A stretch of DNA of 64,000 bases from Paraburkholderia caballeronis (GTDB lineage Bacteria > Pseudomonadota > Gammaproteobacteria > Burkholderiales > Burkholderiaceae). Positions 1 through 64,000 of this stretch are shown piece after piece. The stretch lies in NCBI RefSeq assembly GCF_900104845.1, contig NZ_FNSR01000001.1, positions 248,001 to 312,000 on the forward strand, read 5' to 3'. A program made the translations under genes and the position numbers. The notes beneath the pieces were generated by a model. The model made no database searches. It was given only the letters and a program-made list of their open reading frames with translations, and was not told where the DNA came from. Position 1 is the stretch's first letter; each line of letters begins with the position of its first letter.

Positions 1-162
1 CACTTCGAGGCGAGCAAGACGCCGAAGAAAACGCCGCATCGCTGCGAACTGCTCGGCATCACGATGGCCGACACCGACGTGCGGCTCGACTGCTCGGTGT
101 ACGAACGGGCGGATGCCGCGACGCAGAAGAAGAACTGGAAGATCTTCTCGCAGCAAGGCTGA
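1..162 (+). CDS. C-terminal 53 codons of an unidentified protein (5' end outside window)
   Basis: An open frame runs from the first base to a TGA at 160-162 and carries typical high-GC third-position bias. The visible tail begins HFEASKTPKKTPHRCELL and ends KKNWKIFSQQG. It has two cysteines and is rich in Lys and Asp, with no signal or membrane segment in this part. I do not recognise the family. A strong intrinsic terminator 59 bases further on fits the end of a transcription unit. Confidence 0.6.
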   Translation, partial: HFEASKTPKKTPHRCELLGITMADTDVRLDCSVYERADAATQKKNWKIFSQQG

Positions 163-220
163 AAGCGGGGCTGAAGCATCCGGCGGCCGCGATGATCGCG
201 GCCCCGGCGCCGACGAACGT

Positions 221-247
221 CGCGCCGCCTGGCGGCGCGCTTTTTTT
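221..247 (+). terminator. Intrinsic terminator after the leftmost gene
   Basis: A perfect 9-bp G+C-only inverted repeat (221-229 with 231-239) is followed directly by seven T residues (241-247). In practice the stem would open at the centre to give a normal loop. It separates the partial gene on the left from the amidotransferase on the right. Confidence 0.8.
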
Positions 248-291
248 GCCGCGTTAGCCTTTGCCGTGTTAGCCGGCCCGGGAAATTGCCG

Positions 292-1017
292 ATGAATCGT
301 GAAGTCCTGGCCATCCGCCACGTGCATTTCGAAGACCTGGGCAGCCTGGAGAAGGTGCTCGGCGAGCGCGGTCGCCCGGTGCGTTATCTCGATGTCGGCT
401 TCGCGCGGATCGATGCGCCGAATCCGGTGTCCGCGTCGCTGCTGGTGATTCTCGGCGGCCCGATCAACGCATGCGACGACGCGCGTTATCCGACGCTCGC
501 GCCGCTGGCCGCGATGATCGAGAAGCGCATCGCGGCCGGACTGCCGACGCTCGGCATCTGTCTCGGCGCACAACTGATCGCGCGCGTGCTCGGCGCGCGC
601 GTGTTTCCCGCCGCGCAACGCGAGATCGGCTGGACGCCGCTCACGCTGACCCCCGCCGGGCATGTTTCGCCGTTGCGGCATCTGGACGGCGCGCACACGT
701 CGATGCTGCACTGGCACGGCGACACGTTCGATCTGCCGCAAGGCGCGACGCGGCTCGCATCAACGCCGGTCTGCGAGAACCAGGCGTTTGCGTGGGGCGA
801 TCATGTGCTCGCGCTGCAATGTCATCCCGAGATTCGTGCGGATCGTTTCGAACCATGGTTAATCGGCCATGCGTCCGAAATCGATTCGGCCGGCGTGGAC
901 GTCAATGCGCTGCGCGCCGATACCGCGCGCTTCGGTCCCGCGCTCGAAGCGGCCGCGAGCCGCGCGTTCGGCGACTGGCTCGACGCTGTCGATGCGAAGG
1001 GCGCCGCGCAGCCCTGA
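292..1017 (+). CDS. Class I glutamine amidotransferase (GATase1), GMP-synthase-like
   Basis: A 241-residue single-domain glutamine amidotransferase. The nucleophile elbow GICLGAQL holds the catalytic Cys near residue 91, and LQCHPEI near residue 183 supplies the catalytic His and Glu. Such proteins hydrolyse glutamine and pass ammonia to a synthetase, or hydrolyse gamma-glutamyl compounds. No synthetase domain is fused or adjacent, so the acceptor is unknown; stand-alone members are often annotated as GMP synthase-like. I use the ATG at 292; an in-frame TTG lies at 286 and no strong ribosome site separates them. It lies alone between a terminator and the next gene, 104 bases away. Confidence 0.88.
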   Translation: MNREVLAIRHVHFEDLGSLEKVLGERGRPVRYLDVGFARIDAPNPVSASLLVILGGPINACDDARYPTLAPLAAMIEKRIAAGLPTLGICLGAQLIARVLGARVFPAAQREIGWTPLTLTPAGHVSPLRHLDGAHTSMLHWHGDTFDLPQGATRLASTPVCENQAFAWGDHVLALQCHPEIRADRFEPWLIGHASEIDSAGVDVNALRADTARFGPALEAAASRAFGDWLDAVDAKGAAQP

Positions 1018-1121
1018 AGCCCCGCGTATCGCGTGCGTAACGATGCACGCGATGCGCGCAGCAACGGTAAAAGTCGCGTGCTATTCTCGAACGCTCCGTT
1101 GATCTGCTGGGGATTCCTCCG

Positions 1122-2234
1122 ATGAGCAAGCTATTCACACCACTCGCGCTGCGTGGGCTGACGCTCGCCAATCGCATCGTCGTGTCGCCGATGTGCCAGT
1201 ATTCCGCGCAACGCGGCGAAGCGACCGACTGGCACATGATCCATCTCGGCCATCTCGCGCTGTCGGGCGCGGGGATGCTGTGCATCGAGGCAACCGCCGT
1301 CGAGCCCGACGGCCGCATCACGCCAGGCGACCTCGGCCTGTGGGACGACGTGACCGAGAACGCGTTGAAGCCGGTGCTCGAAACGATCCGCCGTTATTCG
1401 CCGATCCGCGTCGCGATGCAGATCTCGCATGCGGGCCGCAAGGCGTCGAGCCACGTGCCGTGGGAAGGCGGCCAGTTGATTCCGGTATCCGAAGGCGGAT
1501 GGTTGCCGCACGCGCCGTCGGCACTGCCGCACAAGGACGACGAAACGCCGCCGCTCGCGCTCGACGCGGCCGGCCTCAACCGGATCCGCGAAGCGTTCGC
1601 GGCGACCACGCGGCGGGCGGCGCGGCTCGGCATCGACGCGATCGAAGTGCATGCGGCGCACGGTTATCTGCTGCACGAGTTCCTGTCGCCGGTCGCGAAT
1701 CAGCGCACCGACGAATACGGCGGCTCGCGTGAAAACCGCATGCGCTTTCCGCTCGAAATTTTCGACATCGTGCGCGCGGCGTTTCCCGCTGACCGGCCGG
1801 TCGGCGTGCGCGTATCCGCGACCGACTGGGTCGAAGGCGGCTGGACGCCGGACGACACCGTCGCGTTCGCGCACGAGTTGAAGCGGCGCGGCGCGGACTG
1901 GATCGACGTGTCGTCGGGCGGCGTGTCGCCGTTGCAGAAGATCCCGGTCGAGCCCGCCTATCAGGTGCCGTTCGCGCGCAAGGTGAAGCAGGAGACCGGT
2001 CTCACGACGATCGCGGTCGGCCTGATCACCGATCCGTTGCAGGCAAACCAGATCGTCGACGACGGCGATGCGGACATGATCGCGATGGCGCGCGCGATGC
2101 TGTACGACCCGCGCTGGCCGTGGCACGCGGCCGCGCAACTGGGCGCGAGCGTCAGCGCGCCGCCGCAGTATTGGCGCTCGCAGCCGCGCGAGCAGAAGGC
2201 GCTGTTCGGCGACATCACGATCGGTCAACGCTGA
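1122..2234 (+). CDS. NADH:flavin oxidoreductase, old yellow enzyme family (YqjM-like)
   Basis: A 370-residue FMN-dependent ene-reductase, full length for the thermophilic-like (YqjM/NamA) class. SPMCQYSA near residue 25 is the class signature, with the Cys that tunes flavin potential. The active-site histidines lie in HAAHGYLLHEF (about 178-188), followed by NQRTDEYGGSRENR. The C-terminal half carries GLITDP and the MARAMLYDPRWP segment. These cytosolic enzymes reduce activated C=C bonds with NAD(P)H; the physiological substrate is usually unknown. The start ATG at 1122 is preceded by a weak purine stretch. It seems to be transcribed alone. Confidence 0.93.
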   Translation: MSKLFTPLALRGLTLANRIVVSPMCQYSAQRGEATDWHMIHLGHLALSGAGMLCIEATAVEPDGRITPGDLGLWDDVTENALKPVLETIRRYSPIRVAMQISHAGRKASSHVPWEGGQLIPVSEGGWLPHAPSALPHKDDETPPLALDAAGLNRIREAFAATTRRAARLGIDAIEVHAAHGYLLHEFLSPVANQRTDEYGGSRENRMRFPLEIFDIVRAAFPADRPVGVRVSATDWVEGGWTPDDTVAFAHELKRRGADWIDVSSGGVSPLQKIPVEPAYQVPFARKVKQETGLTTIAVGLITDPLQANQIVDDGDADMIAMARAMLYDPRWPWHAAAQLGASVSAPPQYWRSQPREQKALFGDITIGQR

Positions 2235-2492
2235 AGCGAGGCGTCGCGCGTTTCGATCTGCGTCGTTCATTCTGATAACGGGTTGAACGAAGCGGCTGCG
2301 AGCGTGTACGATGCCGGTTGTGGCGCGGTTGGCGTCACATGAAGCGCGGCGCCGTAGAGGCGCCGCGCTTTTGCCATGGGGCATGGCGATACCGGCCGGC
2401 GCGATGCCGGGCGTGTCGAGCGAAACCATCGGCGGGCATCATCCATCCGTGGTCGGGATGTTCTCCCCAGGTACTACACAAGGATTCATTCA

Positions 2493-3038
2493 ATGAGTGG
2501 ACGCAGGATCGTCGTGCGCCAGTCGGGCGTGCACGGTAAGGGCGTGTTCGCGGCGGCACCCATCGAGGCCGGCGCACGCCTGATCGAATACAAGGGCGAG
2601 CGGATCTCGTGGAAGGAAGCCTTGCGGCGTCATCCGCACAACCCGGACGAGCCGAATCACACGTTCTATTTCGCGCTCGACAGCGGCAAGGTGATCGACG
2701 GCAAGGTGAACGGCAACAGCGCGCGCTGGATCAACCATTCGTGCGCGCCGAACTGCGAGGCCGAGGAGATCGACGGCCACGTGTACGTGCACGCGCTGCG
2801 CGACATCGCGGAAGGCGAGGAGCTGTTCTACGACTACGGCCTTGTGATCGACGCGAAGCAGACCGCGAAACTGAAGCGCGAATACGAATGCCGGTGCGGC
2901 GCCCGCAAATGCCGCGGCACGATGCTCGCGCCGCCGGAGAAGAAGAAGCCGGGTGCCGCCGCGAAGACGAAAGCGAAGGCCGACGGCAAGAGCAGCAAGA
3001 GCAGCAAGAGCAGCAAGAGCAGCAAGAAGAAAAAATGA
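2493..3038 (+). CDS. Small SET-domain protein (putative protein lysine methyltransferase) with Ser/Lys-repeat tail
   Basis: A 181-residue protein that is nearly all SET domain. HGKGVFA near residue 14, NSARWINHSCAPNC at about 75-88 and EELFYDYG near 109 form the AdoMet-binding pseudoknot. CRCGARKC near 133-140 is a post-SET cysteine cluster that, with the NHSC cysteine, would bind zinc. The core is complete, so activity is plausible. The last 35 residues are disordered, Lys-rich and repeat SSK four times before KKKK, resembling a nucleic-acid-binding or self-modified tail. The start ATG at 2493 follows AAGGA; the open frame extends upstream but looks non-coding. Bacterial SET proteins occur patchily and their targets are mostly unknown. 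A terminator follows directly. Confidence 0.88.
   Translation: MSGRRIVVRQSGVHGKGVFAAAPIEAGARLIEYKGERISWKEALRRHPHNPDEPNHTFYFALDSGKVIDGKVNGNSARWINHSCAPNCEAEEIDGHVYVHALRDIAEGEELFYDYGLVIDAKQTAKLKREYECRCGARKCRGTMLAPPEKKKPGAAAKTKAKADGKSSKSSKSSKSSKKKK
2991..3026 (+). repeat. Four perfect copies of a 9-bp unit (AGCAGCAAG) in the SET gene tail
   Basis: The 9-mer AGCAGCAAG is repeated head to tail four times and encodes the SSK repeats. Because the unit is a multiple of three, copy-number slippage would change tail length without a frameshift. Confidence 0.85.
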
Positions 3039-3053
3039 ACGTGCAGTAACGAC

Positions 3054-3078
3054 AAAGGGCCGCGTGTTGCGGCCCTTT
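3054..3078 (+). terminator. Intrinsic terminator after the SET gene (probably bidirectional)
   Basis: A perfect 10-bp stem (3054-3063 with 3069-3078) has AAA at its left end and TTT at its right end, so it could work in either direction. It lies 15 bases after the SET stop and 46 bases before the stop of the convergent histidine kinase gene. Confidence 0.75.
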
Positions 3079-3124
3079 CGTCATGAGTCGGCGCGATTCG
3101 CGATCGTGCCGCGCTATCCGTCGA

Positions 3125-4645
3125 TCACAGATCGACCGGCGCGTTGTGCAGGTTCTTTTTCGCTTCGGCGTCGGCGTTTGCGCTGACCGGCGGCTGTCCG
3201 ACGACGACCCGCACCTTCTGCCGGCTCGCGAGCGGCACGCGGACGATGAAGCGCGCGCCGCCTTCCGGCGCATCCTCGTAATGCACGCTGCCGCGATGCA
3301 GCGCCATGATGTCGTGGACGATCGCGAGGCCGAGGCCCGCGCCGCCGTCCACGCTCGCATCGCTCTGGCCGTCGCCGCGGAAGAAGCGCTTGAACAGGTC
3401 CGCCTGCTGCGCGGGCGGCACGCCGCTGCCGTTGTCCTCGACGATGATTTCCGCCATCCGCTCGTTGTCCACGTCGACCTGCGAAACCGTCACCGTGATC
3501 CGGCCGCCGTCGAGCCGCGCGGGCGGCAGATACTTCAACGCGTTGTCGAGCAGGTTCGCGATTACCTCGTGCAGCAGCACCGGGTTGCCGCGCACCGTCA
3601 GCGGCCGGTCGTTTTCCGGCGCGTCGAGCCGCTGGAAACCGAGATCGACGTGACTCGCGAGCGCACGCGGCACCCATTCGGCGCCGGTCTCGAACGCGAG
3701 CGTAGCCATGTCGATGTCCGTGAAGCGGGCCGCCTGCTCGCCCGGCTCCGCGCGCGCGAGCGACAGCAACTGGTTCGATAGACGGACCGCGCGATCGGCG
3801 GCCGCGCGCAGTTCGCGCACCGCCGCGCTCACCTTTTGCGGGTCGCGCGCGCTCGCCGCCTGCTCCGCGTGCAGCTTCACCGCGGTCAGCGGCGTGCGAA
3901 GCTGATGCGCGGCATCGGCGATGAACTTGCGCTGCCCGTCCAGCGCCGTCTTCAGGCGGCCGAGCAGCGCGTTCAGCGCGCCGGTCAGCGGCCGGATCTC
4001 GACCGGCACATAGGTTTCGTCGACCGGCTCCAGCGACGTGTGCGTCTGCCGGTTCAGCGAATCCGCGAGATGCGTGAGCGGATTCAGCTGCTGGTTCACG
4101 ACGCGCCACACGATCACCCATCCGGCGAGCAGCAATAACAACAGCGGCATCATGATCGCGACCAGGAATTCGGCCGCGATGCGGAACCGGTGATGCACCG
4201 GCTGGCCGACCTCGACGACGATCGGATTGCCGGTCGGCTGCGGCACGCGCACCTGCGCGACGCGCACGCCGACGCCCTGGTGCGTGGTCTCGAACACGTA
4301 GGCGTAGTGCATCCGGCGCACGTTCGTGCCTTGCAGCGGCAGCGTGTGATCGCCGGCGATCTCGTCCTCGCCGTTGCTGATCCGGTAGACGAGGTGCTCG
4401 ACCGGATCGGAGAACATCGCCTGCGCGAGCGGCGGCACGGTGATCGGCGCATCGGGGCCGGCAATCTGGATCTGCTTCGAGATCGCGGTCGCGAGGTCCG
4501 CGAGGGAGCGATCGACGACGTGCTGCGTGTACTGCCATGCAAGCCAGTACGCGATCAGCCCGCTCATCAGCGCGAGCAGCGAAAGCGGGGCGGCCAGCCG
4601 ACGCAGCAGCGTGCGGCGCAGACTGTTTGCGGCCGGGTAGGACAT
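3125..4645 (-). CDS. Sensor histidine kinase (QseC/TctE-like)
   Basis: A 506-residue membrane kinase. TM1 (about 17-38), a periplasmic sensor loop (about 40-165) and TM2 (FLVAIMMPLLLLLLAGW) are followed by HAMP, an H-box FIADAAHQLRTPL with phospho-acceptor His near residue 247, an N-box LLDNALKYLP, G1 DNGSGVPP and G2 GAGLGLAIVHDIM. It would autophosphorylate and pass phosphate to the OmpR-type regulator encoded just upstream on the same strand. I use the ATG at 4645, because the open frame continues to 4903 but encodes low-complexity Arg/Pro sequence. The ligand is not evident; TctE-like kinases often sense tricarboxylates, and QseC-like ones other signals. Confidence 0.9.
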   Translation of the reverse strand: MSYPAANSLRRTLLRRLAAPLSLLALMSGLIAYWLAWQYTQHVVDRSLADLATAISKQIQIAGPDAPITVPPLAQAMFSDPVEHLVYRISNGEDEIAGDHTLPLQGTNVRRMHYAYVFETTHQGVGVRVAQVRVPQPTGNPIVVEVGQPVHHRFRIAAEFLVAIMMPLLLLLLAGWVIVWRVVNQQLNPLTHLADSLNRQTHTSLEPVDETYVPVEIRPLTGALNALLGRLKTALDGQRKFIADAAHQLRTPLTAVKLHAEQAASARDPQKVSAAVRELRAAADRAVRLSNQLLSLARAEPGEQAARFTDIDMATLAFETGAEWVPRALASHVDLGFQRLDAPENDRPLTVRGNPVLLHEVIANLLDNALKYLPPARLDGGRITVTVSQVDVDNERMAEIIVEDNGSGVPPAQQADLFKRFFRGDGQSDASVDGGAGLGLAIVHDIMALHRGSVHYEDAPEGGARFIVRVPLASRQKVRVVVGQPPVSANADAEAKKNLHNAPVDL

Positions 4646-4910
4646 GGTGTGTGAACGAAGAATGAGCCGTCGGAGGCGCGCCGCGCGGGGACCGGGGCGC
4701 GAACGCTTACCTTCGGTGCATTGTACGCGCGTGCGTCGCAGTGCGGCAGCGACGGCGAATCGACGGACAATCGGCGGGGGACGTTGCGGGGAGGGCCTGC
4801 AGAGAGGGCCTGCGTGGTGAGGCGGCGAACCCGACCGTCGACCGGGCGTGGGGGTCGGGTTCGCCCGCACGGACCGCCGGGGAAGCGGTCCGCGTTCGTT
4901 CACGCCGGCG
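4646..4910. other. 265-bp spacer inside the two-component operon
   Basis: Regulator and kinase genes of this type usually overlap or nearly touch, but here a spacer separates them. It holds two inverted repeats: a 9-bp one with a 16-base loop (4828-4836 with 4853-4861) and a 7-bp one (4871-4877 with 4885-4891). No T-run follows on the minus strand, so they are not obvious terminators. No convincing small gene is visible. Confidence 0.5.
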
Positions 4911-5597
4911 TTACGACGCCTGGCGGATTTCTTGCAGCAGATAACCGAAACCGCGCACCGTGACGATCTCGACGCGGCAGTTTTCGAGCTTCTTGCGCAC
5001 GCGGTGCACGTAGACTTCGATCGCGGTGTCGCCGAGATCGCCGCCGAAGTGCGTCAGGTGATCCTGCAACTGCGCCTTGCTGACGACGCGCCCATGGCGC
5101 AGCAGCAGCATTTCGAGCACCGCGAATTCGCGCGGCGACAGTTCGAGCGGCTTGTCGTCGTTGAAGATGCGGCGATCGACGCCCGACAGCCGCACGCCGC
5201 CGAGCGACACCTCGGGACGCGGCACGTCGCCATGTGGGCCGCTGCGGCGCATCACGGCGCGAATCCGCGCTTCGAGTTCGGCCGGTTCGAACGGCTTCAG
5301 CATGTAGTCGTCGGCGCCGGAATTCAGGCCCTGCACGCGATCGTTCAGCTCGTCGCGCGCGGTGAGCACGATCACCGGCGTATGGCGGTTGCTCTGACGG
5401 AACCGCGACAGCAGCGTCATCCCGTCGATGCCCGGCAGGCCGAGGTCGAGGATCACGAGTTCATGGCGGTTCTGCGTGAGAGCCTGTTCGGCGAAGATGC
5501 CGTCGTGGACCATGTCGACCGTGAAGCCGGCTTGTTCGAGGCTGGACTGGATGCCGCGTGCGATGGGGCGGTCGTCTTCGATCAGAAGGAGTCGCAT
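4911..5597 (-). CDS. OmpR/PhoB-family response regulator (QseB/TctD-like)
   Basis: A 228-residue regulator. The receiver domain has the acidic pair EDD at 7-9, the phospho-acceptor Asp51 in LVILDLGLPG, Thr in VLTARDE and Lys in MLKPFEPAEL. The C-terminal winged helix (about 125-222) ends VRGFGYLLQE. The pairing with the downstream kinase is by position and family. The start ATG at 5597 gives the canonical N-terminus MRLLLIEDD; upstream codons in the same frame look non-coding. It is divergent from the small gene at 5676. Confidence 0.93.
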   Translation of the reverse strand: MRLLLIEDDRPIARGIQSSLEQAGFTVDMVHDGIFAEQALTQNRHELVILDLGLPGIDGMTLLSRFRQSNRHTPVIVLTARDELNDRVQGLNSGADDYMLKPFEPAELEARIRAVMRRSGPHGDVPRPEVSLGGVRLSGVDRRIFNDDKPLELSPREFAVLEMLLLRHGRVVSKAQLQDHLTHFGGDLGDTAIEVYVHRVRKKLENCRVEIVTVRGFGYLLQEIRQAS

Positions 5598-5675
5598 GGT
5601 TTCGCTCAAGTACAATGGGTTTAGCGTTTCAGGCAAGCAGCTCGCACACGCGCGCGTTGCACGACCACGATCCAC

Positions 5676-5906
5676 ATGTCCGATATTTCGATCACCGAAC
5701 TCGAAGCCGCGATCAATTTCTGGCGCAACCGCTCGCCTTCGAGCGGCGACGAACTCACGTTGTGCAGGGAGGCGAATGCGCTCTCCAAGCCGTATGCGCT
5801 GATGATTGTACAGCGTCGGCACTCCATGTCGCCGGAAGGTTTGGAGCCGATTGCCCGCGTCGCGTGGGAGTCTTACGTGTCCCTTAAGAACAGCCTCAAG
5901 AACTGA
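5676..5906 (+). CDS. Small conserved protein, DUF3717-like
   Basis: A 76-residue soluble protein beginning MSDISITELEAAINFWRN, with RVAWESYVSLKNS near the end. It looks like a compact helical protein with one Cys and no signal peptide. It resembles the small DUF3717 proteins of Burkholderiales, as I recall them (not checked). It is divergent from the response regulator (78-base gap), a location I recall for this family. Function is unknown. Codon use matches neighbouring genes, which supports it being real. Confidence 0.75.
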   Translation: MSDISITELEAAINFWRNRSPSSGDELTLCREANALSKPYALMIVQRRHSMSPEGLEPIARVAWESYVSLKNSLKN

Positions 5907-5976
5907 AGGTTTGCAGCCGTTCAGCCCTGCATTCCGCTTTCACCAGCCGTTTTAAGCACGCTTTTCATGGTTTCGC

Positions 5977-6282
5977 TCAGACGCTGAGCAGGGCCGGCGC
6001 GATCGAATCGATGAAGCGCGCCAGTTCGATGTCGCGCCCGGTGAGTCCGTCGGCCTCGTGCGTCGACAGCGTGATCTCCACGCGGTTGTACACGTTGAAC
6101 CACTGCGGGTGGTGATCCATTTCCTGCGCCTTGATCGCGACGCGCGTCATGAAGCCGAACGCCTCGTTGAAGTCCGCGAACACGAAGTGACGCTGGATCG
6201 CGTCGCGGCCCGCGACGGCCTGCCAGCCATGCAGTTGCGCGAGTTGCGTCGCGCGCGCTTCGGAAGCCAGTCGGGTAATCAT
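5977..6282 (-). CDS. phhB: Pterin-4a-carbinolamine dehydratase
   Basis: A 101-residue protein of full family length. The signature KAQEMDHHPQWFNVYNRVEI (about 51-70) contains the catalytic His pair, followed by LSTHEADGLTGRDIELARFID. It dehydrates 4a-hydroxytetrahydropterin made by phenylalanine hydroxylase so that the cofactor can be recycled. In relatives it normally follows phhA and faces an Lrp-type regulator. Here the regulator is present but the 288 bases in front of phhB hold no phhA. The start ATG at 6282 is preceded by a GGTGCAACG-type weak ribosome site. Confidence 0.93.
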   Translation of the reverse strand: MITRLASEARATQLAQLHGWQAVAGRDAIQRHFVFADFNEAFGFMTRVAIKAQEMDHHPQWFNVYNRVEITLSTHEADGLTGRDIELARFIDSIAPALLSV

Positions 6283-6570
6283 CGTTGCACCTTTTCGTCT
6301 GTCCGGCGCCCGCGTTGCCAGTCGGCGCGCGTGTCGAATCCCTGTCTGTGGATAGCGGCAACACGTTGGGCGCCGCGGCGACGGCGGGAGTCAATCGGCC
6401 ATTGTTCCACGGATGGCGCGGCCGTGCGAAGCGGCGGCTGCGCGCAGCGAACGGGCGCGATGCGACGCAGTTCTCGCGCGCGCGTACGTGAACCTGCGGC
6501 AATCCGGAACCGGGCGCGCGGCTGTGAAATAATCGTGCGTCCCTACCGCCCCCTTCTACTAAGATCGTTC

Positions 6571-7062
6571 ATGCTCGAACTCGATCACTTCGATCTTGCG
6601 CTTCTCGACGTGCTGCAGCGTTTCGGCCGCGCCACCCATCAGCAACTCGGCGAGCAGGTGCCGCTGTCGCCGTCGCAGATCGGGCGGCGGCTGCAGCGGC
6701 TCGAAGCATCGGGCGTGATCGACGGTTATCGCGTCGTGCTGCGGCCCGAGAAGCTCGGCCTTGGCGTGACCGCGTTCACGAGCCTGAAGCTCAAGCATCA
6801 CGGCGATTCGGTGATCGAGCAGTTCCAGCAGCAGATCGACGCGTTGCCCGAAGTGCTGGAATGCCATGCGGTCGTCGGCGACGCCGACTACATGCTGCGG
6901 ATCGTCGCGCCGGACCTGAACGCGCTGTCGTCGTTCGTGATGAAGCGGCTGATGCGCGTGCCGGGCGTCGACAGCGTGCGCTCGAACATCGTGCTGACCA
7001 CGTTCAAGCGCAACGGCCCGCTGCCGCTCGATCATCTGAAGCCGGACGCGCCGCAGCCGTGA
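6571..7062 (+). CDS. Lrp/AsnC-family transcriptional regulator
   Basis: A 163-residue regulator with an N-terminal helix-turn-helix (LALLDVLQRFGRATHQQLG, then LSPSQIGRRLQRLEASGVI) and a C-terminal RAM effector domain (about 65-150). RAM domains bind amino acids and assemble octamers. It is divergent from phhB and probably controls aromatic amino-acid turnover; that role is inferred from position. The start ATG at 6571 follows a TAAGATC leader. An AAATAAT motif at about 6525-6535 may be its -10 element. Confidence 0.9.
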   Translation: MLELDHFDLALLDVLQRFGRATHQQLGEQVPLSPSQIGRRLQRLEASGVIDGYRVVLRPEKLGLGVTAFTSLKLKHHGDSVIEQFQQQIDALPEVLECHAVVGDADYMLRIVAPDLNALSSFVMKRLMRVPGVDSVRSNIVLTTFKRNGPLPLDHLKPDAPQP

Positions 7063-7078
7063 CGCGTCCGCGCCGCGT

Positions 7079-7600
7079 TCACACCGTCGCGGCGTTCAGC
7101 AGGTCCACATAGGCGACCGCGACGAGATCCGCCTCGTCCACGCCGAGCTTTGCGAACACCGCATGCGCTTCGGCTTCGCCGCCCGCTTCGTCGTCGTCCG
7201 GGCCGAGCACCACTTCCAGTTCCACGAAGTCGCCCAAGCCGTCCACGCGGTCGAGGTGGATCCGCGTGCGTCCGGTCAGATACACGTGCCGTTCCTTCGA
7301 GACGATGCCGCGCGTCGTCAGCGCGGTCGCGAGCAGCGAGTGCATCGCCTCCGCGTTGCTGACCGGGCTGCGCGTGTAGTACGACGCCTTCGGGCCGTCG
7401 CGGTCGTCGCGCTGATAGAAGATCAGCTCGGGCGGCGTGCCGTCGTCGAACTGGCGCAGCTTCAGCCGGCCGCGCGGCACGTCGTAGAAGAAGTCCTGCT
7501 GGCGGAAGATCAGCGGCGCGTCCGGCGCGAGTTGCGCGGCGCGTTCGCGCAGCGCATCGAACTGGCGCGCACGGGCTTTGATTTCGATGTTACGGGCCAT
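7079..7600 (-). CDS. CYTH-domain protein (class IV adenylate cyclase / thiamine-triphosphatase-like)
   Basis: A 173-residue CYTH (triphosphate tunnel) protein. The N-terminal NIEIKAR carries the metal-binding ExExK signature. LKLRQFDD, SKERHVYL and RIHLDRVDGLGDFVELEVVL supply the basic and acidic strands of the tunnel. Members hydrolyse triphosphates, make cAMP or act as inorganic triphosphatases; sequence alone does not decide which. The start ATG at 7600 follows GGAGACC on the minus strand. It converges with the Lrp gene (16-base gap). Confidence 0.88.
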   Translation of the reverse strand: MARNIEIKARARQFDALRERAAQLAPDAPLIFRQQDFFYDVPRGRLKLRQFDDGTPPELIFYQRDDRDGPKASYYTRSPVSNAEAMHSLLATALTTRGIVSKERHVYLTGRTRIHLDRVDGLGDFVELEVVLGPDDDEAGGEAEAHAVFAKLGVDEADLVAVAYVDLLNAATV

Positions 7601-7749
7601 GCGGGTCTCCTCGGGATCGGTGGAACGAAACGCCGTGCCGCATCGGCGCGCACGGCGAACCCCGAATCTAGCAAAACCTGCATGACCGTGACGTTACGCG
7701 GGGTGCGCAAACCGTTGTGCAAACCGTCGCGCGGCTTCATCAGCGATGC

Positions 7750-8649
7750 TCATATCGCCCATTGCAGATCGATCGCCTTCAGCGCGGCGGCGATCGTCGG
7801 CTCGTCCTGGCGCGCGGCGAGCGTGACGAACGTCAGTTCGGTCGGCACCGTCACGCCTTCGACGATCGTCAGCGCGTGCGCGTGCGCCTCCGCGATCGCG
7901 GTCGCGTCGCGCGCGAGCGTGAGGCCCACGCCGGACTTCACGAGGTCGAGCATCGACGGCTCCTGATCGACCTCCGCGACCTTCACCGGCTTCACGTTCG
8001 CCGCCTCGAACTCGTGCGACAGCAGCCGGTTGTGCGCGGACGCGGGCGGCGTCCAGATCCACGGCAGCGCGGCGAGCGACTTCCAGTCGCGCGCGCCCTT
8101 CACGCGGTCTTTCCAGCCGGCCGGCGCGAGCACGCGGTACTGGAACTGCGTGAGCGTCAGCGTGTGGAACGCCGCGCCGTCGCGGGTGCCGTCGAGCGCC
8201 GGCTGGCCGATGTAGTAACCGACGTCCAGTTCGCGCGCGCGCACCTGTTCGAGCACCCAGCCGGACATCCCGTGCCGCAGCGCGGTCTCGATCTGCGGCC
8301 ACGTCTCGACCATCTGCCGCAGGAAGCCGCCGAGCCGCAGGAACGCGGGGTCGAGGATCGTGCCGATCCGCAGCCGGCCGCGCACCTCGTGCCGCAGCGT
8401 CGCCGCCGCGCGCTGCACGTCGGTCGCCGCCGCGAGCGCGCGTTCCGCGTGCGGCAGCAGCGCCTGGCCGTCGCGGGTCAGCACGAGCCCGTGGGACGTG
8501 CGCGTGAACAGCGTCACGCCGAGCGTCTCGTGCAGATGCTTGATCTGCAGGCTCACGGCGGGCTGCGTCAGATGCAGTTGCGCGGCCGCGCGCGTCAGAT
8601 TCCCTTCGTGCGCGACCGTGACGAAAGCGCGGAGCAAGGTCAGGTCCAT
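7750..8649 (-). CDS. LysR-family transcriptional regulator
   Basis: A 299-residue LysR regulator. The winged helix (1-60) has FVTVAHEGNLTRAAAQLHLTQPAVSLQIKHLHETLG, followed by the linker helix and a two-lobe effector domain (about 90-295). It is divergent from mmsA with a 171-base shared promoter region, and so is the likely activator of the mmsA locus. The gap contains an AT-rich stretch near 8655-8700 with ATTAA/TTAAT half-sites where a LysR dimer could bind. The effector is unknown. Confidence 0.92.
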   Translation of the reverse strand: MDLTLLRAFVTVAHEGNLTRAAAQLHLTQPAVSLQIKHLHETLGVTLFTRTSHGLVLTRDGQALLPHAERALAAATDVQRAAATLRHEVRGRLRIGTILDPAFLRLGGFLRQMVETWPQIETALRHGMSGWVLEQVRARELDVGYYIGQPALDGTRDGAAFHTLTLTQFQYRVLAPAGWKDRVKGARDWKSLAALPWIWTPPASAHNRLLSHEFEAANVKPVKVAEVDQEPSMLDLVKSGVGLTLARDATAIAEAHAHALTIVEGVTVPTELTFVTLAARQDEPTIAAALKAIDLQWAI

Positions 8650-8820
8650 TCGCTGATATTAACTCGCCTTATATCTCAGTTCAGCATTAATCATTGGATC
8701 GCGCCGCGCGTTGGAGATTACGCTAGCCTGTATTCAGGCCGGTGCGGCGGGCGGCGCGCGTCGTCGCGACGACGCCGGCGCATCGATCGATCCAATCCAG
8801 TTAAACGACGAGGCTGAAAC

Positions 8821-10344
8821 ATGGGCGAGACACATCGGAGCGAAGCGGGCGTTGGCACGCTCACGCATTACATCAACGGCAAGCCGCTCGACGGCACCAG
8901 CGACCGTTACGGCGACGTGTTCAACCCGGCGCTCGGCAGCGTGACCGCGCGCGTGCCGCTCGCGACGGTCGCGGAAGTCGATGCGGCGGTTGCCGCCGCG
9001 AACGCCGCATTTCCCGCGTGGAGCGAGATGGCGCCGCTCAAGCGCGCGCGCATCCTGTTCAAGTTCAAGGACCTGCTCGACCAGCATCACGACGAACTTG
9101 CCGAACTGATCACGCGCGAACACGGCAAGGTGTTCTCCGACGCGAAGGGCGAGGTGATGCGCGGGATCGAGGTGGTCGAGTTCGCGTGCGGGATTCCGAA
9201 CCTGCTGAAGACCGACTTCACCGACCAGATCGGCGGCGGCATCGACAACTGGAACCTGCGGCAGCCGCTCGGCGTCGTCGCGGGCATCACGCCGTTCAAC
9301 TTCCCGATGATGGTGCCGTGCTGGATGTTCCCGGTCGCGCTCGCGTGCGGGAACACGTTCGTGCTGAAGCCGTCGGAGCGCGATCCGTCCGCGTCGCTGC
9401 GGGTCGCGGAACTGCTGAAGGAAGCGGGCCTGCCGGACGGCGTGTTCAACGTCGTGCACGGCGACAAGGTCGCGGTCGATGCGCTGCTCGTGCATCCGGA
9501 CGTGGCGGCGCTGTCGTTCGTCGGCTCGACGCCGATCGCCGAATACATCTACACGGAAGGCACGAAACACGGCAAGCGCGTGCAGGCGCTGGGCGGCGCG
9601 AAGAATCATCTGGTCGTGATGCCGGACGCCGATCTCGACCAGGCGGTCGATGCGCTGATCGGCGCGGCATACGGCTCGGCCGGCGAGCGCTGCATGGCGA
9701 TCTCGGTCGCGGTCGCGGTCGGCCACGTCGCGGACGAACTGATCGAGCGCCTGACGCCGCGCGTGAAGGCGCTGAAGATCGGCAACGGGATGGACGACGA
9801 ATCGGAGATGGGTCCGCTCGTGACGGCCGCGCATCGCGCGAAGGTGACGGGCTACATCGACGCGGGCATCGCGGCGGGTGCGAAGCTGGTCGTCGATGGC
9901 CGCTCGCATCGCGTCGAAGGACACGAGGATGGGTTCTTCATCGGCGGCACGCTGTTCGACGACGTGCAGACCGACATGACGATCTACCGCGAAGAGATTT
10001 TCGGGCCGGTGTTGTGCGTCGTGCGCGTGCCGGACTTCGCGAGCGCGGTCGAACTGATCAACGCGCACGAGTTCGCGAACGGCGTGTCGTGCTTCACGTC
10101 GGACGGCGGCGTCGCGCGCGCGTTCTCGCGGCAGATCAAGGTCGGCATGGTCGGCATCAACGTGCCGATTCCGGTGCCGATGGCGTGGCATTCGTTCGGC
10201 GGCTGGAAGCGGTCGCTGTTCGGCGACCATCATGCTTATGGTGAGGAAGGCGTGCGTTTCTATACGCGCTACAAGAGCATCATGCAGCGCTGGCCGGACA
10301 GCATCGCGAAGGGCGCGGAGTTTACGATGCCGGTGGCGAAGTAG
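8821..10344 (+). CDS. mmsA: CoA-acylating methylmalonate-semialdehyde dehydrogenase
   Basis: A 507-residue aldehyde dehydrogenase of the MmsA/IolA class. It has [14 protein letters not shown] for NAD binding, the catalytic Cys near residue 290 in [16 protein letters not shown], and the class-typical [19 protein letters not shown]. These enzymes convert methylmalonate or malonate semialdehyde to propionyl- or acetyl-CoA in valine, thymine, beta-alanine or inositol breakdown. No other valine genes (mmsB, acyl-CoA dehydrogenases) lie nearby. The neighbours are instead a GMC dehydrogenase and a Liv-type importer, so it may serve another semialdehyde-producing pathway. The start ATG at 8821 gives the MGETHRSE N-terminus. 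Confidence 0.93.
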
Positions 10345-10396
10345 GCGCGCTTGCTCAACGCAAACGGATCACAACGAAAAGAAAACGGATTCGGCA

Positions 10397-10725
10397 TTGC
10401 ATGGGATGGGAGTAAGCGCTGAAGCGACAGTTTTGCATGGGATCAGAGTAAGCGCTGAAGCGCCAACTCTGATCGACAGCTTTGCATGGGGCCGGAGTAA
10501 GTGCTAAAGCACTAACTCCGACCGACAGCTTTGCATGGGATCAGAGTAGGCGCTGAAGCGCTAACTCCGACCGACAGCTTTGCATGGGATCAGAGTAAGC
10601 GCTGAAGCGCCAACTCTGATCGACAGCTTTGCATGGGGCCGGAGTAAGCGCTGAAGCGCTAACTCCGACCGACAGCTTTGCATGGGGTCGGAGTAAGTGC
10701 TGAAGCACTAACTCCGACCGACAGG
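10397..10725 (+). repeat. Tandem array of a 49-bp palindromic unit (one truncated plus six full copies)
   Basis: Six full 49-bp units begin at 10432, 10481, 10530, 10579, 10628 and 10677; a truncated copy lacking its right arm occupies 10397-10430. Each unit has TTTGCATGGG, a 9-base left arm ending AGT, a 4-bp inner stem (GCGC/GCGC or GTGC/GCAC) around TGAA or TAAA, a right arm starting ACT, and CGACAGC. Units 1 and 4 are identical. The arms differ between units but mostly stay complementary (CAGAGT with ACTCTG; CGGAGT with ACTCCG). The last unit ends GACAGG and merges into the ribosome site of the next gene. It fills the 390-base gap between mmsA and the GMC gene. Confidence 0.97.
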
Positions 10726-10734
10726 AGACAAATC

Positions 10735-12462
10735 ATGCCTGCAACGGAACCCCCCGGAGGCCGCGCGTCCGCGCGCCGCGTCGAAGGCGAATTCGATTAC
10801 GTGATCGTCGGCGCAGGCACCGCGGGCTGCGTGCTCGCGGACCGGCTCACCGAAGACCCCGACGTGTCCGTGCTGCTGCTCGAAGCCGGCGGCAAGGACG
10901 ACTACCACTGGATCCACGTACCGGTCGGCTACCTGTACTGCATCGGCAACCCGCGCACCGACTGGCTGTACAAGACCGTCCCCGAGGCCGGGCTGAACGG
11001 CCGCGCGCTCGCCTACCCGCGCGGCCGCGTGCTCGGCGGCTCGTCGTCGATCAACGGAATGATCTATATGCGCGGTCAGCGCGGCGACTACGACGAGTGG
11101 GCGCGCGCGACCGGCGACCCGTCGTGGTCGTGGGACGCCGTGCTGCCAGTATTTCGCCGCAGCGAGGACTATCACGGCGGCGAAAACGAATGGCACGGCG
11201 CGGGCGGCGAATGGCGCGTCGAGAAACAGCGCCTCAAGTGGAAGATCCTCGAAGCGTTTGCCGAGGCCGCGCAGCAGCAGGGCATTCCCGCGACCGACGA
11301 CTTCAATCGCGGCGACAACGGCGGCGTCGGCTACTTCGACGTGAACCAGAAGCGCGGCGTGCGCTGGAACGCGTCGAAGGCATTCCTGCGGCCCGCGATG
11401 AAGCGGCCGAACCTCACGGTCATCACCGGCGCGCACACGCAGCGCGTGATCTTCGAAGGACGCCGCTGCGTCGGCGTCGAATATCGCGGCGACGTCGATT
11501 ACGTCGCGCGCGCACGCTGCGAAGTGATCCTCAGCGCGGGCGCGGTGAATTCGCCGCAACTGCTCGAACTGTCCGGCGTCGGCGACGGCGCGCGGCTCCG
11601 GCCACTCGGCATCGATGTCGTGCACGACCTGCGCGGCGTCGGCGAGAACCTGCAGGACCATCTGCAACTGCGGATGGCTTTCCGCGTGGACGGCGTGCGC
11701 ACGCTGAACACGGCATCCGCGCACTGGTGGGGCAAGCTGATGATCGGCATCGAATACGCGCTGTTCCAGAGCGGGCCGATGTCGATGGCGCCGTCGCAAC
11801 TGGGCGCGTTCGCGAAGTCCGATCCCGACGATCCGGCGCTCACGCGGCCGGACCTCGAATATCACGTGCAGCCGCTGTCGCTCGACCGCTTCGGCGAACC
11901 GCTGCATCGCTTCAATGCGTTCACCGCGTCGGTGTGCAATCTGCGGCCGACGTCGCGCGGCAGCGTGCACGTGGTCTCGGCGGACCCGGCCGCGCCGCCG
12001 TCGATCGCGCCGAACTATCTGTCCACCGACCACGACCGGCGCGTCGCCGCGAACGCACTGCGGCTCACGCGCCGCATCGCCGCGTCCTCGGCGCTCGCGC
12101 GCTACCAGCCGCACGAAATCCTGCCCGGCCTCGCGTTCCAGACCGAGGAGGAATTGCAGGAAGCGGCCGGCGCCGTCGGCACGACGATCTTCCATCCGGT
12201 CGGCACCTGCCGGATGGGCCGCGCGGACGACGACGACGCGGTCGTCGACAGCCGTCTGCGCGTGCGCGGCATCGACGGGCTGCGCGTCGTCGATGCGTCG
12301 GTGATGCCGACCATCACGTCCGGCAACACGAATTCGCCGACGCTGATGATCGCGGAACGCGCCGCGCAGATGCTGCGCGAGGATCGCCGCGCCGGTGCCT
12401 CCGCATCGACGGTGCGCGAGCCCGGCACGACGTCAGCGAACGTGCCGGCGTCCGTGTCCTGA
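10735..12462 (+). CDS. GMC-family FAD-dependent oxidoreductase (choline/alcohol dehydrogenase-like)
   Basis: A 575-residue glucose-methanol-choline oxidoreductase. YVIVGAGTAGCVLADRL (about 22-38) is the FAD Rossmann motif, GGSSSINGMIYMRGQ near 100 is GMC signature 1, and a signature-2-like SAGAVNSPQLLELSG lies near 265. The catalytic His is in HPVGTCRMG near residue 488 and the partner Asn in SGNTNSPTLM. Members oxidise alcohols to aldehydes. Next to the semialdehyde dehydrogenase and an importer, a two-step alcohol oxidation is plausible but the substrate is unknown. The start ATG at 10735 follows GGAG at the end of the last 49-bp unit, so the array forms its leader. Confidence 0.9.
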   Translation: MPATEPPGGRASARRVEGEFDYVIVGAGTAGCVLADRLTEDPDVSVLLLEAGGKDDYHWIHVPVGYLYCIGNPRTDWLYKTVPEAGLNGRALAYPRGRVLGGSSSINGMIYMRGQRGDYDEWARATGDPSWSWDAVLPVFRRSEDYHGGENEWHGAGGEWRVEKQRLKWKILEAFAEAAQQQGIPATDDFNRGDNGGVGYFDVNQKRGVRWNASKAFLRPAMKRPNLTVITGAHTQRVIFEGRRCVGVEYRGDVDYVARARCEVILSAGAVNSPQLLELSGVGDGARLRPLGIDVVHDLRGVGENLQDHLQLRMAFRVDGVRTLNTASAHWWGKLMIGIEYALFQSGPMSMAPSQLGAFAKSDPDDPALTRPDLEYHVQPLSLDRFGEPLHRFNAFTASVCNLRPTSRGSVHVVSADPAAPPSIAPNYLSTDHDRRVAANALRLTRRIAASSALARYQPHEILPGLAFQTEEELQEAAGAVGTTIFHPVGTCRMGRADDDDAVVDSRLRVRGIDGLRVVDASVMPTITSGNTNSPTLMIAERAAQMLREDRRAGASASTVREPGTTSANVPASVS

Positions 12463-12836
12463 CGCACGTTATTTGCTGCATCCGCGCGATGCGCATCGGG
12501 CGGCGTTCCGACGCGCATCGCACGTGTGCGCACATCGCCGCGCGCGCATCGGCGCGGCGCGTTGCGGATTCGCGCGCAACGGCTGCGACCGTTTCGCCCT
12601 GGCGTGCCTCCGTAAGTGCAAATCCCAATGATTGCGCTGCATCATTGGCGCGACAATGGGTCGAGATCGGGGGGCGTGTACAGCGACGGCGCGACGGATG
12701 CGCTACGCCATCCGCGGATGCGGTTCACTACGGACTTCGAGCGGTTCAGGCTCGCGCGCGCTGCCATCATCAGCGTGTGTGCGGCGGACCGCGCGAACGG
12801 TCGAAGCGTTAGGCGTCATTTCGCGTGGAAACGGAC
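12463..12836. other. 374-bp gap between the GMC gene and the transporter genes
   Basis: No convincing gene, terminator or repeat unit is seen. The sequence is GC-rich on the left. Near 12625-12665 it is slightly AT-richer, with ATTGCGCTGCATCATTGGCG, which is a possible promoter or operator region for the transporter. Reading frames crossing it are extensions of other frames. Confidence 0.4.
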
Positions 12837-13616
12837 ATGATTCTCGGCGACACGATTCTCGAAACGCGTGGACTCACCCGGCAGTTCAAGGGCTTCACCG
12901 CCGTCAACGGCGTGAACCTGCGCGTCGCCCGCGGTTCGATCCATGCGCTGATCGGACCGAACGGCGCGGGCAAGACCACCTGCTTCAACCTGCTGACGAA
13001 GTTCCTGGAGCCGAGCGCCGGGCGCATCTTCTTCAACGGCATCGACATCACGCACGAGCGCCCCGCGCAGATCGCGCGGCGCGGCATCATCCGTTCGTTC
13101 CAGATTTCGGCGGTGTTCCCGCATCTGAGCGCGTTGCAGAACGTGCGGATCGGCCTGCAACGTTCGCTCGGCACCGCGTTTCATTTCTGGAAGAGCGAAC
13201 GCAGCCTGAGCGAACTCGACGACCGCGCGATGGACCTGCTCACGCAGGTGGGCCTGAACGACTTCTCGGACGTGCCGACCGTCGAACTCGCCTATGGCCG
13301 CAAGCGCGCGCTCGAAATCGCGACGACCCTCGCGATGGAACCCGAACTGATGCTGCTCGACGAGCCGACCCAGGGGATGGGCCACGAGGACGTCGATCGC
13401 GTGACCGCGCTGATCAAGAAGGTGTCGAGCGGCCGCACGATCCTGATGGTCGAGCACAACATGAACGTGATCGCCGGCATCTCGGACACGATCACGGTCC
13501 TGCAACGCGGCGAGGTGCTCGCCGAAGGCAGTTACGCGGAAGTGTCGAAAAATCCGCAGGTGATGGAAGCGTACATGGGCAGCGCCGATGCGGCCCTCGC
13601 CGGAGCGCACGCATGA
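12837..13616 (+). CDS. Branched-chain-type ABC transporter ATPase (LivG-like)
   Basis: About 259 residues. Walker A is GPNGAGKT near residue 38, Walker B is LMLLDEPTQGM and the H-loop is EHNMNV. The ABC signature is degenerate (VELAYGRKRALEIA), as is usual for LivG. It is one of two cytosolic ATPases that power an importer made with the next four genes. I use the ATG at 12837, six bases after GGAA; a GTG at 12825 is in frame. Its stop overlaps the start of the second ATPase (ATGA), so the two are translationally coupled. Confidence 0.9.
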   Translation: MILGDTILETRGLTRQFKGFTAVNGVNLRVARGSIHALIGPNGAGKTTCFNLLTKFLEPSAGRIFFNGIDITHERPAQIARRGIIRSFQISAVFPHLSALQNVRIGLQRSLGTAFHFWKSERSLSELDDRAMDLLTQVGLNDFSDVPTVELAYGRKRALEIATTLAMEPELMLLDEPTQGMGHEDVDRVTALIKKVSSGRTILMVEHNMNVIAGISDTITVLQRGEVLAEGSYAEVSKNPQVMEAYMGSADAALAGAHA

Positions 13617-14371
13617 GCGCGGTGACGGAGCACGAGCGCGTCGCGCAGACCGATGCGGCGAACGGCGCATTTGCGCTCGAAATCGCGGGCCTTCAGGCGT
13701 GGTACGGCGAATCCCATATCCTGCACGGCGTCGATCTGGCGGTGAAGCGCGGCGAGGTCGTCACGCTGCTCGGCCGCAACGGCGCGGGCCGCACGACGAC
13801 GCTGCGCGCGATCATGGGCCTGACCGGCCGGCGCACCGGCTCGATCCGCATCGGCGGCCGCGAGACGATCCAGTTGCCCACGCACAGGATCGCGCATTGC
13901 GGCGTCGGGTATTGCCCCGAGGAGCGCGGCATCTTCGCGAGCCTGTCGTGCGAGGAAAACCTGCTGCTGCCGCCGGCGGTCGTGAAGGGCGCGCAGGGGA
14001 TGTCGATCGACGAAATCTATTCGATGTTTCCGAATCTCGCGGAGCGCCGTCACAGCCAGGGCACGCGGCTCTCCGGCGGCGAGCAGCAGATGCTCGCGGT
14101 CGCGCGCATTCTTCGCACCGGCGCGAACCTGCTGCTGCTCGACGAGATTTCCGAAGGGCTCGCGCCTGTCATCGTGCAGGCGCTCGCGCGGATGATCGTC
14201 ACGCTGAAGGCGCGCGGCTACACGATCGTGATGGTCGAGCAGAACTTCCGCTTCGCCGCGCCGCTCGCGGACCGCTTCTACGTGATGGAGCACGGGCGCA
14301 TCGTCGAGCACTTCGGCACCGCCGAACTCGAAGGGAAGATGCCGGTGCTGCACGACCTGCTCGGCGTCTAG
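13613..14371 (+). CDS. Branched-chain-type ABC transporter ATPase (LivF-like) with Arg in Walker A
   Basis: A 252-residue ATPase whose start overlaps the preceding stop (ATGA). The P-loop reads GRNGAGRTT: Arg (CGC) replaces the Lys that normally contacts the phosphates. The rest is canonical: LSGGEQQMLAVARIL signature, LLLLDEISEGLAP Walker B and VEQNFRF H-loop. Such a change usually impairs ATP hydrolysis, so the site may be degenerate with the LivG-like partner providing the main power stroke. Alternatively Arg may be tolerated in this subfamily. The rest of the sequence shows no decay. Confidence 0.9.
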   Translation: MSAVTEHERVAQTDAANGAFALEIAGLQAWYGESHILHGVDLAVKRGEVVTLLGRNGAGRTTTLRAIMGLTGRRTGSIRIGGRETIQLPTHRIAHCGVGYCPEERGIFASLSCEENLLLPPAVVKGAQGMSIDEIYSMFPNLAERRHSQGTRLSGGEQQMLAVARILRTGANLLLLDEISEGLAPVIVQALARMIVTLKARGYTIVMVEQNFRFAAPLADRFYVMEHGRIVEHFGTAELEGKMPVLHDLLGV

Positions 14372-14462
14372 CCGTTTCTTCGCGAATCCGGCGCGCGATC
14401 CGTCGCGCGCCGCGCGAATTGCCTTGCCTCTGATAACGACACGACCAACGAAGGAGACTGCA

Positions 14463-15677
14463 ATGAAGAAAACGACATTCGCGCGGCTATCGACGCTGTC
14501 CGTTGCCGCCGCCGCGTGCGCGGCGTTCGGCGCGACGGGGGCGAGGGCGGCCGACGATGCCGTGAAGATCGGCTTCATCACCGACATGTCGGGCCTCTAC
14601 GCGGACATCGACGGCCAGGGCGGCCTCGAAGCGATCCGGATGGCGGTCGCGGATTTCGGCGGCAAGGTGAACGGCAAGCCGATCCAGATCCTGTACGCGG
14701 ACCATCAGAACAAGGCGGACATCGCGGCGTCGCGCGCGCGCGAATGGTTCGACCGCGACGGCGTCGAGATGCTGATCGGCGGCACGAACTCCGCGACCGG
14801 CCTGTCGATGAACCAGGTCGCGGGCGAGAAGCACAAGGTCTACATCAACATCGGCGCGGGCGCCGACACGATGACGAACGAGCAGTGCACGCCGTACACG
14901 GTCCACTACGCGTACGACACCGTCGCGCTCGCGAAGGGGACCGGCTCCGCGGTGACGAAGCAGGGCGGCAAGACGTGGTACTTCCTGACCGCCGACTACG
15001 CGTTCGGCAAGGCGCTCGAAAAAGCGACGTCGGACGTCGTGAAGGCGAACGGCGGCCAGGTGCTCGGCGAAGTGCGGCATCCGCTGTCCGCGTCGGACTT
15101 CTCGTCGTTCCTGTTGCAGGCGCAGGGCTCGAAGGCGCAGATTCTCGGCCTCGCGAACGCGGGCGGCGACACGATCAATTCGATCAAGGCAGCGAAGGAG
15201 TTCGGCGTCACGAAGACGATGAAGCTCGCGGCGCTGCTGATGTTCATCGACGACGTGCACAGCCTCGGACTCGACACGACCCAGGGCCTCGTGCTGACCG
15301 ACAGCTGGTACTGGAACAAGAACGCGGACACCCGCAAGTGGGCGCAGCGCTATTTCGACAAGATGAAGAAGATGCCGTCGAGCCTGCAGGCCGCCGACTA
15401 TTCGGCGACGACCAACTACCTGAAGGCGGTCCAGGCAGTCGGCACGACCGACCCGGACAAGGTGATGGCGCAACTGAAGAAGCAGAAGATCGACGACTTC
15501 TACGCGACGGGTTATGTGCGCCAGGACGGCAGCATGATCCACGACATGTATCTGATGCAGGTGAAGACGCCGGCGGAGTCGAAGGAGCCGTGGGACTACT
15601 ACAAGATCGTCGCGACGATCCCCGGCGAGCAGGCGTTCACGACGAAGCAGGAGTCGCGCTGCGCGCTGTGGAAGTGA
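14463..15677 (+). CDS. Periplasmic substrate-binding protein of the Liv-type transporter
   Basis: A 404-residue type I binding protein. The signal peptide (MKKTTFARLSTLSVAAAACA to about ARA at 29) is followed by VKIGFITDMSGLYADIDGQGG, the classic LivK-type opening. It then has two alternating lobes with SATGLSMNQVAGEK and ADYSATTNYLKAVQ. It would capture the substrate and deliver it to the permeases encoded downstream. AAGGAG precedes the ATG at 14463. Family members bind amino acids, amides, urea or aromatic acids; the ligand cannot be read from sequence here. Confidence 0.9.
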   Translation: MKKTTFARLSTLSVAAAACAAFGATGARAADDAVKIGFITDMSGLYADIDGQGGLEAIRMAVADFGGKVNGKPIQILYADHQNKADIAASRAREWFDRDGVEMLIGGTNSATGLSMNQVAGEKHKVYINIGAGADTMTNEQCTPYTVHYAYDTVALAKGTGSAVTKQGGKTWYFLTADYAFGKALEKATSDVVKANGGQVLGEVRHPLSASDFSSFLLQAQGSKAQILGLANAGGDTINSIKAAKEFGVTKTMKLAALLMFIDDVHSLGLDTTQGLVLTDSWYWNKNADTRKWAQRYFDKMKKMPSSLQAADYSATTNYLKAVQAVGTTDPDKVMAQLKKQKIDDFYATGYVRQDGSMIHDMYLMQVKTPAESKEPWDYYKIVATIPGEQAFTTKQESRCALWK

Positions 15678-15761
15678 CGCCAGGCGGGGACGGTGCCGCG
15701 TGCGTCGTGTGACGCGCGCGGCTTCGCGCGGGTTCGATCGCGAGGGAGATGACCGCTTCAA

Positions 15762-16646
15762 ATGAATATCTTTGGCATTCCGTTGCCGGCGATGTTGAGC
15801 CAGTTGCTGCTGGGGCTCGTGAACGGGTCGTTCTACGCGATCCTGAGCCTCGGGCTGGCGGTGATCTTCGGCATGCTGAACGTGATCAACTTCGCGCACG
15901 GCGCGTTGTTCATGCTCGGCGCGATGCTCACGTGGATGGGGCTCGCGTATTTCAATCTGCCGTACTGGGTGATGATCTTCGTCGCGCCGCTCGTCGTCGG
16001 CGCGTTCGGCATGCTGGTCGAACGCTCGATGCTGCGCTGGATCTACCGGCTCGATCACCTGTACGGGCTCTTGCTGACGTTCGGGCTCACGCTCGTCGTC
16101 GAGGGCGTGTTCCGTTCGATCTACGGATCGTCCGGGCAGCCGTACGACGTGCCGGACCTGCTCGCCGGCGCGACGAATCTCGGTTTCATGTACCTGCCGA
16201 ACTATCGCGCGTGGGTGGTCGTCGCGTCGCTCGCGGTGTGCTTTGCGACGTGGTTCGTGATCGAGAAGACGCGGCTTGGCGCCTATCTGCGCGCGGGCAC
16301 CGAGAACCCGAAGCTCGTCGAGGCGTTCGGCGTGAACGTGCCGCTGATGATTACGCTGACCTACGGTTTCGGCGTCGCGCTCGCCGCGTTCGCGGGCGTG
16401 CTCGCCGCGCCGGTGATCCAGGTGTCGCCGCTGATGGGGCAGCCGATGATCATCACCGTGTTCGCCGTCGTCGTGATCGGCGGGATGGGGTCGATCATGG
16501 GCTCGATCCTGACCGGCCTGCTGCTCGGCGTGATCGAGGGCTTCACGCGCGTGTTCTGGCCGGAGGCGTCCGCGACGGTCGTGTTCGTCATCATGGCGAT
16601 CGTGCTGCTGGTTCGTCCGGCGGGTCTTTTCGGCAAGGAACGGTGA
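15762..16646 (+). CDS. Branched-chain-type ABC permease (LivH-like)
   Basis: A 294-residue inner-membrane protein with about eight hydrophobic segments. It opens with LLGLVNGSFYAILSLGLAVIF and NVINFAHGALFMLGA, the LivH hallmark, and has a permease loop NPKLVEAFGVN near residue 185. It ends VRPAGLFGKER. Together with the next gene it forms the transmembrane channel of the importer. Its TGA overlaps the downstream ATG. Confidence 0.93.
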   Translation: MNIFGIPLPAMLSQLLLGLVNGSFYAILSLGLAVIFGMLNVINFAHGALFMLGAMLTWMGLAYFNLPYWVMIFVAPLVVGAFGMLVERSMLRWIYRLDHLYGLLLTFGLTLVVEGVFRSIYGSSGQPYDVPDLLAGATNLGFMYLPNYRAWVVVASLAVCFATWFVIEKTRLGAYLRAGTENPKLVEAFGVNVPLMITLTYGFGVALAAFAGVLAAPVIQVSPLMGQPMIITVFAVVVIGGMGSIMGSILTGLLLGVIEGFTRVFWPEASATVVFVIMAIVLLVRPAGLFGKER

Positions 16647-17617
16647 TGCAAAGAAAAGCGCTGTACGCCCTATTGCTGATCTGTCTGATTCTTGCGCCGC
16701 TCGTCGGCGTGTATCCGCTGTTCGTGATGAAGGTGCTGTGCTTCGCGCTGTTCGCGGCCGCGTTCAATCTGCTGATCGGCTACACCGGGCTGCTGTCGTT
16801 CGGCCATGCGATGTTCCTCGCGACGGCGGGTTACGTGACCGGCTACGCGATCCAGTCGATGAACTTCACGCCGGAACTCGGCGTGCTCGCCGGCACCGCG
16901 GCCGCGACGGCGCTCGGTCTGATCGTCGGGCTGTTCGCGATCCGGCGGCAGGGCATCTACTTCGCGATGGTCACGCTCGCGCTCGCGCAGATGGTTTATT
17001 TCGTGTTCCTGCAGGCGCCGTTCACGCACGGCGAGGACGGTTTGCAGGGCGTGCCGCGCGGCAGCCTGTTCGGGTTCCTGTCGCTGTCGTCGGACACGGT
17101 GCTGTATTACGTCGTGCTCGTCGTGATGGTGCTCGCGTTCGCGCTGATCGTGCGGGTCGTGCATTCGCCGTTCGGCCAGGTGCTCGTCGCGATCAAGGAG
17201 AACGAGCCGCGCGCGGTGTCGCTCGGCTACGATACCGACCGCTTCAAGCTGCTCGCGTTCGTGCTGTCCGCCGGGCTCGCGGGGCTGGCGGGCTCGCTGA
17301 AGGTGCTGGTGCTCGGCTTCGAGACGCTCGGCGACGCGTACTGGACGATGTCGGGCCTCGTCGTGCTGATGACGCTGGTCGGCGGGATGGGCACGCTGTT
17401 CGGCCCGCTGCTCGGCGCGGCGCTGATCGTCGCGCTCGAAGACCGGCTCGGCGACATCGGCACGGCGCTCGCGTCGGCGACCGGCGTCGACTGGTTCCGG
17501 TCGCTCGGCGAATCGACGACGATCGTGACCGGGCTGATCTTCATTGCGTGCGTGCTCGCGTTCCGGCGCGGGATCGTCGGCGAGATTGTCGCGCGCGTGC
17601 GGCCGCTGCGCGCGTGA
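16646..17617 (+). CDS. Branched-chain-type ABC permease (LivM-like)
   Basis: A 323-residue, roughly ten-segment membrane protein. It has LIGYTGLLSFGHAMFLATAGY near residue 43 (LivM hallmark) and the cytoplasmic coupling loop VAIKENEPRAVSLGYDTDRFK near 190. The ATG at 16646 overlaps the LivH-like stop, so the pair is coupled. It is the last gene of the transporter; a strong terminator follows 264 bases later. Confidence 0.93.
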   Translation: MQRKALYALLLICLILAPLVGVYPLFVMKVLCFALFAAAFNLLIGYTGLLSFGHAMFLATAGYVTGYAIQSMNFTPELGVLAGTAAATALGLIVGLFAIRRQGIYFAMVTLALAQMVYFVFLQAPFTHGEDGLQGVPRGSLFGFLSLSSDTVLYYVVLVVMVLAFALIVRVVHSPFGQVLVAIKENEPRAVSLGYDTDRFKLLAFVLSAGLAGLAGSLKVLVLGFETLGDAYWTMSGLVVLMTLVGGMGTLFGPLLGAALIVALEDRLGDIGTALASATGVDWFRSLGESTTIVTGLIFIACVLAFRRGIVGEIVARVRPLRA

Positions 17618-18253
17618 ACGCTCCGGGCGGAGCGCGTGTCGCGCGTTCCATGGGAGTGCGATGAAAGGGGCTGCCGGCAAGCGCGCGGCTTGCGGTGCGG
17701 CTGTGCGAGAATGGCGCTTCAACCCGCCTCAAGCCGCCCCAATTCAGTGCCGCACTGCACCACTAGGGTAAATGCTAGTTGTTGCAACCCGGCCCGATCG
17801 TTAATCTTGCAACAGTTCTGATGCACCCGAATTTGCAGGTGGAGAACGAGGAGACAACGAGGCACAAAGTGCCCGGCCAGAAAGCGCTGTTGGATGGGAA
17901 TCCAACAGCGCTTTTTATTTTTTATTCGACCGATTTTCACGGCGATTATCTTTTCCTTTCGCGGCCGATTATTTTTTCCGCGCCGCGCGCCTTCCTCCTT
18001 TTACGCAAACTGCGGCCCGTTACGCGCGATCCCAATGCCCGCGCGCGTTCCGGCGTTACGCGTCGCGCGCGGCGTCCACGCGCTCCGTTAATTGCTTGCC
18101 GTTGCGCATAACCGTCGCTACACTCGCCTTTCCCCGACCATGCGGTCGGTGTATTGCCCGACGTCAAGTGGACGGCAATTACGCGGATAAAATCGTCGCA
18201 GCCGGACAAACTCCGGCGCAATAAAGAAAGAAGCGATTGAACAAGGAGTGGAG
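17618..18253. other. 636-bp intergenic region with a strong terminator; possible small RNA
   Basis: No protein gene is convincing. The segment 17760-17880 has mixed composition, with GTTGCAAC at 17781-17788 and TTGCAAC at 17807-17813. It leads into the terminator at 17881-17914. The stretch 17915-18000 is unusually AT-rich for this genome. Either the livM-like transcript has a long 3' untranslated region, or a small RNA of about 130-150 bases ends at the terminator. Confidence 0.45.
17881..17922 (+). terminator. Strong intrinsic terminator with 15-bp stem
   Basis: A perfect 15-bp inverted repeat (17881-17895 with 17900-17914) around GGGA is followed by a T-rich run to about 17922. It is the strongest terminator in the left half. 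It ends either the Liv-type operon or a small RNA made from the preceding intergenic DNA. Confidence 0.9.
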
Positions 18254-19420
18254 ATGCGGTTGGCTTTGCGTTGGATAAGTGCGGCATGCGTCGCGACGGG
18301 GATGTGCGCGGCGACCGCCGGGGCGGCCTGGGCAGACGTGAAGATCGGCGTGACCGTGTCGGCGACCGGGCCGGCGGCGTCGCTCGGCATCCCGGAGAAG
18401 AACACCATCGCACTGTTGCCGAAGGAGATCGCGGGCCAGAAGGTCGATTACCTCGTGCTCGACGACGCGACCGACTCGACCCAGGCCGTGAAGAACGCAC
18501 GCAAGCTGACAAGCGAGGACCACGTCGACGCGCTGATCGGCTCGACCGTCGTGCCGAACTCGCTCGCGATGATCGACGTCGCCGCCGAAACCGGCACGCC
18601 GATGATCTCGATGGCGGCGGCCGCGTCGATCGTCGAACCGATGGACGCGAAGCGCGCGTGGGTGTTCAAGACGCCGCAGAACGACATGCTGATGGCCGGC
18701 GCGATCGCGCAGCACATGGCCGCGCACGGCGTGAAGACGGTCGCGTTCATCGGCTTCTCGGACGCGTATGGCGAAAGCTGGTTCAAGGAGTTCAGCAAGG
18801 CCGCGGAGGAACGGAAGATCCGCATCGTCGCGAACGAGCGCTTCGCGCGCAACGACGCGTCGGTGACGGGCCAGGTGCTGAAGGCGATGTCGCAGCATCC
18901 GGACGCGGTGCTGATCGCCGGCGCGGGCACGCCGGCCGCGCTGCCGCAGAAGACGCTGAAGGAGCGCGGTTATACGGGCAGGTACTACCAGACCCACGGC
19001 GTCGCGAACAACGACTTCCTGCGCGTGTGCGGCAAGGATTGCGAAGGCACGTATCTGCCGGCCGGTCCGCTGCTCGTTGCCGACCAGCTGCCCGACGCGA
19101 ATCCGGTGAAGAAGACCGCGCTCGCGTACAAGGCCGCCTATGAAGGCGCGTACGGCGTCGGCACGATCTCGACGTTCGGCGGCCACGCGTGGGACGCGAG
19201 CCTGCTGCTTCAGCATGCGATTCCGGTCGCGCTGAAGGCGGGGCAGCCCGGCACGAAGGCGTTCCGGGACGCGCTGCGCGCGGCGCTCGAAAACTCGCGC
19301 GACGTCGCCGGCTCGCACGGCATCTTCAACATGAGCGCGACCGATCATGCGGGCCTCGACGAACGCGCGCGCGTGATGGTGCAGATCGTCGGCGGCAAGT
19401 GGAAGCTGGCCGGCGACTGA
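18254..19420 (+). CDS. Liv-type substrate-binding protein, copy 1
   Basis: A 388-residue periplasmic binding protein. The signal peptide ends near AWA (about residue 26), followed by DVKIGVTVSATGPAASLGIPEK. CGKDCEG near 260 is a likely disulfide pair. The ATG at 18254 follows AAGGAG; a GTG at 18248 is also in frame. It is clearly paralogous to the next gene, sharing long stretches such as THGVANNDFLRVCGKDCEG. Both probably feed the permease and ATPases from 21042. Its own terminator suggests expression separate from copy 2. Confidence 0.9.
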   Translation: MRLALRWISAACVATGMCAATAGAAWADVKIGVTVSATGPAASLGIPEKNTIALLPKEIAGQKVDYLVLDDATDSTQAVKNARKLTSEDHVDALIGSTVVPNSLAMIDVAAETGTPMISMAAAASIVEPMDAKRAWVFKTPQNDMLMAGAIAQHMAAHGVKTVAFIGFSDAYGESWFKEFSKAAEERKIRIVANERFARNDASVTGQVLKAMSQHPDAVLIAGAGTPAALPQKTLKERGYTGRYYQTHGVANNDFLRVCGKDCEGTYLPAGPLLVADQLPDANPVKKTALAYKAAYEGAYGVGTISTFGGHAWDASLLLQHAIPVALKAGQPGTKAFRDALRAALENSRDVAGSHGIFNMSATDHAGLDERARVMVQIVGGKWKLAGD

Positions 19421-19458
19421 GCGAAGGAACGAGGCACGCGAACGGATCGACACGAACA

Positions 19459-19487
19459 GGGCACGGGCAGACGACGTGCCCTTTTTG
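19459..19487 (+). terminator. Intrinsic terminator after binding protein copy 1
   Basis: A 7-bp stem (19459-19465 with 19475-19481) is followed by TTTTT. It lies 38 bases beyond the stop and uncouples the two paralogous binding-protein genes. Confidence 0.75.
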
Positions 19488-19720
19488 TTGCACGCGCAAG
19501 CGCGGCGCGTGTTTCGCCCAGGGCGCGTGGTGACGGCGCGCGACGGACCGGCGGCGAATGTGCGGTGGCAGGCGAAGGCGCGCAGCGGGCAGGGAAAACC
19601 ATGCATCACACCGGTTGACCCGGTCACTACACTCAAAGGCCGGCCGTCGGCCCACGATGCCTCGGACCGGATCATCAGATACGCAGACAAAGCGCAGACG
19701 AAGCGTTTGGAGACACGCAA
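19488..19720. other. Leader region of binding protein copy 2
   Basis: No gene is seen. With the terminator it makes a 300-base gap, and it must contain the promoter of copy 2. TTGACC (19614-19619) followed by TACACT (near 19627) is reminiscent of promoter hexamers, but the spacing is too short, so I do not assign a promoter. The ribosome site is GGAG at about 19710. Confidence 0.35.
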
Positions 19721-20881
19721 ATGAAAACGACAAAGTGGGTAGTACGTGCCAGCCTCGCAGCGGCATTGATGGGCAGCGCCGGCCTCGCGGCCGCGCAGGT
19801 GAAGATCGGCGTCACGCTGTCCGCGACGGGGCCGGCCGCATCGCTCGGGATTCCCGAAAAGAACACGATCGCGCTGCTGCCGAAGGAGATCGGCGGCAAG
19901 AGCGTGGAGTACATCGTGCTCGACGACGCGTCCGACACGAGCAAGGCGGTGCAGAACACGCACAAGCTGATCGACGAGGATCACGTCGACGCGATCATCG
20001 GGTCGTCGGTCACGCCGAACTCGCTCGCGATGCTCGACGTGGTGTCGCAGGGCAAGACGCCGATGATCTCGCTCGCGGCGTCGGCGGCGATCATCGAGCC
20101 GATGGACCCGAAGCGTCAGTGGGCGTTCAAGACGCCGCAGAACGACAGTCTGATGGCCGATGCGATCGCCGGGTACATGGAGAAGCACGGCGTGAAGACG
20201 GTCGCGTTCATCGGCTTCACCGACGCCTATGGCGACAGCTGGTACAAGGAGTTCAGCGCGGTCGCCGCGAAGCACAACCTGAAGCTGGTCGCGAACGAGC
20301 GTTATAACCGCACCGATTCGTCGGTGACCGGCCAGGCGCTGAAGCTGATGGCCGCGAACCCGGACGCGGTGCTGATCGCCGGTTCCGGCACGCCGTCCGC
20401 GTTGCCCGCGAAGACGCTGAAGGACCGCGGCTACAAGGGCAAGATCTATCAGACGCACGGCGTCGCGAACAACGACTTCCTGCGCGTGTGCGGCAAGGAC
20501 TGCGAAGGCGAACTGCTGCCGGCCGGTCCGATTCTCGTCGCGGACCAGTTGCCCGATTCGAACCCGGTGAAGAAGTCGTCGCTTGCGTACAAGACCGCGT
20601 ATGAAAAGGCGTATGGGGCAGGGTCGGTCGCGACGTTCGGCGGTCATGCGTGGGATGCCGGCCAGATGCTTGCGCGCGCGATTCCCGACGCGTTGAAGAA
20701 AGGGCAGCCGGGCACCGAAGCGTTCCGCGTGGCGCTGCGCGACGCGCTCGAAAACGTGAAGGAGCTGCCGCTCGCGCACGGCATCATGAACACGACGGCC
20801 AGCGATCACAACGGTCTCGACGACCGTGCGCGCGTGATCGTGCAGATCGTCGACAGCAAGTGGAAGCTGCAGGGCGACTGA
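19721..20881 (+). CDS. Liv-type substrate-binding protein, copy 2
   Basis: A 386-residue paralogue of the preceding binding protein. The signal peptide MKTTKWVVRASLAAALMGS to AAA is followed by QVKIGVTLSATGPAASLGIPEK, with the conserved CGKDCEG and ATFGGHAWDAGQML. Tandem binding-protein duplicates let one membrane complex accept different ligands or expression levels. It is closest to the permease genes (160 bases) and is probably their main partner. No terminator is visible after it. Confidence 0.9.
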   Translation: MKTTKWVVRASLAAALMGSAGLAAAQVKIGVTLSATGPAASLGIPEKNTIALLPKEIGGKSVEYIVLDDASDTSKAVQNTHKLIDEDHVDAIIGSSVTPNSLAMLDVVSQGKTPMISLAASAAIIEPMDPKRQWAFKTPQNDSLMADAIAGYMEKHGVKTVAFIGFTDAYGDSWYKEFSAVAAKHNLKLVANERYNRTDSSVTGQALKLMAANPDAVLIAGSGTPSALPAKTLKDRGYKGKIYQTHGVANNDFLRVCGKDCEGELLPAGPILVADQLPDSNPVKKSSLAYKTAYEKAYGAGSVATFGGHAWDAGQMLARAIPDALKKGQPGTEAFRVALRDALENVKELPLAHGIMNTTASDHNGLDDRARVIVQIVDSKWKLQGD

Positions 20882-21041
20882 TCCGCCCGCGTGCCGCGGT
20901 CCGCGTCTTTATTGCGCGCGGATCGCGTCGTCATTCTGGTCACCGACAATGAGCGGCGCGCCGCGCGGGTCGGCTCGACCCCGCAGTTAGCAATCCCGAT
21001 TGCTTCGTTTTCCGATTTTCGACGTTTCAGGACGAGGGTGT

Positions 21042-22097
21042 ATGGATTTATCAATCGCCGCGATCCTCGCGCAGGACGGCATCACCACCGGCGCGATCTA
21101 CGCGTTGCTCGCGCTCGCGCTGGTGCTCGTGTTCTCCGTCACGCGCGTGATCTTCATTCCGCAGGGCGAGTTCGTGTCGTACGGCGCGCTCACGCTGGCC
21201 GCGTTGCAGTCGCAGAAGTTTCCGGCCACGTGCTGGCTGCTGGTCGCGCTCGGCGCCGCGTGTTTCGTCGTCGAGGCCGCGGGCATCGCGCGGCATGCGG
21301 AACGCCGCCGGCATGCCGCGCGCACGCTCGTCACGCTCGCGGGCAGGTACCTGCTGTTTCCGATCGCGCTTTATGCGCTGACGCGCGGCATCGCGAGCCA
21401 GCCGCTGCCGATGCTCGCGCAGATCGCGCTGACGCTCGCGATCGTCGTGCCGATGGGGCCGTTCGTGTACCGGCTCGCGTATCAGCCGATCGCGGAAGCG
21501 TCGACGCTGCTGCTGCTGATCGTCGCGGTCGCGGTGCACTTCGCGATGGTCGGCCTGGGGCTGGTGATGTTCGGCGCGGAAGGCTCGCGCACGAACGCGT
21601 TCACCGACGCGACGTTCGACATCGGCAGCCTGTCGATCTCCGGGCAGAGCCTGTGGGTCGTCGGCACGGCCGCGGTGCTGATCGTCGCGCTGTACTTCTA
21701 TTTCGACCGGACGATCTCTGGCAAGGCGCTGCGCGCGACGTCGGTGAACCGGCTCGGCGCGCGGCTCGTCGGCATCGGCACCACCCAGGCGGGGCGGCTC
21801 GCGTTCACGCTCGCGGCCGGGCTCGGCGTGCTGTGCGGGATTCTCGTCGCGCCGCTGACGACCATCTACTACGACTCCGGTTTCCTGATCGGGCTGAAGG
21901 GGTTCGTCGGCGCGATCATCGGCGGCCTCGTCAGTTATCCGCTCGCGGCGGCCGGTTCGGTGCTCGTCGGGCTGCTCGAATCGTATTCGTCGTTCTGGGC
22001 GAGCGCCTACAAGGAAGTGATCGTGTTCACGCTGATCATCCCGGTGCTGCTGTGGCGGAGTCTTTCCACGCCGCACGCCGAAGAGGAAGAGGAGTGA
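21042..22097 (+). CDS. Branched-chain-type ABC permease (LivH-like)
   Basis: A 351-residue membrane protein. It opens [38 protein letters not shown] and [16 protein letters not shown] charged, Arg-rich loop near 85-105 ([14 protein letters not shown]) makes it longer than a typical LivH of about 300 residues. The coupling loop [13 protein letters not shown] lies near 235, and the C-terminus is acidic (HAEEEEE). The ATG at 21042 follows GACGAGGG. The next gene starts four bases after its stop. Confidence 0.9.
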
Positions 22098-22101
22098 CGC
22101 G

Positions 22102-23889
22102 ATGAAACGGATCATCATGCACAACCGCTTTTTCTGGCTGTTCCTCGTCGTGATGTTCGCGCTGCCGGTGCTGCCGCAGCCGCTGCGCGTGCCGGAGTAC
22201 TGGGTCACGCTGCTGAACTACATCGGCCTTTATTCGATCGTCGCGATCGGCCTCGTGCTGCTGACCGGCATCGGCGGGATGACGAGCTTCGGGCAGGCCG
22301 CGTTCGTCGGCATCGGCGCGTACTCGACCGCGTATCTGACCACGCAGTTCGGCTTGTCGCCGTGGCTCGGACTCGTCGTCGGCGTGATCGTGACCGGCCT
22401 CGTCGCGCTCGTGCTCGGCCTCGTGACGATGCGGCTGTCCGGCCACTTCCTGCCGCTCGGCACGATCGCGTGGGGGCTCGCGCTGTTCTTCCTGTTCGGC
22501 AACCTCGACATGCTCGGCAAGTACGACGGCATCAACGGCATTCCGGTGCTGAACGTGCTCGGCATCGAGCTGGAGTCGGGGCGGCACATCTACTACCTGA
22601 TCTGGGTCGTCGTGCTTGCGTCGGTGCTGTCTGTTCAGAACCTGCTTAACAGCCGCGCCGGCCGCGCGATCCGCGCGCTGCGCGGCGGCGGGCTGATGGC
22701 CGAGGCGATGGGCGTCAACACCGCGTGGATGCGCGTCGTGATCTTCGTGTACGCGGCGGTGCTCGCGGCGGTGTCCGGGTTCCTGTACGCGCATCTGCAA
22801 CGCGCGGTGAACCCGACGCCGTTCGGGCTCAACCACGGTATCGAGTATCTGTTCATGGCAGTCGTCGGCGGCGTCGCGCACGTGTGGGGCGCGGTGCTCG
22901 GCGCGGCGATTCTGACGATCCTGCAGGACTGGCTTCAGACGCTGCTGCCGAAGCTGCTCGGCGAGAACGGCAACTTCGAGGTGATCGTGTTCGGCGTGCT
23001 GATGGTGCTGCTGCTGCAATACGCACGCCGCGGCGTCTGGCCGTTCGTCGCGCGGTTTTTCCCGCGCGGCCCGCAGGCGCACGTGCCGGAGAACGCCGAG
23101 CCTTTGCCGCAGCGCAGCAAGCCGGCGGCCGGTGAACTGCTGCTGACGGTGGACAAGGCGCGCAAGCAGTTCGGCGGTCTGGTCGCGGTGAACGACGTGA
23201 GTTTCGAGGTGCGCGCGGGGCAGATCATCGGGTTGATCGGCCCGAACGGCGCGGGCAAGTCGACCACGTTCAACCTCGTGACCGGCGTGCTGCAGGCGAC
23301 GAGCGGCGAGATCACGTTTCGCGGCGAGCGGATCGACCGGCTGGGCGCGCGCGACATCGTGCGCCGCGGGATCGGCCGCACGTTCCAGCACGTGAAGCTG
23401 CTGCCGGGGATGACGGTGCTGGAGAACGTCGCGATTGGCGCGCATCTGCGCGGCCGCGCCGGCGTGCTGCGCAGCATCGCGAAGCTGAACGCGACGGAGG
23501 AAGGGCGGCTGATGAGCGAGGCCGCGAAGCAGATTCGCCGCGTCGGGCTCGAACAGTACATGTACGACGACGCGGGCAGTCTCGCGCTCGGCCAGCAACG
23601 GATTCTGGAGATCGCCCGCGCGCTGTGCTGCGATCCGACGCTGCTGCTGCTCGACGAACCGGCGGCCGGTCTGCGGTATCAGGAGAAGCAGCAACTGGCG
23701 TCGCTGCTGCGCAAGCTGAGGGAAGAGGGGATGAGCGTGCTGCTGGTCGAACACGACATGGATTTCGTGATGAATCTGACGGATCGGCTGGTCGTGATGG
23801 AATTCGGCACGCGGATCGCAGAAGGGTTGCCGGAGGATGTGCAGAAGGACCCGGCGGTGCTCGAAGCGTATCTGGGTGGGGTGGAATGA
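22102..23889 (+). CDS. Fused LivM-like permease and LivG-like ATPase
   Basis: A 595-residue natural fusion. Residues about 1-320 are a ten-segment permease with [20 protein letters not shown] and coupling loop [15 protein letters not shown] Pro/Arg-rich linker (about 320-350) joins an ATPase with Walker [10 protein letters not shown], signature [15 protein letters not shown], Walker [14 protein letters not shown] and H-loop VEHDMDFV. The frame is continuous, so this is not an assembly artefact. Fusion fixes 1:1 stoichiometry of channel and motor. The stop overlaps the start of the LivF-like gene. Confidence 0.93.
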
Positions 23890-24647
23890 TGACGAATACG
23901 TCCATCCAACCGGTACTCGAAGTGTCGGGCCTCGCGGTGCGCTACGGGAAGATCGAGGCGCTTCATCAGGCGGCGATCAAAGTCGGCGCGGGGCAGATCG
24001 TGTCGGTGATCGGGCCGAACGGCGCCGGCAAATCGACGCTGCTGAACGCGATCATGGGCGCGCTGCCGGCGACCGGCCATGCGAGCGGCCGCATTGCGTA
24101 TCTCGGCGACGACGTCGGGCGGGTGCCGATTGAGCGGCGCGTCGCGCGTGGCATGTGCCTCGTGCCGGAGAAGCGGGAGTTGTTCGCGTCGATGTCGGTC
24201 GAGGACAACCTCGTGCTCGGCGCGTACCGGCGCAAGCGGGCCGGCGAGCGCAACTTCCTCGATCAACTCGACCACGTGTTCGAACTGTTTCCGCGCCTGA
24301 AGGAGCGGCGCGCGCAGGCGGCTGGCACGCTGTCCGGCGGCGAACGCCAGATGCTCGCGGTCGGCCGCGCGCTGATGGGCAAGCCGGATCTGCTGATGCT
24401 CGATGAACCAAGCCTTGGCCTCGCGCCGCTGATCGTGAAGGAGATTTTCCACATCATCAGCGCGCTGCGGCAGACCGGCGTCGCGACGCTGCTGATCGAG
24501 CAGAACGCGCGCGCCGCGTTGCAGATTTCCGACTATGGCTATGTGCTGGAGACCGGCGATCTGGCGCTGGAAGGGCCGGCGCAGGAATTGGCGCAGAATC
24601 CGCGCGTGATCGAGACGTACCTTGGGCTGGCGAAGAAGACGGCTTGA
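23886..24647 (+). CDS. Branched-chain-type ABC transporter ATPase (LivF-like)
   Basis: A 253-residue ATPase beginning [21 protein letters not shown]. Walker A is the canonical GPNGAGKST, the signature is [15 protein letters not shown], Walker [14 protein letters not shown] and the H-loop IEQNARA. Adjacent in-frame ATGs lie at 23886 and 23889 and overlap the preceding stop. It completes the second Liv-type importer; its transcript ends at the terminator that also holds parS. Confidence 0.93.
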
Positions 24648-24684
24648 GCGTTTTACGTCAGCGGCTGGCTAAGCGGCGAACCAA

Positions 24685-24718
24685 GCGGGGTGTTTCACGT
24701 GAAACACCCCGCTTTTTT
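24685..24718 (+). terminator. Intrinsic terminator whose stem contains parS
   Basis: A 28-bp perfect palindrome (24685-24712) followed by six T residues. It ends the Liv-type operon 37 bases after the last stop. Its centre is the 16-bp parS sequence, so one element probably serves both transcription termination and chromosome segregation. Confidence 0.88.
24691..24706. promoter_or_regulatory. parS: parS centromere site 1
   Basis: The sequence is TGTTTCACGTGAAACA, the canonical bacterial chromosomal parS palindrome bound by ParB. It lies about 2.9 kb upstream of parA. Confidence 0.97.
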
Positions 24719-24838
24719 ATTCGGCAAGGCGTGGAACCAAAATCGGGCGGGAACGGCCCAAAACGCGAACCCGTTATAATCCGCGCATACCATTTTTCTG
24801 AGAAAGCTCACGCGGGTCGGTCATGCGTGAGGTCCACC

Positions 24839-26800
24839 ATGCTTTATCCCACTGAGTTTGACGTAATCGTCGTCGGCGGCGGTCACGCCGGCACCGAGGC
24901 CGCGCTTGCCGCCGCCCGCATGGGCGTGAAAACGCTGCTGCTCACGCACAACATCGAGACGCTTGGCCAGATGAGTTGCAATCCGTCGATCGGCGGCATT
25001 GGCAAGGGCCATCTGGTGAAGGAAGTCGATGCGCTCGGCGGCGCGATGGCCGCAGCGACCGATGAAGGCGGCATCCAGTTCCGCATTCTGAACTCGTCGA
25101 AAGGGCCGGCGGTCCGTGCGACCCGCGCGCAGGCCGATCGTCTGCTGTACAAGCAGGCAATCCGGCATCGGCTCGAAAACCAGCCGAATCTGTGGCTGTT
25201 CCAGCAGGCGGTCGAAGACCTGATGGTCGAAGGCGATCGCGTCGTCGGCGCAGTCACGCAGGTCGGCATCCGTTTTCGCAGCCGTGCGGTGGTGCTGACG
25301 GCCGGCACGTTCCTCGACGGCAAGATCCACGTCGGACTGAACAACTACACCGGCGGTCGCGCGGGCGACCCGGCGGCGGTCACGCTGTCCGCGCGGCTCA
25401 AGGAACTGAAGCTGCCACAAGGCCGGCTGAAGACCGGCACGCCGCCGCGCATCGACGGCCGGAGCATCGACTTTTCGCAACTGGAAGAGCAGCCGGGTGA
25501 TCTCGATCCGGTGCCGGTGTTCTCGTTCCTGGGTCGTGCCGAACAGCATCCGCGGCAGATTCCGTGCTGGGTCACGCACACGAATGCGCGGACGCACGAC
25601 ATCATCCGCAGCGGCCTCGACCGCTCGCCGATGTACACCGGCGTGATCGAAGGGGTGGGGCCTCGGTACTGCCCGTCGATCGAGGACAAGATTCACCGGT
25701 TCGCGTCGAAAGAATCGCATCAGATCTTCCTGGAGCCGGAAGGGCTGACCACGAACGAGTTCTACCCGAACGGAATCTCGACGAGTTTGCCGTTTGACGT
25801 GCAACTCGAACTCGTGCGATCGATGCGCGGACTGGAGAACGCGCATATCCTCCGGCCCGGTTATGCGATCGAGTACGATTATTTCGATCCGCGCGGGCTG
25901 AAATCGTCGCTGGAAACGAAGGTGATCAATGGCCTGTTTTTCGCGGGTCAGATCAACGGGACGACCGGCTACGAAGAGGCGGCGGCGCAAGGGCTGCTCG
26001 CCGGCATTAACGCCGGGTTGCAGGTGCAGGGCAAGGACGCGTGGTGTCCGCGTCGCGATCAGGCGTACCTCGGCGTGCTGGTCGATGACCTGGTGACGCG
26101 GGGCGTGTCGGAGCCCTACCGGATGTTCACGAGCCGCGCCGAGTACCGGCTGAGCCTGCGCGAAGACAACGCCGACATGCGGCTCACCGAGATCGGCCGG
26201 GAGCTGGGCGTCGTTGACGACGTCCGGTGGGGCGCATTCAGCCGCAAGCGTGATGCTGTTTCACGTGAAACAGAGCGGCTTCGTACCACGTGGGTCAATC
26301 CGAAGACGCTGTCCGCCGACGAAGCGACTGCGCTGCTCGGCAAGCCGATCGACCGCGAGTACAACCTTGCCGACCTGCTGCGCCGCCCTGGTGTCGGCTA
26401 CGACGGCGTGTGCGGTTTGCTCGAAGGCGCATGCGGGCCGGCGACACCGCTGATCGAAGGCGACGACGTGCTGCTCGCCCAGGTCAAGGAACAGATCGAG
26501 ATCGGCATCAAATATCAGGGGTATATCGACCGCCAGGCCGACGAGATCGAGCGCAACGAAGCGCATGAAAACACGCGTTTGCCGGAGGGCATCGACTATA
26601 CGGAAGTCCGCGGACTGTCGTTCGAAGCGCGCCAGAAGCTGAACCAGTTCCGTCCGGAAACGATCGGACAGGCATCGCGCATCTCCGGGATCACGCCGGC
26701 GGCAATCTCGCTGCTGATGGTGCACCTGAAGCGCGGCCTCGGCCGGCGCCAGCAGGGCGCGGTGGGTACGGGCAACGATTCGCTGCCGGTGGCTCAATGA
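24839..26800 (+). CDS. mnmG: tRNA uridine-5-carboxymethylaminomethyl modification enzyme, FAD subunit
   Basis: A 653-residue protein. The N-terminal FAD-binding [41 protein letters not shown] and the C-terminal helical domain (about 560-640) with [13 protein letters not shown] are all present at full length. With MnmE it modifies U34 of several tRNAs (cmnm5U pathway). It heads the conserved mnmG-rsmG-parA-parB block; the stop overlaps rsmG (ATGA). I use the ATG at 24839 for the canonical N-terminus, since upstream codons in frame cover the parS/terminator region. A second parS lies inside the coding sequence. Confidence 0.97.
26257..26272. promoter_or_regulatory. parS: parS centromere site 2, inside mnmG
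   Basis: A second perfect TGTTTCACGTGAAACA, read in the mnmG frame as part of Ala-Val-Ser-Arg-Glu-Thr (near residue 475). It lies 1.3 kb upstream of parA and 1.57 kb from site 1. Confidence 0.97.
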
Positions 26801-27489
26801 CCGTTCGCGGACGTTTATCCGGCGCGGCGGATCGCGAGAAACTGTCGGCGCTGCTCGCAGACGGCGCGCACGAACTGGGGATCGAACTCACCGACAAGCA
26901 GCACGGACAACTGCTGGACTACGTGGCGCTGCTCGCGAAGTGGAATGCGGTCTACAACCTGACCGCGATCCGCGATCCGCGCCAGATGCTGATCCAGCAC
27001 GTACTCGATTCGCTGTCGATTGTTCCGCATCTGCCGTCGCGCGAGACCGCGTCGGTGTTGGACGTCGGATCGGGCGGCGGTTTGCCCGGCATCGTGCTCG
27101 CGATCGTGCGGCCCGGCTGGCAGGTCACGCTGAACGACATCGTGCACAAAAAGACCGCGTTCCAGGCGCAGGCGAAGGCCGAACTCGGACTCGCGAACCT
27201 CGCGGTCGTCACCGGCCGTGTCGAATCGCTGCGGCCGGGCGTCGAAGTGCCGTCGGAATTCGACATCATCGTTTCCCGCGCATTCGCGGAACTCGCCGAT
27301 TTCGTTACACTGGCCCGTCATCTGGTGGCGGATGGCGGCGCGATCTGGGCGATGAAGGGCGTGCGTCCGGAGGGTGAGATCGAGCGTCTGCCGGCCGACG
27401 CCCGCGCGGTTCAGGTGATCCGGCTCGGCGTGCCGATGCTCGACGCCGAGCGGCATCTGGTCGAAGTCGCGGTCGCGGCGGATGCGTGA
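26797..27489 (+). CDS. rsmG: 16S rRNA (guanine527-N7)-methyltransferase
   Basis: A 230-residue methyltransferase. It has [16 protein letters not shown] near residue 48, the AdoMet motif [16 protein letters not shown] near 88 and [12 protein letters not shown] near 155, all typical of RsmG/GidB. It methylates G527 of 16S rRNA; loss gives low-level streptomycin resistance in many bacteria. Start and stop overlap with mnmG suggest coupling; parA follows 97 bases later. Confidence 0.96.
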
Positions 27490-27586
27490 CAGCGGCGCCG
27501 GCCGAAAGGCCGGCTGGCGCTGCGGCGATCCGCGGTGCACGATAAAGAAAGCAAACTTCTCAGGCAGTAAAAGGGACACTTAGACG

Positions 27587-28357
27587 ATGGCAAAAATCTT
27601 CTGCGTTGCGAACCAGAAGGGCGGCGTCGGCAAGACGACGACAACGGTCAATCTCGCCGCGAGCCTCGCATCGCAGGGACAGCGTGTCCTCCTCATCGAC
27701 CTCGACCCGCAAGGCAATGCGACGATGGGCAGCGGCATCGACAAGGCCGCGTGCGAATACACCGTCTACGAGGTGCTGGTGGATGGCGTCGCGATCGCGG
27801 ACGCGCGCGTGCGGCCCGAGCCGGTCGGCTACGACGTGCTGCCGGCGAACCGCGAACTGGCCGGCGCGGAGATCGAACTGGTGTCGGTCGAGCATCGCGA
27901 GCGGCGCCTGAAGACCGCGCTCGCGCAGGTCGATGCCGACTACGACTTCGTGCTGATCGATTGCCCGCCGGCGCTGTCGCTGTTGACGCTGAACGGTCTG
28001 TGCGCGGCCCATGGCGTCGTGATCCCGATGCAGTGCGAATACTTCGCGCTCGAAGGGCTGTCGGACCTCGTCAACACGATCAAGCAGGTGCACGCGAACA
28101 TGAACCGCGACCTGAAGGTGATCGGCCTGCTGCGCGTGATGTTCGATCCGCGGATCACGTTGCAGCAGCAGGTGTCGGAGCAACTGAAAGAGCATTTCGG
28201 CGACAAGGTGTTCGACGCGGTGATTCCGCGCAACGTCCGGCTTGCCGAGGCGCCGAGTTACGGACTGCCGGGCGTGGTGTTCGACCGCGCGTCGCGCGGC
28301 GCGCAGGCGTACGTGCAGTTCGGCGCGGAGATGATCGAACGGGTGCGTGCGCTCTGA
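27587..28357 (+). CDS. parA: Chromosome-partitioning ATPase ParA (Soj)
   Basis: A 256-residue ATPase. It opens MAKIFCVANQKGGVGKTTTT with the deviant Walker A (signature Lys in KGGVGKTT), followed by LLIDLDPQGNATMG and VLIDCPPALSLLTLNGL. The short N-terminus without a helix-turn-helix marks it as a chromosomal (type Ib/Soj) ParA. It binds DNA nonspecifically when ATP-bound and is released by ParB-parS. It is followed 35 bases later by parB, with two parS sites within 3 kb upstream. Confidence 0.97.
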   Translation: MAKIFCVANQKGGVGKTTTTVNLAASLASQGQRVLLIDLDPQGNATMGSGIDKAACEYTVYEVLVDGVAIADARVRPEPVGYDVLPANRELAGAEIELVSVEHRERRLKTALAQVDADYDFVLIDCPPALSLLTLNGLCAAHGVVIPMQCEYFALEGLSDLVNTIKQVHANMNRDLKVIGLLRVMFDPRITLQQQVSEQLKEHFGDKVFDAVIPRNVRLAEAPSYGLPGVVFDRASRGAQAYVQFGAEMIERVRAL

Positions 28358-28392
28358 CGCGCGCGGTGGCCAACGCGGACTGGGATGGCACT

Positions 28393-29280
28393 ATGAACGC
28401 AGTAGCAAGGAAGAAGGGACTCGGTCGCGGGCTGGAGGCGCTGCTCGGCGGCAGCGCCGACATCACCGAGGCGGTGAAGATCGACAGCGCGCCGAACACG
28501 CTGCCGCTCACGAAGCTGCAGGCCGGCAAGTATCAGCCGCGCACGCGGATGGACGAGGGCGCGTTGCAGGAACTGGCTGCGAGCATCCGCGCGCAGGGTC
28601 TGATGCAGCCGATCCTCGTGCGGCCGGTCGGCCCGGATCGCTACGAGATCATCGCCGGCGAGCGTCGTTTTCGCGCGGCGAACCTGGCCGGGCTGACCGA
28701 GGTGCCGGTGCTGGTGAAGGACGTGCCGGACCAGGCGGCGGCCGCGATGGCGCTGATCGAGAACATCCAGCGCGAAGACCTGAATCCGCTCGAAGAAGCG
28801 CAGGGCATCCAGCGGCTGCTCGATGAATTCCACTTCACGCACGAGCAGGCGGCGGAGTCGGTCGGCCGCTCGCGCAGCGCGGTGTCGAACCTGCTGCGGC
28901 TGTTGAACCTCGCCGCGCCGGTGCAGACGATGCTGCTCGCCGGCGACCTCGACATGGGCCACGCGCGCGCGCTGCTCGCCGTCGACGCGGCGACGCAGAT
29001 CGCGCTCGCGAACCAGGTCGTCAACAAGCGGATGTCGGTGCGGGAGACGGAGAAGCTGGTCGCCGCGACGGCGAAGGCCGCGCCGGCGGTGAAGGCGAAG
29101 CCGGCTTACGACGGCGGGCGCGACACGCGCCGGCTCGAAGATGAACTGTCGGATCTGCTCGCCGCGACGGTGAAAATCAAGCTCGGCCGCCGCGGCCGCG
29201 GTCAGTTGACCGTCGATTTCGGCGACCTCGACGCGCTCGACGGCATCCTGCTGCGACTGCGCGGCGAAACGGCCGCTTAA
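28393..29280 (+). CDS. parB: Chromosome-partitioning CTPase/DNA-binding protein ParB (Spo0J)
   Basis: A 295-residue ParB. The N-terminal MNAVARKKGLGRGLEALLGG carries the Arg finger region that stimulates ParA. GERRFRAANLAG near residue 93 is the CTP-binding box. QEDL-like IQREDLNPLEEAQG and the helix-turn-helix VGRSRSAVSNLLRLL bind parS. The C-terminal dimerisation domain ends LLRLRGETAA. I use the ATG at 28393; the long frame upstream is antisense-like sequence inside parA. Confidence 0.97.
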   Translation: MNAVARKKGLGRGLEALLGGSADITEAVKIDSAPNTLPLTKLQAGKYQPRTRMDEGALQELAASIRAQGLMQPILVRPVGPDRYEIIAGERRFRAANLAGLTEVPVLVKDVPDQAAAAMALIENIQREDLNPLEEAQGIQRLLDEFHFTHEQAAESVGRSRSAVSNLLRLLNLAAPVQTMLLAGDLDMGHARALLAVDAATQIALANQVVNKRMSVRETEKLVAATAKAAPAVKAKPAYDGGRDTRRLEDELSDLLAATVKIKLGRRGRGQLTVDFGDLDALDGILLRLRGETAA

Positions 29281-29307
29281 GCGGCGATCCATCCGCTGCG
29301 TTTTCCC

Positions 29308-30456
29308 GTGACGGAATCCTCCGCATCCGCCAGTGCGCCGCTGCGCGCACTGCGCCGGGTAGTCGCGTTCGTCGCGGGCGAACCGGTGCTCGCGATCCTG
29401 ATCGTCGCGCTCGCGCTGCTGCAAGCGTTCGCGCCGCGCCGCTGGTCGTCGCTGCCCGGGCTCGTGGACTGGCAGACGGTGATGACGCTTGCCGGCCTGC
29501 TGATCCTGACGAAAGCGATCGAATACTCCGGCTTGCTGACGTGGTTCGCGCATCGCGTCGTGCATCACATCCGTTCGGAGCGCGGGCTCGCTTTTCTGCT
29601 GATCGGACTCGCGGCCGCGCTATCGACCGTCGTCACCAACGACGTCGCGCTGTTTGTGATCGTGCCGCTCGCGCTGTCACTGAATGAACTGACGCCGCTG
29701 CCGCTCAGGCGGCTCGTGATCGTGATCGCGCTCGCGGTCAACGCCGGCTCGGTGCTGACGCCGATCGGCAATCCGCAGAACCTGTTTCTGTGGCAGGTGA
29801 GCGGCGTATCGTTCGGCGCGTTCATGTGGGCGCTCGCGCCGCTGTGCGCGGTATTGACCGCGATGTTGTTCGCGGTCACCGCGTGCCTGTTCAAGGGCAA
29901 GTCGCTCGATCTGTCGACCGACACCGATCCGCATCCGGTCGATCGTTCGCTCGCCGGCGTCGCCGCGCTGCTGTTCGCCGCGTTCGTGGCGCTCGCGGAC
30001 GCGCATCACGCCGGCGTCGCGCTCGCGGGCGTCGGGTTCGGCTTCCTGGTGTGGCGTCCGCGCATCGTGCTGAAGATCGACTGGCTGCTGCTGCTGATTT
30101 TCGCGCTGATGTTCATCGTGCTGCGCAGCGTCGCAGCACTCGGGTGGGTTCACGACGTACTCGCGCATCTCGGCTTGCAGACGCCGCTGCGCGCGTATGC
30201 GGCCGGTTCCGTGCTGTCGCAGGCCATCAGCAACGTGCCGGCCGCGATCCTGCTCGCCGAATTCACACACGACTGGCGCGCGCTTGCGTTCGGCGTGAGC
30301 GTCGGCGGCTTCGGCATCGCGATCGGTTCGCTCGCGAACCTGATCGCCGTCAGACTTTCGAAAGAGAAGGGCATCTGGGGACCGTTTCATCTCGTGTCGG
30401 TGCCGTTCTGGATCGTCGCGACGATCGCGGGCGGCTGGCTGCTGCAGCGTTTCTAA
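29308..30456 (+). CDS. SLC13/ArsB-like anion permease (citrate-transporter family)
   Basis: A 382-residue membrane protein with about ten hydrophobic segments. STVVTNDVALFVIVPL near residue 112 and SVLTPIGNPQNLFLWQ near 150 are the paired SNT/NPQ re-entrant motifs of the ion-transporter superfamily; SQAISNVPAAILLAEF near 305 is the second copy. Members move di- or tricarboxylates, sulfate, arsenite or phosphonates with H+ or Na+. The substrate is not decidable here. The start is GTG at 29308, 28 bases after parB. Confidence 0.85.
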   Translation: MTESSASASAPLRALRRVVAFVAGEPVLAILIVALALLQAFAPRRWSSLPGLVDWQTVMTLAGLLILTKAIEYSGLLTWFAHRVVHHIRSERGLAFLLIGLAAALSTVVTNDVALFVIVPLALSLNELTPLPLRRLVIVIALAVNAGSVLTPIGNPQNLFLWQVSGVSFGAFMWALAPLCAVLTAMLFAVTACLFKGKSLDLSTDTDPHPVDRSLAGVAALLFAAFVALADAHHAGVALAGVGFGFLVWRPRIVLKIDWLLLLIFALMFIVLRSVAALGWVHDVLAHLGLQTPLRAYAAGSVLSQAISNVPAAILLAEFTHDWRALAFGVSVGGFGIAIGSLANLIAVRLSKEKGIWGPFHLVSVPFWIVATIAGGWLLQRF

Positions 30457-30627
30457 TGCTGTAACGCATTGAAATATCAGCGTCTATTGACCTCTCTGCC
30501 TTCCGGCTTTTCCTGGTTTTCCTAAACGAATTCCCGCGCCTTACAGTTTCCATCCCGAAGTCGCCCGAGCGCGGTTTTCCGTATCATGAAGTCGTATCTC
30601 ACGGGTGTTATTGAGCGGGCTAAAGTC

Positions 30628-30656
30628 TTGAATTGGCTGCAACTATCGCTTACAAT
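30628..30656 (+). promoter_or_regulatory. Sigma70 promoter of the ATP synthase operon
   Basis: TTGAAT (30628-30633) and TACAAT (30651-30656) are separated by exactly 17 bases, close to the consensus hexamers. The position, 80 bases before atpI and in an AT-richer stretch, fits the main promoter of the nine-gene operon. Confidence 0.75.
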
Positions 30657-30735
30657 CGCCCGGATTTATTTGGTTGGCAACGCCGTAAGCGCGCTGTAAT
30701 AAACGGGCGTGAACCGAACTTTGCGAAATACTGCG

Positions 30736-31308
30736 ATGGTGGATCAGAGGCCGGATCAGGCGCCTTCGGCGCAACAGGGGCCCAACGGTCCGCAACGCGG
30801 ACAGCGGACCCCGAACGGTTCGCGTGACGAAACGCAAAAGGCTTTCACGTCAGTGGACTACAACGCGCAATGGGATGCCGACCAGCAAGATAACAACGAC
30901 GTCGTTCCGCTGACCCGGGCCGAGGCGGAAAAGCTCTTCGGTCCACAGGTGAGCCGTCCCGCGCGCGTCACGCCGTTTCGGGTCGTGGCGGCGCAAATAG
31001 CTTTGTCCCTGGTTGCTACGCTGGTGTGGTGGCTGTTCTACAAGCCGCCGGGTGCCGCTGCGCTGTCGGCATTCCTCGGCGGAGCGATCTGCTGGCTGCC
31101 GGGCGCGCTGTTCGCCGCGCGGCTGAGGCAGTTGACGGGCGCCGGCACGGTGCTGAACTGGATGCTCGGCGAGGCGTTCAAGATGGGGGCGACGATTGCG
31201 ATGTTCGTCGCCATTGCGTTCTGGTATCGCGACGTGCTGTGGTTGCCGCTGCTCGTCACCTACCTGATCGCACTGAAGACTTACTGGATCGCGCTCGCGT
31301 GGCGCTGA
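30736..31308 (+). CDS. atpI: ATP synthase subunit I (AtpI-like assembly protein)
   Basis: About 190 residues. The N-terminal 80 are hydrophilic and Gln/Pro/Asp-rich. Four hydrophobic segments follow (AAQIALSLVATLVWWLFY, AALSAFLGGAICWLPGALFA, then WMLGEAFKMGATIAMFVAIA and LPLLVTYLIALKTYWIALAW). GEAFKMG is characteristic of AtpI. It helps assemble the c-ring. The start is uncertain: GTG at 30709 is also in frame and neither has a strong ribosome site. Position at the head of the atp operon supports the call. Confidence 0.88.
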   Translation: MVDQRPDQAPSAQQGPNGPQRGQRTPNGSRDETQKAFTSVDYNAQWDADQQDNNDVVPLTRAEAEKLFGPQVSRPARVTPFRVVAAQIALSLVATLVWWLFYKPPGAAALSAFLGGAICWLPGALFAARLRQLTGAGTVLNWMLGEAFKMGATIAMFVAIAFWYRDVLWLPLLVTYLIALKTYWIALAWR

Positions 31309-31482
31309 GCGCCGCTGGCTTCGCGCCGCCGCGGGCCGCCATGGGCGGTCGCGCAGGCAGGGCGCGGCCGGCGCTCAGGAGACGCGCGGGTTTGAACTGA
31401 TCCGCGAAGGCGCGTTCCCGCACACGGTTGCGGCGGGATCGGCCCGAAAACGATTTTCGACAATTTGGGTGGCATTAACGAT

Positions 31483-32334
31483 ATGGCAGCTAGCGAAGGA
31501 ACGCGCGCTCTGGATCCGTCCGAGTACATTGCGCACCACTTGCAGAACTTTTCCACCTCGCACCAGACGTCGATCATCGACTTCAGCGTCTGGAATATCG
31601 ATACGCTGTTCTGGTCGATACTCTGCGGCCTCGTGACCATCTTCGTGCTGCGCCTTGCCGCGCGCAACGCGACTTCCGGCGTGCCGGGCCGCTTCCAGTG
31701 CGCGGTCGAGATGCTCGTCGAACTGGTCGAAGACCAGTCGAAGTCGATCATCCACGGCAACCGCAAGTTCATCGCGCCGCTCGCGCTGACCGTGTTCGTC
31801 TGGGTCGCGCTGATGAACTCGCTCGACTTCATTCCGGTCGACCTGCCGGGCCGCGTGATCGGCTGGCTGGGCCTGTCGAACGCGATCCCGCATCATCGCA
31901 TCGTCCCGACCGCCGACCTGAACGGCACGTTTGGCATCGCGCTCGGCGTGTTCGTCCTGATGATCTATTACAACTTCAAGATCAAGGGCGCAGGCGGCTT
32001 CACGCACGAACTGCTGTCCGCGCCGTTCGGCGCACATCCGCTGCTGTGGATCCCGAACCTCGCACTGAACATTATCGAGTTCGTCGCCAAGACGGTTTCG
32101 CTCGCACTGCGGCTCTTCGGCAACATGTACGCGGGTGAGCTGCTGTTCCTGCTGATTGCCCTGCTGGGCAGCCTGTGGAGCTTCGGCGCGGACACGACGG
32201 TGCTTGGCTTCATCGGCCATGTGATCGCGGGCAGCGTGTGGTCGATCTTCCACATCCTGATCGTGCTGCTGCAGGCGTTCATTTTCATGATGCTGACGCT
32301 GGTGTACATCGGCCAGGCACACGACACCCACTAA
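31483..32334 (+). CDS. atpB: F0F1 ATP synthase subunit a
   Basis: A 283-residue membrane subunit. [19 protein letters not shown] near residue 210 carries the essential Arg that faces the c-ring, and IPVDLPGRV and [15 protein letters not shown] are typical. It forms the proton half-channels. The ATG at 31483 gives [20 protein letters not shown]; six further in-frame codons upstream have no ribosome site. Confidence 0.97.
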
Positions 32335-32667
<333 letters not shown>

Positions 32668-32682
32668 GTTCCCAGGAAGGTT

Positions 32683-32760
32683 GCGCCTGACCTATAACAG
32701 GTAACGGGCGCAGGGCGGAACGGGTGCCGGGGCGCTGATCGACTGGATCGATGGGCGCCT
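32683..32760 (+). promoter_or_regulatory. Hairpins in the atpE-atpF gap
   Basis: The 136-base gap holds two imperfect inverted repeats. The first pairs GCGCC (32683-32687) with GGGCGC (32706-32711) around CCTATAACAGG. The second pairs GGCGC (about 32733) with GGCGCC (about 32759). No T-run follows, so these are more likely mRNA-stability or translation-tuning structures than terminators. Confidence 0.5.
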
Positions 32761-32803
32761 TGCCGTTTCAATTCCCGGAAATAGCAACGTTTAAGGAAAC
32801 ACC

Positions 32804-33274
32804 GTGAATCTCAACGCAACCCTGTTTGCGCAAATGGTCGTGTTCCTGATCCTCGCGTGGTTCACGATGAAGTTCGTGTGGCCGCCGTTGATCAACGCCC
32901 TCGACGAGCGCTCGAAGAAGATCGCCGACGGCCTCGCCGCTGCCGAAAAGGGCAAGACGGAACTCGAAGCCGCGCACAAGCGCGTCGGCGAGGAACTCGC
33001 GCAGGCCCGCAACGAAGGCCAGCATCGCATCGCAGAAGCCGAGAAGCGCGCGCAGGCGGTGGCCGACGAAATCAAGGCTCAGGCTCACGCGGAAGCCGGC
33101 CGCATCGTCGCGCAGGCGAAGGCGGACGCCGACCAGCAGGTCGTCAAGGCACGCGAGGCACTGCGCGCCGAAGTCGCCGCGCTCGCGGTGAAGGGCGCCG
33201 AGCAGATCCTGAAGCGCGAAGTCGACCAGACGGCCCACGCCGAACTGCTGAATCAACTGAAAGCCGAGCTCTGA
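32804..33274 (+). CDS. atpF: F0F1 ATP synthase subunit b
   Basis: A 156-residue subunit. One N-terminal membrane helix ([20 protein letters not shown]) is followed by a long Ala/Glu/Lys-rich coiled coil (about 35-150) that forms the peripheral stalk. The start is GTG at 32804 after TAAGGAAACACC. The stop is two bases before atpH. Confidence 0.97.
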
Positions 33275-33276
33275 TC

Positions 33277-33816
33277 ATGGCCGAACTTGCAACCATCGCC
33301 CGCCCGTACGCAGAAGCGCTGTTCGGCGTGGCCGAAGCTGGTGACATCGCCGCCTGGTCCACGCTCGTCGCGGAGCTGGCACAGGTTGCGGCCGTGCCTG
33401 AAGTGCTGTCCGTCGCGACGAGCCCGAAGGTCGCGCCGGAGCAGGTCATCGACCTGCTGCTGTCGGCGGCGAAGTCGCCGCTGAAGGACAGCCCGGAGGC
33501 GAAAAACTTCGTGCAGATGCTGGTCGACAATCACCGTCTGCAACTGCTGCCCCAGATCCACGAGCAGTTCGAGGCGCTGAGGAACGCGAACGAAGGCGCG
33601 GCCGACGCGCTGATCGTCAGCGCGTTCCCGATCGACGGCGCGCAACTGAACGATCTCATCGCCAGCCTCGAACGCAAGTTCAAATGCAAGCTGAAACCGA
33701 CCGTCGAAGTCGATCCGTCGTTGATCGGCGGGGTGCGCGTCACGGTCGGCGACGAAGTGCTCGATACCTCGGTCCGCGCGCGGCTCGCCGGCATGCAGGC
33801 GGCATTGACCGCCTGA
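33277..33816 (+). CDS. atpH: F0F1 ATP synthase subunit delta
   Basis: A 179-residue subunit beginning [45 protein letters not shown] near the C-terminus is the delta-family signature. It links the b-dimer stalk to the top of F1. I use the ATG at 33277 rather than the much longer open frame, which overlaps atpF. Confidence 0.97.
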
Positions 33817-33842
33817 GCGCCCCGATTTCGAAAATCGGGCGC
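33817..33842 (+). promoter_or_regulatory. Hairpin in the atpH-atpA gap
   Basis: An 11-bp stem with one bulged C lies directly after the atpH stop (33817-33842, centre TCGA). No T-run follows. It is probably an intercistronic mRNA structure. Confidence 0.55.
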
Positions 33843-33883
33843 CACGGCTGGCACGCAACAGAATTGAACATCAGGAGCGAATA

Positions 33884-35425
<1,542 letters not shown>

Positions 35426-35453
35426 TCCGTCCGGGAATCATCAACGATAAACG

Positions 35454-35509
35454 GACTGGGACCCGGGTAGGCGTGTCGCACAGATAGTGCCGACCCGGGT
35501 CGACAAAGG
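35454..35509 (+). repeat. Diverged relative of the 49-bp hairpin unit before atpG
   Basis: In the atpA-atpG gap, CTGGGACCCGGGT (35456-35468) pairs over 9 bp with ACCCGGGTC (35493-35501). Inside is a second hairpin, GCAC-AGATA-GTGC (35478-35490). It ends CGACAAAGGAG just before the atpG ATG. The layout matches the array near 10.4 kb and the unit before atpC: GGG, outer arm, GTAGGCG-like spacer, inner stem, outer arm, CGACA, Shine-Dalgarno. Sequence identity is lower, so relatedness is inference. Confidence 0.5.
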
Positions 35510-35517
35510 AGCAAGCA

Positions 35518-36417
35518 ATGGCTGGAATGAAGGAAATTCGCGGCAAGATCAAGAGCGTGCAGAACACGCGCAAGATCACGAAGGCGATGGAGATGGTCGC
35601 GGCGTCGAAGATGCGCCGCGCCCAGGAGCGTATGCGCGCTGCCCGTCCGTATGCGGACAAGGTTCGCGACATCGCCGCGCACATGAGCCGTGCGAATCCC
35701 GAGTATCGCCATCCGTTCATGACGGAGAACCGCGACGTGAAGGCGGCCGGCGTGATCCTGGTCACGACGGACAAGGGCCTGTGCGGCGGCATGAACACGA
35801 ACGTGATGCGTGCGACGCTGCAGAAGCTGAAGGAACTCGAAGCCGCCGGCCAGACGGTCGAGGCCACCGCGATCGGCAGCAAGGGTCTCGGTTTCCTGAA
35901 TCGCCTGCGCGCGAAGGTCGTGTCGAACGTCGTGCAGCTCGGCGACACGCCGCACCTCGAAAAGCTGATCGGCGCGGTGAAGGTGCAGCTCGACCAGTAC
36001 TCGGAAGGCAAGCTGTCCGCTGTGTATCTCGGCTACACGCGCTTCGTCAACACGATGAAGCAGGAGCCGGTGATCGAGCAGCTGCTGCCGCTGTCCGCCG
36101 AGCGTTTTTCGGGCGAAGACGGTGACAGGCACGGCGACGACGGCGTGACGCCGAAGTCCGCGTGGGACTACATCTACGAGCCGGATGCGCAGACCGTCAT
36201 CGACGAACTGCTGGTCCGTTATGTCGAGGCGCTGGTCTATCAGGCCGTCGCGGAGAACATGGCGTCGGAGCAGTCGGCACGGATGGTCGCGATGAAGGCG
36301 GCGTCGGACAACGCGAAGACGGTCATCAACGAACTGCAGCTCTCGTACAACAAGAGCCGCCAGGCCGCGATCACGAAGGAACTGTCCGAGATCGTCGGCG
36401 GCGCCGCGGCGGTTTGA
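35518..36417 (+). CDS. atpG: F0F1 ATP synthase subunit gamma
   Basis: A 299-residue rotor shaft. It has [33 protein letters not shown] at the N-terminus, [12 protein letters not shown] near residue 82 and [17 protein letters not shown] followed by [20 protein letters not shown] at the C-terminus. A hydrophilic insert near 200 ([17 protein letters not shown]) makes it slightly longer than E. coli gamma. AAAGGAG lies before the ATG at 35518. Confidence 0.97.
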
Positions 36418-36467
36418 CCGGGTGAGTCCCGTTTGCCGCGCCCCGCATTGTCCGGTCTGGCGAGTGA

Positions 36468-37889
<1,422 letters not shown>

Positions 37890-37962
37890 CGGTTGAGTGA
37901 CCGCAACGGGGCGGGCGGCGCGTCACGCGCTTTCCGCCGCACGCATCACGCTCAACCCGCGG

Positions 37963-38010
37963 TGCATGGGATCGGGGCGAGGCGCTGACGTGCCCGCCCC
38001 GATCGACAGG
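37963..38010 (+). repeat. Single copy of the 49-bp hairpin unit before atpC
   Basis: The copy opens TGCATGGG, as in the tandem array at 10.4 kb, and ends GATCGACAGG. The outer arms (37970-37979 and 37995-38004) pair perfectly over 10 bp but differ in sequence from those in the array. The inner GGC/GCC stem surrounds GCTGACGT. The last bases form the ACAGGAG ribosome site of atpC, whose ATG is 11 bases further on. Confidence 0.85.
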
Positions 38011-38021
38011 AGTCGACATAT

Positions 38022-38447
38022 ATGGCAACCACCATCAAGGTAGACGTCGTCAGCGCCGAAGAGAACATCTTCGACGGCGTGGCGAAGTTCGTCGCGCTTC
38101 CGGGCGAGGCGGGCGAACTGGGCATTCTGCCCGGCCACACGCCGCTCATCACGCGGATTCGTCCGGGTGCGGTGCGCATCGTCGCGGAGGATGGCAACGA
38201 AGAGTTCGTGTTCGTCGCCGGCGGGATTCTCGAAGTGCAGCCGGGCGCCGTGACGGTGCTCGCCGACACGGCGATCCGCGGCAAGGATCTCGACGAAGCG
38301 AAGGCCGCCGACGCGCGCAAGCGTGCGGAAGAGGCGTTGCAGAATGCGGGCTCGAATCTGGAGTACGCGACCGCGCAGGCCGAACTGGCCTATGCGGTTG
38401 CGCAACTCACGGCGATTCAGCGGCTGCGCAAGATGAACCAGCATTGA
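38022..38447 (+). CDS. atpC: F0F1 ATP synthase subunit epsilon
   Basis: A 141-residue subunit. The N-terminal beta-sandwich has [33 protein letters not shown] and [20 protein letters not shown]; two C-terminal helices follow and can inhibit ATP hydrolysis. It is the last gene of the operon and is followed by a strong terminator. Its leader carries the hairpin unit described above. Confidence 0.97.
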
Positions 38448-38492
38448 TGCAGCGGTCCTGCGCCTTCGGGCGCAGTGGCCGGCCGCAGTGAA

Positions 38493-38529
38493 ACGGGCTT
38501 CCGGCTAATGCCGGAAGCCCGTTTTTTTT
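38493..38529 (+). terminator. Terminator of the atp operon
   Basis: A perfect 13-bp stem (38493-38505 with 38510-38522) around TAAT is followed by eight T residues (38522-38529). It lies 46 bases after the atpC stop. Confidence 0.93.
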
Positions 38530-38770
38530 ATGCCGTTCGCGTGCGCCGCAGCGGGTGGGTTGCGCGAGGTCAGCGACGCGTCGTGACGGGTTCGTTTTTG
38601 CTGATTGACGTTTACGGAAAGGTAATGCGAAATCATGCATTCGCGGCGCGGCTGCGCTGCGGGTAAAACTTGATGCCGTCCGATATCGGCACGGCGCACA
38701 ATCGGCGTCAAAGTACGGTTTCAAATTCATTTCAGTCGGGGGCACGCACCCCCGCAGGAGACAGCTCACC
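38530..38770. other. Promoter region of the acyl-CoA ligase gene
   Basis: No gene. ATTGACGTTTACGGAAAGG (starting near 38605) contains a TTGACG hexamer and loosely resembles the TTTACGTAAACG-type sites of MerR/LiuR regulators, which often control acyl-CoA metabolism. The match is imperfect. The ribosome site is CAGGAGA at about 38755. Confidence 0.35.
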
Positions 38771-40522
38771 ATGGCAATCGACGCAGCAGGCGCCGCGCCG
38801 ACGCGCGAAGCGATCATCGCACCGAAGGACGGCCTCTCGTACGTGCGCGGCACGACGGACATCCCGCTCAGCGACGCGACCATCGGCGAGTTCCTGCGCG
38901 ACACCGCGCGCCGCTTCCCGGACCGGCCGGCCGTCGTGTTCCGCGAGCAGGACATCCGCTGGACGTGGCGCGAGTTCGCGCAGGAGGTCGACGTGCTCGC
39001 GGCGGGTTTCGTCGCGCTCGGCATCGGCCAGGGCGAGCGGGTCGGCATCTGGTCGCCGAATCGCGTCGAATGGCTGCTCACGCAGTTCGCGACCGCGCGG
39101 ATGGGCGCGATCCTCGTGAACATCAACCCGGCGTACCGGCTCGCGGAACTCGAATACGCGCTGAACAAGGTCGGCTGCACGGCGATCGTGGCCGCGCATA
39201 GCTTCAAGACGTCGATGTACGTGGAGATGCTTCAGACGCTCGCGCCGGAACTCCCGGACGCGACGCCGGGCGATCTGCACGCGGCGCGGCTGCCCGCGCT
39301 GCGCAGCGTGATCCGCATGTGCGATACGCCGACGCCCGGCATGCTGACGTTCTCCGATGTGATCGAGATGGGCCGCGCATGGCTCGAACGGCACGGCCCC
39401 GCGGCGCTGGACGAGATCGCGTCCACGCTCGCGGCCGACGAGCCGATCAACATCCAGTTCACCAGCGGCACGACCGGCAACCCGAAGGGCGCGACGCTCA
39501 CGCATCGCAACGTGCTGAACAACGGCCGCTTCATTGCAATGGCGATGCGGTTGTCGGAGCAGGACTCGCTGTGCATTCCGGTGCCGCTCTATCACTGCTT
39601 CGGGATGGTGCTGGCGGTGCTCGCGTGCGTGTCGGTCGGCGCGACGATGGTGTTCCCCGGCGAAGCGTTCGATCCGCGCGCGACGCTCGCCGCGGTTGCC
39701 GAGGAACGCTGCACCGCGCTGCACGGCGTGCCGACGATGTTCATCGCGGAACTCGATCATCCTGACTTCGCGAGCTTCGACCTGTCGCGGCTGCGCACCG
39801 GCATCATGGCGGGTTCGCCGTGCCCGATCGAGACGATGAAGCGCGTCGTGTCGAAGATGCATCTGTCCGAGATCACGATTGCGTATGGGATGACGGAAAC
39901 GAGCCCGGTGTCGTTCCAGAGTTCGACGGCCGATCCGCTCGACAAGCGCACGACGACGGTCGGCCGCATCCAGCCGCATCTCGAAGTGAAGATCGTCGAT
40001 GCGCTCGGCAACGTCGTGCCGGTCGGCGAGACCGGCGAACTGTGCACGAAGGGCTACTCGGTGATGCGCGGCTACTGGGACGACGATGCGAAGACCGCCG
40101 AGTCGATCGTCGATGGCTGGATGCATACCGGCGACCTCGCGACAATCGATGCGGAGGGTTACTGCAACATCGTCGGCCGCCTGAAGGACATGCTGATTCG
40201 CGGCGGCGAGAACATCTATCCGCGCGAGATCGAGGAATTCCTGTTTCGGCATCCGAAGATCCAGAGCGTGCAGGTGTTCGGCGTGCCGGATGCGAAATAC
40301 GGCGAGGAAGTGTGCGCGTGGGTCGTGCTGCGTCCGGGCGAGCAGGCGACGGCGGAGGACATTCAGGCGTTCTGCAACGGGCAGATTGCGCACTACAAGG
40401 TGCCGAAGTACATCCGCTTCGTCGACGAACTGCCGATGACGGTGACCGGCAAGGTGCAGAAGTTCGTGATGCGCGCGAGGATGATCGAGGAACTGCGCGT
40501 CAACGAGCAAAAGACCGCGTGA
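38771..40522 (+). CDS. AMP-forming acyl-CoA synthetase (medium/long-chain fatty acid ligase)
   Basis: A 583-residue ANL-superfamily enzyme. The AMP-binding motif [15 protein letters not shown] lies near residue 230, YGMTETSP near 371, the hinge [16 protein letters not shown] near 470, and the catalytic Lys in TGKVQKF near the C-terminus. It activates a carboxylic acid to the adenylate, then the CoA thioester. The substrate is likely a medium- or branched-chain acid, but that is not decidable. It is transcribed alone after the atp terminator. Confidence 0.93.
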
Positions 40523-40662
40523 TGCAAACGAAGGGGGACCGGTTCGCGAAGCGGGCCGGTGAGAGGCGGCTCGCGCCCGACGCATCGCATATCGAACAGC
40601 GAATGCGAGCGTCGAGAGGGGTGCCAGTGGAGTCGCGCGGCAGGAAGGCCAAACGACAGACG

Positions 40663-40688
40663 AAAAAAAAGCGGGCCTGGAGCCCGCT
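40663..40688 (-). terminator. Minus-strand intrinsic terminator with no assigned gene
   Basis: A 7-bp stem (40670-40676 with 40682-40688) is followed, on the minus strand, by eight T residues. The nearest minus-strand gene stops more than 500 bases away, so a short unannotated transcript probably ends here. Confidence 0.7.
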
Positions 40689-40907
40689 AAAAACCACACG
40701 CTACGGGGTTAGCGCGAGGAGACCAAAGGAGGAGCCGGGTGTGATGACGTCCACAGCGCCGGTTACGGCTCCAGCAAGGATGCCCCTGCGAAGGGCTTCG
40801 GCATGAAGCCGACCGGCCGGTGTTTAGTGTCCGCTCACACTCGATACCGAACCACATCCGTGTTGAAACCGTTGAACGCATTGTGGGCGAATTGAGATAG
40901 GTGCGCG

Positions 40908-40932
40908 GTAACAAAGTGTTTCAGGTTGTAAC
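40908..40932 (-). promoter_or_regulatory. GTAAC/GTTAC direct repeat, possible response-regulator site
   Basis: On the minus strand GTTAC occurs twice with a 20-bp start-to-start spacing, i.e. two helical turns, as in binding sites of OmpR-type regulators. It lies upstream of the presumed transcript that ends at 40663. Confidence 0.4.
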
Positions 40933-41216
40933 GCCCGCCAGACAAGGCTCCGGGGGATTTTTTGCCATCCTGATCATTAAATGAAAGTCAGATTTACCGT
41001 ATTCGTTCGACCATTGAAGCGTTAAAAGCCGCGTCGCAATTCGCATTGCATCGACGGAATACGCTGCATCAGGGACCTGCGTAAAACGCCAGTCGGCCGG
41101 ACGGCCAGTCGAACGTGCGATGCGGTCCGCATCGCACGCCGCATCGCTTGCATGCAGTGCAACACCGGCGGATACATCTGCGGCCGGTTACCGCTGTAAT
41201 GGGCGGTGAGCCGCGC

Positions 41217-42029
41217 TCACTTCAGCCACTTGTCCGAGATCGTCTGGTACTCGCCGGTGGCCCGCGCGAGATGCAGCCATTGATCGACGTACTGCTGGAA
41301 CACCACGTCGCCGCGCGGCACCATCCATGCCTTCTCGCCGTACTGGAACGGCTGCTCCGGATGAACCGCGCATAGACCCGGATTCAGCTTCTGCTGAAGC
41401 AGTGTTTCCGATGCGTCGGTCACCATCACGTCGGCGTTGCCGGTGAGGATCTGCTTGAACACCGTCACGTTGTCCGGGTACACGGTGAGATTCGCGTGCG
41501 GGAAATACTGGCGCGCGAAGCGTTCGTTCGTGCCGCCGGGATTCACGATCACGCGCGTCGACGGCTGGTCGATCTGCGCGACCGTCTGATATTTGCCGAC
41601 ATCCGTGCAACGCACGATCGGCGTCTTGCCGTCCACCTGATACGCGTCGGTGAAGAACGCGCGCTTTTGCCGGTCGAGCGTCGTCGAGACGCCGCCGACC
41701 GCGACGTCGCACTTCGCGACGAAGTCGTTCAGCAGATTCGACCACGACGTCTTCACGAACTCGGCCTTCACGCCGAGCGACTTCGCGAGCGACTCGGTCA
41801 TGTCGATGTCGATGCCTTCGAATCCGCCGTCGCGGTAATACGAGTACGGCTTGTAGTCGCCGGTCGTGCACGCGCGCAGCGTGCCGCGCGCGATCACTTC
41901 GTCGAGCCGCGACGGCGTCGCGGCGGGTTGCGTCGCCGCGGCGGCTGCCTGCGCGGTTTGCGCCGACGCGGCGCCCGCCGCCCCCAGCATGCCGGCTACG
42001 GCGATTGCGACGGTTACGGCCTTCTTCAT
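41217..42029 (-). CDS. pheC: Periplasmic cyclohexadienyl dehydratase-like protein (PheC) of the solute-binding fold
   Basis: A 270-residue protein with a signal peptide (MKKAVTVAIAVAGMLGAAGA to ASA) and the type II solute-binding fold. Segments TTGDYKPYSYYRDGGFEGID, QIDQPSTRVIVNPGGTNERF, YPDNVTVFKQI and LCAVHPEQPFQYGEKAWMVP with YVDQWLHLA resemble, as recalled, Pseudomonas PheC much more than amino-acid binding proteins. PheC turns prephenate into phenylpyruvate, or arogenate into phenylalanine, in the periplasm. No ABC permease or ATPase adjoins it, which fits an enzyme rather than a transporter part. GGAGGAG precedes the ATG at 42029. The alternative is a true amino-acid binding protein. 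Confidence 0.78.
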   Translation of the reverse strand: MKKAVTVAIAVAGMLGAAGAASAQTAQAAAAATQPAATPSRLDEVIARGTLRACTTGDYKPYSYYRDGGFEGIDIDMTESLAKSLGVKAEFVKTSWSNLLNDFVAKCDVAVGGVSTTLDRQKRAFFTDAYQVDGKTPIVRCTDVGKYQTVAQIDQPSTRVIVNPGGTNERFARQYFPHANLTVYPDNVTVFKQILTGNADVMVTDASETLLQQKLNPGLCAVHPEQPFQYGEKAWMVPRGDVVFQQYVDQWLHLARATGEYQTISDKWLK

Positions 42030-42229
42030 CGAGTCTCCTCCGTGATGTGTCATTGGTTTGCAAACGGAACGGCAAACGCCGTCGATGATAGCCCGCGCAT
42101 GCTGCGCGGTTAACGCGCATCGACCCCAATCCGTGCGCGCGCATGCATCGACGGCGCCCGCCGCGCGGCTTCGCGCGCCCGCTCCGGTAAAATGCCGCTT
42201 TGCCCTGACGCGCCTTCGCGACCCAGAAC

Positions 42230-43321
<1,092 letters not shown>

Positions 43322-43420
43322 CAGTCTTGTTGCAATGCAGCGGACTGGGCTCTGCGCATCAGGGTCCGGACAGGCCTTCAAGGCCATCCAGACGCCATCC
43401 CACGGTTGTCAAGACTTGAC

Positions 43421-43429
43421 TTATGCACA
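43421..43429 (+). promoter_or_regulatory. DnaA box TTATGCACA
   Basis: The sequence matches the TTWTNCACA consensus for DnaA binding. It has the same orientation as the perfect box 190 bases downstream. Confidence 0.55.
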
Positions 43430-43610
43430 CTTGTCTCGTTGCGGCGCGCAAGACCGATTTTTGTCCGCAACCCGGTTCCGGAATTGACTTCGAATCAATC
43501 GGACCCTTGACAGGTAAGGCTTTCGCCGCTCCAGCCCGCAGTGTGCGGTATCCCACGAAGCGCCGCCGCGCCGCCGTTTGCGGCGCGTCTGGCGGAAGTT
43601 CTCAACAAAG

Positions 43611-43619
43611 TTATCCACA
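43611..43619 (+). promoter_or_regulatory. DnaA box TTATCCACA
   Basis: A perfect consensus DnaA box about 110 bases upstream of priA. Two boxes are too few for an origin, but enough to suggest DnaA-linked control of priA. Confidence 0.65.
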
Positions 43620-43727
43620 GAGGGACAGGTTGAGGGACGGATTGTTCTGCGGAATCCAAAACTTAGCGGCGAAAGTGAAGTTTTACTTTAAGTGCGCGCG
43701 TATGAGGTATACCGCACCGACCCGACG

Positions 43728-46013
43728 ATGGACGCGCGCATGACCGGCCTGTTCGTGCGGGTCGCGCTCGACCATCCGCTGCCCGCCCTCTACGACTACC
43801 GCTACCCGGCCGACGCCGCGCCGCCGTCGCCCGGCATGCTGGTGCGCGTGCCATTCGGCCGGCGCGACGCGGTAGGGCTGATCTGCGAAGTGACCGCTCA
43901 CAGCGACGTGCCGGCCGAACGGCTGAAGTCGGTCGAGGCGGTGTGCACCGCGTGTCCGCCGTTGTCCGAACCCTGGCTCGCGCTCGCGGCGTTCGCGGCC
44001 GACTACTACCAGCGCGGGCTCGGCGAAGTCGCGTTGCCCGCGTTGCCGCAGGCGCTGCGCGATCCGTCGCGCTGGGCGCGGCTGCTCGCGCCGCAGGAGC
44101 GCTACCGGCTGCTCGCGGCGGGCCGCGACGCGCTGCCCGACGCGCTGCCGGCGCGCGCGCAGGCGCTGCGGCGTCTCGCGGCGGCGCTCGTGGAAACCGG
44201 CGAACTTGATCTCGCGGACGCGCGCGCGCTGCATCCGAAAGCAGTCGCGACGCTCGACGCGTGGCGCGAAGCGGGCTGGGTCGAGCATCGAGTGATCGAA
44301 TTCGGCGCGGCGGCGGGCTCGCCAGCCGCCAATGCAGCCGGTGCGGCCGACGACGCTGACGGCATCGCCGTCAGCGTGCCGACGCTCAGCGACGAACAGG
44401 CGGACGCCGTCGAGGCGATCGCCGCCGCGCGCGGCTTCGCGCCGTTCCTGCTGCACGGCGTGACCGGCAGCGGCAAGACCGAGGTGTATCTGCGCGCGCT
44501 GGCCCGGCTGCTCGATCGCGAGCCGGATGCGCAGGCGCTGGTGCTCGTCCCCGAAATCAACCTGACGCCGCAGTTCGAAGCCGCGTTCCGCGCGCGCTTC
44601 GCGTCGCTCGCCGACGACACGATCGTCACGCTGCACAGTGGCCTCGCGGAAGGCGAGCGCGCGCGCAGCTGGCTTGCCGCGCACACCGGGCGCGCGCGGA
44701 TCGTGCTCGGCACGCGGCTCGCGGTGCTCGCGTCGCTGCCGCGCCTCGCGATGATCGTCGTCGACGAGGAGCACGACCCCGCGTACAAGCAGCAGGAAGG
44801 GCTGCGCTATTCGGCGCGGGACCTCGCGGTGTGGCGCGCGAAGCAACTCGGCCTGCCGGTCGTGCTCGGCTCCGCGACACCGTCGCTCGAAAGCTGGTGG
44901 CAGTCCGAGCAGGGCCGTTACCGGCGGCTCACGCTGTCGCGCCGCGCGGTCGCGGATGCCGTGCTGCCGGCCGTGCGGCTGATCGATCTCGAAGAGGAAC
45001 GGCGGCGCGGCCGCGCGTCGTTCGAAGGGTTGTCCGGACCGCTGGTCGCCGCGTTGAAGGCGCGCGTCGAGCGCGGCGAGCAGAGTCTCGTGTTCCTGAA
45101 CCGGCGCGGTTACGCGCCGGTGCTGTCGTGCGACGCGTGCGGCTGGGTCGCCGGCTGCCCGCGATGCAGCGCGTACGTGGTGCTGCACAAGCCCGAACGC
45201 ACGCTGCGCTGCCACCACTGCGGATGGGAGTCGCGGATTCCGCGCGCGTGTCCGGATTGCGGCAATGTCGATATCGCGCCGATGGGGCGCGGCACCCAGC
45301 GCGTCGAGGAGGCGCTCGCGACCGCGGTGCCGGGCGCGCGGGTGCTGCGCATCGACGCGGACAGCACGCGCCGCAAGGGCAGCGCGCAGGCGCTGTTCTC
45401 CGACGTGCATGCGGGCGAGGTCGATATCCTGGTCGGCACGCAGATGATCGCGAAAGGACACGACTTCCAGCGCGTGTCGCTGGTCGGCGTGCTGAACGCC
45501 GACAACGCGCTGTTCTCGCACGACTTCCGCGCGGGCGAGCGGCTGTTCGCGCAGTTGATGCAGGTGAGCGGCCGCGCGGGCCGCGCCGGGCTGCCGGGCG
45601 AGGTGCTGGTGCAGACGCGTTATCCGCGTCATGCGCTGTATCACGCGCTCGCGCGGCACGACTACATCGGCTTCGCGAACGCGCAACTGGCCGAGCGGCG
45701 CGACGCGCACCTGCCGCCGTTCGTCTATCAGGCGCTGCTGCGCGCCGAGGGACGCACGCTGGAAGCGGCGCTCGCGTTTCTGCAGCAGGCCGCCGACGCG
45801 CTGGCGGGCATTCCCGCGGCGGAGCGCGTCACCGCCTACGACGCGGTGCCGATGACGATCGTGAAGGTGATGAACGTGCATCGCGCGCAACTGCTGGTTG
45901 AAAGCGCGTCGCGCGCCGCGTTGCAGGCGACGCTGCGCGAATGGCAGCCTGCCTTGCGCGCGCTGCGCGGCGTGCTGCGCTGGAACCTCGAAGTCGATCC
46001 GCTCGACATCTAG
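43728..46013 (+). CDS. priA: Primosomal protein N' (replication restart helicase PriA)
   Basis: About 761 residues. The N-terminal 3'-binding domain has FVRVALDHPLPALYDYRYP. Helicase motifs follow: GVTGSGKTEVYLR (Walker A, near residue 245), VDEEHD (Walker B), LGSATPS and QVSGRAGR. Eight Cys in four CxxC pairs (CDAC, CPRC, CHHC, CPDC, about 470-510) form the two zinc sites needed for primosome assembly. It reloads DnaB at stalled forks. Starts at 43728 and 43740 are both possible; 43740 gives the more typical MTGLFVRVALDHP. Confidence 0.95.
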   Translation: MDARMTGLFVRVALDHPLPALYDYRYPADAAPPSPGMLVRVPFGRRDAVGLICEVTAHSDVPAERLKSVEAVCTACPPLSEPWLALAAFAADYYQRGLGEVALPALPQALRDPSRWARLLAPQERYRLLAAGRDALPDALPARAQALRRLAAALVETGELDLADARALHPKAVATLDAWREAGWVEHRVIEFGAAAGSPAANAAGAADDADGIAVSVPTLSDEQADAVEAIAAARGFAPFLLHGVTGSGKTEVYLRALARLLDREPDAQALVLVPEINLTPQFEAAFRARFASLADDTIVTLHSGLAEGERARSWLAAHTGRARIVLGTRLAVLASLPRLAMIVVDEEHDPAYKQQEGLRYSARDLAVWRAKQLGLPVVLGSATPSLESWWQSEQGRYRRLTLSRRAVADAVLPAVRLIDLEEERRRGRASFEGLSGPLVAALKARVERGEQSLVFLNRRGYAPVLSCDACGWVAGCPRCSAYVVLHKPERTLRCHHCGWESRIPRACPDCGNVDIAPMGRGTQRVEEALATAVPGARVLRIDADSTRRKGSAQALFSDVHAGEVDILVGTQMIAKGHDFQRVSLVGVLNADNALFSHDFRAGERLFAQLMQVSGRAGRAGLPGEVLVQTRYPRHALYHALARHDYIGFANAQLAERRDAHLPPFVYQALLRAEGRTLEAALAFLQQAADALAGIPAAERVTAYDAVPMTIVKVMNVHRAQLLVESASRAALQATLREWQPALRALRGVLRWNLEVDPLDI

Positions 46014-46385
46014 CCGGCTTTTGCGGCGAACCGCGCGCAACCTGCGGCGATATGGGCGGTTCGGCCGGCCTGTGCCCGGCATGACGCGACGACCTGCGGC
46101 CCGCCGCCCCGCGCTGTCCAACCGGCTCGGAATACGATGCCCGCGCAACGTACTGCGTGCGGCCGCCGAAGCCCGCTCGCACTCGTTTTCGCAGCTTCAG
46201 TCAGCAACCTGAGTCCAACCCGCCACGAATTCCCGCCAAATCCGCCGCATCACTTTCGGTCATATTGATAGAGCGAAAGATCGTTTCGCGTCGCAAAGTC
46301 ACTCGACTATATTTCGCCGGATCGGCGCACACCCAACAACAATCTCCGTGCGCCGGCATTTCAACCTCTCGGGGGGGCTTCTGCG
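46014..46385. other. 372-bp gap between priA and the YeiH-like gene
   Basis: No gene, terminator or repeat family is visible. The right part (46230-46330) is AT-richer and holds CATATTGATAGAG and CTATATTTCG, possible promoter elements for the permease gene. Confidence 0.4.
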
Positions 46386-47813
46386 ATGAGCGACACCAAC
46401 CACAGCCTGCCGGCGGGCGCCGCACCGGCCAATGCTCCGACGACGCGCACCACGCGCGGCGGCGGACTCTTTTCCACCGAAGACTGGTGGGCCGTCTGGA
46501 TCGGCCTCTTCGTGATCGTCGTCGCGTGGGCGTTGTTCGCGTCGGGCAGCAGCATCAAATGGCTCGCGGTCGCGCCCGCGAAATGGACCACGCCCGGCGA
46601 AGCCGGCGCGAACCTCGCCGCGCATCTGCCGGCGTATGCCGCGCTTTTCGTCGTGTTCGCGGTGCTGTTCGGCGTCAGCGTCGTCGCGCTCGGCCAGCGG
46701 CTCGCGCACTTCCTGCCCGCGTTCCTGATCCTGTTCGTCGGCTCTGCGCTGATCTTCACCGTCGGCGCATGGGCGCAGGCGTCGCGCTTCAACCTGGAGC
46801 CGCCGCTCGTCGCGCTCGCGGTCGGCCTCGTGATCTCGAACGTGTTCCGCCTGCCCGAATGGTTCCACGCGGGATTGCGCGTCGAGTTTTACATCAAGGT
46901 CGGCATCGTGCTGCTCGGCGCGACGCTGCCGTTCACGCTGCTTGTCTGGGCGGGGCCGGTCGCGGTCGGCCAGGCGACCATCGTGTCGCTCGTCACGTTC
47001 TTCGTGATCTTCTTCGCCGGCCGCGCGCTCGGGCTCGACAAACGGTTCGCCGCGGTGCTCGGCGTCGGCGGCGCGGTGTGCGGCGTGTCGGCGGCGATCG
47101 CGATCGCCGGCGCGGTGCGCGCGAAGCGCGAGCAGGCGTCGGTCGCAATCTCGCTCGTCGTGCTGTGGGCGATCGTGATGATCTTCGCGCTGCCGTTCGT
47201 GTCGCGCTCGCTCGGCTTGTCCACCGGCGTCGCCGGCGCGTGGATCGGCACGTCCGAATTCGCGGACGCCGCCGGCATCGCGGCCGCGCAGGCGTTCGGC
47301 GACCTGGCGCGGCACGCGAACGGCGCGATCGCCGGCGCGCCGGACGCGTCGCTTCAGGCGTTCACGTTGATGAAGGTGGTCGGCCGCGACATCTGGATCG
47401 GCATCTGGGCGTTCCTGCTCGCGATCGTCGCGACGACGCGCTGGGAGCGCGACGAAAGCGGCGTGACGGCGAAGAAGGCGGACGTCGGCGAAATCTGGGC
47501 GCGTTTCCCGAAGTTCGTGATCGGCTTTGTGATCGCGTCGGCGCTCGTCACGTGGATCGCGAGCCACTATTCGCTCGCGGACTACCGCAAGGTCGTGACG
47601 CCGGAATTCGTCGCGCCGATCACCGTGCTGCGCACGTGGGCGTTCACGTTCTGCTTCTTCAGCATCGGGCTGACGACGCGCGTGCGGTCGTTGTCCGCGA
47701 CCGGCGCGAAGCCGTTCCTCGCGTTCACGGCCGGCGTGGTCGTGAACGTCGTGCTCGGCTACGTGCTGTCCGCGCACGTGTTCGCGCACTACTGGGACAG
47801 CCTGGGTTCGTGA
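46386..47813 (+). CDS. YeiH-family putative sulfate/anion exporter
   Basis: A 475-residue inner-membrane protein with about eleven hydrophobic segments. GLRVEFYIKVGIVLLGATLP near residue 165 and FAAVLGVGGAVCGVSAAIAI near 220 are the hallmark motifs of the YeiH (UPF0324, putative sulfate exporter) family, as is FCFFSIGLTTRV near the end. It is longer at the N-terminus than E. coli YeiH (about 350). The physiological substrate is not established for the family. Its stop overlaps the start of a small Cys-rich protein. Confidence 0.87.
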   Translation: MSDTNHSLPAGAAPANAPTTRTTRGGGLFSTEDWWAVWIGLFVIVVAWALFASGSSIKWLAVAPAKWTTPGEAGANLAAHLPAYAALFVVFAVLFGVSVVALGQRLAHFLPAFLILFVGSALIFTVGAWAQASRFNLEPPLVALAVGLVISNVFRLPEWFHAGLRVEFYIKVGIVLLGATLPFTLLVWAGPVAVGQATIVSLVTFFVIFFAGRALGLDKRFAAVLGVGGAVCGVSAAIAIAGAVRAKREQASVAISLVVLWAIVMIFALPFVSRSLGLSTGVAGAWIGTSEFADAAGIAAAQAFGDLARHANGAIAGAPDASLQAFTLMKVVGRDIWIGIWAFLLAIVATTRWERDESGVTAKKADVGEIWARFPKFVIGFVIASALVTWIASHYSLADYRKVVTPEFVAPITVLRTWAFTFCFFSIGLTTRVRSLSATGAKPFLAFTAGVVVNVVLGYVLSAHVFAHYWDSLGS

Positions 47814-48073
47814 TGAGCAAGGTGGCGCGGCGGCGCGCGATGGGGGACGAGGCCGCTTCGGCGGCTTCGTTCGCGTTACCGGAGCAGGCGGCGTGCGAGC
47901 ATTGCGCGCACCGCGCGGACGACCGGCAGACGCTGGAGCAGCGCGTCGCCGGCCTGATCGTGTTCAGTTCGGGATTCGGTGCGAGCGTCGCGCACAGCCG
48001 GCTGTGCACGCTGCACGACCAGCTGGTCTCGCCGGGCGATTCATGCAGCGCGTTTCGCCCGCGCCAACGCTGA
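47813..48073 (+). CDS. Small cysteine-containing protein overlapping the YeiH-like gene
   Basis: An 86-residue soluble protein starting with an ATG that overlaps the permease stop (TGATG), so the two are probably co-translated. It has four Cys in two groups: CEHCAH near residue 25 and CTLHDQLVSPGDSC near 65-80. The spacing suggests a metal or Fe-S site or two disulfides. I do not recognise a named family. Linkage to an anion permease suggests a role in sulfur or metal handling, but that is inference only. Confidence 0.65.
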   Translation: MSKVARRRAMGDEAASAASFALPEQAACEHCAHRADDRQTLEQRVAGLIVFSSGFGASVAHSRLCTLHDQLVSPGDSCSAFRPRQR

Positions 48074-48153
48074 CCGGCCACGCGCGCCGGCCGGCATCTT
48101 CAGCATGACCTCGAAGCGGGCGGCGGCGCACCCGGTCTTTGCGCACGCGGGCC

Positions 48154-48309
48154 TCACTCGGCGCGCTGCGTGACGCTCAACTCTTCGTCGCGGGCCTGAT
48201 GGCCCGCCGGCAGGCGCCGTTGCGCCGGCCCCGTCGCGCCGCGGATGAACAGCACCGCGCACAGCGCGCACATCGTCCAGATCCCCGCGATCACCACCAT
48301 CTTTTCCAT
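48154..48309 (-). CDS. 51-residue single-pass membrane protein
   Basis: MEKMVVIAGIWTMCALCAVL is one hydrophobic helix with two Cys, followed by FIRGATGPAQRR and a charged tail ending SVTQRAE. A strong AAGGAGG lies seven bases before the ATG at 48309, and codon bias is good, so the gene is very likely real despite its size. It is divergent from putA, with about 285 bases between. Function is unknown. Topology would be N-out or N-in with a basic cytoplasmic segment after the helix. Confidence 0.8.
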   Translation of the reverse strand: MEKMVVIAGIWTMCALCAVLFIRGATGPAQRRLPAGHQARDEELSVTQRAE

Positions 48310-48491
48310 TTTCGGCCTCCTTCCCAACCGGCGTCGCCGGCGAACTTCCATGGGCTGTATAACGGCGCGCCGCGCATTTCGATAAGGGCTGTCAAAAAAG
48401 ATTCTTCCCAGGGAAAACACCGAGTACAACCGCTGCCCCGACGGCGCGGCGCGACCCGCCGCAAACCCGCACGATACAAGGCTCGACGCGT

Positions 48492-48527
48492 GGTGCAACC
48501 AAGGCTCCCGGGAGGTTGCACCTTTTT
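48492..48527 (+). promoter_or_regulatory. Inverted repeat with GTTGCA half-sites before putA (likely PutA operator)
   Basis: A perfect 9-bp inverted repeat, GGTGCAACC (48492-48500) and GGTTGCACC (48514-48522), sits about 70-100 bases before putA. Each arm contains GTTGCA, the motif I recall as the E. coli PutA operator consensus. A TTTTT run follows directly, so the same element also has the form of an intrinsic terminator. A weak promoter pair (TTGCAC at 48517, TAGGAT 17 bases on) overlaps the right arm. Confidence 0.65.
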
Positions 48528-48594
48528 ATTTGGAGGGGTAGGATTCGCCAACTTTTTAGTCAAGGCCGCGCTCATTGCCGGCATGGAAGGAACC

Positions 48595-51500
48595 ATGGCT
48601 AGCACCACCCTCGGCGTCAAGGTCGACGACCTGTTGCGCTCCCGGCTGAAAGAAGCCGCCGCGCGCCTCGAACGCACCCCGCACTGGCTGATCAAGCAGG
48701 CGATCTTCGCGTACCTCGAAAAGATCGAGCACGGCCAGCTGCCGCCGGAACTCGCCGGCCACGCCGGCACAACCGAGTTCGCGGACGCCGCGGTCGAAAG
48801 CGACGACGAAGCCGTCTCGCACCCGTTCCTCGAATTCGCGCAGAACGTGCAGCCCCAGTCGGTGCTGCGCGCGGCGATCACCGCCGCGTACCGGCGGCCC
48901 GAGCCGGAATGCGTGCCGTTCCTGATCGGCGAGGCGCGGCTGCCCGCGAACCTCGCGGCCGACGTCGAGAAGATGGCAGCCGGCCTCGTGACCACGCTGC
49001 GCACGAAGCGCACCGGCGGCGGCGTCGACGGGCTGATCCACGAGTTTTCGCTGTCGAGCCAGGAAGGCGTCGCGCTGATGTGCCTCGCGGAGGCGCTGCT
49101 GCGCATTCCGGACCGCGCGACCCGCGACGCGCTGATCCGCGACAAGATCAGCAAGGGCGACTGGAAATCGCACGTCGGCCACGCGCCGTCGCTGTTCGTG
49201 AACGCGGCGACCTGGGGCTTGATGATTACCGGCAAGCTCGTGACGACGAACAGCGAGACCGGCCTGTCGTCGGCGCTGACGCGCCTGATCGGCAAGGGCG
49301 GCGAGCCGCTGATCCGCAAGGGCGTCGACATGGCGATGCGCCTGATGGGCGAGCAGTTCGTGACCGGCGAGAACATCTCCGAGGCGCTCGCGAACAGCCG
49401 CAAGTTCGAGGCGCGCGGCTTTCGCTACTCGTACGACATGCTCGGCGAGGCGGCGACCACCGAGGCCGATGCGCTGCGCTACTACGCGTCGTACGAACAG
49501 GCGATCCACGCGATCGGCAAGGCCGCGGGCGGGCGCGGCATCTACGAAGGGCCGGGCATCTCGATCAAGCTGTCCGCGCTGCACCCGCGCTACTCGCGCG
49601 CGCAGCAGGAACGCACGATGAACGAACTGCTGCCGCGCGTGCGCGCGCTCGCGATCCTCGCGCGCCGCTACGACATCGGCCTGAACATCGACGCCGAGGA
49701 AGCGGACCGCCTCGAACTGTCGCTCGACCTGCTCGAAGCGCTGTGCTTCGATCCGGAGCTGGCGGGCTGGAACGGCATCGGCTTCGTCGTGCAGGGTTAC
49801 CAGAAGCGCTGCCCGTTCGTGATCGACTACCTGATCGACCTCGCGCGCCGCAGCCGTCACCGCATCATGGTGCGGCTCGTGAAGGGCGCGTACTGGGACA
49901 GCGAAATCAAGCGCGCGCAGGTGGACGGCCTCGAAGGTTATCCGGTGTACACGCGCAAGATCTACACCGACGTGTCGTACCTCGCGTGCGCGAAGAAGCT
50001 GCTCGGCGCGCCGGACGCGGTGTATCCGCAGTTCGCGACCCACAACGCGTACACGCTGTCGGCGATCTATCACCTCGCGGGCCAGAACTACTATCCGGGC
50101 CAGTACGAGTTCCAGTGCCTGCACGGGATGGGCGAGCCGCTGTACGAGGAAGTGACCGGTCGTGACAAGCTGAACCGTCCGTGCCGCGTGTACGCGCCGG
50201 TCGGCACGCACGAAACGCTGCTCGCGTACCTCGTGCGCCGGCTGCTGGAGAACGGCGCGAACACGTCGTTCGTGAACCGCATCGCGGATGAAAGCGTGCC
50301 GGTCAGCGAACTGGTCGCAAGCCCGGTCGACGAGGCCGCGAAGGTCGTGCCGCCGGGCGCGCCGCATCCGAAGATTCCGCTGCCGCGCGACCTGTACGGC
50401 AAGGAGCGGCTCAACTCGATGGGCCTCGACCTGTCGAACGAGCACCGGCTCGCGTCGCTGTCGTCGGCGCTGCTCGCGAGCGCGCATCATCCGTGGCGCG
50501 CCGCGCCGATGCTGGAGAGCACCGACGCCGTCGAAGGCGCCGCGCGCGATGTGCGCAACCCGTCCGATCATCGCGACATCGTGGGCACGGTGGTCGAGGC
50601 GACGCCGGAGCACGTGAGCACCGCGCTGATGAACGCGGTCGCCGCCGCGCCGATCTGGCAGGCGACGCCGGTCGACGCGCGCGCGGACTGCCTCGCGCGC
50701 GCCGCCGACCTGCTCGAAGCGCAGATGCACACGCTGATGGGCCTGATCGTGCGCGAGGCGGGCAAGTCGCTGCCGAACGCGGTGTCGGAGATCCGCGAGG
50801 CGATCGACTTCCTGCGCTACTACTCGCAGCAGATCCGCGACGAGTTCTCGAACGACACGCATCGCCCGCTCGGGCCGGTGGTCTGCATCAGCCCGTGGAA
50901 CTTCCCGCTCGCGATCTTCATGGGCCAGGTGGCCGCCGCGCTCGCGGCCGGCAACACGGTGCTCGCGAAACCCGCCGAGCAGACCCCGCTGATTGCCGCG
51001 CAGGCGGTGCGCATCCTGCGCGAGGCCGGCGTGCCGGCCGGCGCGGTGCAACTGCTGCCGGGCGACGGCGAGACGGTCGGCGCGGCGCTCGTCGCCGATG
51101 CGCGCACGCGCGCGGTGATGTTCACCGGCTCGACCGAGGTCGCGCGCCTGATCAACCGCACGCTGTCCGAACGGCTCGACTCGGACGGCCGGCCGATTCC
51201 GCTGATCGCGGAGACCGGCGGCCAGAACGCGATGATCGTCGATTCGTCGGCGCTCGCCGAACAGGTGGTCGCGGACGTGCTGCAGTCGGCGTTCGATTCC
51301 GCCGGCCAGCGCTGCTCGGCGCTGCGCGTGCTGTGCCTGCAGGACGACGTCGCGGAGCGCACGCTCGACATGCTGACCGGCGCGATGAAGGAACTGTCGG
51401 TCGGCAATCCGGACCGCCTGTCGACCGACGTCGGCCCGGTGATCGACGCGGACGCGAAGCGCGGCATCGACGCGCACGTCGCGGCGATGCGCGAGAAGGG

Positions 51501-52524
51501 CCGCAAGGTCGTGCAGATGCCGCTGCCGGACGGCGCCGCGCAGGGCACCTTCGTGCCGCCGACGCTGATCGAGATCGACAGCCTCGACGAACTGAAGCGC
51601 GAAGTGTTCGGCCCGGTGCTGCATGTGGTCCGCTATCGCCGCAGCCAGCTTGACCGCCTGCTCGACCAGATCCGGGCGACCGGCTACGGCCTGACGCTCG
51701 GCATTCACACGCGGATCGACGAGACGATCGCGCACGTGATCGGTCGCGCGCACGTCGGCAACATCTACGTGAACCGCAACGTGATCGGCGCGGTGGTCGG
51801 CGTGCAGCCGTTCGGCGGCGAAGGGCTGTCCGGCACGGGTCCGAAGGCGGGCGGCGCGCTGTATCTGTCGCGTCTGCTCGCGAAGCGGCCGGCCGGTTTG
51901 CCGAAGTCGCTCGCGCAGTCGCTGATAGTGGATGCGCCGGCCGAAAAGGGCGACAATCCGCAGTCCGCCCAGGCTGCGCTGACCGCGCTGCGCGACTGGC
52001 TGATCGCTGAGCGCGAGCCGGCGCTCGCCGCGCGCTGCGACGGTTATCTGGAGCACGTGCTGGCCGGCGCGACCGCGGTGCTGCCCGGCCCGACCGGCGA
52101 GCGCAACACGTACTCGCTGTCCGCGCGCGGCACGGTGCTGTGCGTGCCGGCGACGGCGACCGGCGCGCGCGCGCAGTTCGCGGCCGCGCTCGCGACCGGC
52201 AACCGCGCGCTGTTCTCCGGCCCGGCCGGCGAGCAGCTGGTCGGCGCGCTGCCGGCGTCGCTGAAGCCGTATGCGGCGCTGAAAAAGGGTGCGGATGCGG
52301 CGTTCGACGCGGTGCTGTTCGAAGGCGACAGCGACGAACTGCTCGCGCTCGTGAAGGAGGTCGCGAAGCGGCCCGGGCCGATCGTGTCGGTGCAGGGCGT
52401 CGCGGCGCACGCGCTGGCGAACGGCGACGAGGATTACGCACCCGAACGGCTGCTGACGGAACGTTCGGTGAGCGTGAACACCGCGGCGGCGGGCGGCAAC
52501 GCGAATTTGATGACGATCGGCTGA
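48595..52524 (+). CDS. putA: Trifunctional PutA: proline dehydrogenase, P5C dehydrogenase and transcriptional repressor
   Basis: A 1309-residue protein. Residues 1-48 (TTLGVKVDDLLRSRLKEAAA, then HWLIKQAIFAYLEKIE) are the ribbon-helix-helix DNA-binding domain, so it can repress its own gene. The FAD proline dehydrogenase barrel spans about 190-540 and includes YEGPGISIKLSALHPRYSRA. The aldehyde dehydrogenase part (about 640-1120) has VCISPWNFPLAIF, LIAETGGQNAMIVDSSALAE and the catalytic Cys near 905 in SAGQRCSALR. The C-terminal domain is typical of long PutAs. It oxidises proline to glutamate with substrate channelling. I use the ATG at 48595; 48583 is in frame. Confidence 0.96.
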   Translation: MASTTLGVKVDDLLRSRLKEAAARLERTPHWLIKQAIFAYLEKIEHGQLPPELAGHAGTTEFADAAVESDDEAVSHPFLEFAQNVQPQSVLRAAITAAYRRPEPECVPFLIGEARLPANLAADVEKMAAGLVTTLRTKRTGGGVDGLIHEFSLSSQEGVALMCLAEALLRIPDRATRDALIRDKISKGDWKSHVGHAPSLFVNAATWGLMITGKLVTTNSETGLSSALTRLIGKGGEPLIRKGVDMAMRLMGEQFVTGENISEALANSRKFEARGFRYSYDMLGEAATTEADALRYYASYEQAIHAIGKAAGGRGIYEGPGISIKLSALHPRYSRAQQERTMNELLPRVRALAILARRYDIGLNIDAEEADRLELSLDLLEALCFDPELAGWNGIGFVVQGYQKRCPFVIDYLIDLARRSRHRIMVRLVKGAYWDSEIKRAQVDGLEGYPVYTRKIYTDVSYLACAKKLLGAPDAVYPQFATHNAYTLSAIYHLAGQNYYPGQYEFQCLHGMGEPLYEEVTGRDKLNRPCRVYAPVGTHETLLAYLVRRLLENGANTSFVNRIADESVPVSELVASPVDEAAKVVPPGAPHPKIPLPRDLYGKERLNSMGLDLSNEHRLASLSSALLASAHHPWRAAPMLESTDAVEGAARDVRNPSDHRDIVGTVVEATPEHVSTALMNAVAAAPIWQATPVDARADCLARAADLLEAQMHTLMGLIVREAGKSLPNAVSEIREAIDFLRYYSQQIRDEFSNDTHRPLGPVVCISPWNFPLAIFMGQVAAALAAGNTVLAKPAEQTPLIAAQAVRILREAGVPAGAVQLLPGDGETVGAALVADARTRAVMFTGSTEVARLINRTLSERLDSDGRPIPLIAETGGQNAMIVDSSALAEQVVADVLQSAFDSAGQRCSALRVLCLQDDVAERTLDMLTGAMKELSVGNPDRLSTDVGPVIDADAKRGIDAHVAAMREKGRKVVQMPLPDGAAQGTFVPPTLIEIDSLDELKREVFGPVLHVVRYRRSQLDRLLDQIRATGYGLTLGIHTRIDETIAHVIGRAHVGNIYVNRNVIGAVVGVQPFGGEGLSGTGPKAGGALYLSRLLAKRPAGLPKSLAQSLIVDAPAEKGDNPQSAQAALTALRDWLIAEREPALAARCDGYLEHVLAGATAVLPGPTGERNTYSLSARGTVLCVPATATGARAQFAAALATGNRALFSGPAGEQLVGALPASLKPYAALKKGADAAFDAVLFEGDSDELLALVKEVAKRPGPIVSVQGVAAHALANGDEDYAPERLLTERSVSVNTAAAGGNANLMTIG

Positions 52525-52611
52525 GCCATCCTTCCGGTCGGCTCAATAAAGGAAGCGGCAGGGCCTTTCTCGCCGAAGCCGCTCCATTCATACCTGTACC
52601 AAGGAGAAGCT

Positions 52612-53760
52612 ATGCAACACACGATGAAACAGTTGGCAGGCGCGACGCTCGTCGCGGCCATGTCGCTGGCGGGGGCCGCGCACGCGCAGCAGGCGGAGGA
52701 CGTGAAGATCGGTTTCGCCGGTCCGATGACGGGTGCGCAGGCGCACTACGGCAAGGATTTCCAGAACGGCATCGTGCTCGCGGTCGAGGAGACGAACGCG
52801 GCGAAGCCGGTGATCGGCGGCAAGCCGGTTCATTTCGTGCTCGATTCGGCCGACGACCAGGCCGACCCGCGCACCGGCACGACCGTCGCGCAGAAGCTTG
52901 TCGACGACGGCATCAAGGGCATGCTCGGCCACTTCAATTCGGGCACGACGATTCCGGCTTCGCGCATCTACGCGAACGCGGGCATCCCGCAGATCGCGAT
53001 GGCGACCGCGCCGGAATACACGCAGCAGGGCTTCAAGACGACGTTCCGCATGATGACGTCGGACACGCAGCAGGGTTCGGTCGCGGGTACGTTCGCGGTG
53101 AAGAACCTCGGCATGAAGAAGATCGCGATCGTCGATGACCGCACGGCCTACGGCCAGGGTCTCGCCGACCAGTTCGAGAAGGCCGCGAAGGCGGCGGGCG
53201 GCACGATCGTCGACCGCGAGTTCACGAACGACAAGGCGGTGGACTTCAAGTCGATCCTGACGAAGCTGAAGGCCGCGAACCCGGACCTGATCTACTACGG
53301 CGGCGCGGATTCGCAGGCGGCGCCGATGGTCAAGCAGATGAAGACGCTCGGCGTGAAGGCGCCGCTGATGGGCGGCGAAATGGTGCACACGCCGACGTTC
53401 CTGAAGCTCGCCGGCGACGCGGCGAACGGCACGGTCGCGTCGCTCGCGGGCCTGCCGCTCGAACAGATGCCGGGCGGCAAGGACTACGTCGCGCGCTACA
53501 AGAAGCGTTTCGGCGAAGACGTGCAGACGTACTCGCCGTACGCGTACGACGGCGCGATGGCGATGTTCGCGGCGATGAAGGCGGCGAACTCGACCGACCC
53601 GGCGAAGTACCTGCCGTACCTCGCGAAGACCAGCATGCCGGCCGTCACGACGAAGGACCTCGCGTACGACTCGCGCGGCGACCTGAAGAACGGCGGCATC
53701 ACGCTGTACAAGGTGGTCGACGGTCAATGGGCGACGCTCGAAAGCATCGGCGGCAAGTAA
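52612..53760 (+). CDS. Branched-chain amino-acid-type binding protein (LivK/BraC-like)
   Basis: A 382-residue periplasmic protein. The signal peptide MQHTMKQLAGATLVAAMSLA ends near AHA (residue 23), followed by DVKIGFAGPMTGAQAHYGKD, GHFNSGTTIPASRIYANAGI and YSPYAYDGAMAMFAAMK, the classic LivK/BraC features. No permease is adjacent, so it must join a transporter encoded elsewhere (for instance one of the two in this window). AAGGAG precedes the ATG. It lies 87 bases after putA with no terminator between, so it may be co-transcribed. Confidence 0.92.
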   Translation: MQHTMKQLAGATLVAAMSLAGAAHAQQAEDVKIGFAGPMTGAQAHYGKDFQNGIVLAVEETNAAKPVIGGKPVHFVLDSADDQADPRTGTTVAQKLVDDGIKGMLGHFNSGTTIPASRIYANAGIPQIAMATAPEYTQQGFKTTFRMMTSDTQQGSVAGTFAVKNLGMKKIAIVDDRTAYGQGLADQFEKAAKAAGGTIVDREFTNDKAVDFKSILTKLKAANPDLIYYGGADSQAAPMVKQMKTLGVKAPLMGGEMVHTPTFLKLAGDAANGTVASLAGLPLEQMPGGKDYVARYKKRFGEDVQTYSPYAYDGAMAMFAAMKAANSTDPAKYLPYLAKTSMPAVTTKDLAYDSRGDLKNGGITLYKVVDGQWATLESIGGK

Positions 53761-53787
53761 GCCGAACGCTGTTCGTTGTCCCGAAGT

Positions 53788-53824
53788 AAAAAGCCCCACG
53801 GCCTCGCGGCCGTGGGGCTTTTTT
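53788..53824. terminator. Bidirectional terminator between convergent genes
   Basis: A perfect 13-bp stem (53791-53803 with 53808-53820) is flanked by A residues on the left and T residues on the right. It can end both the binding-protein transcript and the opposing ThDP-enzyme transcript. Confidence 0.92.
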
Positions 53825-53923
53825 GTCGAGGCGTCCGGGGCGTGTTGCGGCTCGTGTTGCGGCGGGTGCTGCTGCGTAATCTGTTTGAACGAAGCGCCCA
53901 CGGCCACGGCGCCGCGCGGTGCG

Positions 53924-55666
53924 TTACGCCTCGCCGCGCAGCTTGCGCCCTTGCTCCTGAACCTGCGCGAGCGTCGCGGCCGGCGTGCTCGCTTCCTTCG
54001 GCACGCGCAGTTCGATCAGCGCCGGACCGCCGGCCGCGAGCGCGCGGTCGAGCGCGGGCAGGAAACCGGCAGTCTGCGTGACCGTTTCGCCGTGCGCGCC
54101 GAACGCCCGCGCGAACGCGGCGAAGTCCGGATTGGTCAGTTGGGTGCCGTGCACGCGGCCCGGATAGTGGCGTTCCTGATGCATCCGGATCGTGCCGTAG
54201 TGGCCGTTGTTCACGACGATGAACACGACTGCGAGCCCGTACTGCACGGCGGTCGCGATCTCCTGGCCGGACATCAGGAAACAGCCGTCGCCGGCGAGTG
54301 CGACCACCGCGCGCTGCGGATACAGCGACTTCGCGGCGATCGCGGCCGGCACGCCGTAGCCCATCGCGCCGCTCGTCGGCGCGAGTTGCGAGCGGAAGCC
54401 GCGATACGCGAAGTGGCGGTGCAGCCATGTCGCGTAGTTGCCCGCGCCGTTCGCGACGATCGCGTCGTCGGGTAGCCGCGCGCGCAGTTGTTCGATGATT
54501 TCGCCAAGCTGAACGTCGCCGGGCATCGGGCGCGGCTTGCGCCATTCGAGATACGCGCGATGCGCTTCGTCGGCCGTGCCGGTCCACGCGAACGAAGCGA
54601 ACGCAGCGGACGAAGCGGGCGGCGCAAGCGCGGCCAGTTGCGCGGCGAACTCCGGCAGGCCCGACACGATCGGCAGGTCGGCCGCATACACGCGGCCCAG
54701 TTCCTCCGCGCCCTGGTGCACGTGGATCAGCGTCTGCTTCGTCTTCGGGATGTCGAGCAGCGTGTAGCCGGCGGTCGTCGCCTCGCCGAGACGCGGCCCG
54801 AGCGCGAGCAGCACGTCCGCGTCGCGGATGCGTGCTCCAAGCGCCGGATTGATGCCGAGCCCGACGTCGCCCGCATAGTTCGGATGCTCGTTGTCGAACG
54901 TGTCCTGGAAGCGGAACGCGACGCCGACCGGCAGTTGCCAGTTCTCCGCGAAGCGCCGCAGGTCGTCGCACGCGGCGCGCGTCCAGCCGCTGCCGCCCGC
55001 GATCACGAACGGTTTTTGCGCGCCGGCCAGCAGTTCGCGCACGCGCTCCATCTGCGCGGCGGACGGCGACGCCTGCACGCGCTGCGCCGCCGGCGCGACC
55101 GGCATCGGCTCGCATGCGTCGCTCAGCACGTCCTCGGGCAGCGCGAGCACGACCGGCCCCGGACGGCCGGACATCGCGAGGTGGAACGCATGGCTCAGGT
55201 ATTCGGGCACGCGGCGCGGATCGTCGATCTGCGCGACCCACTTCGCCATCTGCCCGAACATGCGCCGGTAATCGACTTCCTGGAACGCCTCGCGGTCCAT
55301 CTGGTCGCGCGCGACCTGGCCGATCAGCAGGATCATCGGCGTCGAATCCTGGAACGCGGTGTGCACGCCGATCGACGCGTGCGTCGCGCCCGGCCCGCGC
55401 GTGACGATCGCGACGCCGGGACGGCCGGTCAGCTTGCCGGTCGCCTCGGCCATGTTCGCGGCGGCCGCCTCGTGGCGGCACACGATCGTCTCGATGCGCG
55501 CGGTTTCGTCGTGCAGCGCGTCGAGCACGGCGAGAAAACTCTCGCCGGGCACGCAGTACACGCGCTCGACGCCCTGTGCGACGAGCGTATCGACGACGAG
55601 CCGCGCGCCGGTGGTCGCGTGCTTCGCGCGGTCGGCGGCGTTGGCGGATTCGTTCGGATGCGGCAT
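53924..55666 (-). CDS. Thiamine-diphosphate-dependent enzyme, acetolactate-synthase-like
   Basis: A 580-residue ThDP enzyme with three domains. The PYR domain has the activating Glu in CRHEAAAANMAEATGKLTGR near residue 65, a central FAD/Rossmann-like domain follows, and the PP domain has GDGCFLMSGQEIATAVQYG and NNGHYGTIR for Mg-diphosphate binding. IlvB-like paralogues include acetolactate synthase, benzoylformate decarboxylase and others. No ilvN regulatory subunit is adjacent, so a catabolic role is likely. The start ATG at 55666 is chosen over codons upstream in frame. It lies 58 bases after sdaA. Confidence 0.85.
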   Translation of the reverse strand: MPHPNESANAADRAKHATTGARLVVDTLVAQGVERVYCVPGESFLAVLDALHDETARIETIVCRHEAAAANMAEATGKLTGRPGVAIVTRGPGATHASIGVHTAFQDSTPMILLIGQVARDQMDREAFQEVDYRRMFGQMAKWVAQIDDPRRVPEYLSHAFHLAMSGRPGPVVLALPEDVLSDACEPMPVAPAAQRVQASPSAAQMERVRELLAGAQKPFVIAGGSGWTRAACDDLRRFAENWQLPVGVAFRFQDTFDNEHPNYAGDVGLGINPALGARIRDADVLLALGPRLGEATTAGYTLLDIPKTKQTLIHVHQGAEELGRVYAADLPIVSGLPEFAAQLAALAPPASSAAFASFAWTGTADEAHRAYLEWRKPRPMPGDVQLGEIIEQLRARLPDDAIVANGAGNYATWLHRHFAYRGFRSQLAPTSGAMGYGVPAAIAAKSLYPQRAVVALAGDGCFLMSGQEIATAVQYGLAVVFIVVNNGHYGTIRMHQERHYPGRVHGTQLTNPDFAAFARAFGAHGETVTQTAGFLPALDRALAAGGPALIELRVPKEASTPAATLAQVQEQGRKLRGEA

Positions 55667-55724
55667 TGCGTTCAAGTCTCCAGTCGGTTGTTTCGTTGCG
55701 AGCGACGCGCGCACGGCGCGGACC

Positions 55725-57113
<1,389 letters not shown>

Positions 57114-57148
57114 GAGAAGCTTGCTCCTGAGGGAACGGGGGGAACGGA

Positions 57149-58291
57149 TCAGCGCGCCGGCAGCGGCAGGCACACCGCGAGCCATGCGGGCGGCGTCGGG
57201 GCGAGCTTCAGCGCGACGGGCATATAACGGCCGTCGAGGCGCGCGGCGAGGTGGAACAGTTCGGCGGCGTTCTTCGGGTCCCATGCGCCGGTGTAGCCGG
57301 GCAGGCCCGCTTCGCGCCGCCGCACGTCGAACGGCTCGGTCGAGCGCACGAATTCGTCGTGCGTCTTCTGGCCGAGCGCATAAGGCGTGAGCCAGTCGAG
57401 CGCGCGCGCGAGCGTCGCGCCGTTGCGCGCGCGTTCGTTCAGCCAGTTGCGGTTGTGGCGGCGCGCGGCGAGCGCGGCCGTCACGAGCGGCTGAAGGTCG
57501 TACGTCACGTAGTGCAGCGCGTCGCGTTCGGTGAAGTCGAGCGTCGAGCCGTCCGGCGCGATGTTGTCGCCGATGTGCTCGACGAACAGGCGCTGCGCGG
57601 TCGCGATCATCCGCCGGTTGTCGAGCGTGAACGCGGCCATCGCGATCAGCTTGATCCGGTGGCTCTGCCAGTTGTTCGCGAACGTGCCGGTGAGCGGGCG
57701 CGGCTGCCCGTCGATCGCCGCGATGTAGCCGTTCGCGAGCTTGTTGATGAACGTCATCGCCGCGTTGCGCGTCTTCACCGGCAGCGCGCTGGCGGTCATG
57801 TCGTACGCGAGGATCAGCCCTTCGAAACGCGTTTCGTCGATCGGATTGAAGCTCGGCTGATAGGTGGTGACCCACGCGTACAGGAACCGGTCGACGAGCC
57901 GCAGGTAACGGTCGTCGCTCGTCGCGCGCCAGGCGAGCGCCGCGTTGCGCATCAGGTCGAGGTCTTTCTGCGCATCCACGCTCTGGTCGTAGATGCCTTC
58001 GTGCGGCAGCGTGCCTTCGGTGTGCAGCCGCGCGAGCGGACGCGGCGCGTCGTTCAGCCGGGCCTGCACCTCGGCGACCAGCGCCTTCACGCCGGGATCG
58101 GCGTTCGTGCGCTCGCTCGATTGCAGCGCGGGCGCCGCGCAGAAGTTCATCGCCGCGTGAGCGGCGGGCAGCGCCGCGAGCCATGCGCCCGCCGCGACCA
58201 GCGCCGCCGCGAGCGTCGCGCCGGCGGGGCGCGCGCGGCCGTCCCTCGCGGACGCCGCTTCGATTGTTTCCGTTCGCACCATCCGCACCAT
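57149..58291 (-). CDS. Alginate-lyase-fold (PL5-like) exported protein
   Basis: A 380-residue protein. A long signal region includes [20 protein letters not shown] ending AHA near residue 46, followed by an all-alpha barrel. [20 protein letters not shown] near residue 210 corresponds to the NN-x-H segment of alginate lyases, and [20 protein letters not shown] follows. The fold class is fairly clear; whether it cleaves alginate, another uronate polymer or nothing is not. No alg genes are nearby. AAGGAG precedes the ATG at 58291. It is in line with gcvP and sdaA on the minus strand. Confidence 0.7.
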
Positions 58292-58362
58292 GCGGGACTC
58301 CTTGGTCAGGGCTGACAGGTGTGTGATGGTAACGGTTTGCGGCAGCCCGCGTGAAGCGGATG

Positions 58363-58388
58363 CCTGCCGCACGGCCGGGTGCGGCAGG
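58363..58388 (-). other. Perfect hairpin between gcvP and the lyase-like gene
   Basis: A 10-bp perfect inverted repeat (58363-58372 with 58379-58388) lies 15 bases after the gcvP stop. There is no T-run, so it is more likely an mRNA-stabilising or weak attenuating structure. A 9-bp direct repeat, GACTCAGTG, straddles the gcvP end at about 58388-58408. Confidence 0.5.
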
Positions 58389-58403
58389 ACTCAGTGCCGG
58401 GAC

Positions 58404-61340
<2,937 letters not shown>

Positions 61341-61407
61341 GGAATTTCCTGCCGGCGCGCGCGGGCCTGTCTCGGACGACGGCCGCGCGGCGCGCCTGTG
61401 ATGGGGA

Positions 61408-61788
61408 TCAGGCGCCGATCGCCTTTTCGTAGCCGGCGGCGTCGAGCAGCTTGTCGAGCGACGCGTCCGCAGCCGGTTTGATCTTGAATAGCCACGACGT
61501 GTACGGCGCGCCGTTCACCTGGTCGGGCGTATCGACGAGCGACGCGTTCGATTCGACGATCTCGCCGCTGACCGGCGCGTAGATGTCGGACGCGGCCTTC
61601 ACCGATTCGATCACCGCGACCGCGTCGCCGGCCGTCACGGTCTTGCCCGCCGCGGGCAGTTCGAGGAAGACGATGTCGCCGAGGGCTTCCTGCGCGTGGT
61701 CGGTGATGCCGACGGTCAGCGTGCCGTCGGCTTCGGTGCGGACCCATTCGTGCGATTCGGTGTATTTCAGATCTGCCGGGATGCTCAT
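61408..61788 (-). CDS. gcvH: Glycine cleavage system H-protein
   Basis: A 126-residue lipoyl carrier. The lipoylated Lys lies in the motif [20 protein letters not shown] near residue 64. It starts [17 protein letters not shown], which is typical. It shuttles the aminomethyl group between P-, T- and L-proteins. It lies between gcvT (60 bases) and gcvP (67 bases) in one operon. Confidence 0.97.
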
Positions 61789-61848
61789 TGGATGCTCCTG
61801 TGCGTGGTTCGGTGTGGCTTCAGGGAAAGGGCGTGCGCGACGCGCGAA

Positions 61849-62967
<1,119 letters not shown>

Positions 62968-63000
62968 GGGGCCTCGGCATCTCCGGAACAGGTCCGGCGA

Positions 63001-63065
63001 AAACAAAAAGGGCCATGCAGGACGCGCCGCAGGCGGGATGCCTGTGGACGCCTCGTGCATGGCCC
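63001..63065 (-). terminator. Riboswitch expression platform: terminator hairpin
   Basis: On the minus strand GGGCCATGCA pairs with TGCATGGCCC over 10 bp (63056-63065 with 63010-63019), with a structured loop between, and five T residues follow. It directly follows aptamer 2 and ends 33 bases before gcvT. Its 5' arm abuts the closing helix of aptamer 2, so glycine binding can plausibly prevent termination. Confidence 0.8.
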
Positions 63066-63355
63066 CTCTGTCCTCGGTACCTGAGAGATTGCGCCGCGGT
63101 TCGCTCGAACCGGACGACGCGCGCCCCTTCGGTGGGCAGCCTGCGTGCCGCGTGGTTCGTTTGGACCGCGCCGGGTACGCTACTGCCGCTCTCCAGAGTG
63201 CGGACCTTCGCGCGTTTCCGTCCGCATCCTGTGGATGCATGGGCAGATCAGCGGTCCGGCGCGCACGGTCCTTTTGCCTGAGAGTTTGTGGGTTGCCCCT
63301 TCGGCGGCGCCGGCGGGATGCGCTGTGCGCATCGGCCGGCGCGCTCTCCCGGCGC
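63064..63355 (-). ncRNA. Tandem glycine riboswitch upstream of gcvT
   Basis: Two aptamers are visible on the minus strand. Aptamer 1 (about 63355-63262) has GGGAGAGC, CCGAAGGGGCAACC and AAACTCTCAGGCAAAAGGACC. Aptamer 2 (about 63202-63064) has CTCTGGAGAGC, CACCGAAGGGGCGC and CAATCTCTCAGGTACCGAGG with ACAGAGG. These CTCTCAGGYA and CCGAAGGGGC motifs are diagnostic of the gcvT RNA class. Glycine binding is expected to turn on the gcvTHP operon through the terminator that follows. Confidence 0.96.
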
Positions 63356-64000
63356 GCGTGGCGATTGTGCGCGACGCCCGGGGGCTGTGTCAATGCGAGA
63401 AAAAACGGGAGGGGTGGGGTGGGGCTGTTGCAGGGCGTGTGCTGGGGGGTATGAGGTCGGCGTGCAGAAGGACGCGGCGGGCCGTGGGCGATGGCTGGCC
63501 ACCCGGCCGAATGAAGCGTGTGCTGAATGCGCGAGGCGGGAAAGAGGCCGCTTCGAGTCGTGTGTCGCGTCGGCCGGGCAGCGGAATCGCGACGGAGATG
63601 AGGCTGCACCGGAAAACCTGGTGGGTTCGCGTGTTGCTGTACCACCCCGGGGCGGCGTGGAGAATAAGAACGCAGTTCAAAAAGGCTCATCGGAGCGTTG
63701 AAGAGTGAGCCAGCAAATCAGGCAACAGGCCAGCTTGAGGAGCCCTTCGTGAATGTCGGCTCGTCGTTGCGGTGTGGCGTTCGACACCGCGCATGAGCAC
63801 AATGCTGAGGATACGGTCAGCGGCGCACAGATCGTTCCGGGCGAGTGCGCAGGAAGTCGAACAGGGCATGCGATGGAGCCGGAATGGGACGGTTATGGCT
63901 TCGATCCCATGCTGCCGCTGGTGTGGCAAACGCGAACCGGTCTGACGCCGACCACAGCGGGCATTCATCTGGAAATCAGGCTCCGGGAGCGATGATGGAA
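63356..64000. other. Right-edge region without an intact gene
   Basis: About 645 bases. The left part (63356-63420) should contain the gcv promoter on the minus strand; GTGTCAATGCGAGAAAAAACG is its AT-richest patch. The middle shows nothing recognisable. From about 63677 to 63770 there is the remnant of an IS5-type transposase. The remainder to the window end shows no clear gene; frames there lack family signatures. Confidence 0.45.
63677..63766 (-). pseudogene. C-terminal remnant of an IS5-family transposase
   Basis: The minus-strand frame ending at the TGA complement (63677-63679) encodes [19 protein letters not shown] then [10 protein letters not shown], matching the characteristic end of IS402/IS1479-like IS5-family transposases. 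The expected upstream WVVERTFAW helix region is missing or out of frame; GVERH appears in another frame at about 63780-63795. The gene is therefore decayed. It continues, if at all, only as scattered fragments. Confidence 0.6.

Follow-up and report, generated by a model that had tools for sequence, protein, structure and literature searches.

A dispersed family of 49-nt hairpin units placed before translation starts in Burkholderia in the wide sense

The tandem array ahead of the GMC gene

The window, by which we mean the whole 64,000-nucleotide stretch of Paraburkholderia caballeronis DNA analysed, carries a tandem array of hairpin units between mmsA and a gene for a GMC oxidoreductase (Table 1). 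An earlier note had described six full units and one truncated unit with an exact 49-bp period. Indeed, TRF reported a tandem repeat at 10425–10724 (period 49, 6.1 copies, 88% matches, 0% indels), and the motif GCATGGG recurs at 10435, 10484, 10533, 10582, 10631 and 10680, a spacing of exactly 49 bp; a further GCATGGG at 10399 opens the truncated unit, 36 bp before the next. Placed in register, a unit consists of GCATGGG, a 32-nt hairpin and CGACAGCTTT. The hairpin is predicted to comprise an outer stem of 8 bp, an A.A mismatch, an inner stem of 5 bp, whose first pair is often open, and a URAA loop, and the linker is predicted to form a short helix at the base in which one A is bulged. When up to three mismatches are allowed, matches to the 17-nt linker number 6 in the window, compared with a mean of 0.16 in shuffled sequence.

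Predicted fold energies of the six full units are, in order, −23.4, −22.4, −18.1, −23.4, −23.9 and −25.2 kcal/mol, the weakest belonging to the unit at 10533 with its two A.C mismatches; the truncated unit reaches −6.9 kcal/mol. The arm variants named in the earlier note are all present in the array. An alternative TRF fit (10435–10724, period 147, 2.0 copies, 94%), together with the identical hairpins of units 2 and 5, suggests duplication of a three-unit block. The array runs up to the Shine-Dalgarno (SD) sequence of the GMC gene (CGACAGGAGACAAATCATG): the last unit terminates in CGACAG, whose final AG also opens the SD AGGAGA.

Table 1. Coordinates of the array and its neighbouring features in the window
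Feature	Position	Strand	Basis
mmsA, methylmalonate-semialdehyde dehydrogenase gene, upstream	8821..10344	+	ORF; annotation of homologues
Unit 1, truncated and decayed	10399..10434	+	sequence and fold
Unit 2, hairpin arms ATCAGAGT / ACTCTGAT	10435..10483	+	fold
Unit 3, arms GCCGGAGT / ACTCCGAC, inner GTGC / GCAC	10484..10532	+	fold
Unit 4, hybrid arms ATCAGAGT / ACTCCGAC, two A.C mismatches	10533..10581	+	fold
Unit 5, hairpin identical to unit 2	10582..10630	+	fold
Unit 6, arms GCCGGAGT / ACTCCGAC, inner GCGC / GCGC	10631..10679	+	fold
Unit 7, adjoins SD; terminal AG is first AG of SD	10680..10724	+	sequence and fold
Shine-Dalgarno AGGAGA of GMC gene	10723..10728	+	sequence
GMC oxidoreductase gene, downstream (PF00732, PF05199)	10735..12462	+	first 496 codons scanned

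No Rfam family matched the array at its curated gathering score, the best sub-threshold match being naRNA4 on the minus strand (32.4 bits, cut-off 59.5); four matches lay elsewhere in the window. Rfam families in the window include a tandem pair of glycine riboswitch aptamers at 63058–63351 (minus strand) and the Burkholderia sRNA families ncS01 and Bp1_781 at 17814–17917 (plus strand) and 40663–40890 (minus strand). At 2986–3027 there are 4.7 perfect tandem copies of the 9-bp GCAAGAGCA. By eye, many units read AUG GGN YCN GAG UAA, resembling a minimal uORF with no SD before it. A plasmid search with the locus returned mmsA or GMC homologues among the matches listed (20 of 206).

A dispersed family at translation starts

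With 101 bases of the array as query, Blast returned 57 matches from the genome of origin (7.1 Mb, three contigs). A covariance model built from 17 units found at least 126 unit matches at 44 loci on the three contigs, a lower bound because 150 of 4013 candidates were scored; one of the 126 counts a hairpin again from the opposite strand. A fuzzy count over 43 arrays gave 15 with a single unit, 8 with two, 1 with three, 7 with four, 2 with five, 6 with six and 4 with seven. In arrays with three or more units, decay is greatest in the 5'-most one, which keeps 10.25 of 13 pairs, compared with 12.14 in middle units and 11.85 in SD-adjacent ones (p = 7e-5 and 0.001). A second array of about four units lies roughly 2.3 kb before the window start (L043, G000:C1:245473-245670), followed by a gene for a YbdK-family carboxylate-amine ligase.

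All 35 same-genus genomes searched, the own genome included, contain units, some by one weak match only, and within the family there were matches in 84 of 200 genomes, in 8 out of 25 genera; genomes from other families gave unit matches in 0 of 24. Paraburkholderia, Burkholderia, Caballeronia and Trinickia are the genera among the 80 named matches listed. One genome (G128) has an array of at least 11 units ahead of a start codon. The array before the GMC gene is one locus of a 49-nt palindromic unit family common to Burkholderia in the wide sense. The earlier note would have taken many dispersed, covarying copies as support, and a single local slippage event in one strain as refutation; the units are dispersed over 44 loci and occur in 35 of 35 genomes, with covariation described below, and the 44 loci in the own genome rule out one local slippage event. 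A literature search, with subscription journals mostly outside its coverage, found no description of this hairpin family.

Of the 44 own arrays, 39 are followed in the sense direction, within 70 nt, by an SD, a start codon and an ORF of 80 or more codons; for 34 of these 39 the distance is 12–21 nt. Leaving the array on its other side gave 2/44, and random positions gave 97/1692. Among the five misses, L042, L052 and L072 have both an SD and an ATG but their ORFs are shorter, the SD of L070 is weak, and L063 has none. The earlier suggestion that the array is the leader of the GMC gene accords with this placement, both at the GMC gene itself, where the array ends at the SD, and genome-wide.

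Similar results were obtained with a foreign set of at least 120 stretches from named genomes, found with a search pattern in which part of the arms is fixed and no SD appears. After 9 of 131 arrays too near a stretch end were left out, 96 of the remaining 122 passed the position test, and the two controls gave 10/122 and 211/2429. The 26 misses include 12 that end in a composite junction with another repeat (type CGACAGCGAACG), 4 that resemble nested remnants and at least 2 (L142, L191) that by eye are not units. By a rough estimate, with a distance criterion different from that behind 39/44, 103 of 199 array-less intergenic GGAGA sites are ribosome-binding sites; a preference for GGAGA alone is therefore insufficient, as this share is too low to give 39/44 (p = 2e-7).

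Forty downstream proteins were scanned, and 34 gave a family match; at the thresholds used, none was obtained for those of L042, L047, L061, L062, L066 and L071. Most matches are metabolic enzymes, transporters and electron carriers, counted without a genome background, so that enrichment is not implied. The families include xylose isomerase, altronate/galactarate dehydratase, CoA-transferase, two enoyl-CoA hydratases, E1 dehydrogenase, LigB dioxygenase, GMC oxidoreductase, aldo/keto reductase, two solute-binding proteins, CydX and cytochrome c. A single hairpin family with a preferred orientation is tied to the translation starts of tens of genes in this genome, and it recurs in many species.

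Covariation of the arms and tests for a sense-RNA signal

For the analysis of covariation, 149 own units were found, of which 145 are ungapped and 136 have at least 8 of 13 pairs, and a second filter left 127; foreign units were required to have at least 9 of 13 pairs, and the second filter left 244 of 250. These gave 87 distinct hairpins, five of which were judged by eye to be false hits and removed. In the resulting 82, taken one per array from own and foreign sets, 94.6% of cells pair, a share raised by the pairing filters, and 11 of 13 pairs have changed on both sides. The double-change cells, which include any effects of shared descent and of exchange between units here and in the counts that follow, number 114, compared with 31.4 (sd 4.6) after shuffling and 6–16 in slid structures. 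The count was repeated on units selected by linker only, with no pairing demand. In the own genome, 81 distinct hairpins are 93.0% paired versus 83.7% when shuffled, with 109 double-change cells versus 36.5 (sd 4.4) and again 11 of 13 pairs changed on both sides. The foreign set, with chance linker matches kept, is 80.4% paired and has 222 double-change cells versus 76.3. Additionally, in the GMC leaders of two sister genomes (95% identical in coding sequence), two fully compensated pairs distinguish the hairpins nearest the SD, whose flanks are well conserved, and one of the two arrays has an extra unit; replacement by another unit could also have caused this difference.

If the sense RNA mattered, G.U pairs should be tolerated more than A.C. 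With the pairing filter on and pair 10/23 left out, G.U exceeded A.C (134 vs 102, p = 0.043). Under linker-only selection, again leaving out pair 10/23, there was no excess (130 vs 130; own genome 38 vs 45), and over all pairs the counts were 84 vs 88 for own units and 81 vs 95 for distinct foreign ones. The antisense hairpin was predicted to be slightly more stable than the sense one (−17.9 vs −17.6, p = 0.006). Predicted SD accessibility was unaffected by the array (0.490, compared with 0.465 for shuffled arrays, p = 0.35, and 0.560 with the array removed), and the array was accordingly rejected as an insulator keeping the SD open. Sequestration of the SD by the last 3' arm was likewise set aside on inspection by eye; the arms vary. 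With the tests for a sense-RNA signal weak or negative, the case for RNA is that from position and orientation. Of the earlier proposal that selection acts on the folded form, the constraint on the fold holds up, with covariation above shuffles; action as RNA draws no clear support from the comparison of G.U with A.C.

Mobility, related repeats and interpretation

Orthologous loci show the arrays to be patchy. Among 30 GMC loci, units precede the gene in 4 (the own locus, L261, L263 and L268) and 26 sites are empty; by visual count, GGAGAC precedes the start at 23 of these 26, and five of the 26 have weak hairpin hits at least 428 nt upstream. Among 30 xylA loci, the own genome has an array, L301 a single diverged hairpin and L314 a nested hairpin; the other 27 have no unit directly before the gene, 25 of them carrying GGAGAC, and weak distant hairpin hits were seen at L305 and L307.

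Units are also nested in one another. When 7 or more of the 8 outer pairs were required, we found 23 distinct cases of a complete unit within the loop of another hairpin, with the same junction in 22, GCT/TTGCATGGG...CGACAGCT/AAAGC or close variants. With the right-hand junction alone demanded, there were 25 nested structures in 262 loci, 22 of them with 7–8 of 8 outer pairs and none among the 44 own loci; by eye, own locus L069 has a nest with a different junction. Eight nested units were each predicted to fold into a single long hairpin (−47.8 to −60.0 kcal/mol); of these eight, six run straight into an SD. The shared GCT is compatible with site-specific insertion as well as with a double template switch. 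In a Trinickia genome (G092), all 14 of the 14 loci read have an identical unit embedded in a larger repeat; this repeat is also present in 37 copies that lack the unit. This larger repeat, which we take to be BRE-like, is dispersed and often lies near gene starts on the other strand (L234–L247, L317–L322); having acquired a single 49-nt unit, it spread together with that unit. The composite junction of this type was also found elsewhere, for example in Burkholderia catarinensis (L189).

The own genome has no RAYT with flanking units. It has a single, weak Y1_Tnp locus (24 bits), with no unit within the surrounding 3.3 kb either on the scanned strand or in the sequence read. The RAYT-like gene there (L009:1459-2262, around G000:C1:642409-642699) lies upstream of an apparent gltB; its protein had no Pfam match at 1e-4, and its HUH motif has presumably been lost. 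Each of the 35 same-genus genomes has at least one weak Y1 transposase match, whatever its number of units. Mobilisation by a RAYT is not supported, given the single weak match, the lack of an adjoining unit and a presence independent of unit number. Mobility of the 49-nt hairpin family is nevertheless well supported, its mobilising enzyme being hypothetical.

We read the family as a small mobile palindromic repeat of the BOX, REP and BRE kind, forming structured 5' leaders. Like BOX or BRE it is modular and variable, and it shows neither the REP tag, a RAYT, the BRE size nor CRISPR spacers. According to the part of PMC3049150 available, BOX elements of Streptococcus pneumoniae are dispersed and modular, vary in how many stem-loop modules they carry in tandem, can influence genes downstream and, as here, are inserted into one another; unlike the present units, they have no fixed orientation or SD end reported in that part, and 16 of 86 lie between convergent genes. 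In BOX, boxA and boxC ends enclose the boxB modules; by eye, a left end, GCAACCATC, recurs among the own arrays, and it could be set beside the BOX ends by description only. BRE, also compared by description, are tandem, dispersed, variable in copy number, present in Burkholderiales relatives and endowed with mobile features; however, they measure about 90 bp (75–91 bp at full length) versus 49 bp here, and the portion of PMC3110155 consulted has no Burkholderia in its table and reports no start-codon rule. The REP superfamilies GTAG and CGTC share short dispersed palindromes, high copy number and variable stems, whereas the present family forms head-to-tail 49-bp arrays (PMC3733652, in part). 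Neither tag occurs at the palindrome ends at the 44 own loci, where the flanks are GCATGGG and CGACA-type (CGACAG). The TAACTGA repeats of Beggiatoaceae are likewise tandem just upstream of start codons, with a post-transcriptional role proposed, but they are heptamers without a hairpin unit, in genomes where canonical ribosome-binding sites are rare (PMC4679880, in the part available).

Small mobile palindromes usually lie scattered between genes. What sets this family apart is a preferred orientation with its end at the SD, plus self-nesting. The explanation that we favour, with confidence slightly better than even, is a mobile hairpin family forming 5' leaders whose regulatory role is inferred. 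The family would move or have moved and multiply in place; units would arrive at or near ribosome-binding sites, and arrays would grow by slippage or by exchange between units. Transcribed as a 5' leader, the string of hairpins would affect the stability or translation of the downstream mRNA, and the family may in this way tune many metabolic genes. If functional, it would be a shared leader spread by mobility, offering a testable route to a post-transcriptional regulon. A bolder form, which we hold only tentatively and think doubtful, is a post-transcriptional module that wanders across Burkholderia in the wide sense, lands in sense before SDs and is read by a factor, hairpin number and nesting setting the expression of dozens of metabolic genes; expression would then evolve by gain, loss and nesting of units.

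Patchiness at orthologous GMC and xylA genes counts against the leader reading, and its nearest competitor is a purely selfish palindrome of the REP/MITE kind, moving as a DNA hairpin and preferring SD-like neighbourhoods, so that fold and position reflect mobility and not benefit to the gene. We regard this as a serious possibility, less likely than not but only a little behind the leader reading. It is consistent with the symmetry of G.U and A.C, the patchy presence, and insertion into the units' own loops and into a second dispersed repeat. However, the position exceeds a simple GGAGA preference, by the rough estimate and differing distance criterion given above, and no enzyme was found, the weak Y1 matches being independent of unit number and the own one having no unit beside it. 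Even if selfish, an element that settles beside ribosome-binding sites and in its own loops would be unusual.

Docking of double-hairpin anti-ribosome-binding-site sRNAs (RF02278, ncS27 type), for which such targets are predicted in the available part of PMC5688073, would give the leader another role. Three such sRNAs over the cut-off and one weak one occur in the genome, and they begin UGUCUCC or CGUCUCC, complementary to GGAGACA at 15 of 42 array starts. We consider this very improbable: pairing requires the SD and not the hairpins, and, among starts with GGAGA, those at arrays do not clearly have the ACA-type site more often (15/35) than the others do (15/48), an enrichment too weak to retain, with 175 background starts only. 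No more credence can be given to an arrayed operator for a dimeric DNA-binding protein than to such docking; imperfect dyads at constant spacing would suit it, but the outer arms vary freely while remaining complementary (GC, AU, CG and UA at pair 4/29), which is not expected of an operator read by sequence. Orphan CRISPR arrays can practically be discounted. A string search of the literature with core sequences matched one bacterial paper among those listed, PMC5968390, whose Table 4, in the part available, gives the closely similar hairpins GCGTAAGCGCTAAAGCGCTAACGCC (P. terrae) and GTCGACCAGAGTTAGCGCTTCAGC as CRISPR repeats lacking cas genes. Here, however, the intervals are a constant linker and not unique spacers, the arms vary, and at 15 of 43 loci there is one unit only. 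Some published orphan CRISPR repeats in Paraburkholderia are instead suggested to be members of this hairpin family.
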